From contig JAABSB010000013.1 in NCBI GenBank assembly GCA_011390615.1, forward strand, positions 1-35,507: 35,507 bases of DNA. Reading direction: 5' to 3'. Positions 1 through 35,507 of this stretch are shown in pieces; positions within the stretch are counted from its first letter, which is position 1, and each line of letters starts with the position of its first letter. The notes below the pieces were generated by a model that made no database searches, had not been told where the DNA came from, and worked only from the letters and a program-made list of their open reading frames with translations. The translations under genes and the position numbers were made by a program. The DNA comes from Desulfotignum sp. (lineage in GTDB: Bacteria > Desulfobacterota > Desulfobacteria > Desulfobacterales > Desulfobacteraceae).

Positions 1-2136
1 ACCGTGTTTGAGCTTTACCATCTGCGGTTTGAGCTCCTGGAGGGTGTTTCCAGACAGTTGTATTGAAAGCCCGGCATTTGCGGGAAATGTCAGTTGTCCA
101 TCCATGGCGGCACTGGTTGCGGATATGTCCACCTTGCCTTTTTCCAGGGACAAAGGAACCGTGATACTGGCTGCCAGATCAGGCCCCAGGGCACGGGATA
201 ACCAGTGCAGATCTGTAAAAACAGCCTTTATATTTTCCACAGAAACTGTTTTTTCAGATATGGCAAACCGTCCGGACCCATGCTGAATTTCTCTGGTATC
301 CCGAAAAAATCCTGCCTGAATTTCTGAGCCTTCACCAAAAAGTTTCCAGGTCCACTGGTCCGGTGCAAAGGCAGGACCTGTAAAATCGATCTGATCAAAT
401 TTCAATTGGCCCTGCAGATGTTCAACCGGTCCCATATAGGTCTTTAAGGTTGGAAGCAATGGCTCCCAGGACAGCATATCTGCAATGTTGAGATCAAAGG
501 TTTTGGCAGACAGGGTCACCAGTGCATTCCGGGAAAAATCCACCTGTGCGGTGACACCTGTGAATGGATTGGTGCCGATACGGCCTGCAAAACCGGTTAA
601 AAGCACCCGGTCTTCTGAATATTGAAACCGGCCCCTGGAAATGGTTACAGGAAAAGGGATACGGTCATAATATCCTGTGCCTGAAAACGGATCAGCTGAC
701 ACAATGACCGTCACATCTTTTTGTCCAGGTTCCATTCCCAGGTCCAGGCGGGTGTCGACACGTCCCTGAATCCGGCGGACCCGTGCCAGTTCTGTGGCAA
801 GCAGGGTTTCGGGCAGAAGCGGAATCAAAATGTCGGGCAGCTCCGACAGATCCACGTCCAGGTCAAAAGATCCTTTAAATCCGATATCCTGGTGGTTCAT
901 CAGATCAATGGCAAGCTGCCCATTGCGGATATGGCTGTTTTCCACTTGTCCTCCGGCTTCAGTGATTTCAAGCACCCCCTGTGTGACACGGGCTTTGCCT
1001 GCCACATCTGCTGCCATAAGCCTGGTTTCCGGTATTTTTACCACAGCATTTTCAGCCCTGCCTTCCAGGACCATTTTTTTGCCGTCAAACAGTGCATTTA
1101 CGGAGTCTCCAAGAAATGCAACAGATACGCTGGATGCTGTTCCCTGGCGCAGAATATCAAACAGCTGTGCAACCACCTGGTTTTCCGTGGCTATTGCCAG
1201 TGTTGTCTCTCTGGCCTGTGCTATGTTGATATTATTTCCCGAAAATGTCAGTGCGGTTTTTTGTCCAGCACTATCATCTGAAAATTTTACAGATACCAGG
1301 GCATCTGGATAATCCATCTGCACAGGGGCAAGTTCAAAAAAAAGAAGGTCCCGGGAAAAACCGAATTCACACGCCATTTTGCTGCCGGCAATTGTTTTGT
1401 CCGAAAGTTGATCGGATGTGATGAAAAACTGCTCCATCGTCAGGTTACCGGTAAAACCTGACCGGGCATCCAGTTGGATCTGCAGATGTGCACCTGGGGA
1501 TTCAAGTGTGTTTAAAGAAAAATTTTCATGTGAAAACAACAAAGGGAGATCTTTTTTATTGATGTGTAGATCCCGGATCCTGGTATTGAACGCCATGGTC
1601 TGATCGGATTTAGTAATTTTGAGGGTTCCGTCAAGTGATTGGAAAAAAGCGGTTTTTTGATTTTTTAAAACAAGGGTAATCTCTTTCTGGTCATCAGTAA
1701 ACAGGGCAAACATCTGATTTACCTGTTTCTGGGGAAATTGAACTAAAAAAGCATCATGGAAAGTCTGTTGGGTGTCTTCTGTATCAGAGGTAGGGGTAAA
1801 CCAGATATCCATATCTTCCAGAAATATTTTTGAAACCATCACCCTGCCGCTCAGGATTTGCCCCATATCCAGCTGTATCTGCATGGTATTGATATGCAGG
1901 CCCATTGCCCGGGTTAAGGGCAGATCAGCTCCCTTAAGGCGCATGCCCGGACGGGGAAAAACGGTGAATACCATCTGGTCAGGTGCAAGGACAGCACCGG
2001 TTTTTTTTTCAATGAATGCTGCAATCTGAAATTTGATATACCGGGAATTGAGGGCAGGCTCAAGTAAAAAAAGAGCTGCAAAGGTCAGAACAATTAAGCC
2101 TGTTGCAGCAGATATGGCAGCCCGCTTTTTTACCAT
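1..2136 (-). CDS. AsmA-like envelope protein, partial (C-terminus outside the window)
   Basis: An open frame of 712 codons runs from an ATG at 2136 to the left edge without a stop, so the protein is truncated by the window. The N-terminus has a short basic start (MVKKRAA) and one hydrophobic segment at about residues 7-25, giving a single inner-membrane anchor with the rest in the periplasm. The body is long, rich in beta-type alternation, and follows the AsmA/DUF748 pattern: an early 'F.V.PRPGMRLKGA' stretch, then repeated strand-like units. AsmA-family proteins in Gram-negative bacteria are linked to outer-membrane assembly and phospholipid transport between membranes. The start overlaps the end of the upstream protease gene by 7 nt (ATGGTAA), which suggests translational coupling. 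Family assignment is by pattern, not by search; TamB/YhdP-type relatives remain possible. Confidence 0.7.
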   Translation of the reverse strand, partial: MVKKRAAISAATGLIVLTFAALFLLEPALNSRYIKFQIAAFIEKKTGAVLAPDQMVFTVFPRPGMRLKGADLPLTRAMGLHINTMQIQLDMGQILSGRVMVSKIFLEDMDIWFTPTSDTEDTQQTFHDAFLVQFPQKQVNQMFALFTDDQKEITLVLKNQKTAFFQSLDGTLKITKSDQTMAFNTRIRDLHINKKDLPLLFSHENFSLNTLESPGAHLQIQLDARSGFTGNLTMEQFFITSDQLSDKTIAGSKMACEFGFSRDLLFFELAPVQMDYPDALVSVKFSDDSAGQKTALTFSGNNINIAQARETTLAIATENQVVAQLFDILRQGTASSVSVAFLGDSVNALFDGKKMVLEGRAENAVVKIPETRLMAADVAGKARVTQGVLEITEAGGQVENSHIRNGQLAIDLMNHQDIGFKGSFDLDVDLSELPDILIPLLPETLLATELARVRRIQGRVDTRLDLGMEPGQKDVTVIVSADPFSGTGYYDRIPFPVTISRGRFQYSEDRVLLTGFAGRIGTNPFTGVTAQVDFSRNALVTLSAKTFDLNIADMLSWEPLLPTLKTYMGPVEHLQGQLKFDQIDFTGPAFAPDQWTWKLFGEGSEIQAGFFRDTREIQHGSGRFAISEKTVSVENIKAVFTDLHWLSRALGPDLAASITVPLSLEKGKVDISATSAAMDGQLTFPANAGLSIQLSGNTLQELKPQMVKLKHG

Positions 2137-4232
2137 GCATATCCCTGCTGTTTTGAAAGGGCGATGAAATCGGTCATGATCCTCTGGGCCTGTTTCAGGA
2201 GAATTTCCTTGAACCCGTTGATTCTGACATCCTTTTCTGCAAGGGTGTCAATGGGTTCTTTGCCTGAAGCTGTAAGGTATTCATTTTCAATTTCAAGCTC
2301 TGCCTGTTCCTGCAGTTCCCTTTTCTGACGTCTTTTTTCAATATTCAAAGACAGATCGGTTTCATTGCCCAGCCGGTTTGTCAGTTCCAGCTGCCTGTTA
2401 AGATATACCATGCCCGGATCCTGTGTGATCCGCTGCCGGTATTGCCTTAAAAGGGTATCATACAAAGGATCCAGCGGCGGATATGCCTGGTATCTCACCC
2501 TGGAAATGACATCCCAGAGAAGGGCACCTTCCAGAGAGCTTTCTCCTGTGTCCTCCAGTTTATAAATCCGGGGCAGGGAAATATCAGGTAACACCCCCCG
2601 GTGCTGGGTGCTTTCCCCGGATACCCGGTAGAATTTGGCAGCGGTGAGTTTGAGTTTTCCGTCTCCTAAAGGCTTGAGCTCCTGTACCGTGCCTTTGCCA
2701 AAACTTCTGGTTCCCACCACCAGCCCCCTGTGGTAATCTTTGATGGCCCCGGCAAATATCTCGGATGCCGAAGCACTCATCCGGTTGATCAGCACCAGTA
2801 AAGGACCGGTATACTGGATGGATGGATCTTCGTCATAAAGCTGTGTCACCTGATTTTTGGTACGTATCTGCACGGTTGGCCCGGAAGTGAGAAAAAGGCC
2901 TGTCAAATCATTGGCTTCCTTCAGTGATCCGCCGCCATTGTCCCTTAAATCCACGATCAGGCCGTCAATGTTTTCTTCTTTTAGTTCAAACAGCAGTTTT
3001 TTCACATCATTGGTGGTACTTTTATAATCCTTGTCGCCCCTGTGATAGGCGGCAAAATCGATATAAAAATTGGGTATCTCGATGATGCCGATTCTTAGAT
3101 CCCTGCTTTGTGAAGAAAGGGTAACCACCTTTTTTTGGGCTGACTGCTCTTCCAGTTTCACCTTGTCGCGCCTGATACTGATGGTGGCAGTGGAATCTGT
3201 TTTTTTGGCCGGAATTATTTTCAGGCGCACATAGGTGTTTTTGGGTCCCCGGATCAACTTGACCACTTCATCAATGCGCTGGCCGATGGTGTCTTTTATC
3301 TCGCCGTTTTTTCCCTGGCCGACACCGATAATTTTGTCGCCGGGCATGAGCAGGTTGGATTTGTCAGCAGGCCCTTTTGGGATCAGGCGCAGCACTTTGG
3401 TGTATTCGTATTCGGTCTGCAGTACCGCTCCAATGCCTTCCAGAGAAAGGCTCATATGGATATCAAAATCTTCTGACACCCGGGGAGGAAAATACTGGGT
3501 ATGGGGGTCAAAGCTTTCTGTCACACTGTTCATAAACAACAGGAACACATCATTGGTATTGGTCTGGGAGAGCCGTGCCAGCCGGCTGCCATAAATTTTT
3601 TCAAGGGTATCTGTGATATCGGCAGGTTCCTGATCGTCCAGCTGTAAGGTGATGATATGGTTTGTCAGCTCTTTTTTCCATAACCCCTGCAGATCTTCAT
3701 ACGACTGCTGCCAGGACCGATCTTTGTTGTCAATAACCAGAGAATCCTGTGTGTTCAGGTCCAGGGTTTCTTCCCATGTTTTTATCGCATGTTGGATATA
3801 TTCCAGGCGCTGTGTGGCACGCAGATAATACAGGTTGTAGATATCATAGGCAAAAGAGAGGTTTCCCTTTTTCAGGTCTTTTTCAAACCGGTATCGGGAT
3901 GCATTGAGCTGGTCCATATCCTTTTGGGTGAACAGATGTCTGGATGGGTCCAAAAGGGTGATATACCGGTCAAAAATCCGGGTGGACAGGGTTTTGTCCA
4001 GCTTTTTGCCCAGATAATGGTCACGTTCCAGTGCATCTACAATCCTGATGCATTGGGCCATATGGGTTTTTTCAGGGGCCAGGACAGCCTGGTTTGAAAA
4101 AACGGTGGCACAGAAAACAAAAAAGGAGATGGCAAGACCAAGAGACAGAATGTGCCATATGGCAGGCAGGTGTGCAGATTTATGAAATAGGTTGTTTCTC
4201 ACTGTTTTTTTCCTCATCATAAGGTGTTTCAA
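2130..4232 (-). CDS. prc: Tail-specific (C-terminal processing) protease, Prc/CtpA family
   Basis: This is an S41 serine protease that trims or degrades periplasmic proteins from their C-termini. The frame is 700 residues, close to the long Prc/Tsp form. A hydrophobic N-terminal segment at about 26-46 should be a signal or anchor. A PDZ domain lies at about 255-345 (EGIGAVLQ, then MPGDKIIGVG). The catalytic core shows SASASE with the likely nucleophile Ser488 and FGKGTVQ with Lys513; their 25-residue spacing equals that of Ser430/Lys455 in E. coli Prc. The tail is the charged helical C-terminal region of the long form. The start is uncertain: TTG at 4232 overlaps rbgA by 53 nt, ATGs lie at 4220 and 4217, and a GTG at 4202 has an AGGA about 9 nt upstream. 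It is followed with overlap by the AsmA-like gene. Confidence 0.93.
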   Translation of the reverse strand: MKHLMMRKKTVRNNLFHKSAHLPAIWHILSLGLAISFFVFCATVFSNQAVLAPEKTHMAQCIRIVDALERDHYLGKKLDKTLSTRIFDRYITLLDPSRHLFTQKDMDQLNASRYRFEKDLKKGNLSFAYDIYNLYYLRATQRLEYIQHAIKTWEETLDLNTQDSLVIDNKDRSWQQSYEDLQGLWKKELTNHIITLQLDDQEPADITDTLEKIYGSRLARLSQTNTNDVFLLFMNSVTESFDPHTQYFPPRVSEDFDIHMSLSLEGIGAVLQTEYEYTKVLRLIPKGPADKSNLLMPGDKIIGVGQGKNGEIKDTIGQRIDEVVKLIRGPKNTYVRLKIIPAKKTDSTATISIRRDKVKLEEQSAQKKVVTLSSQSRDLRIGIIEIPNFYIDFAAYHRGDKDYKSTTNDVKKLLFELKEENIDGLIVDLRDNGGGSLKEANDLTGLFLTSGPTVQIRTKNQVTQLYDEDPSIQYTGPLLVLINRMSASASEIFAGAIKDYHRGLVVGTRSFGKGTVQELKPLGDGKLKLTAAKFYRVSGESTQHRGVLPDISLPRIYKLEDTGESSLEGALLWDVISRVRYQAYPPLDPLYDTLLRQYRQRITQDPGMVYLNRQLELTNRLGNETDLSLNIEKRRQKRELQEQAELEIENEYLTASGKEPIDTLAEKDVRINGFKEILLKQAQRIMTDFIALSKQQGYAW

Positions 4233-5040
4233 TACTGATTCTGCCGATTTTTCCGGCCCGAAGATCCCGTATCAGGATTTCTCCGGCTTTCTGATAATTT
4301 ATCAGGCCCCCGGGTTTCAGACATCCCCTGGCAGCGCCGATACGCTCCATGAGTTCCGTTTCATCCCCGGGCAGGACGTCTAAAAAACGGTACCGGGACA
4401 AGAGCTGTTCAGGATACCGCTGCATGAGAAATCCGGCTGCAAAAAAAGCAATATCCTGATAATCCACGGCTGTATCGGAAATCGCACCGCTCACAGCTAG
4501 GGCATAGGCCCTCTGCTTCGGCGCTATCACCGGCCAGAGAATACCGGGGGTGTCGTATATATCGATATTGTTTTTCAGGCTGGTCCTTTGCTGGTGGCGG
4601 GTTATGGCCGGCACATTGCCGGTTTTGGCAATTTTTTTGCCGGCCAGGGTGTTCAAAAGGGTTGATTTTCCGGTGTTGGGTATACCCACCACCAGAAGTT
4701 TGAGTTTACGGGCCCGGTTTCTGTGCAGGTGGTCACCACAATACGCCAGGATCCTGGAAGCAAGGGATTTGTCTGTGGCAGTGATGGCAATGGCATGCAT
4801 ATTTTGTTTGTTTTTAAAATAATCCACCCACAGGGTGGTTATATCAGGATCTGCCAGATCTGTTTTGTTGAGGATTTTCAACCGGGTTTTGTTTTTGCAC
4901 AATTTTTCCACAAGCGGATTTTCACTGGCCCTTGGCACCCTGGCATCTAGCACTTCCAGTATGGCATCCACTTTGGCAGCTGATTTTAGCAGCAGTTTTT
5001 GTGTTTCCAGCATATGGCCGGGGAACCATTGTATGTTCAT
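4180..5040 (-). CDS. ylqF: Ribosome biogenesis GTPase RbgA/YlqF
   Basis: This is a circularly permuted GTPase that acts late in assembly of the 50S ribosomal subunit in the cytoplasm. The 286-residue length fits the family. It opens with the typical NIQWFPGHM signature, and the G motifs come in permuted order: G4 NKTD at 58-61, G1 GIPNTGKST at 119-127, then G3 DTPG at 163-166. The C-terminal third (about 180-280) is the helical RNA-binding region seen in this family. It lies 32 nt after suhB and overlaps the start of the protease gene, so it is probably co-transcribed with both. The ATG at 5040 is right at the conserved N-terminus. Confidence 0.95.
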   Translation of the reverse strand: MNIQWFPGHMLETQKLLLKSAAKVDAILEVLDARVPRASENPLVEKLCKNKTRLKILNKTDLADPDITTLWVDYFKNKQNMHAIAITATDKSLASRILAYCGDHLHRNRARKLKLLVVGIPNTGKSTLLNTLAGKKIAKTGNVPAITRHQQRTSLKNNIDIYDTPGILWPVIAPKQRAYALAVSGAISDTAVDYQDIAFFAAGFLMQRYPEQLLSRYRFLDVLPGDETELMERIGAARGCLKPGGLINYQKAGEILIRDLRAGKIGRISIETPYDEEKNSEKQPIS

Positions 5041-5072
5041 GAAAATTTTCTGCCTGTTTGTTTAATAAGCTG

Positions 5073-5846
5073 TCATACCAGGTGACTGACAAGCATGGGT
5101 GCCAGCGCATGATTGGCCGCAACTATACCGTTTTCAGGAAAAAGAAGGCCCCCATGAAAATCACAGACCATGCCGCCGGCCTCTGTGACCAGTAATATAC
5201 CGGCTGCCACATCATAGATGTTCAGGTTCATTTCCCAGAAGCCGTCCAGCTTTCCGCATGCCACATACGCCAGATCAACGGCAGCTGAGCCGCACCGCCG
5301 GATATCCCGCAACCGGGGAACAATCCGGTTAAAATGTTCCAGATTGTTGTGTTCATGTCCGGCACGCAGGCAGGCAAAGCCTGTGGCCATAACTGCGTCT
5401 GTGAAGTTTGCGGTTTCAGAGACCTGGATGCGCTTGTCATTCAAAAATGCACCCCTGTCTTTTTGTGCATAAAACAGCTGGCCTAAGGCAGGGGCAAATA
5501 CCGCACCAAGTATGATGTCATCAGCTTTTTCCAGGGCAATGCTCACAGCATAGTAAGGCTGGCCATGAAAAAAAGAAGTTGTGCCGTCAATGGGGTCTAT
5601 AATCCAGAGAAATTCACCTGAAGTCCGGGACCGCCCGGTTTCCTCACCCAGGATGCCATGGCTTGGAAACCGGGACTGGATCTGCTGGACAATGAAAGTT
5701 TCCACATGTTTATCAGTGGCGGTGACCAGGTCTTTTCTGTTTTTAAATGCAAGATCATCAGTTGTGAGACCTTCCTGTTCTGCCAGGCAGATGTCACCTG
5801 CCCGGGTGATCATGTCTGTTAAAAATGACAGCATGGTTTTTTCCAT
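5073..5846 (-). CDS. suhB: Inositol monophosphatase family protein (SuhB-like)
   Basis: This is a Mg-dependent phosphatase of the inositol monophosphatase superfamily (257 residues, usual length). The metal and phosphate site motifs are visible: GEE at 67-69, WIIDPIDGTTSF around 81-92 with Asp84 and Asp87, and the late motif YDVAAG with Asp212 followed by EAGG. The usual Trp before this Asp (WDVAAG) is Tyr here. SuhB can hydrolyse inositol-1-phosphate and in enteric bacteria also acts in rRNA transcription complexes; the sequence does not show which role applies. The start is either ATG at 5846 or ATG at 5834, the latter having a weak GGA upstream. It heads the suhB-ylqF-prc-AsmA set. Confidence 0.93.
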   Translation of the reverse strand: MEKTMLSFLTDMITRAGDICLAEQEGLTTDDLAFKNRKDLVTATDKHVETFIVQQIQSRFPSHGILGEETGRSRTSGEFLWIIDPIDGTTSFFHGQPYYAVSIALEKADDIILGAVFAPALGQLFYAQKDRGAFLNDKRIQVSETANFTDAVMATGFACLRAGHEHNNLEHFNRIVPRLRDIRRCGSAAVDLAYVACGKLDGFWEMNLNIYDVAAGILLVTEAGGMVCDFHGGLLFPENGIVAANHALAPMLVSHLV

Positions 5847-5870
5847 ATCGTGTTAATGTTTTTTAATCCG

Positions 5871-5893
5871 ATTATGCCATATCAATGCACAAT
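5871..5893 (-). promoter_or_regulatory. Possible sigma70-type promoter for suhB-ylqF-prc
   Basis: On the minus strand a good -10 hexamer CATAAT (5876-5871) lies about 25 nt before the first suhB start. The -35 is poor: TTTCAA or the overlapping TTTTCA at a 16-17 nt spacing. The call rests mainly on position and the -10 box. Confidence 0.3.
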
Positions 5894-5969
5894 TGAAAAG
5901 GCAAAGCTTAGATTGCTGCTGGGTTCGGTGTCGCAAACCGCTTTGAAGGAACTGTTTTCCATTCTCATT

Positions 5970-5998
5970 TTGACTTTTCATTGGTGATCTGCAATGAT
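5970..5998 (+). promoter_or_regulatory. Sigma70-type promoter for the LysM transglycosylase gene
   Basis: TTGACT (5970-5975) is followed after 17 nt by AATGAT (5993-5998). A start near 6005 would give a leader of roughly 45 nt before the ATG at 6049. The -35 matches 5 of 6 and the -10 matches 4 of 6 consensus bases. Confidence 0.5.
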
Positions 5999-6048
5999 GG
6001 CTTGTCTTTGAACGGCCATGTTTTTCAGATATTTTATGGGGTATAAAA

Positions 6049-7137
6049 ATGGTAAAATCTGCTGCATTTATGGCAATGGTTCTGGTGCTGGTTCTTTCCT
6101 ATCAGGCAGATTGTGGACAAAAGCCTTCATCCATGGAGTCCATTCCCTCTCTTATCCAGAGCATCCGGTTTCCTGAGGATATCGCTTTCTGCGGTACCCG
6201 TATTCCCCTTGAAGATCCCCAGGTGAAGGCCATGCTGGAAAAAGAAATGCTCCTGGCCCTGTGGGACAGACCCCAGGTGATCCTGTGGATGAAAAGGGCG
6301 GCAAAATTCTTTCCCCATATCCAGCAGATACTGGCCCGGAAACAGGTGCCAGACGACCTTAAATATGTACCGGTCATCGAAAGTGCTTTGCGGCCCCATG
6401 CCAGATCTTCTGCCAATGCCGTGGGATACTGGCAGTTTGTAAAGGGCACAGGGCAGCGGTATGGATTGCGCATAGATGCCCATGTGGATGAGCGGCGCAA
6501 TATTTTTAAATCAACAGAAGCTGCCAGCCGGTATTTGAAAAAATTGTTTGCAGAGTTCAATTCCTTTCTTCTGGCATTATCTGCCTACAACATGGGGGAA
6601 CACGGGCTTGATGTGGAGATTGATATCCAGCAGACCCGTAATTTTTTTGACCTGTATCTGCCCCTTGAAACCCAGCAGTACATCTACAAAATTATTGCTG
6701 CCAAGCTGATTCTGGAAAATCCTGAAAAATATGGGTTTGATCTGGAGCCTTCTGATCTGTATCCGGTGTTTACTTTTTCACAGCTCAATTTGTCATCTGA
6801 TGAACAATTGCCTCTTGTTCTCATTGCAGAGGCTGCGGGCATCTCCTTTAAAACCCTTAAAACCATGAATCCGGATATCAGGGGATATTATCTGTCATCC
6901 GGCCGGACAACCCTGCTGGTTCCCAGGGGCCATGAAAATGATTTCCCAGCGCGGTTTACCAAATTGCATGAACAATGGCAGACCAGGGTCCATAAGCAGT
7001 TCCACATTGTAAAACCTGGTGAGAGCCTGATCAGTATCGCCAAAAATTACAATATATCTTTGGCATCACTGCTGCGGGTCAATAAAATTTCTTTGAACAC
7101 AGTGATCCATCCAGGCGACAGGCTGGTGATCAAATAG
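6049..7137 (+). CDS. mltD: Lytic murein transglycosylase with C-terminal LysM (MltD-like)
   Basis: This enzyme cleaves the MurNAc-GlcNAc bond of peptidoglycan in the periplasm. The 362-residue protein begins with a hydrophobic signal segment (about 5-18); Cys22 follows it, but the context QADC is a poor lipobox, so lipoprotein status is doubtful. The GH23 (SLT) domain spans about 90-230: the catalytic glutamate is Glu111 in VIESALRP, followed by SSANAVGYWQF and LSAYNMGEHG, the usual family blocks. One LysM peptidoglycan-binding domain covers about 318-361 (HIVKPGESL to HPGDRLVI). E. coli MltD is longer with two LysM units. Transcribed alone from a promoter at 5970-5998; its stop overlaps the stop of the convergent small gene by 8 nt. 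Confidence 0.92.
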   Translation: MVKSAAFMAMVLVLVLSYQADCGQKPSSMESIPSLIQSIRFPEDIAFCGTRIPLEDPQVKAMLEKEMLLALWDRPQVILWMKRAAKFFPHIQQILARKQVPDDLKYVPVIESALRPHARSSANAVGYWQFVKGTGQRYGLRIDAHVDERRNIFKSTEAASRYLKKLFAEFNSFLLALSAYNMGEHGLDVEIDIQQTRNFFDLYLPLETQQYIYKIIAAKLILENPEKYGFDLEPSDLYPVFTFSQLNLSSDEQLPLVLIAEAAGISFKTLKTMNPDIRGYYLSSGRTTLLVPRGHENDFPARFTKLHEQWQTRVHKQFHIVKPGESLISIAKNYNISLASLLRVNKISLNTVIHPGDRLVIK

Positions 7138-7312
7138 AGGGATTGGTGCTGGTGTCCTGACTGAGATCATCGTCTGGGTTTTCTTTTTTGGATTTTTGCT
7201 GCTTTTTAAAACAGATCCGGTCCTCCCGAATGATGGCACACAGTTTGGGGTTATGCAACTCCCTGCAGGTTGAGTGGTTGTAAAGGGGGCATTCAGGATG
7301 TTGTTTGGACAT
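7130..7312 (-). CDS. Small four-cysteine protein of unknown function
   Basis: This 60-residue frame is likely a real gene. A Shine-Dalgarno sequence AAGGAA (7323-7318) lies 5 nt before the ATG at 7312, and the protein is compositionally ordered: four cysteines at residues 8, 16, 25 and 34 with near-regular spacing (x7, x8, x8), then a lysine-rich stretch and an acidic tail. The cysteines could bind zinc or another metal, but no known ribbon motif (paired CxxC) is present. It has no signal peptide or membrane segment. It converges on the transglycosylase gene, overlapping its stop by 8 nt. I do not recognise the family. Confidence 0.55.
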   Translation of the reverse strand: MSKQHPECPLYNHSTCRELHNPKLCAIIREDRICFKKQQKSKKENPDDDLSQDTSTNPSI

Positions 7313-7358
7313 GTCGGTTCCTTATGTCAATGGGTGGTCCGGCAGATATTTACGGTAT

Positions 7359-7389
7359 AACCCAATTGGCGTAAGAGTTCAACCCAATT
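7359..7389 (-). repeat. Two direct copies of AATTGGGTT upstream of the small cysteine-protein gene
   Basis: Read on the minus strand, AATTGGGTT occurs at 7389-7381 and again at 7367-7359, 22 bp apart start to start, about two helical turns. They lie 47-77 nt upstream of the ATG at 7312. The gene-free stretch 7313-7521 holds nothing else clear. Confidence 0.4.
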
Positions 7390-7521
7390 TTCCATAAGGT
7401 TCTATATGTAAGCCGTCAGTACGCAGTTATCAGCTTATGGTACACAATTACACATTTTTTTCTGCTGACTGCTAACAATTAACAGCTTTTATGATTTGTT
7501 GTGCCCGCCATGGCATGGCTG

Positions 7522-8463
7522 TTACTGGTTCAGGGTGCCTTCAGATATGGTATCGGGAACAGGCACCTGGGTGTCCAGCAGCGGTTTGGGCTGTGTGTCT
7601 CTGGATTCGGTTGCTTTTTTTCCGGATTGGCTGTCCAGGGGCGGCCCGGAGGAGGAGGGATTTTTCAGCTTTTCCTGCAGATCTGCAACAGCTTTTTCCA
7701 CGGCGATTTCCAGTGCTGCAAAACGCTGGGCCAGCTCTTTTCTGGACACGACCTGTTTTTCCACATCTTTTATCTGCTTGTCCAGAAGGCTTATGTTTTT
7801 CTGCAGTGTCTGAAATGCAACCATCTTTGTATCCAGGTTTTGTTGAAGGGTATCCAGTGGTTCTTTAAGGGATGCTATTTTTTTTTCCAGGCCGGTAAAG
7901 GTTTTTTCAAATGCTGACTGATTTTTCTGGACAGCTTCCTGAAGCGATGCATTGATACGCTCCATTTGTGCCACATTGGCTTTGTCCTGGTTTGCGTTGT
8001 TTCTGATGCGCTGGTCATGTTTGGCCAAAGCAGCATCCAGGCGTGCAATGGTTGTATCCAGGGCGGTTACATCCAGTTTGGAGGCGATAAGTTTTGCTGT
8101 CTGACTCTCAAGGGACTGCAGCTTTTTTTCCAGAACCGGCATTTTTTCATCCAGGTCAAACCGGTTTTTTGCAATTCTCACATCCAGGGCGTTGAGTTTT
8201 TCTTCAGCCTGGCGGGTGAGGACTTCCACCTGATTTGTTTTGGAAATATCTGCGTCCACCACCTGCTCCTTGATGTCCAGATAGATGAAAAACAGCACAA
8301 CACCAATGAGTACAGGAAGCATCACCGAAATAATGGTAACCCGGTTGGACAGCTTGTCAATTTTCAGGGTATTGAGTTCCTGAAGATAGGAAGAGGATGC
8401 AATACTGTCTGCGTCTTCTTCCGACAGATCAGACGCATCGCTGTGAAAGTCTTTCAGGCCCAT
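7522..8463 (-). CDS. Membrane-anchored coiled-coil protein, unknown function
   Basis: This 313-residue protein has an acidic, serine-rich N-terminus (1-25), one transmembrane helix at about 43-63 (VTIISVMLPVLIGVVLFFIY), then a long heptad-like coiled coil at about 75-275 with many leucines, lysines and glutamines. The last 45 residues are low-complexity Ser/Pro/Asp sequence. The likely topology is a short cytoplasmic N-terminus with the coiled coil in the periplasm, although the positive-charge balance leaves this uncertain. It begins 40 nt after guaA and is probably co-transcribed with it. I do not recognise a family; an envelope-spanning or polar scaffold is one possibility, but nothing in the sequence fixes a role. 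Confidence 0.8.
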   Translation of the reverse strand: MGLKDFHSDASDLSEEDADSIASSSYLQELNTLKIDKLSNRVTIISVMLPVLIGVVLFFIYLDIKEQVVDADISKTNQVEVLTRQAEEKLNALDVRIAKNRFDLDEKMPVLEKKLQSLESQTAKLIASKLDVTALDTTIARLDAALAKHDQRIRNNANQDKANVAQMERINASLQEAVQKNQSAFEKTFTGLEKKIASLKEPLDTLQQNLDTKMVAFQTLQKNISLLDKQIKDVEKQVVSRKELAQRFAALEIAVEKAVADLQEKLKNPSSSGPPLDSQSGKKATESRDTQPKPLLDTQVPVPDTISEGTLNQ

Positions 8464-8503
8464 GGCACGTAATCCCTTCCCGCATCTTCAAAATACGGTC
8501 ATC

Positions 8504-10033
8504 TTATTCCCACTCAATGGTTCCCGGTGGTTTTGATGTAATATCATACACCACACGGTTGATATCATCCACTTCATTGATAATCCGGTTGGATATTTTC
8601 CCCAAAAGTTCGTGGGGCAATTTTGCCCAGTCTGCTGTCATGGCATCGTTGCTGGTCACCGCACGAATGGCAACGCAGTTGGCAAAGGTCCTTTTATCAC
8701 CCATGACCCCCACACTTTTAACAGGCAGAAGTACGGCAAAAGACTGCCAGAGTTTTCTGTAAAGACCGGCTTTCCGGATCTCTTCCAAAAGTATAGTGTC
8801 TGCCTGTCTTAAGATATCCAGTCGATCAGGTGTGACATCCCCCATAATTCTGATGGCAAGACCTGGACCGGGAAACGGCTGGCGCCATATCAGATCCTCG
8901 GGAAGGCCCAGCGTCAACCCCAGTTTTCTGACCTCATCTTTGAACAAAAGCTGCAACGGTTCGATGAGCTTGAGTTTCATTTTTTCTGGGAGCCCGCCCA
9001 CATTGTGATGGGATTTGATGATGGAGGTGGGTCCCCCAAAAGCAGATCTGGATTCTATGATATCCGGGTAAAGGGTTCCCTGTCCTAAAAAACCGGCCCC
9101 CGGGATTTTTTTTGCTTCAGCATCAAATACCTGGATAAACAGGCTGCCTATGATTTTGCGCTTGGCTTCAGGGTCGGTGACCTCTTTGAGGGCTGCAAGA
9201 AAGGTTTCTGCGGCATCCACAAATTTGATGTTCATATCCAGGTTTGCAACGAGCCGTTTTTCCAGCTGTGTTTTTTCATTGTGCCGCAAAAGCCCGTTGT
9301 CAACAAATATACAATACAAATTTTTTCCGATGGCCTTGTGGATCAGGGTGGCGGCCACTGAGGAATCCACACCCCCTGACAGGCCCATGATAACCTTTTG
9401 ATCCCCAACCGCATCTTGTATCTGGGAAATAGCCCCTTGGGAAAAAGATTTCATGGTCCAGTTTTTTTCGCACTGGCATACATCAAATAAAAAATGTTTT
9501 ATCATCAATGAACCGTTGACCGAATGTTCCACTTCCGGGTGAAACTGAAGTCCGTAAAAGCGCTTCTGGTTGTGGGCCACGGCAGCAATAGCGGTATTTT
9601 CTGTGGAAGCGGTCACCTCAAAACCTTTGGGCAGCTCTTTTGCGCTGTCTCCGTGGCTCATCCAGCATTGGAAGGCCGGTTCCATGTCCTTGAACAGCGG
9701 GCACCCGGTTTTGATCTGCAGCCTTGCAAACCCGTATTCCCTTTTCCGGGCCCGCTGGATCACCCCGCCGAGAGCATGCACCATATAATGCATGCCGTAG
9801 CATATTCCCAGTACCGGAACCCCCAGATCAAACAGGGCGGTATCGATGGCTGGACTGTTGTCTTCATATATACTGGAAGGACCGCCTGAGAGAATAATGC
9901 CTTTGGGGTTGAGCACACGGATTCTGTCAAGGGAGATATCAGCGGGTTCCACCTGGCAATATACATTATGCTCCCTGACCCGCCGGGCAATGAGCTGATT
10001 AAACTGGGATCCAAAATCAATAACAATGATCAT
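8504..10033 (-). CDS. guaA: GMP synthase (glutamine-hydrolysing)
   Basis: GuaA converts XMP to GMP using ATP and glutamine-derived ammonia, the last step of guanine nucleotide synthesis. The 509-residue length is typical. The class I amidotransferase domain is N-terminal, with Cys78 in GICYGMHY and His165/Glu167 in FHPEVEHS. The ATP-pyrophosphatase domain follows, with the PP-loop SGGVDSS at 219-225, and the C-terminal dimerisation domain ends in the typical PPGTIEWE. The ATG at 10033 is directly at the conserved N-terminus, preceded by a GGGAAA. It is divergent from efp across a 177-nt region containing an inverted repeat. Confidence 0.97.
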   Translation of the reverse strand: MIIVIDFGSQFNQLIARRVREHNVYCQVEPADISLDRIRVLNPKGIILSGGPSSIYEDNSPAIDTALFDLGVPVLGICYGMHYMVHALGGVIQRARKREYGFARLQIKTGCPLFKDMEPAFQCWMSHGDSAKELPKGFEVTASTENTAIAAVAHNQKRFYGLQFHPEVEHSVNGSLMIKHFLFDVCQCEKNWTMKSFSQGAISQIQDAVGDQKVIMGLSGGVDSSVAATLIHKAIGKNLYCIFVDNGLLRHNEKTQLEKRLVANLDMNIKFVDAAETFLAALKEVTDPEAKRKIIGSLFIQVFDAEAKKIPGAGFLGQGTLYPDIIESRSAFGGPTSIIKSHHNVGGLPEKMKLKLIEPLQLLFKDEVRKLGLTLGLPEDLIWRQPFPGPGLAIRIMGDVTPDRLDILRQADTILLEEIRKAGLYRKLWQSFAVLLPVKSVGVMGDKRTFANCVAIRAVTSNDAMTADWAKLPHELLGKISNRIINEVDDINRVVYDITSKPPGTIEWE

Positions 10034-10096
10034 ATTCTATTTTCCCGGGATAAAAATTTTTCAAACTACAATATTTCCTATAAACAGCGTAAAATT

Positions 10097-10122
10097 GCAA
10101 GATGTTTTTATCTGGATCTTGC
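10097..10122. promoter_or_regulatory. Inverted repeat in the guaA/efp divergent region
   Basis: GCAAGAT (10097-10103) and ATCTTGC (10116-10122) form a perfect 7-bp inverted repeat around a 12-nt centre, extendable by TTG/CAA with a one-base bulge. It lies 64-89 nt upstream of guaA and 89-114 nt upstream of efp. It could be an operator or a leader hairpin; no obvious T-run follows on the plus strand. Confidence 0.4.
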
Positions 10123-10210
10123 CAATCTGCCTGTATTATGGTTTATTGGGCATAATAATTTCAGTGCAGTCACATTATGATAATCGAACTTTAAGAACTT
10201 GGAGCATTTC

Positions 10211-10774
10211 ATGTATTTAGCATCAGATTTACGAAAAGGATTGAAATTTGAAATTGACGGTGAACCCCATGTCATCGTCGGGTTTGAATTTAAAAAACCA
10301 GGCAAAGGCCAGTCCCTTTATAAATGCAAACTCAAAAATATGATCACCGGGGCACAGTTTGAAAGAACCTACCGGTCAGGGGATAAATTTGAAAAAGCCG
10401 ACCTGGAGGAGCAGGATATGGAGTATCTGTATGCTGACAGGGATGCATATTGCTTCATGAACACCAGCAATTATGAACAGATATTTCTCACCCGGGACCA
10501 GCTGGAGGATGTTATCGATCTGTTGAAGGAAAATACGGTCTGCACAGTGCTTTTGCACAACCAGAAACCCATAGGCGTGACCCTGCCCAATTTCATTAAT
10601 CTGACGGTCACCAAAACAGAACCCTGGGCAAAAGGCGACACCGCAACAGGCAGCACCAAACCCGCCACCCTTGAAACCGGATATGAGATACAGGTGCCGC
10701 CCTTTATTGAAGAAGGCCAGCTGGTCAAAATAGATACCCGCACAAAGGAATATGTTGAACGGGCCAATGCATAA
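10211..10774 (+). CDS. efp: Translation elongation factor P
   Basis: EF-P binds stalled ribosomes next to the P-site tRNA and relieves pausing at consecutive prolines. The chosen start, ATG at 10211, has GGAG at 10201-10204 with a 6-nt gap and matches the family N-terminus (YLASDLRKGLKFEIDG), giving 187 residues; an upstream TTG at 10199 is in frame but overlaps the Shine-Dalgarno. The three-beta-barrel protein shows the tip loop PGKGQ with Lys32, the position lysylated by EpmA in E. coli; no epmA or epmB lies in this window. The C-terminus ends in the usual VKIDTRTKEYVERA pattern. The hybrid kinase gene overlaps its end. Confidence 0.97.
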   Translation: MYLASDLRKGLKFEIDGEPHVIVGFEFKKPGKGQSLYKCKLKNMITGAQFERTYRSGDKFEKADLEEQDMEYLYADRDAYCFMNTSNYEQIFLTRDQLEDVIDLLKENTVCTVLLHNQKPIGVTLPNFINLTVTKTEPWAKGDTATGSTKPATLETGYEIQVPPFIEEGQLVKIDTRTKEYVERANA

Positions 10775-12524
10775 GCTTTTTTGCAACGCCAAGGAACCGC
10801 TCTTTCGCTGGTTCCTGGCAAGGATCTGCAGACGGGCAAAGAAGAAAAACAGCCTGCAGCTGTTGATGCAGGCCAATAAGCAGCTGCAGGAGGCCATGGA
10901 TCAGGCAAACACCTTGGCACAGGAAGCCCAGAGAGCCTCCCGGGCCAAGACCTATTTTCTGGCCTCCATGAGCCATGAGATCAGAACCCCCTTAAACAGC
11001 ATTGTGGGATATACAGACATGATGCTGGACACGCCATTGAATGAGGACCAGAGATCGTTTTTACATGCTGCCCGGTTGTCCTGTGATACGTTGCTGTCCG
11101 TGGTGAATGATATTTTGGATTTTTCAAAGGTGGAAGCGGGCAGGCTTCACATGGAAGCCATTGATTTCGATCCGGAAATCCTGTGTTTTGAAGCCATTGA
11201 CCAGGTGAGAACCCAGGTGGATGAATCCCGGGTGGAGCTATTCTGCAGAATTTCTGATCAGGTGCCCGGACAGGTGACCGGTGATCCCCACAGGTTCCGT
11301 CAGATATTGCTGAACCTGCTTGGCAATGCAGTCAAGTTCACCCAGAAAGGATCCATTGCATTATACCTGGATGGTCAGGGCCGGCCTGACAACCAGTGTC
11401 TTTTAACCGTTTCTGTTACCGATACCGGCATCGGTATTGCCCCTGATGAGCTGGAAACCATATTTGAACCGTTTACCCAGTCTGAGTCTGATATTGTCCG
11501 CCGCTCCGGGGGAACCGGGCTTGGGCTGGCCATCAGCAGAAACATTGCAGAAAATATGAACGGGTCTGTCTGGGCCACCTCAGAATTTGGGAAGGGATCC
11601 ACCTTTTTTTTTACCGCCTGCCTTAAAAAGGCCCACACGCAAAAAAAAAACCGGATACATCCCATGGCCCTGGCAGGCAAAAAAATACTTATCAGTACCA
11701 CCACCCGGGAAAATCGGGACATCCTGGTCCACGAAATGACCCTGGCCGGCATGGAACCTTTGCACCAGCCCCTGGAACATCTGGATGAATTTCTCAAAAA
11801 CACCCCAAAAGACCGTTTTGATCTCTGTATTATGGATTTTGGCAAAACCCTGTGCAGATCTTTTTCCAGGCTGCCCCGAATCCTTGAGAATCTGAGTCCC
11901 GGCCAGTATCCTTTTGGGTGTATTGCCTGCTCCGTTCCTTTTCCCGGCGTTGCGGCCATATTCGCACAGGCCGGATTCAAAGGGTTTCTTTCCAAACCCG
12001 TACGAAAATCCAGCCTGCTGGAAATGATTGCCCATGTCTTGGGCATGGATGCCGTTTCCCATGGCAGCTCCGGCATGCTGCCGGAAAAAATAGTTACCGT
12101 GCATACCCTTCTGGAAAACAAAAAACACGGCATTACCATCCTTTTGGTGGAAGACAATCCTGTCAACCGGAAAATGGCGGACCTGATGCTGTCCAAGGCG
12201 GGATACACTGTCCTGACAGCCGCCAACGGTCTGGAGGCTGTGCAGATATATACTGGATCTGATCAAAAAATTGATCTGATTTTACTGGATATCAATATGC
12301 CGGTAATGGATGGCTATGAAGCTGCCAGAAAAATCCGGGACCATGAAACCATGACCGGTGCGATGCAGCGCATACCCATCATGGCCCTGACAGCTACTGT
12401 GCTGGATGATTGTAAATCCAGCTGTCTGGCAGCTGGCATGGATGGTATTTTAACCAAGCCCATCAAACGGGACCTGGTGTTCCAGACCATTCAGAAATGG
12501 GCATTTAAACAGACCGTTTCATGA
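10752..12524 (+). CDS. Soluble hybrid histidine kinase (HisKA-HATPase-degenerate REC-REC), no sensor domain
   Basis: This 590-residue protein has a short basic N-terminus and a coiled coil (about 33-65), then the HisKA dimerisation helix with phospho-acceptor His75 in FLASMSHEIRTPLN. The HATPase_c domain follows (NAVKFT N-box, DTGIGI G1-box, GTGLGL G2-box). A receiver-like segment at about 307-425 keeps one acidic residue (Asp362, in LCIMDFG) and an SKP lysine, but lacks the acidic pair after its first strand, so it looks degenerate. A normal receiver at about 460-580 has EDN, Asp513 in LLDINMP and the KP lysine. No transmembrane helix, PAS, GAF or HAMP is present. The start is either ATG 10752 or ATG 10767, both overlapping efp. 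The signal and cognate output are unknown. Confidence 0.9.
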   Translation: MLNGPMHKLFCNAKEPLFRWFLARICRRAKKKNSLQLLMQANKQLQEAMDQANTLAQEAQRASRAKTYFLASMSHEIRTPLNSIVGYTDMMLDTPLNEDQRSFLHAARLSCDTLLSVVNDILDFSKVEAGRLHMEAIDFDPEILCFEAIDQVRTQVDESRVELFCRISDQVPGQVTGDPHRFRQILLNLLGNAVKFTQKGSIALYLDGQGRPDNQCLLTVSVTDTGIGIAPDELETIFEPFTQSESDIVRRSGGTGLGLAISRNIAENMNGSVWATSEFGKGSTFFFTACLKKAHTQKKNRIHPMALAGKKILISTTTRENRDILVHEMTLAGMEPLHQPLEHLDEFLKNTPKDRFDLCIMDFGKTLCRSFSRLPRILENLSPGQYPFGCIACSVPFPGVAAIFAQAGFKGFLSKPVRKSSLLEMIAHVLGMDAVSHGSSGMLPEKIVTVHTLLENKKHGITILLVEDNPVNRKMADLMLSKAGYTVLTAANGLEAVQIYTGSDQKIDLILLDINMPVMDGYEAARKIRDHETMTGAMQRIPIMALTATVLDDCKSSCLAAGMDGILTKPIKRDLVFQTIQKWAFKQTVS

Positions 12525-12541
12525 TCACTGGTCCTGTTTTT
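12510..12541. terminator. Possible bidirectional terminator across the kinase/topA stop codons
   Basis: CAGACC (12510-12515) pairs with GGTCCTG (12530-12536) with one bulged C, around a 14-nt loop. On the plus strand five T residues follow (12537-12541); on the minus strand TTTAAAT follows. The two stop codons abut inside the loop in the palindrome TGATCA. The stem is short, so the call is tentative. Confidence 0.4.
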
Positions 12542-14798
12542 CCTTATACCCGCATTTTGGAGTGAGACATTTGAGGAATCTGCCGTCCCTTTTGGTTTCT
12601 TTTTCAACGAGAAACGGCGCATGGCATTGGGGACAGGGTTTATCCACTGGTTTGTCCCAGCATGCGAATGTACATTCCGGGTACCGTGAACACCCGTAAA
12701 AAATTTTTCCGCGCTTGGATTTTTTTTCAACAATCCTGCCATTACAGCCTTTTTCCATGCAGCTTAACCCGATATCATGGTGGGCATTTTCAGACATCAC
12801 AGATTCGGTGTGTTTGCACTCCGGATAACCGGTGCAGGCAAGAAACAGCCCGAATCTCCCATCTTTTTGTACCATGGGTTTGCCGCAAAGGGGACAGTCT
12901 TTGACCGGGGTGTTGTCCACCTGTTTTTCCACAATGCTGATATTGCCTTTTTCATCCCGGATATAATTGCTGGTGAATGTGCAGTCCGGGTAGCCGGTGC
13001 ATGCCAGAAAATGCCCGTTTTTTCCGATTTTGATATGCAGCGGTTTGTTACACAATGGGCAGGTCAGATCTGTTTCAATCCCCACGCCCTTTACACTGAC
13101 CATATTTTCCCTGGCATCTTCCAGGGTCCGGCTGAACCCGTCGTAAAAACGGGCCAGCAGATCAACCTCATCCAGACTGCCGTTCTCCACATCATCCAGG
13201 TTGTTTTCCATCTGGGCGGTAAATGAGATATCCAGCAGATCAGGAAAGGAGGCCACTAAAAGATCATTGACAATAAACCCCAGCTCACTGGGAACAAAAT
13301 ACCGCTTTACCAGTTCCACATATCCTTTGTCCTGGATAACACTGATAATGGAGGCATAGGTGCTTGGCCGGCCGATCCCGTTTTTTTCCAGTTCCTTGAC
13401 CAAAGAAGCCTCTGAAAACCGTGGCGGCGGTTTGGTAAAATGCTGTGTGGAGATGATTTTTTCCCGGGTTAACAGCTCTTTTTCGGCCACATCGGGAAGT
13501 GACTGAATATCGTTGTTTTTTGACCCAGTTTCCGGAATGTCATACAAGGCCATGAACCCATCAAATTTCACTGTGGAACCACTCACGGAAAACAGATAAT
13601 TTCCGGCCTTGATCATAATGGCTTTCTGGTCAATAAGGGCCTGGCTCATCTGGGAAGCAACAAACCGTTTCCAAATAAGATCATAGAGCTTGAACTGGTC
13701 GTCGGACAGATGGGGTTTGATTTTTGCCGGGGTGTTGAAAACAGAGGTCGGGCGGATGGCTTCATGGGCATCCTGGACCTTGTTTTTGTTTTTAAAATAC
13801 CGGGGCTGGGGCAGGGCATATTCTTTGCCGTAATCTTGAAAAACAAGTTCCAGGGCCTCCTGGGCCGCCTCAGGTGCAATGCGGGTGGAGTCTGTCCGCA
13901 TATAGGTGATCAGACCTTCAGGGCCGTCAGTGCCGATATCAATGCCTTCATACAATTGCTGGGCCACCACCATGGTTTTCTTGGCGGAGAATCTCAGGCG
14001 GTTGATGGCATCCTGCTGCAGTTTGCTGGTGATAAAGGGGGGCAAAGGGTTGCGCTTCACAGTCTTTTTTTTGATTTCATCCACAGAAAACTGTGCATTT
14101 TCAAGTTCTGCAACAATTTTTTGTGCCTGGGCCCCATGGGTTATTTTGGCTTTTTGGGGACCGATTTTCACCAGGGCGGCATTGAAACAGGGTGGGGTTT
14201 TGGCCATGAGGTCTGCTGTAATTGTCCAGTATTCTTCCGGCATAAACCCGCGTATCTGCCGTTCCCGGTCACAGATGATTTTTACGGCCACCGACTGCAC
14301 CCTTCCGGCACTCAATCCCCGCTGCACTTTCTGCCACAGCAAAGGAGAAATCTGATACCCCACCAGCCGGTCCAGCTTGCGCCTTGCCTGCTGGGCATCA
14401 TATTTGTTCACATCCGGATCAAGCGGGTTTTTAAGGGCATCTTCAATGCCTTTTTTTGTCAGTTCGTGAATGAGAACACGGTGAAATTTTCTGTCCTTTT
14501 TCTGTAAAATATCCATGATGTGAAAGGCAATGGCCTCTCCTTCACGGTCCGGGTCAGGGGCAAGAAAAATATCTTTGCTGTCTTTGGCAATTTTTTTCAG
14601 ATGGGAGATGACTTTGGCTTTATCCCTGATATTGACATATTCAGCCTTGAAGTTATCATCCACATCTACTCCAAGGCTTTTTACCGGCAGATCACGGATA
14701 TGGCCGGCACTGGCAGCCACATTATACGTTTGTCCCACATATTTTTTCAGGGTTTTGATTTTGGTGGGTGACTCTACTATGATAAGGGGTTTGCCCAA
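12525..14798 (-). CDS. topA: DNA topoisomerase I
   Basis: TopA is the type IA enzyme that relaxes negative supercoils behind RNA polymerase. The protein is 757 residues. The N-terminal Toprim domain shows IIVESPTK, Glu9, and the acidic triad in PDPDREGEA at 81-89. The catalytic Tyr299 lies in GLITYMRTDSTR. The C-terminus carries four four-cysteine zinc ribbons rather than the three of E. coli: three end in xxYPxC and the last in LTPKC. The start is TTG at 14798: AAAGGAG lies 5 nt upstream and the IIVESPTK motif begins six codons later. It sits 2 nt after dprA and is the last gene of the sec-cpoB-dprA-topA set. Its stop abuts the stop of the convergent kinase gene. Confidence 0.97.
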   Translation of the reverse strand: MGKPLIIVESPTKIKTLKKYVGQTYNVAASAGHIRDLPVKSLGVDVDDNFKAEYVNIRDKAKVISHLKKIAKDSKDIFLAPDPDREGEAIAFHIMDILQKKDRKFHRVLIHELTKKGIEDALKNPLDPDVNKYDAQQARRKLDRLVGYQISPLLWQKVQRGLSAGRVQSVAVKIICDRERQIRGFMPEEYWTITADLMAKTPPCFNAALVKIGPQKAKITHGAQAQKIVAELENAQFSVDEIKKKTVKRNPLPPFITSKLQQDAINRLRFSAKKTMVVAQQLYEGIDIGTDGPEGLITYMRTDSTRIAPEAAQEALELVFQDYGKEYALPQPRYFKNKNKVQDAHEAIRPTSVFNTPAKIKPHLSDDQFKLYDLIWKRFVASQMSQALIDQKAIMIKAGNYLFSVSGSTVKFDGFMALYDIPETGSKNNDIQSLPDVAEKELLTREKIISTQHFTKPPPRFSEASLVKELEKNGIGRPSTYASIISVIQDKGYVELVKRYFVPSELGFIVNDLLVASFPDLLDISFTAQMENNLDDVENGSLDEVDLLARFYDGFSRTLEDARENMVSVKGVGIETDLTCPLCNKPLHIKIGKNGHFLACTGYPDCTFTSNYIRDEKGNISIVEKQVDNTPVKDCPLCGKPMVQKDGRFGLFLACTGYPECKHTESVMSENAHHDIGLSCMEKGCNGRIVEKKSKRGKIFYGCSRYPECTFACWDKPVDKPCPQCHAPFLVEKETKRDGRFLKCLTPKCGYKEKQDQ

Positions 14799-14810
14799 GA
14801 TTACTCCTTT
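14799..14810 (-). promoter_or_regulatory. Shine-Dalgarno that fixes the TTG start of topA
   Basis: AAAGGAG (14810-14804) followed by 5 nt and TTG (14798). It overlaps the final codons of dprA, so topA translation may be coupled to dprA. Confidence 0.75.
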
Positions 14811-15919
14811 ACAATGGAAAAATAGTTGCCTGGATGGTGTCTTACAACACCCTGCAGTTCCAGCTCCAGCAGGATGGTAGACACAATTTTGCTGTCCATC
14901 CGGCTTGTTTCAATAATCTGATCAATATGCTGGGGATAGACATCCAGCAGCTGTATGATCTGTTTTTTGAACCGGCCGCTCACCGGGCCTGGTCCCGATT
15001 CTTGCAGTGGTTCATCAGATTGCGTTTCCAGGTGCACAAGATGCGCCAGTTCATTTACCACATCGGTTTCATTTTCCACCAGTTTGGCGCCTTGCTTCAG
15101 CAGGGAATGGGTACCCTGGCTTTTTAGGGATCTGATGCTTCCTGGAACTGCAAATACCTCCCGGTTATATTCTGCTGCCAGTCTTGCCGTGATAAGTGAT
15201 CCGCTTTTCTTTTTTGCCTCCACCACAATGGTACCGCATGAAAGTCCGGCAATAATCCGATTTCTGACAGGAAAATTATACGGATATGGATCTGTGTCAA
15301 GTTTAAATTCTGATATCACTGCCCCTGATTTTTGAATTTTATAAAATAACGCTCTGTTTTCCCAGGGATAAATTTTTTTCAACCCGGATCCCAGAACAGC
15401 GATGGTTTTACCTGCGGCTGCCAGCGCACCTTGATGGGCTGCCGTGTCAATGCCTCTTGCCATCCCGCTGACAATACAGAACCCCATATCTGCCAGCCTG
15501 CGGGCAAGATGCCGGGCAGTGTCCATGCCGTAGGATGATGCATTTCTTGATCCCACAATGGCGATACAGGGATCATGCGGATCCAACATCCCCTGGCAGG
15601 TCAGAATCGGCGGGGGATCTGGAATGGTTTTCAGCAGTTTGGGAAACCCTGCATCATTCAGGGTTAAAATGGTGATACCCAGCTGTGTAATCTGCTCTAG
15701 TTCCCTTTGGGCAGCTTGGATATATTTTTTCTGGTGCAGGATGCCGTCAAGGCTTTTTCGGGAAATACCAGGAACTTTTTTCAAGGCATCGGGGGGGGCT
15801 GCCAATGCCTTTTCAGGGCTTCCAAAGGCCTGGATTATCCGGTTAATCCCCAGATTTCCCAGAAAAGGAATTTCCCGTAATATAAACCATGGCAGGTATG
15901 TGGCGGCATCTGATTCCAT
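14801..15919 (-). CDS. dprA: DNA-processing protein DprA/Smf
   Basis: DprA binds single-stranded DNA and loads RecA during natural transformation; it is also found in many non-competent bacteria. The 372-residue protein has an N-terminal helix-hairpin-helix/SAM-like region (LGINRIIQAFGS through KVPGISRK), then the Rossmann core with GSRNASSYG, VSGMARGIDTAAH and the AVLGSGL/YPWEN signature at about 120-215. A C-terminal winged-helix domain (about 315-372) is present, as in the longer Gram-negative forms. It follows the cpoB-like gene by 12 nt. ATG at 15919 has AGGA only 2 nt upstream, so the start is a little uncertain. No competence pilus genes are in the window. Confidence 0.95.
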   Translation of the reverse strand: MESDAATYLPWFILREIPFLGNLGINRIIQAFGSPEKALAAPPDALKKVPGISRKSLDGILHQKKYIQAAQRELEQITQLGITILTLNDAGFPKLLKTIPDPPPILTCQGMLDPHDPCIAIVGSRNASSYGMDTARHLARRLADMGFCIVSGMARGIDTAAHQGALAAAGKTIAVLGSGLKKIYPWENRALFYKIQKSGAVISEFKLDTDPYPYNFPVRNRIIAGLSCGTIVVEAKKKSGSLITARLAAEYNREVFAVPGSIRSLKSQGTHSLLKQGAKLVENETDVVNELAHLVHLETQSDEPLQESGPGPVSGRFKKQIIQLLDVYPQHIDQIIETSRMDSKIVSTILLELELQGVVRHHPGNYFSIVKE

Positions 15920-15931
15920 ATTCCTGAAAGA

Positions 15932-16636
15932 TCAGTCAGATGGGGATAATTTTTTTTGGGCTTTGTCTGCTGCAGGGGAAAAAGGGTATTTTTTCAGTAC
16001 CAGCTTCAGATAATGGTGGGCCCGGTTGATATCGTCAATGGACAGGTAGGAATACCCGGTTTTCAAAAGGGCATCAGGTACCTTTTCCGCAGTGGGGTAG
16101 GCAGCAACCAGCTCTTTGAATACAGCCACCGCCTGGGAATACTCCCCCAGAGAATAGTGGCATTCCCCCAGCCAGTAAAGCGAATTGTCTGCCAGACTGT
16201 GGTCTGGAAACTGCCGGGCAAATCTGCGAAACAATTGACCGGCAGCAGCAAAATCATCCGCCAGCATGAGGGTCCTGGCTGTTTGGTATAATGGCGCCGG
16301 CGCCGGGTCTTCGGGCTGATCAGTTGATTTTTTTTGTTTTTGTTCAAACGTCTGCACCGCAGCAGGCAGCTTTTTATCAAGGGCAGCCATTTTATGTTCC
16401 AGCCGGGTAATTTTTTCTTCCAACGCATCAATAGCCTGATCTTTTTTGTCTATCTGCTGCTGAATCTGTGTCAGCTGATTTTCGGTCAACCGGTCAGGGT
16501 CAGCAGCATCTGTTGCCTGGACATCTTCCCGGGGAGGGGGTGTTTTCTTTTCGAAAAACCGGGATGTGGAACAGGACACCAGCAGAAAACTGATACAGAT
16601 CAGGGCTGTATATCGTGAAACTATAGACCAGGCCAT
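15932..16636 (-). CDS. CpoB/YbgF-like outer-membrane-associated TPR lipoprotein
   Basis: The 234-residue protein has a signal peptide ending in a lipobox LVSC with Cys22, so it should be a lipoprotein. A coiled coil follows at about 52-92, a short linker, then tetratricopeptide-type repeats at about 115-230 (LFRRFARQFPDHSLADNSLYWLGECHYSLGEY and similar, described by pattern). This order (signal, coiled coil, TPR) is that of YbgF/CpoB, which in E. coli works with the Tol-Pal system to link peptidoglycan synthesis and outer-membrane constriction. No tol or pal gene is adjacent, and E. coli CpoB is not a lipoprotein, so function is inferred. It starts 5 nt after secF with AAGGAT 7 nt before its ATG. 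Confidence 0.8.
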   Translation of the reverse strand: MAWSIVSRYTALICISFLLVSCSTSRFFEKKTPPPREDVQATDAADPDRLTENQLTQIQQQIDKKDQAIDALEEKITRLEHKMAALDKKLPAAVQTFEQKQKKSTDQPEDPAPAPLYQTARTLMLADDFAAAGQLFRRFARQFPDHSLADNSLYWLGECHYSLGEYSQAVAVFKELVAAYPTAEKVPDALLKTGYSYLSIDDINRAHHYLKLVLKKYPFSPAADKAQKKLSPSD

Positions 16637-16641
16637 ATTTT

Positions 16642-17679
16642 TTATCCTTTCCTGGCAGCGGCGGCCAGCACAACCGGGCTTGCAACAAATATGGATGAAT
16701 AGGTACCGATGAGAACACCGATGATCATGGCAAAGGCAAAGTTGTGGATGATATCCCCTCCGAGAAAGAACAGGGCCAGCAGGACAATCAATGTGGTGAC
16801 GGATGTGAGAATGGTTCTGGACAGAGTTTGGTTGATGCTTTTGTTGAAAAGACCGGGCAGGGCGGTTTTTGAAGATTCTCCCTTGATATTTTCCCTGATC
16901 CTGTCAAATACGATAATGGTGTCATTCAATGAATATCCGATAATGGTCAACAGGGCCGCAATAATGGGCAGGGAGAAATCCAGGTTGAGAATGGAAAAAA
17001 TTCCCACTGTAATGAACACATCATGAATCAGGGCAATGAGGGCCCCCATGGCAAATTTGAGCCGGAGCCGCCAGAACAGAAACAGCGAGACCACAAGGGC
17101 CCCTGTAATCAACACCGGCATGCTGACATTGAAAACAGACAAAAAATAGACGGCTGTCATCAATGCCCCGGCAGTCACGCCGGACAGTATCCATTTCAGC
17201 TCAAACCGGCCGGAAATATAGATGGTGATGAACAAAAGAGAATAAAAAATGGCCAGCAATGCCTGTTTTTTCAGCTCATCTCCCACCTGGGGACCAACCA
17301 TTTCCACACGCCGGATTTCCGGTGTCACCCCGGTTCCCGCAAGGATGGCTGCAGAAACTGCCTGGGCCAGTCCTTTGCCCACTGTTTCAGTACTGCCGGT
17401 GCGGATTAAAAATTCATGGTCATCTGCTTCTCCGAAATCCTGCACAGACAAATCATTCAGGTCCAGACCGGCCAGGCTGTCCCTCACCTGGGCGATGGGT
17501 ATATTCTGAGCAAACTTTACCTGGATCAGGGCACCGCCGGAAAAATCAATGCCGTAGTTGGGTCCTTTGTGAACAATCAGCCCTATGATACTGGCAATGA
17601 TGAGTATGGCGGAAAACACAAATCCGATTTTCTGTTTTCCCAGAAAGTCTATATTGATATCAGACTTGATCAGCTGCAT
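16642..17679 (-). CDS. secF: Protein translocase subunit SecF
   Basis: SecF pairs with SecD in the inner membrane and uses the proton gradient to help pull exported proteins through SecYEG. The 345-residue protein has six predicted transmembrane segments: one near residues 18-36, a periplasmic domain containing GIDFSGGALIQVKF, then a five-helix C-terminal block with SLNDTIIVFDRIREN, the family signature. It begins 13 nt after secD with AAAGGAA 8 nt before the ATG. Confidence 0.97.
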   Translation of the reverse strand: MQLIKSDINIDFLGKQKIGFVFSAILIIASIIGLIVHKGPNYGIDFSGGALIQVKFAQNIPIAQVRDSLAGLDLNDLSVQDFGEADDHEFLIRTGSTETVGKGLAQAVSAAILAGTGVTPEIRRVEMVGPQVGDELKKQALLAIFYSLLFITIYISGRFELKWILSGVTAGALMTAVYFLSVFNVSMPVLITGALVVSLFLFWRLRLKFAMGALIALIHDVFITVGIFSILNLDFSLPIIAALLTIIGYSLNDTIIVFDRIRENIKGESSKTALPGLFNKSINQTLSRTILTSVTTLIVLLALFFLGGDIIHNFAFAMIIGVLIGTYSSIFVASPVVLAAAARKG

Positions 17680-17692
17680 TATGACAGTTCCT

Positions 17693-19264
17693 TTATATGC
17701 TCAAAGTTGAGGCAGTTTTTTTCTGTAAAATAAAATCAAAAATGGATTTGGACAGCACCAGGGCGGTGAACAGGCTGGCAACAATACCAAGGCCCAAGGT
17801 AACGGCAAAGCCCTTGACAGGACCTGTGCCGAACTGAAACAGCACAATGGCGGCAATCAAGGTAGTGACATTGGCATCAAGAATAGTCAAGGTGGCCCTG
17901 TCAAAACCTGCATGGACTGCAGCCAGCGGTGTTTTTCCCCACCCGATCTCCTCGCGTATCCTTTCAAAAATGATCACATTGGCATCCACTGCCATGCCGA
18001 TTGTCAGAATAATGCCTGCTATACCCGGCAGGGTCAACGTGGCCTGAAATGCAGCCAGCCCCCCGCCGATAAGAATGATATTCATAACCAGGGCCAGGTT
18101 TGCAACCAGGCCGGCTCCCTTATAATATACGGCCATGAACAAGAGGACCAGCGCACCTCCGGCCAGCATGGATATCATTCCCATGCGGATGGAATCCGCA
18201 CCCAGGGTGGGTCCGACAGTTCTCTCCTCAATGATGTTTACCGGTGCGGGTAGCGATCCGGCCCGCAGGGCAATGGCCAGGTCCTTGGCTTCTTCCATGG
18301 TGAAATTTCCGGTAATAACGGCCTTGCCGCCGGCAATACGGTCCTGGATCACCGGTGCCGAATATACTGTATTGTCCAGCACAATGGCCAGCCGTTTTTT
18401 GATATTCTGGCCGGTGATCCTGTCAAATATATGGGCACCTTTCCGGTTGAACTCAATGCCCACCTGGGGCTGCTGAAACTGATCAAATTCCACCCGGGCA
18501 TCCACCAGAAGACTGCCGTCCAGCAGCACCTGTTTTTTAATAACATGGGCGATTTTAGCAGTGTTCCCTGTTACAGGGTCTGTTTTGTTTTCATACAGGA
18601 TCTGACTTCCCACAGGCAAAGATCCCTGCAGGGCAGCTTCAGGACTGACATCTTCATTGACCAGCTGAAATGTCAGCTGGGCGGTTTTTCCGATCAGGTC
18701 CTTGGCACGTTCCGGATCATTGATACCCGGCAGTTGAAGCAGTATGCGGTTTTCCCCCTGAATCCGGATATCGGGTTCACTGACGCCGAATTCATCAATC
18801 CTGTTCCGGATGGTTTCAAGGGCCTGTTCCGTGGCCATTTTTTGTATCATCTCTTTTTCATCATCCGGCAGTCTGAGTTGAAATTTTGTGGCATCCCCCC
18901 CGGCAGAGGAGGCTGTCACCTTAAGATTGGAGAACTCTTTGGAAATAATTTTTTCAAATGCGTTTTTGGCTTCCTTGTCCGGGAGTTGCGCCAGGATGGT
19001 ATTGTCTTCCTGGCGGGCGATGCCCAGATGGGTGATGCTGTCTTTTCTGAGCTCTTTTTTCAGTTCATCAACGGTGCGCTCCAACTCGGCCTCAACAGCC
19101 TTGACATTCTGGACCTCCAGCACAAGATGCATACCCCCCTGCAGGTCAAGTCCCAGATTGATTTTTTTGTGGGGCCAGGTGTTGGTGAAAGTCGGCAGCA
19201 GAAACACAACGGCTGTGATGAGAACGCCCAGGATCACTATGCGTGTAAAGGTAAATGGTTTCAA
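17693..19264 (-). CDS. secD: Protein translocase subunit SecD
   Basis: SecD is the larger partner of SecF in post-translational pulling of secreted proteins. The chosen start is TTG at 19264, giving 523 residues: AGGAGAG (19278-19272) lies 7 nt upstream and the protein then begins KPFTFTRIVILGVLI, the first membrane helix. A GTG at 19282 is in frame but has no ribosome site. Visible blocks are GLDLQGGMHLVLEV after the first helix, RNRIDEFGVSEPDIRIQG in the large periplasmic domain, and the C-terminal helices with GMAVDANVIIFERIREE. It sits directly after yajC. Confidence 0.95.
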   Translation of the reverse strand: MKPFTFTRIVILGVLITAVVFLLPTFTNTWPHKKINLGLDLQGGMHLVLEVQNVKAVEAELERTVDELKKELRKDSITHLGIARQEDNTILAQLPDKEAKNAFEKIISKEFSNLKVTASSAGGDATKFQLRLPDDEKEMIQKMATEQALETIRNRIDEFGVSEPDIRIQGENRILLQLPGINDPERAKDLIGKTAQLTFQLVNEDVSPEAALQGSLPVGSQILYENKTDPVTGNTAKIAHVIKKQVLLDGSLLVDARVEFDQFQQPQVGIEFNRKGAHIFDRITGQNIKKRLAIVLDNTVYSAPVIQDRIAGGKAVITGNFTMEEAKDLAIALRAGSLPAPVNIIEERTVGPTLGADSIRMGMISMLAGGALVLLFMAVYYKGAGLVANLALVMNIILIGGGLAAFQATLTLPGIAGIILTIGMAVDANVIIFERIREEIGWGKTPLAAVHAGFDRATLTILDANVTTLIAAIVLFQFGTGPVKGFAVTLGLGIVASLFTALVLSKSIFDFILQKKTASTLSI

Positions 19265-19278
19265 TCTTCGGCTCTCCT
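19265..19278 (-). promoter_or_regulatory. Shine-Dalgarno favouring a TTG start for secD
   Basis: AGGAGAG (19278-19272) with a 7-nt gap to TTG (19264). The alternative GTG at 19282 lies upstream of this site. Confidence 0.65.
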
Positions 19279-19288
19279 GCACATTGGA

Positions 19289-19627
19289 TTAATTCTTTTT
19301 GTCTGCTTTGACAGCGGTTTCATTGTCAGACACAAGGGCCGCCACATTGCCGCGTGAAATTTTGATTTTGACTTTTTCGGCAATTTCAAGACCAATGGTT
19401 GTGTCGTCAATGGAAATAATGGTGCCGTAAATGCCTCCGGAGGTGATGATCCGGTTTCCTTTTTTCAGGTTTGCAATCATTTCTCTGTGTTCTTTGGCCT
19501 TTTTCTGCTGGGGCCGGATTAACAGAAAATAAAATATGGCGAACAGAATAATAATGGGCAGAAATCCTGCGAGTCCGCCTGCTGCCTGTCCTTCATTGGC
19601 GCCCATGGCAAATGCTGTATCAATCAA
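19289..19627 (-). CDS. yajC: SecDF accessory membrane protein YajC
   Basis: YajC is a small inner-membrane partner of SecDF. The 112-residue protein has one transmembrane helix (FLPIIILFAIFYFLLI) followed at once by the signature RPQQKKAKEH and the conserved GGIYGTI region. TTG at 19627 is the start, preceded by a near-perfect AAGGAGG with a 7-nt gap. It leads the yajC-secD-secF-cpoB-dprA-topA series. The 68-nt gap upstream contains a 10-bp palindrome CAGTATACTG and AT-rich sequence that may hold a promoter, but no clear -35/-10 pair was found. Confidence 0.96.
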   Translation of the reverse strand: MIDTAFAMGANEGQAAGGLAGFLPIIILFAIFYFLLIRPQQKKAKEHREMIANLKKGNRIITSGGIYGTIISIDDTTIGLEIAEKVKIKISRGNVAALVSDNETAVKADKKN

Positions 19628-19641
19628 AATAGATCCTCCTT
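19628..19641 (-). promoter_or_regulatory. Strong Shine-Dalgarno that fixes the TTG start of yajC
   Basis: AAGGAGG (19641-19635) with a 7-nt gap to TTG (19627). Confidence 0.8.
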
Positions 19642-19695
19642 AAAAATATAATGGTAAAAAAATATAATATTACATACAATGCAGTATACTGTTTT

Positions 19696-20568
19696 TCAGG
19701 ATTCCGGACCAGGAATCCAGATGGTTCTTCCGTCAAAGTGAATCTGGTCAACCGTCTCATAGTTGATTTGCGCAAGCAGCCCGAACACTTCCCCCATATT
19801 GTATATCACAATCTTGCTCAACGGTTCCAGCAGGTTGATATCAGGCACGATCTTTTCATCAATCAGATTATAAATGATGACCATGGTTTCAGAAAACTTT
19901 AAAATTTTGCCCACGCCCGAAGACTGGCTGCGGTTCAGCGGCTCATCTGCATCCGGTGCCACCGCAATTCCCCGGGACCCATAATATTCTTTGAGGATGT
20001 TAAAGTGGATGTTCCAGATATTGTCTCCTGGCTGAACAACATAAATACCATACTCTTTGATGTTTTCCGGAACCGTTTCCTCCGACTCCATGATACGGGA
20101 TGCAAAAATCCGGTTGTTTTTGACAAAGGCTTTTTCCAGGATATCTGCCATGGACAGTTTTCTGCCACCCACAACAAATGACTCGTCCGACTGAACAACC
20201 ATGTCCAGACTCTTTTTGATACCCAGGTCCTGCAGTCTTTTTTTCATCATCTGATTCACAGGGACGTCTGCGTTCCTGTTTGTCAATTCATTATAATCGA
20301 TGACAGGGACCTCCTGTATCTGTTTTTCCACCACATCTGATCCAGCCCCCAAAAGGTTTGGCATAACATGATGACCAGAGGAGACCATTTTTTTTTTGCC
20401 GTCTGCAAAAGGTTTGTCCTGTGCACCATTGCTGCGGACAGCAACCTGTTTTTCATCCGCACTTTGGTCTGTGACAGGATCCCAAAACATATACGCAGCA
20501 GCCAGGGCGATGCAGATAATTACCAGGCCCATGCGTATCAGGTTCGTTTTTTTGGAAGCCCTGTTCAC
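19696..20568 (-). CDS. Membrane-anchored protein with a LysM-like segment, unknown function
   Basis: This 290-residue protein has one N-terminal transmembrane helix (about 11-28), then a polar stretch to about residue 100 and a compact C-terminal half. Residues 176-185 read YVVQPGDNIW, the typical opening of a LysM domain, followed by NIHFNILKEYYGSRG and later NLIDEKIVPDINLLEPLSKI, which resembles the end of LysM with an insert. The likely place is the periplasm, bound to or near peptidoglycan. GTG at 20568 is the start, with AGGAAAGAG ending 7 nt upstream. A promoter with a perfect -35 lies just upstream. I do not recognise a named family; the position next to yajC-secDF is suggestive only. 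Confidence 0.8.
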   Translation of the reverse strand: MNRASKKTNLIRMGLVIICIALAAAYMFWDPVTDQSADEKQVAVRSNGAQDKPFADGKKKMVSSGHHVMPNLLGAGSDVVEKQIQEVPVIDYNELTNRNADVPVNQMMKKRLQDLGIKKSLDMVVQSDESFVVGGRKLSMADILEKAFVKNNRIFASRIMESEETVPENIKEYGIYVVQPGDNIWNIHFNILKEYYGSRGIAVAPDADEPLNRSQSSGVGKILKFSETMVIIYNLIDEKIVPDINLLEPLSKIVIYNMGEVFGLLAQINYETVDQIHFDGRTIWIPGPES

Positions 20569-20605
20569 AATTGCGCTCTTTCCTGTAATAAGGTTGAAGT
20601 TGCTT

Positions 20606-20634
20606 TAGATACACAAAAGATCTGCTGATGTCAA
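20606..20634 (-). promoter_or_regulatory. Sigma70-type promoter for the LysM-like gene (and possibly yajC-topA)
   Basis: On the minus strand a perfect TTGACA (20634-20629) is followed after 17 nt by TATCTA (20611-20606). The start would be near 20599, about 30 nt before the GTG. Confidence 0.5.
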
Positions 20635-20655
20635 GAACAGGTCAACCCTGATTTT

Positions 20656-22131
20656 TCAGGAATGGCAGGTAATACGGCTCTGGCCTGAAACAAGCTCCGG
20701 ATCGATTTCGATATTAATGGAAACATTTCGTTTGGTTTCAATTTCAATGAGTTCTTCCCGTTTTTTGTTGAGAATATAATAGGCAACCTCCCGGGGAACA
20801 AGCGCCTGGACCTGTTTGTTTTCTGTTTTCAGGGTTTTCAGATTCAGCTGCCGTAAAATGGCAAGCCCCTGTGTCTCCACAGATGGGGTCTGGCCTCTGC
20901 CGTTGCAGTACCTGCAGGTTTCATAACTGCCAAAGGTGATGGAATGGCGGATACGCTGCCGGGACATTTCCAGAAGGCCGAAGGTGGTGATGCCGCCCAC
21001 CTTAGTTTTAGCTTTGTCGGATTTTAAATATTTTTTCAGATTTTTTGTGATGTCCGCCTTGTGCCGCCTTTCCTTCATGTCAATGAAATCCACCACAATG
21101 AGGCCGCCCATATCCCGCAGCCGCAGCTGCCTTGCCACCTCTTCAGCTGCTTCAAGGTTGGTATGAAAGGCGGTTTCCTCTATATTGCGGCGTTTGGTGG
21201 ATTTTCCGGAATTTACATCAATGGACACCAGGGCTTCTGTCTGTTCGATCACCAGAAATCCACCGGATTTTAATGGAACATCCCGCTTGAAAATGGAGGC
21301 AATCTGTTCCTCCAGCTGGTATTTGGTGAAAATGGGTTTTTCCCCTTTAAAAAATTTGACAATTTTTTTCTGTTTAGGGGCGATCATGGCCATAAAGTCT
21401 TTGACCTCCCGGAATGTGTCAGGATTGTCAATGAGAATTTCTATGATATCTGTGGTAAAATAATCCCGCAAAGATCTTACAGCCAGGCTTTGTTCCTTGT
21501 AGAGCAAAGAAGGGGCTGTGTTGTCAATGGCCAGTTTGTCAATATTTTTCCATACCCGCATCAGGTATTTAAGATCTGCCATCAGCTGGGTTTTTGTGGT
21601 ATTTTTACCTGCAGTTCTTACAATCATGCCAAACCCTTCCGGAATCTCCATGGTTTTCAGGATGCCGGCCAGCCGTTTCCTTTCTTCCTCTTCTGCAATC
21701 TTCCGGGAAACCCCCTTGGTGGTACTCCCGGGCATGAGAACGGCCAGTCTGCCTGGCAAAGAGATAAAGGTTGTGAGCATGGCCCCTTTCTGGCTTATGG
21801 GGTCTTTTACCACCTGCACGATAAGTTCCTGTCCTTTTTTGATTAAATTGAACAGTGACTTGTCCCGGGTTTCCACTTCCTGAAAATAGTCCTGGTGGAT
21901 CTCGTTTTTTTGTAAAAAGCCGTTTTTTTCCGCGCCATAATCCACAAAAACCGCCTGAAGGCTTTGTTCCACTCTGGTTACAATGCCTTTGTAAATGTTG
22001 CCCTGGGTAACTTCTTTGGCACGCGTTTCAATGTGAAACTGGTCCAGCTTGTTGTCTATGACTGCGGCAATCCTGCTGACATCAGGATCCAGTGCGTTGA
22101 TCAGAATTTTTCTAGTCATTTTTTTGCTCAT
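20656..22131 (-). CDS. rng: Ribonuclease G (RNase E/G family)
   Basis: RNase G cuts single-stranded RNA, maturing the 5' end of 16S rRNA and starting mRNA decay. The 491-residue length matches RNase G, without the long RNase E scaffold tail. An S1 domain lies at about 40-120 (GNIYKGIVTRVEQSLQAVFV). The Mg-binding aspartates are Asp305 in SIDVNSGK and Asp348 in VVDFIDM, and the Zn-link is Cys406/Cys409 in CRYCNGRG. The start is ATG at 22131 or ATG at 22119; neither has a strong ribosome site. It lies between mltF (124 nt upstream) and the LysM-like gene. Confidence 0.95.
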   Translation of the reverse strand: MSKKMTRKILINALDPDVSRIAAVIDNKLDQFHIETRAKEVTQGNIYKGIVTRVEQSLQAVFVDYGAEKNGFLQKNEIHQDYFQEVETRDKSLFNLIKKGQELIVQVVKDPISQKGAMLTTFISLPGRLAVLMPGSTTKGVSRKIAEEEERKRLAGILKTMEIPEGFGMIVRTAGKNTTKTQLMADLKYLMRVWKNIDKLAIDNTAPSLLYKEQSLAVRSLRDYFTTDIIEILIDNPDTFREVKDFMAMIAPKQKKIVKFFKGEKPIFTKYQLEEQIASIFKRDVPLKSGGFLVIEQTEALVSIDVNSGKSTKRRNIEETAFHTNLEAAEEVARQLRLRDMGGLIVVDFIDMKERRHKADITKNLKKYLKSDKAKTKVGGITTFGLLEMSRQRIRHSITFGSYETCRYCNGRGQTPSVETQGLAILRQLNLKTLKTENKQVQALVPREVAYYILNKKREELIEIETKRNVSINIEIDPELVSGQSRITCHS

Positions 22132-22255
22132 CTTAAAAATTAGGTTAATCCCTGGCGTTTACACAATTTTTCTATTCTATTATGGAGTAAACGGCAAGTA
22201 CATTTTTTTCTTATTCCCTATAGGCCGTTTTGTGACATGCAACCATTTTAAGGCA

Positions 22256-23638
22256 TCAGGAAAAATCAATCTGTTTCAGAATATCATAATAGGTAAGAAC
22301 CCGTTCCACATATTGCACCGGTTCCCACCCCCTTGCATATCCATGCTTTGTCTTCTTGTAAATTTTCGGTTTTGACAGCAGGGGCAGCGTTTTTTTCAGG
22401 GACTGCCAGACCAGCGGATTGAGCCCTTTTTGCCTGGCAATGGCCATGGCATCCAGAACATGGCCATACCCCACATTATAGCTGGCCAGCGCAAAAATCA
22501 TCCGCTGGTATTCGTCTTCAATGTGATGAAACCGTTCATACATCCTGTTCAGGTAACTGATGCCTGCCTTGATGCTCTGTTTAGGATTTGTACGGTTTTT
22601 AATGCCCATCTCCCTGGCAGTGGTATGGGTAACCTGCATGAGGCCTTTTACATTGGTGAAACTGGTTGCATCAGGATCAAACCGTGATTCCTGGTAAACC
22701 ACAGCTGCCATCAGGCGCCAGTCAAACCCGTGTTTTACCGCTTCAGCTTCAATGATTTCCTGAAATATGGGCAGGCGGGTTTTCATCCGTTCGTGAAATG
22801 TTTTTACATCTGCTACGTCAAAATCCCTGGTATTTTCATAGTATTTTTCTATAATCTGTTTGAGAATGCCCTTTTCTTTGGCATACAAAAAGAACCGGTT
22901 GATTTCCTTGAGCATTTCCATATCATTTTTGCGCACAGCCCAGGCCAGAGATTCTTTTTCCTGGACAGGGATGCCGATGCGGATATCAGGAAAATACCGC
23001 TGGTTCAACAGGGCAATGTTGGAATCTGCAATGGTGAATTTTATTTCACGGTCATTGACCATGGCAATGAGATCTTCTGTGGGAACATTATCATGGAGAA
23101 TATACTCTATGTCAATGCCGGATGCCTTTATTTCTTTAAGCCGGGAATGGTAGGAGGTATTGCGCCTGACATGGATAGTTCTTTCGGCAAGGTCATCAAT
23201 GTTTTTGGGACCGAATATGAGATAATGGTGAATTACCCGCTGCTGGATGCTCATGTAGGGAATGGAAAATGCCGCTTTTTCCAGGCTTTCTTTTGTGATG
23301 GCAATTCCGGCGGCAATAAAATCTCCTTTGCCCTGGTCCAGGTAGGCAAACAGGTTGTTCCACCCCGGGGTAACTATATCCAGATCCACCTGTAAATACC
23401 GGGCGAATTCACGGGCCAGGTCGTATTCAAATCCGGTGGGTTCCTCTTTGTACAGATAAAAGGTGTTGATTGACCGGGTGGTGATCAGCCGCAGTGTACC
23501 GGATTTTTTGATCCGTTCCACAGAACTGTCGGGCACACCAAGGTTTTTGTGGTGCAGAAGAAAGCTCAGGTAAACAAAAAAAAAGCAGAGAATCAGCAGA
23601 TTCAAAAAAATGAAATATTTTTCATAAAAATGTTTCAT
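22256..23638 (-). CDS. mltF: Membrane-bound lytic transglycosylase F
   Basis: MltF cleaves peptidoglycan glycan strands to 1,6-anhydro products. The 460-residue protein has an N-terminal membrane anchor (about 9-28), a periplasmic solute-binding (SBP_bac_3-like) domain at about 40-270 (GTLRLITTRS, TGFEYDLAREFA), and an SLT domain at about 295-440 with catalytic Glu317 in YQESRFDP, followed by KGLMQVT and ASYNVGYGH. In E. coli the binding domain senses muropeptides and controls activity. Its ATG directly follows the TGA of parC, with no gap, which suggests coupled translation. Confidence 0.95.
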   Translation of the reverse strand: MKHFYEKYFIFLNLLILCFFFVYLSFLLHHKNLGVPDSSVERIKKSGTLRLITTRSINTFYLYKEEPTGFEYDLAREFARYLQVDLDIVTPGWNNLFAYLDQGKGDFIAAGIAITKESLEKAAFSIPYMSIQQRVIHHYLIFGPKNIDDLAERTIHVRRNTSYHSRLKEIKASGIDIEYILHDNVPTEDLIAMVNDREIKFTIADSNIALLNQRYFPDIRIGIPVQEKESLAWAVRKNDMEMLKEINRFFLYAKEKGILKQIIEKYYENTRDFDVADVKTFHERMKTRLPIFQEIIEAEAVKHGFDWRLMAAVVYQESRFDPDATSFTNVKGLMQVTHTTAREMGIKNRTNPKQSIKAGISYLNRMYERFHHIEDEYQRMIFALASYNVGYGHVLDAMAIARQKGLNPLVWQSLKKTLPLLSKPKIYKKTKHGYARGWEPVQYVERVLTYYDILKQIDFS

Positions 23639-25912
23639 TCAGATAGGGTTGGATTCCATTGATATTACCTCCACTGTGTCCACTTTCCGGTATCCCCTGG
23701 GTAACAGCCGGCCTCTGTGTCCGCGCATTCCTGTATAATCAGCTTGTCTGTCAACACCCAGGAGCAAAGAATACTTTTTGGCATGTATAACAAGATTAGA
23801 ATGTAATGGCAATATTTTTAAGAACTTGAGTTTTTCCGGGTCCGCAGATCTCCGTTCTTTTTTGGGTATGGTGATGATTTTGTTTCCCTGTCCTTTTTTC
23901 AAACGGGGAAGTTCATGTAAAGGAAAAATGAGCATCCTGCCTTTTGTTGTGACAGCCGCAACCGCATCTGTTTCAATGTTAACAATCGGTTGCGGCTGCA
24001 TGGGAACTGCATGGTTTTTTAAGGTGATCACGGATTTTCCGTTTTTAAAATGGGTCAGAAAATCTGAAAATTTTATGATGAATCCATACCCGCTGTCAGA
24101 ACCCACCAGAAAATGGGTGGTATTGGTCTGGGACAGCATACAGCAGATCCGGACATCAGGCTGCAAAGACAGATGTCCGGTCAGCGGTTCTCCGTTGCTT
24201 CTGGCTGAGGGCAGAACATGGGGGTACAGGGTATAACTGCGGCCGGAACTGTCTAAAAACACAATGGGTTTGTCGCTTTGGGTGCGCAAATGGCATTGCA
24301 GATCATCTCCTGATCTGAATTTCACTTTTTGCGGATCAATGTCATGGCCCTTGGCCGACCGGATCCAGCCGTTCCGGGACAAAATTATGGTCACCGGTTC
24401 CTTCTCCATGACATCGGTAATGGAAAACGCTTCAGCTTCCTTGCGCACCTGGATGGGGGACCGCCGTTTATCTCCGAATTTTCTGGCATCTGCTTTTATT
24501 TCATCAATAATGTATGCCCTGAAAGCGGTTTTATCATGCAACAGGGTTTCTAAGGTTTTTTGTTCATCTTCCAGATCCTTTATTTCCGAAAGCAGTTTGA
24601 TCTCTTCTAATCTAGCCAGCTGGCGCAGCCTGATATCAAGGATGGCTGCTGCCTGGATTTGAGACAGGTCAAATGCCTTTATCAATTCCTGGTTGGGGTG
24701 GTCGGACTGCCGAATAATCCGGATCACCTCATCGATATGCAGAAAAACGATGCGGAATCCTTCCAGAATATGGAGTCTGCTCACAACCTTATCCAGGCGG
24801 AACCCAAGTTTTTTTTCCACTGTATGGAACCTGAATTCCAGCCATTCCAGAAGAATGGTTTTTAAATTTTTAACTGCCGGCCGGCCGTTGATCCCTATCA
24901 TGTTCATGTTGAATGAATAGGATTTTTCCAGATCAGTCGTGGCAAACAGATGGTCTGCAAGGGCGGTGAGATCCACCCTGCCGGATCTGGGAATTACCAC
25001 CAGACGGATGGGATCTTCATGGTCTGATTCATCCCTGATATCACTGACCATGGGCAGTTTTTTTGCTTCCATCTGTGCGGCAATCTGTTCATGTATTTTT
25101 TCAGCTGATGCATGGTAGGGCAGGGCAAAATACACGATATCGCCCTCTTCAATGCGGAATCTGGCCCGCATTTTCATCCGTCCGTTTCCGGTTTCATAAA
25201 TCGCGCGGATCTCTTCGGCAGGGGTGATGATTTCCGCTTCAGTGGGAAAATCCGGGCCCTTGATATGTTTGAGCAGGGCATCAAGGGGGGTGGTTTCATC
25301 TTCTATGAGCATTATCAACGCTTTTGCCACCTCCCGCAGGTTGTGGGGCAGAATGCTTGTGGCCATTCCCACGGCAATGCCTGTGGTGCCGTTGAGCAGC
25401 AGGTTGGGCAGCCTTGCCGGCAGCAGCCTGGGTTCATGCAGGGTACCGTCAAAGTTGGGTGCCCATTCCACCGTGCCCTGCGCCAGTTCATCCAGCAGAA
25501 GGTCGGCATACCGGGAAAGCCTGGATTCGGTATACCGCATGGCAGCAAAGGATTTGGGATCATTGGGATCACCCCAGTTGCCCTGGCCGTCCACAAGGGG
25601 GTACCGCAGTGAAAAGGGCTGGGCCATGAGCACCATGGCCTCGTAGCAGGCGGTGTCCCCATGGGGATGAAATTTGCCCAGTACATCTCCCACGGTACGG
25701 GCAGATTTTTTGAACTTTGCCGTGGATGAAAGTCCCAGCTGGCTCATGGAATAAACAATGCGCCGCTGCACAGGTTTGAGGCCGTCCCCGATATGGGGCA
25801 AAGCCCTGTCTAAAATCACATACATGGAATAGTTGAGATACGCTTTCTGAGCAAACTCCTGGAAAGCGATTTTTTCATACTCTTCCATGACAGAGGGTAA
25901 AATGTCTTTCAT
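23639..25912 (-). CDS. parC: DNA topoisomerase IV subunit A
   Basis: ParC with ParE separates linked daughter chromosomes. The 757-residue protein aligns by eye through its whole N-terminal domain with E. coli ParC (752 residues), including [21 protein letters not shown] and the catalytic Tyr127 in AAMRYTESR. The quinolone-determining stretch reads [10 protein letters not shown]: the position of E. coli Ser80 is Thr87, and Glu84 is kept as Glu91. The C-terminal domain is shorter and less regular than that of GyrA and lacks a GyrA-box, which supports ParC over GyrA. ATG at 25912 follows the parE stop by 1 nt. Confidence 0.95.
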
Positions 25913-25913
25913 G

Positions 25914-27848
25914 TTATTCTATCTCTTCGATATTGCCCTGGGTTTCTATCCAGCGTTTTCTGTCTTTGGCACGTTTTTTTCCCAGCAGCATGTCCATGAT
26001 TTCATGAACATCATCCATGGCATCGGCCTGTTTTACAGTCAACTGCACAAGACGTCTGGAGTCCGGTGCAATGGTGGTTTCCCTTAGCTGGACAGGGTTC
26101 ATCTCACCTAAGCCCTTGAAACGCTGGACATTTATTTTTCCCGGTTTCTTCCTGCGTTTGATCCGTTTGATAATGCCCTGTCTTTCCGCATCATCCAGGG
26201 CATAAAAAACCTCTTTTCCCACATCGATCCGGTACAGGGGCGGCATGGCCATAAAAACATGTCCGTTCTGGACAATTTTGGGAAAATGTTTTAAAAACAG
26301 GGCACAAAGGAGGGTGGCAATATGCAGCCCGTCAGAATCCGCATCCGCCAGAATACAGATTTTGTTGTACCGGAGCCTGGAAATATCTTCCTGTCCGGGC
26401 AGCACCCCGAGTACCTGGACAATGTCCCGGATTTCTTTGGATTCAATAATGGCGGATGCCGGCATGTCCCAGGTGTTCATGATCTTGCCCCGCAACGGCA
26501 TGATTGCCTGAAACCGCCTGTCCCTGGCCTGTTTGGCTGATCCGCCTGCAGAATCCCCTTCCACAAAAAACAGTTCTCTGCGCTGCTGGTCGTCACTGGT
26601 GCAGTCTGACAGTTTGGCCGGCAGAACAACGCCGTTGGCAGCCTGTTTCCGGGTGACTTTTTTGGATTTTCTCACCCTGGCCCTGGCATGTTCCACTGCC
26701 AGTTCGGCCAGGGCCTCTCCCAGATCCACATGCTGATTGAGCCAGAGACTGAAGGCATCCCGCACCTTGAGATTCACCAGATTGGCGCAATGACGTGATG
26801 ACAGCCTTTCCTTGGTCTGGCCGGAAAACTGGGCCTCAGACAATTTAACAGACAGCACATACCCCACATTGCTCCAGATATCTTCTGGTGCCAGGAACAG
26901 GTTTTTGGGCAGAAGATTTCGAAACTTGCAGAACTCCCGCAAAGATTCCAGCAGGCCGGATCTGAATCCATTGACATGGGTACCCCCTAAAGGGGTGGGG
27001 ATCAGGTTCACATAGCTTTCTTCCATGCCTGATCCTGTCTCTTTCACCCAGTTCACCGCCCACACAGCCTGGAAATCATCTGCCCGGCAATGGCTGCTGA
27101 ATGGTTTTGGAAACAATGTGTTATGGTCCTTGAGATGCTCATTTAAATATTCATCCAGACCATGGTCATACACCCAGGTGTGTTTTTCTCCTGTGGCTTC
27201 ATTCAGAAAACTGGTTGTCAATCCCCTGCACAGAACCGCTTTTGATTTTAAAGCATTTTTGATGGCGGTCTGTGAAAAAAAGGTCCGTTCAAAATATCCG
27301 GGGTTTGGAAAAAAATGTACCCATGTGCCGGTGGTATTGTCCGGGGTCTTTCCCACCACCGCCAGGTCCCGGATTTTGATGCCGTTTTCAAAACCGATGG
27401 AAAATTTTTGTCCCCTGCGGAAAATGGTAATATCAAGCCGGGCAGACAGGGCATTGACAACAGAGACCCCCACACCGTGCAGCCCGCCTGAAAAAGCATA
27501 GTCTTTATTGGAAAATTTGGCCCCTGCATGAAGCCTTGTCATGATCAGTTCCACCCCTGAAATACCCTCTTTGGGATGGATATCCACAGGCATTCCCCGT
27601 CCGTTGTCCGTCACAAGGATGCTGTTGTCTTTTTTCAGAATCACATCAATGGTGTCGGCAAATCCGGCAATGGCTTCATCCACACTGTTGTCGATCACCT
27701 CAAACACAAGGTGGTCCGGACTGGTTGTGTCTGTATACATCCCGGGCCGGCGTTTGACAGGGTCCAGTCCCTTGAGGATCTCAATGGATTCTGCATCATA
27801 TCTGCCAGCCCTGCCTGCTGGCTCAGCATGTGAATCAAATGGTTTCAT
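25914..27848 (-). CDS. parE: DNA topoisomerase IV subunit B
   Basis: ParE is the ATPase subunit of topoisomerase IV. The 644-residue length fits ParE rather than the longer GyrB form. The GHKL ATPase motifs are VIDNSVDEA (Mg/ATP site), DNGRGMPVD and [15 protein letters not shown]. The Toprim domain has [11 protein letters not shown] and the aspartate set ADADSDG. The last block, FKGLGEMNP, is the usual type IIA B-subunit signature. ATG at 27848 is only 40 nt from the divergent cyclase frame. It leads the parE-parC-mltF set. Confidence 0.96.
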
Positions 27849-27888
27849 ATATTATTTTGAGTTGTACTATGGATGCTAATTCTTTATA

Positions 27889-30800
27889 TTGGTTACCGGT
27901 CACAATGTGCTGGTGAACACGGTTGATTTTAAAGATGACCATATATCACTTTTAATTAAAAAGGTAAAACATAACAAAATATTTTCCATGACCGATTTGT
28001 CTTTTCCATTTGATGAAAAAAATTATGAAACGCTATGGGTATCCCTGGATGAAGAGAAAAAATATGATCTGGTGACCCAGGCACCCGGCCTTGCGCCTTC
28101 CTTAGGTATACTGCCGGTAATTGATGCAGTGCTGTCATACCATTTTTCACTTCGGAGCCATGCCCGGAAGGCCATGGGCCTTATCCAGACAGAGGTCCTG
28201 TCCATGCTGAACAATCCTGAAAAAACGCAGCTGCACACACAGGGGTTAAAAGAGTCCGCCATGGTGTGTGCCAGGATTTATCAACGGCTCACATCGGACA
28301 TATCCCAGAACGAAGCCATATATTTGTTCAAAACTTTGGTGGAATTTGGTGATACCGGGGCATTTTTTGCATTTAAATCCCTGCGCAATAATGTTGTCAG
28401 TGTGACTGCCATGCACAAAGCTGTGTATCTGGTCACCGAATCCCAGCGCCTTTGTTTTATCGACCAGTATCTTCAGTCTTCTCCGGAAATCCGCTTACGG
28501 TATGCAGCTGTTTTTAAAAAAATGCTCACCAACATCCAGACACGTGAAGCGGTTATCGATTTTTTTGCCAGCCTGTTTGACCGGAAACGGGATGCAGATC
28601 CTTTTTTGAACAATATTCCCGGGGAATTGCGAAACCCTGACACCCTGCTGAAAAATGAAATCTTGTCCCAGTCTCCGGCCATCAAGATCAAGGGGCTGAA
28701 AGCCCTGTCCATGCTGAAAGGAAAACTGCCCGGCAAACTGCTTATCCAGATTCTTGAAAATGAGGAGGTAAAAAAAATAAGAGAAGCGGTATACAGCCTG
28801 ATTGAAAATTCATCCATGGGGCTGTATCCCCAGCTGTTTGATCCGGTTTTCCGATTGTTTTTAAAAGCAGACAAACAAGAAGCCTTCAACGCCTTCAAGG
28901 CCCTGATAGTTACGGGCAAAAAACCGGTGTATGCCCTTATCGATCTGGCCAGAAAAACCCATCCTGATCTTATCCCTGTTTTAGATGCAGAACTTGCGGA
29001 CCTGTCCAGGCTTTCTTTTTTTGTGATACAGGACATTGCCCTCAATAAAACACACTACCAGGAAACCAATTATGATATCAATCTGGCATGTATACTGGGA
29101 ATGGTCAAAAAAAGACCGGAGCGGGTGGTCCGTCTGTTAAAGGATCTTGCAAAAATGCCTGAGAAAAATCAGGCACGCGATACATTACACTTCATGGAAA
29201 AAGCAAAATCCCTGCTGGAACTGGAGAAACAGGATATCTCATTATGGTTTGAGACCCTTATCAACACATTACAGCAGGCCCCGGAAAAATCAAAAAATAT
29301 TTTTTCAGCTGTGTTTCAGGATCCTATTAAAAAGAAACTTGAAGCTTTGAAAGCAAACATTGCCCAGAAAACCATTGATTTTCAGGACCTGACCATTGAG
29401 GGTGAGAACTTTTCTGAACTGCGGTTTTCCGCCTCTACCCTCTATTTTAACGGCGCTACGCTGAAAAACTGTGATTTTTCCGGTTCTCACATGGAAAAAG
29501 CCTGGTTCAAACAGGCGGTTCTCCATAACATCGACTGGTCCGGTGCAGTGGTGCAGAACGTTAATTTTGACCATGCTGTGCTGATGCATATCAACGCTGA
29601 AAACACGCAGTTTGTGAACTGCAGCTTCCTGGGTGTCCGGCTGTTTAACTGTAATTTTACACAGGCAGATCTTCATGATGCCGTATTTACTGACGCCCAG
29701 ATTTCCAAAACCGCTTTTACACATGCCAATCTGACATGTGCTGTGTTTTCCCATGCCAGGATATCCGGTGTTTCCTTTGCCACAGCCTGTCTTGAACAGG
29801 CAGATTTTTCTTTTGTCCAGTCCCGTTTTTCGCGGTTTCCTCCCAGTGCCGGGTCCGTGATACGGTGTGAGAAGATTGCATATAATGCCAGACGGTATCA
29901 GCTCAACCTTACAGATCTTCCATGGATGGAAAAATCCATTGCAGCAAAAATCAATCTGCTTATTTTCTGTGAATTTATCCATTATGGAGAAAACAAGTTT
30001 TTAAACCAGAACAAAATGAGCATCCTCACGGCTTTTGATGTTTTTAAACCCTCACAGGCAGACTTTTTCCAGCTCGTTCCCCTTTTGCTGCACAAAAATA
30101 TTGATCTGCCGGGCATCCCCCCCATACACCCCAAAACACCCTGCGGTATAGCAGATTATATGCCCTCCGGCACTGCGCTGCAGGTGCTGGAAAAATTTAC
30201 AGGTGCCCACAATCACAAGGCAGAACACATTTCTGCGCCCTGTATTGAAGGGGTTTTTACCATGGGAAGCGTAGGGTCGTTGGCCCAGACCCATGCATCT
30301 GACATAGATTATTGGGTGTGTATTCACGAGGAGCGCATGACTGCCCATGAGCATTCTTTGTTTATGCAGAAACTTGCATTGCTGGAAAAACTGGCAATAG
30401 AAAAATGTAAAATCCAGACCACTTTTTTTGTTGTGGATATCCAAAAGGCAAAAAATAATGACTTTGGCGGATCCACCCAGGAAAGTTCCGGCTCAGCCCA
30501 GTCCCGTCTGCTGAAAGAAGAATTTTACAGAACCATGATCCATGTGGCTGGAAAACTGCCCCTCTGGGCAGTACTTCCCACGTCCATAAGCCTGAATTAT
30601 TACCACATGATCATGACCCAAATCACCCGCCTGTCCGGATCCCACAGATATATTGACCTGGGAGACATCCATGCCATACCGGTGAATGAATATTTCGGCG
30701 CTTCCATCTGGCAGATGTTTAAATGGCTCAAAAGCCCGTTCAAATCGGTGATTAAAATGGCACTGCTGGAAAAATACATCTATTCCTATGGGCAGGAACC

Positions 30801-31857
30801 CCTTTTGTGCAACCAGTACAAAAATGTATGGATGAATTCAGGGACCCATCTGAAACTGGCGCAGAATGATTCGTATATCATTCTGCTGAACAATCTTCTG
30901 GCCTATTACCGGTCTGCAGGGGACACAAAATCCATGAACCTTATCCTCACCTGTTTTTTTCTGAAGCTGGAGATTTCAAAGGATGCCGTTCTGGACAATA
31001 CCGTTTTCGGGCTGCGCAGACATCTGGTGACCGATTCCATTGTCAAATGGGGATGGAGCCTCTCCAGGCTCTTTGAAATCGGACATTTCAAAGAATGGGA
31101 CTACCAGCGGATCCACAGGCTGTCCGCCTCCATTGAACGGTATATGCTCATCAAATACAGCCAGGTGAAAAAAACCTGTGAAAGCCATTCCAGCGGATTG
31201 ATGATTTCAGATGAAGACCGCCGGGTGCTTGAACGGAAAGTGGATATTGTTTTTCTGGATAAACCCTTCAAGATAAAAAAGATTCTTCTGGTTTCCAGAA
31301 GCGACCGGTTGTTTTCACGGCTGCATCTCAGATATCTGCCCGGGCGTGACACCCGGGTCAAATGGGAATTGTTTCACAAATCCACAAAACTGCACCAGAG
31401 CATTGACGAGTCACTGGTGCAAACCCGGACCATTGAGGAAATAGGGGCATGGCTCATCAACAACGGCCTTTTTACAGAACATGCAAGTGTCAGTCTGGTT
31501 CCCAATCCCACCCAGGTAACCCACGATGATATCCAGAAGCTTTTTTGTGCAATGAAAGGGTTTTTCACCCCGCAGCTCAGGCAGGCTTTCAACTTCAGTG
31601 AGCTGAAAAAAAAAGCACCAGGCATCACATGTGTATTTGTCAGCTTCAATTTTTATGCGCCCCGTCAGGAATCAAAAGTTACAGATTATTGTGCCGTTTA
31701 TATCAACTCCTGGGGTGAGATGTTTTATCTGACCTGCAGTCCCAACCAGGAGTTTGTCTCTCCGGAGACGGCCAAAAAAGAGATTCTTGACCGTCTGAAG
31801 ATAAATAAATTTCCTTTAAAAACCATGTTCTATTTTTCCAGGGGCAAATCCAGATAG
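27889..31857 (+). CDS. cyaA: Class I adenylate cyclase with HEAT-like and pentapeptide-repeat N-terminal extension
   Basis: The C-terminal half (about 660-1322) matches enterobacterial CyaA by pattern and makes cAMP from ATP. The nucleotidyltransferase motif is GSVGSLAQTHASDID at 793-807, with the metal aspartates Asp805 and Asp807. It is followed by LLKEEFYRTMIHVAGK, the NEYFGASIWQMFK block, and a regulatory-like tail ending about 25 residues short of the E. coli end. E. coli CyaA (848 residues) carries its catalytic motif near residue 110; here it lies near 800. The added N-terminus is an alpha-helical HEAT-like region (about 60-490) and a pentapeptide-repeat domain (501-648). No membrane segment was seen. 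The first codon is probably TTG at 27889, with no Shine-Dalgarno; GTG at 27907 or 27913 and ATG at 27988 are alternatives. Confidence 0.9.
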   Translation: MVTGHNVLVNTVDFKDDHISLLIKKVKHNKIFSMTDLSFPFDEKNYETLWVSLDEEKKYDLVTQAPGLAPSLGILPVIDAVLSYHFSLRSHARKAMGLIQTEVLSMLNNPEKTQLHTQGLKESAMVCARIYQRLTSDISQNEAIYLFKTLVEFGDTGAFFAFKSLRNNVVSVTAMHKAVYLVTESQRLCFIDQYLQSSPEIRLRYAAVFKKMLTNIQTREAVIDFFASLFDRKRDADPFLNNIPGELRNPDTLLKNEILSQSPAIKIKGLKALSMLKGKLPGKLLIQILENEEVKKIREAVYSLIENSSMGLYPQLFDPVFRLFLKADKQEAFNAFKALIVTGKKPVYALIDLARKTHPDLIPVLDAELADLSRLSFFVIQDIALNKTHYQETNYDINLACILGMVKKRPERVVRLLKDLAKMPEKNQARDTLHFMEKAKSLLELEKQDISLWFETLINTLQQAPEKSKNIFSAVFQDPIKKKLEALKANIAQKTIDFQDLTIEGENFSELRFSASTLYFNGATLKNCDFSGSHMEKAWFKQAVLHNIDWSGAVVQNVNFDHAVLMHINAENTQFVNCSFLGVRLFNCNFTQADLHDAVFTDAQISKTAFTHANLTCAVFSHARISGVSFATACLEQADFSFVQSRFSRFPPSAGSVIRCEKIAYNARRYQLNLTDLPWMEKSIAAKINLLIFCEFIHYGENKFLNQNKMSILTAFDVFKPSQADFFQLVPLLLHKNIDLPGIPPIHPKTPCGIADYMPSGTALQVLEKFTGAHNHKAEHISAPCIEGVFTMGSVGSLAQTHASDIDYWVCIHEERMTAHEHSLFMQKLALLEKLAIEKCKIQTTFFVVDIQKAKNNDFGGSTQESSGSAQSRLLKEEFYRTMIHVAGKLPLWAVLPTSISLNYYHMIMTQITRLSGSHRYIDLGDIHAIPVNEYFGASIWQMFKWLKSPFKSVIKMALLEKYIYSYGQEPLLCNQYKNVWMNSGTHLKLAQNDSYIILLNNLLAYYRSAGDTKSMNLILTCFFLKLEISKDAVLDNTVFGLRRHLVTDSIVKWGWSLSRLFEIGHFKEWDYQRIHRLSASIERYMLIKYSQVKKTCESHSSGLMISDEDRRVLERKVDIVFLDKPFKIKKILLVSRSDRLFSRLHLRYLPGRDTRVKWELFHKSTKLHQSIDESLVQTRTIEEIGAWLINNGLFTEHASVSLVPNPTQVTHDDIQKLFCAMKGFFTPQLRQAFNFSELKKKAPGITCVFVSFNFYAPRQESKVTDYCAVYINSWGEMFYLTCSPNQEFVSPETAKKEILDRLKINKFPLKTMFYFSRGKSR
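29389..29832 (+). repeat. Pentapeptide-repeat domain coded within the cyclase gene
   Basis: Residues 501-648 of the cyclase repeat with a five-residue period, in the A(D/N)LXX style: central F or L positions recur in units such as NFSEL, DFSGS, NFDHA, DLHDA, AFTHA, DFSFV. About 28 units are present. Such repeats fold into a right-handed quadrilateral beta helix, usually a protein-binding or DNA-mimic surface. Confidence 0.85.
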
Positions 31858-31870
31858 AAAGTGTCCAGGA

Positions 31871-31897
31871 TTGACTTTTGGCAGGAAATCATATAAC
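31871..31897 (+). promoter_or_regulatory. Possible sigma70-type promoter for ptsH-ptsI
   Basis: TTGACT (31871-31876) and TATAAC (31892-31897) with a 15-nt spacer, which is short. It lies just after the cyclase stop (31857), so ptsHI may have its own transcription start as well as read-through from the cyclase gene. Confidence 0.35.
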
Positions 31898-31921
31898 AAA
31901 AGGAAAAATTTTTCTTAAAAC

Positions 31922-31937
31922 AAAGAGTTTGCGTTTG
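31922..31937 (+). promoter_or_regulatory. Shine-Dalgarno favouring a TTG start for ptsH
   Basis: AAAGAG (31922-31927), 7-nt gap, TTG (31935-31937). An in-frame TTG at 31878 would add 19 residues not found in HPr proteins. Confidence 0.55.
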
Positions 31938-32222
31938 AAAAAACATATACAATTGTCCCATGACACCATTGTTAGAAATGACCTGGGAATGCATGCAAGA
32001 CCGGCAGCCCGGATAGCGAAAATGGCCATGACCGCAGAACATGATATCTGGCTTTCAGATGGCAAAACCCAGGTGGATGCCGCAAGTATCATAGATATTT
32101 TAACCCTTTGCGCCACAAAAGGTGCCTGTATATATATCCAGGCGGCATCTGCCGCGGATGCCCCGGTGGTGGATAGAATCAAGTCTTTTTTTGACGATGG
32201 ATTTGGAGAATTAGCAGAATGA
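31935..32222 (+). CDS. ptsH: Phosphocarrier protein HPr
   Basis: HPr takes a phosphate from Enzyme I on a histidine and passes it to an EIIA or regulatory partner. With the TTG start at 31935 the protein is 95 residues, near the usual 85-90. The active site is GMHARPAARIA with phospho-His20. The regulatory serine region is present as AASIIDILTLCATKG, so HPr kinase control is possible in principle. The gene lies 77 nt after the cyclase and overlaps ptsI by ATGA. No EII permease or EIIA gene is in the window, so a regulatory rather than sugar-uptake role is likely. Confidence 0.93.
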   Translation: MKKHIQLSHDTIVRNDLGMHARPAARIAKMAMTAEHDIWLSDGKTQVDAASIIDILTLCATKGACIYIQAASAADAPVVDRIKSFFDDGFGELAE

Positions 32223-33988
32223 ATCGTGACAAACCCCGTGAAATGATCCTTAAAGGCATCAGCGGTTCCCCTGGCATCTGCATTGGAAAAGCATATGTGG
32301 TGGATCGGGAAGGGGTCAATATCATTGAACGGTACCCGGTTTCAGAAGCCATGGTACCACAGGAAACAGACCGGTTCAAAAATGCCGTGGCAAGAGCCAA
32401 AAAGGAACATGCACGGATAATTCAGGCCCTTGATAAAGATGTCAGCGAGACCTTGAACATTCTGGAAACCCACATGGCATTGTTCAAGGACAAGATGCTG
32501 TATGGTAAAACCATTGAAACCATTCAAAAGGAACGGATCAATGCGGAATGGGCCTTAAGAAAGGTCGCCCGCCAGGTGAAACTCATGTTCCAGCAGGTGG
32601 ATGACCAGTATCTGAAGTCCCGGGTAAATGATATTGTCCAGGTGTCAGACAAAATAATGTCCTATCTGCTGGGTGCCCGGGATATCAAAATTGCAGATAT
32701 CAACAAACGGGTCATCATTGTGGCCCATGACCTGAGTCCGGCAGATGCCAGTCAGATTCAGCTGGAGCGTATCAAAGGCTTTGTCACTGACCGGGGGGGC
32801 AAAGATTCCCACACCGGTATTGTGGCCAAATCCTTAAAGATTCCTTCCGTCTTCGGCCTGGCCCGGGCCACAGCCAGCATCAACAATGACGACATCCTGA
32901 TTGTGGACGGATCTTCAGGCATCATTATCATCAATCCTGAAGAAGATACCCTGTTCAAATACGAAGAACGCCTGGCCCGGTTTGAAGCCTACAGAGCGGA
33001 TATAGAACGCGACAGCCATCTGCCGGCTGTAACCAGAGACGGGGTTGCCCTTAACCTCATGGCCAATATTGAACTGGTAGAAGAGGTGGTGTCAGCCAAA
33101 GACAATGGGGCTGCCGGTATCGGCCTGTTCAGAACCGAGTTCCTTTATCTCGATCTGGAGCGGTTTCCCACTGAAGAAGAGCTGCTTGTCAAATACAAGG
33201 AGCTGGTGGAGCTCATGAATCCCGAGCCGGTGACCATCCGCACCCTGGATATCAACGGTGACAAGTTCAATCCCTGTATCGACCCTGTGGAGGAGGCCAA
33301 TCCATCCCTGGGACTCCGGGCAGTCCGGTTCTGTCTGGAAAACAAGGATATATTTGTCACCCAGATCAAGGCCATTCTCCGGGCCGCAGCCTTTGGCAAT
33401 ATAAAACTGCTGATCCCCATGATTTCATGCATGGAAGAGATCATTGCGGTCAAAGCTGTTATCCATCAGGCTGTTTTGGCGCTTGAACAGGAAGACAAAA
33501 TATTTAACAAAGATATTGCCCTGGGGATTATGATAGAGGTACCCTCTGCGGTCCTCATGGCTGATGAACTGGCACAGCAGGTGGATTTTTTCAGTATCGG
33601 CACCAATGACCTGATCCAGTACTCCATGGCAATCGACCGCCGCAACCGCAGGGTGGCCCATCTGTATCAGGCACTGAACCCGGCGGTGTTGAAAATGATA
33701 AAAATGGTCTTTGCTGCTGCCGAAAAAAACAATATTGAACTGGTGATGTGCGGTGAAATGGCCGGTGACCCCATCAATATTCCAGTGCTGCTGGGATTTG
33801 GATTGAAAAATCTGTCCATGAACCCGGCCTCGATTCCGGTGATAAAAAAAATGATACGGGGTATGGATTTTCAAAAAGCGCAAAGTTTTGCACAAAAAGT
33901 GCTCACATTCTCCACTGTCCAGGAGATCACCCGGTTTACCCAGGAAGAATACAAAGACATTCTTCCCTACAAAGAGATGGAAGAGTAA
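32219..33988 (+). CDS. ptsI: Phosphoenolpyruvate-protein phosphotransferase (PTS Enzyme I)
   Basis: Enzyme I autophosphorylates from PEP and passes the phosphate to HPr. The 589-residue length fits standard EI and leaves no room for the GAF domain of the nitrogen-type PtsP. The N-terminal HPr-binding and phosphohistidine part has GGKDSHTGIVAKS with His198. The PEP-binding barrel has FRTEFLYL, the DFFSIGTNDLIQY block, and Cys511 in VMCGEMAGDP, matching E. coli Cys502. Its ATG overlaps the ptsH stop; a GGAG lies 10 nt upstream. smpB follows after 3 nt. Confidence 0.97.
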   Translation: MNRDKPREMILKGISGSPGICIGKAYVVDREGVNIIERYPVSEAMVPQETDRFKNAVARAKKEHARIIQALDKDVSETLNILETHMALFKDKMLYGKTIETIQKERINAEWALRKVARQVKLMFQQVDDQYLKSRVNDIVQVSDKIMSYLLGARDIKIADINKRVIIVAHDLSPADASQIQLERIKGFVTDRGGKDSHTGIVAKSLKIPSVFGLARATASINNDDILIVDGSSGIIIINPEEDTLFKYEERLARFEAYRADIERDSHLPAVTRDGVALNLMANIELVEEVVSAKDNGAAGIGLFRTEFLYLDLERFPTEEELLVKYKELVELMNPEPVTIRTLDINGDKFNPCIDPVEEANPSLGLRAVRFCLENKDIFVTQIKAILRAAAFGNIKLLIPMISCMEEIIAVKAVIHQAVLALEQEDKIFNKDIALGIMIEVPSAVLMADELAQQVDFFSIGTNDLIQYSMAIDRRNRRVAHLYQALNPAVLKMIKMVFAAAEKNNIELVMCGEMAGDPINIPVLLGFGLKNLSMNPASIPVIKKMIRGMDFQKAQSFAQKVLTFSTVQEITRFTQEEYKDILPYKEMEE

Positions 33989-33991
33989 AGC

Positions 33992-34456
33992 ATGCCCGCT
34001 GAGTATATCAAACTTATTGCCTCCAATAAAAAGGCCCGGCACAATTTTCACATTGATGCGGAATTTGAAGCCGGCATCGTCCTGGTGGGATCAGAGGTCA
34101 AGTCCATCAGGGAAGGGCGGGTCAGTTTCCAGGATTCCTATGCTGATATCAGGCGGGGAGAGGTTTTTTTAAGACAGCTGCATATCTCCCCGTACAAATT
34201 TGCATACAATGACAACCATGAACCCATGCGCACCAGAAAACTGCTTCTCCACAAAACTGAAATTTCCAAACTCATCGGTAAAATCAAGGAAAGGGGGTAT
34301 ACCCTGGTGCCCCTGAAAATCTATTTTAAAAATGATAAAATCAAAGTTCTGCTCGGTCTTGGAAAAGGCAAAAAGCTCTATGACAAGCGCCAGAGCATCA
34401 AAGAGCGGGATGTAAAACGGGACATGGACCGGGACCGTAAAAAATATTCTGCCTGA
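33992..34456 (+). CDS. smpB: SsrA-binding protein SmpB
   Basis: SmpB binds tmRNA and brings it to ribosomes stalled on broken mRNA. The 154-residue protein has the oligonucleotide-binding barrel (NKKARHNFHIDAEFEAGIV, GSEVKSIREGRVSF) and the basic C-terminal tail rich in KxxxKRD repeats (YDKRQSIKERDVKRD) that fills the empty mRNA channel. GGAAGAG lies 7 nt before ATG 33992. It is 3 nt after ptsI and directly upstream of ssrA, a common pairing. Confidence 0.97.
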   Translation: MPAEYIKLIASNKKARHNFHIDAEFEAGIVLVGSEVKSIREGRVSFQDSYADIRRGEVFLRQLHISPYKFAYNDNHEPMRTRKLLLHKTEISKLIGKIKERGYTLVPLKIYFKNDKIKVLLGLGKGKKLYDKRQSIKERDVKRDMDRDRKKYSA

Positions 34457-34463
34457 CATCTGA

Positions 34464-34473
34464 CAGGTACCTG
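34464..34473. promoter_or_regulatory. 10-bp palindrome between smpB and ssrA
   Basis: CAGGTACCTG is a perfect palindrome 8 nt after the smpB stop and just upstream of the ssrA promoter. It could be a small operator; no T-run follows, so it is not a terminator. Confidence 0.25.
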
Positions 34474-34482
34474 AAGTGGATA

Positions 34483-34510
34483 TTGACTTTTGGTATACAT
34501 TCATTATAAT
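34483..34510 (+). promoter_or_regulatory. Sigma70 promoter of ssrA
   Basis: TTGACT (34483-34488), 16-nt spacer, perfect TATAAT (34505-34510). Transcription from about 34517 would give a precursor with a leader of about 32 nt, removed by RNase P. Confidence 0.8.
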
Positions 34511-34548
34511 AGAGGTACTTCTGATGAAGTTCTGATCTTTTACAATCT

Positions 34549-34907
34549 GGGGGCGAAATGGTTTCGACGGAGATTTTGAAGCCCATGGTAGCATACCGAG
34601 TCGTTTGTCAGCTCGTAAACTTGGCAAAGCCTTAAAGATAATCGCAGACGATTATAATTACGCCGTAGCGGCTTAACACCCGCTGCCGTCCTGCTGAAAT
34701 CCCTCTTGCAGATATCAGGCCAGGGCGTCGACTTTGCAAGACCGCTGATGCGGCTGCCTGAACCGCATCAGTTGAATTTTTCAGGCTATACCCCGGGGTA
34801 TCCCTCCTGAAGGAGACCCTGCGGCCAATATCAAAGTTCAGGATAAGTATGTAGAAGCCAGGGATGATGGTTTTCGGACGCGGGTTCAACTCCCGCCGCC
34901 TCCACCA
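34549..34907 (+). ncRNA. ssrA: Transfer-messenger RNA (tmRNA, one-piece)
   Basis: The 5' end GGGGGCGAAATGGTTTCGACG and the 3' end GGTTCAACTCCCGCCGCCTCCACCA are the classic tmRNA termini. GGGGGCG pairs with CGCCTCC (one G-U), leaving A and an encoded CCA. The T-arm is present. The tag frame (34644-34676) codes ADDYNYAVAA and a TAA stop, so stalled products end in the protease-signal VAA type. The RNA is one contiguous piece of 359 nt, not the permuted two-piece form. It lies downstream of smpB with its own promoter. Confidence 0.97.
34644..34676 (+). CDS. tmRNA proteolysis tag ADDYNYAVAA
   Basis: The resume codon is GCA (34644-34646), followed by nine codons and TAA (34674-34676). The hydrophobic end AVAA is the usual ClpXP-type degradation signal. 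Confidence 0.92.
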   Translation, partial: ADDYNYAVAA

Positions 34908-35075
34908 ATCGTTTGTAATACATTTAAATACCTATAGGAATACCCTTGTGTCGAATCCAGGACAGGGTTTTGGCAGGGTCTGTTTTGTGCTTTTTTCGGC
35001 ATCTAAATTATCTTAATACGGCCCCGCATATTCAGAACATCGGTAACGCGGTTAATTGGGTTATGAACATGTGAT
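34908..35075 (+). other. Gene-free stretch after ssrA
   Basis: This 168-nt stretch holds an 8-bp palindrome CCTATAGG, a T6 run near 35000 without a convincing stem, and one copy of AATTGGGTTAT at 35054-35064. No integrase, att duplicate or tRNA was found. Confidence 0.5.
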
Positions 35076-35507
35076 ATGCAGCAATCATTATACAGAATTG
35101 TTTTCAAGCAGCTGAATGTGCAAAATACGGAACCGTTTATAGACTATCTTGTCCGGGAATTTCATTTTTCCAGAAAAAAAGCGGCAACGGTACTTGCGCA
35201 TCACCCGGCCACACTCTGGGATACCCCTCACAAGGACAGGGCCGCACGGATTATCAAACAGCTGAGAGCCATGAATGCCACCGTGTCGGTTTCCCGGGTG
35301 GTCAAGGATGATCAGTTCCCCTTTCATATCGACGAATTGCAGCTCAAGTGGATTTCAAAACTGTTCAATATGACCTTGCGGGCCGGGGTGGATACGGCCA
35401 TGGTGTATGTGGTGGTTGAAGCCGGTGACAAGGGGGATGTACCCAGATCCCTTCTGGGAAAAGAGGGGGATATCGAAAATGCCTTTCGGGACAGCGATTC
35501 CGTTTAT
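35076..35507 (+). CDS. Unknown protein with an L7/L12 C-terminal-domain-like N-terminus, partial
   Basis: An open frame of 144 codons starts at ATG 35076 and runs off the right edge. The first 60 residues (FIDYLVREFHFSRKKAATV, then HPATLWD and ARIIKQLRAMNATVSV) follow the pattern of the ribosomal L7/L12 C-terminal domain: helix, 'K.A..V...P', a loop, a helix with A..I...L...NA and a final strand. Such domains also occur in non-ribosomal regulatory proteins. The rest (60-144) is unassigned. ATG has no clear Shine-Dalgarno. The fold call is inference from pattern only. Confidence 0.5.
   Translation, partial: MQQSLYRIVFKQLNVQNTEPFIDYLVREFHFSRKKAATVLAHHPATLWDTPHKDRAARIIKQLRAMNATVSVSRVVKDDQFPFHIDELQLKWISKLFNMTLRAGVDTAMVYVVVEAGDKGDVPRSLLGKEGDIENAFRDSDSVY

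What the first reader, a model, noticed from the sequence alone, without database searches (positions are those of the whole stretch)
27889..31857. Class I adenylate cyclase rebuilt with HEAT-like and pentapeptide-repeat scaffolds
The CyaA-type catalytic motif (GSVGSLAQTHASDID at residues 793-807) sits about 690 residues later than in E. coli. The added N-terminus has two kinds of repeat: an alpha-helical HEAT-like region and a pentapeptide beta helix of about 28 units. Both are usually binding surfaces. This suggests a cyclase whose output is set by a partner docking on its N-terminus.
Basis: partly seen in the sequence, partly recalled or inferred. Interest (0 to 1): 0.78.

Follow-up and report, generated by a model that had tools for sequence, protein, structure and literature searches.

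The report
Repeat-scaffold class I adenylate cyclase family
This gene encodes an enzyme predicted to make the signal molecule cyclic AMP, joined to a long repeat-built front half that probably docks a partner; related sulfate-reducing bacteria share the design, and the partner is unknown.

Summary
One unbroken gene encodes a class I adenylate cyclase (residues ~700-1322) behind a HEAT-type alpha-solenoid (~46-462) and a pentapeptide beta-helix (~494-648, about 31 units). It is no sequencing error and not private to this genome: one scan gave 28 complete homologues, and the 28 long genes in the tree form one branch, apart from short cyclases. The solenoid was seen only inside the window's own order. 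Catalytic signature residues are kept in all 28. It aligns to E. coli CyaA only up to residue 640 of 848. EIIA-Glc, the E. coli regulator, was not found in 8 of 9 genomes checked. The gene sits head-to-head with parE-parC in 28 of 31 testable loci, yet some relatives keep that locus with the cyclase absent, so coupling to topoisomerase IV is weakly supported. A parallel: all 13 sampled short cyclases of one clade have a neighbouring receiver-TPR gene, so a solenoid may act in trans there and in cis here. Best reading: the N-terminus docks a partner that places or gates the cyclase. Activity, partner and effect are not shown. New variant of a known kind.

The parts
27988..31857 (+). Most likely coding sequence (ATG start, 1289 aa): alpha-solenoid + pentapeptide beta-helix + class I adenylate cyclase
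   Evidence: ORF; M at this column in 33 of 42 unique homologues; domains
27889..27987 (+).
   Evidence: Alike only in close relatives in the alignment; parE starts at 27848 on the other strand
28024..29274 (+). HEAT-like alpha-solenoid, residues ~46-462
   Evidence: AF2 helices; HEAT_2 in 12 of 42 homologues; PDB profile search returns engineered alphaRep-type proteins, best E 9.3e-5, 2 of 11 below 0.01
29368..29832 (+). Pentapeptide-repeat beta-helix, residues 494-648, about 31 units
   Evidence: Pfam (29 of 29 members of A1); Foldseek best matches MfpA, AlbG, Qnr and synthetic solenoids; periodicity
29992..30567 (+). Adenyl_cycl_N, residues 702-893
   Evidence: PF12633 E 4.8e-50
30265..30309 (+). 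Catalytic motif GSVGSLAQTHASDID, residues 793-807
   Evidence: Alignment with E. coli CyaA; pattern present in all 30 long rows, 28 different genes
30649..31587 (+). Adenylate_cycl region, profile 2-314 of 601; no counterpart of E. coli 641-848
25914..27848 (-). parE (topoisomerase IV B), divergent neighbour; context only
   Evidence: 58% to E. coli ParE against 38% to GyrB; divergent neighbour in 28 of 31 testable loci
23639..25912 (-). parC (topoisomerase IV A); context only
   Evidence: 58% to E. coli ParC
31878..32222 (+). HPr; direct adjacency looks secondary because other lineages have a LOG-type gene in between
   Evidence: PF00381
32219..33988 (+). ptsI (PTS enzyme I); context only

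Best explanation
A class I adenylate cyclase whose N-terminal half is a docking module: a HEAT-type alpha-solenoid of roughly 420 residues leads into a pentapeptide beta-helix of seven to eight coils, which leads into the catalytic domain. SHOWN by sequence or model: the fused architecture, its presence through the family and in a few other families of the order, one branch in the tree, kept catalytic signature residues, no counterpart of the last ~208 residues of E. coli CyaA. INFERRED: it makes cAMP; a protein binds the solenoid and/or beta-helix and so places or gates the cyclase; this input stands in for the EIIA-Glc control of E. coli, since that EIIA was not found in 8 of 9 genomes checked; the signal goes to cNMP-binding proteins, which all 9 genomes encode.
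For: Domains. Catalytic residues. Long forms on one branch, support 100/97 (30 rows, 28 different genes). Solenoid module in 31 of 340 genomes sampled in the order and 2 of 395 in the phylum sample (the window's own genome and one of the same order); 36 of 39 match rows (34 frames) lie in open frames of 1193-1397 aa, so no clear stand-alone gene was seen. The solenoid is under constraint: mean pairwise identity 0.34 (34-150), 0.45 (151-300), 0.52 (301-420), 0.30 (421-485), pentapeptide part 0.43, against 0.59-0.64 in 701-1020, with a nearly invariant KKRPERVV stretch. One side of the beta-helix is more conserved than the others (115 of 5000 shuffles reach the spread; one test). EIIA-Glc in 1 of 9 genomes, cNMP-binding domains in 9 of 9. 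Parallel: 13 of 13 S2-type short cyclases have an adjacent receiver-TPR gene.
Against: No partner was identified and no activity measured. Repeat domains can also serve stability, assembly or localisation. The model that includes the catalytic part is poor (mean pLDDT 67.7, long stretches below 50), so no contact between N-terminus and active site can be claimed. 20 of 21 sampled short cyclases of the order have frames of 629-757 aa, shorter than E. coli CyaA and without this N-terminus, so loss of the E. coli C-terminal part and gain of the arm look like separate events. The cyclase is dispensable: 7 of 12 same-genus genomes had no match to it, six of these seven had no class I domain (the seventh, G010, is not in that listing), and three of the seven (G004, G008, G011; the ones checked) have 8-10 class III domains each.
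Confidence: 0.5

Rival explanations
1. The N-terminus is a localisation or oligomerisation scaffold; the cyclase has constant specific activity and no docking partner changes it.
For: HEAT solenoids and pentapeptide helices are often structural (general knowledge); nothing in the calls separates gating from placement.
Against: A nearly invariant solenoid stretch suggests a specific contact, but that could equally be an anchor.
Confidence: 0.25
2. Input comes from the regulatory PTS (HPr, EI, EIIA-Ntr-type, EIIA-Man-type): the N-terminus reads the phosphorylation state of one of these proteins, a changed version of the E. coli arrangement.
For: HPr and ptsI lie next to the cyclase in the window and beyond one LOG-type gene in other lineages, also in L160-L163; PTS_EIIA_2 and EIIA-Man domains are in 9 of 9 genomes.
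Against: HPr and ptsI keep their place beside parE when the cyclase is absent; the LOG-type gene is on the other strand, so no shared operon there; unlinked long copies such as L149 have the pentapeptide and cyclase domains too with no HPr or ptsI in the stretch read.
Confidence: 0.12
3. The pentapeptide helix mimics DNA and binds topoisomerase IV or gyrase, as Qnr and MfpA do, so cAMP output reports topoisomerase occupancy or DNA topology.
For: Head-to-head with parE-parC in 28 of 31 testable loci; parE also beside 5 of the long copies, two of them deeper-branching in the family (L158, L159). Foldseek best matches are MfpA, AlbG, Qnr and synthetic solenoids.
Against: Such matches are expected of any pentapeptide helix. 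Net charge of the helix is not consistently negative (window -6, mean -2.4, range -8 to +5 over 57 rows, 42 unique). parE-parC persist where the cyclase is absent. Three of 31 loci have no parE beside the cyclase; L149-L157 and L160 show none in the stretches read.
Confidence: 0.05
4. A degenerate or re-purposed nucleotidyltransferase that does not make cAMP.
For: I found no assay of this architecture in the searches made; phmmer found no solved relative of the catalytic half in the PDB.
Against: GS...SDxD with the following aromatic and W, the acid of the FFxxD block, ESSG(S/T)AQ and EFYRT are shared or closely matched in E. coli CyaA.
Confidence: 0.07

Closest known systems
E. coli CyaA (class I adenylate cyclase, 848 aa)
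   Same: Catalytic domain: 27% identity over 638 alignment columns, E 3e-61; active-site motifs align
   Different: No HEAT or pentapeptide part is aligned; E. coli has ~208 more residues at the C-terminus, the part I recall (not read here) as tied to glucose control
Short class I cyclases of the PRK09450.2-1 type (NCBIfam NF006981, 638 aa)
   Same: Best NCBIfam model, aligned almost full length (701-1290 to 24-623 of 638)
   Different: Score 375.6 is below that model's cut-off of 802; sampled short proteins lack the N-terminal module and branch apart
Pentapeptide-repeat proteins MfpA, Qnr, AlbG
   Same: Same beta-helix fold
   Different: Those are free-standing gyrase-binding proteins, dimeric as I recall; here the helix is an inner segment of a cyclase
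HEAT / alphaRep solenoids
   Same: Weak profile and fold resemblance
   Different: No specific natural HEAT family matched; in the genomes sampled the module was seen only in frames of this size
Yeast adenylate cyclase with a leucine-rich-repeat domain that binds Ras (recalled, no call)
   Same: Works-like precedent: a cyclase activated through a repeat domain
   Different: Class III catalytic domain, unrelated repeats

Membership tests
Class I adenylate cyclase | PF12633 and PF01295 above curated cut-offs | tested here: met
   170.8 and 171 bits against cut-off 27 each
Class I adenylate cyclase | Catalytic GS...SDxDxW signature and downstream conserved blocks | tested here: met
   Alignment of 52 rows including E. 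coli CyaA
Class I adenylate cyclase | Makes cAMP from ATP | not testable with these tools
   No assay possible
E. coli-type CyaA regulation | Full-length PF01295 / E. coli C-terminal segment | tested here: not met
   Only profile 2-314 of 601; alignment stops at E. coli 640 of 848
E. coli-type CyaA regulation | EIIA-Glc (PF00358) in the genome | tested here: not met
   None in the window's genome, which is 83% complete; found in 1 of 9 genomes, inside an 853-aa frame
NCBIfam class I cyclase equivalogs | Score above the model's curated cut-off | tested here: not met
   Best 375.6 against 802; the other eight class I models also below theirs
Pentapeptide-repeat domain | Tandem pentapeptide units forming a beta-helix | tested here: met
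HEAT repeat domain | HEAT profile match above Pfam's cut-off and a helical solenoid | tested here: inconclusive
   Solenoid by model; HEAT_2 above cut-off in L156 and L157; 12 of 42 N-termini at E up to 0.1; the window copy itself gives no HEAT hit
Qnr/MfpA gyrase-binding proteins | Acidic DNA-mimic surface, dimer, gyrase binding | tested here: inconclusive
   Net charge varies from -8 to +5; surface charge, dimerisation and binding not tested

The most novel reading that the evidence does not exclude
Class I cyclases of these bacteria take their input from alpha-solenoid scaffolds instead of EIIA-Glc: in cis through the fused HEAT-pentapeptide arm (this family), in trans through the receiver-TPR protein encoded beside every S2-type short cyclase sampled. 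A catalytic class described in 2005 as not known to sense the environment would then have evolved modular docking inputs at least twice.
Probability: 0.3. Interest if true: 0.68.

Novelty: new variant of a known kind. Interest (0 to 1): 0.5.

Why it matters
Class I cyclases are known mainly through E. coli CyaA and its PTS control (general knowledge); [quoted passage not shown] A conserved family with a large folded N-terminal arm, in bacteria most of which (8 of 9 checked) showed no EIIA-Glc, gives a concrete system for asking how else class I cyclases are controlled. Records of isolates carry it (Desulfospira joergensenii DSM 10085, Desulfobacter latus AcRS2, D. vibrioformis DSM 8776).

Tried and rejected
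CRP autoregulation of the divergent promoter: a near-consensus CRP core (1 mismatch) begins 82 bases before the ATG, but of 25 intergenic regions only the window, L037, L048 and L055 come within 1 mismatch, the last two at another place, so it is not conserved.

HPr-EI as operon partners: not taken as direct evidence. In five of five relatives inspected that have a gap there (L034, L038, L040, L048, L055) an opposite-strand gene of one type lies between; Pfam calls it LOG/SLOG-type in L034 and in the cyclase-less L106, the others by sequence likeness. The PTS genes stay where the cyclase is absent.

Giant fusion in G236 (open frame 2743): artefact of a run of N upstream; dropped as a fusion, but its visible part (query 256-1320) stayed in the tree.

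Full-chain model: the 1192-residue job gave a poor cyclase part, so no interdomain contact is claimed. Foldseek's alphaRep match (rank 50, E 1.1e-5) has TM 0.22 and rmsd 16, so it is weak.

Papers: 'class I adenylate cyclase' with 'pentapeptide repeat' 0 papers; 'pentapeptide repeat', 'HEAT repeat' and 'adenylate cyclase' together 0; 'class I adenylate cyclase' alone 8 papers, 7 listed, none on this architecture by title or abstract start. The library is open-access only. A paper on a light-responsive Vibrio CyaA (PMC13079933, passages only) suggests N-terminal input in another class I cyclase; it concerns a different protein. Searches gave listings of little use; passages of PMC4398509 and PMC6123446 did not settle the role of the E. 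coli C-terminus.
Full report
What is there. The window holds one open frame, 27889-31857 on the + strand, with pentapeptide repeats at about 500-650, the class I cyclase N-terminal domain at 702-893 and the class I core at 921-1233. Homologues put the start at ATG 27988: M occupies that column in 33 of 42 unique rows, the window included; some of the other nine have M a few columns away.

Fold. AlphaFold2 on 29 aligned window/locus sequences gives a confident model of residues 34-700 (pLDDT 89.3, pTM 0.87): 26 helices in series, the last two less certain, then a beta-helix. Residues 434-443 of the model (467-476 here) fall below pLDDT 50. Foldseek finds pentapeptide proteins first (MfpA, AlbG, Qnr, synthetic solenoids) and an artificial alphaRep only at rank 50 with a low TM score. 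The window N-terminus alone hits no HEAT model; HEAT_2 matches 12 of 42 homologues, and among six further long copies it is above the Pfam cut-off in two (L157 9.2e-11, L156 1.1e-7), marginal in one (L154 0.039) and absent in three. A profile search of the PDB returns 11 chains, engineered alphaRep-type proteins by name in 9, best E 9.3e-5, 2 below 0.01. The second model (131-1322) is poor in the cyclase part, and phmmer found no solved relative of the catalytic half.

Catalysis. The window aligns to E. coli K-12 CyaA from 708-1316 to 16-640 at 27% identity. In an alignment of 52 cyclase rows the GS...SDxD(Y/F)W pattern, ESSG(S/T)AQ and EEFYRT are in all 30 long rows, which are 28 different genes; the acid of the FFxxD block is also kept. 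I recall from the literature, without a call, that E. coli S103, D114, D116 and W118 matter for activity; the residues are as stated and align with window S794, D805, D807 and W809. E. coli 641-848 has no counterpart in the alignment.

Distribution. One scan of genome contigs gave 35 loci, 28 complete and used in alignments A1 and A2; the other 7 are cut by contig ends (6) or frame-broken (L060). With the solenoid profile, 31 of 340 sampled genomes of the order match, and 2 of 395 in a phylum-wide sample: the window's own genome and G087 of the same order. Of 39 match rows, 36 sit in frames of 1193-1397 aa; the exceptions are a 150-aa piece of a broken copy, a 72-aa remnant with stops, and one weak hit in a 1100-aa frame. 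By Pfam, 6 of 6 further long copies tested, 4 of them from other families of the order, carry pentapeptide and cyclase domains; I did not scan every frame.

Phylogeny. A tree of 52 catalytic rows (30 long rows, 21 short, E. coli) puts the long forms on one branch (100/97) and the shorts on another (99/91), the shorts in two clades of 8 (S1) and 13 (S2). Two long genes entered twice (L016 = L162, L029 = L160). The program flags E. coli as a long branch and five rows for letter make-up. The label '_parE' in row names was a working label, wrong for L029/L160, which has no parE in the stretch read. Several genomes carry a second long copy and a short cyclase.

Neighbourhood. The divergent gene is parE, not gyrB: 58% to E. 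coli ParE, 38% to GyrB, followed by parC (the labels gyrB and gyrA are mine and should read parE and parC). Of 35 loci, four begin inside the cyclase; 28 of the other 31 have parE divergent, 3 (L046, L052, L062) do not. In the extra stretches, parE is beside L158, L159, L161, L162 and L163 and was not found by L149-L157 or L160. Downstream, an opposite-strand LOG-type gene separates the cyclase from HPr in five of five relatives inspected; in the window's genus and in Desulfospira (L050) there is no room for it. Among genomes without the cyclase, six of the same genus (G001, G004, G008, G009, G010, G011) have parE beside HPr, and three others (G034, G046, G143) have parE-LOG-HPr. G012 was too fragmentary; G014 and G024 show neither HPr nor the cyclase in the ~1.5 kb read. 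Of these twelve, eleven have no class I domain; G010 is not in that listing and has no match. So the cyclase comes and goes without the neighbours changing.

Signal path. EIIA-Glc domains were found in 1 of 9 genomes, EIIA-Man and PTS_EIIA_2 (EIIA-Ntr-type) in 9 of 9, cNMP-binding domains in 9 of 9; class III cyclase domains in 11 of 11. The E. coli route through EIIA-Glc is therefore unlikely in most, and cAMP probably has other sources in these cells.

Parallel. All 13 S2 shorts have a neighbouring, same-strand gene of 337-382 aa resembling a receiver-TPR protein; BLAST found none in the 8 S1 loci or the long loci held, some of which are cut by contig ends. Four of the 13 were scanned by Pfam, and all four show receiver and TPR domains. 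By eye in the alignment, the phospho-acceptor position is A or S in all 13, so it looks like a pseudo-receiver. This suggests, but does not show, that solenoid proteins are inputs to class I cyclases here, in trans for S2 and in cis for the long form. Against it: nine of the 13 S2 cyclases have lost a conserved block and may not be active.

Verdict. The docking idea is plausible and untested; placement or assembly is the main rival. The catalytic family is known; the architecture is an undescribed variant as far as paper searches 10, 63 and 65 reach.

Noticed in passing
L129-L136, L138, L142, L143, L146, L148: Conserved receiver-TPR gene beside all 13 S2-type short class I cyclases; the receiver lacks the phospho-acceptor Asp by eye (A/S).
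   Followed up: partly
L129-L136, L148 (S2 short cyclases): In nine S2 short cyclases the ESSGSAQ block kept in E. coli-like form by S1 and long rows is lost while GS...SDxD remains (L142 is altered too); they may be inactive or changed.
   Followed up: partly
L129:153-1406; G041:C1 and G045:C1 near the S2 cyclases: A class III cyclase gene (GAF detected in L129) lies within about 2 kb of the S2 class I cyclase in three genomes.
   Followed up: no
G013:C5, G031:C23, G036:C54, G040:C88, G044:C56 (genus g2): A divergent long-cyclase lineage with frames of 1348-1397 aa that the query matches in separate pieces.
   Followed up: no
L131:1506-1994: Stand-alone cNMP-binding protein (163 aa frame) about 1.1 kb upstream of an S2 cyclase.
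   Followed up: no
window 27906-27921: Near-consensus CRP core TGTG-N8-CAC starting 82 bases before the ATG, shared at that place only with the closest relative L037.
   Followed up: yes
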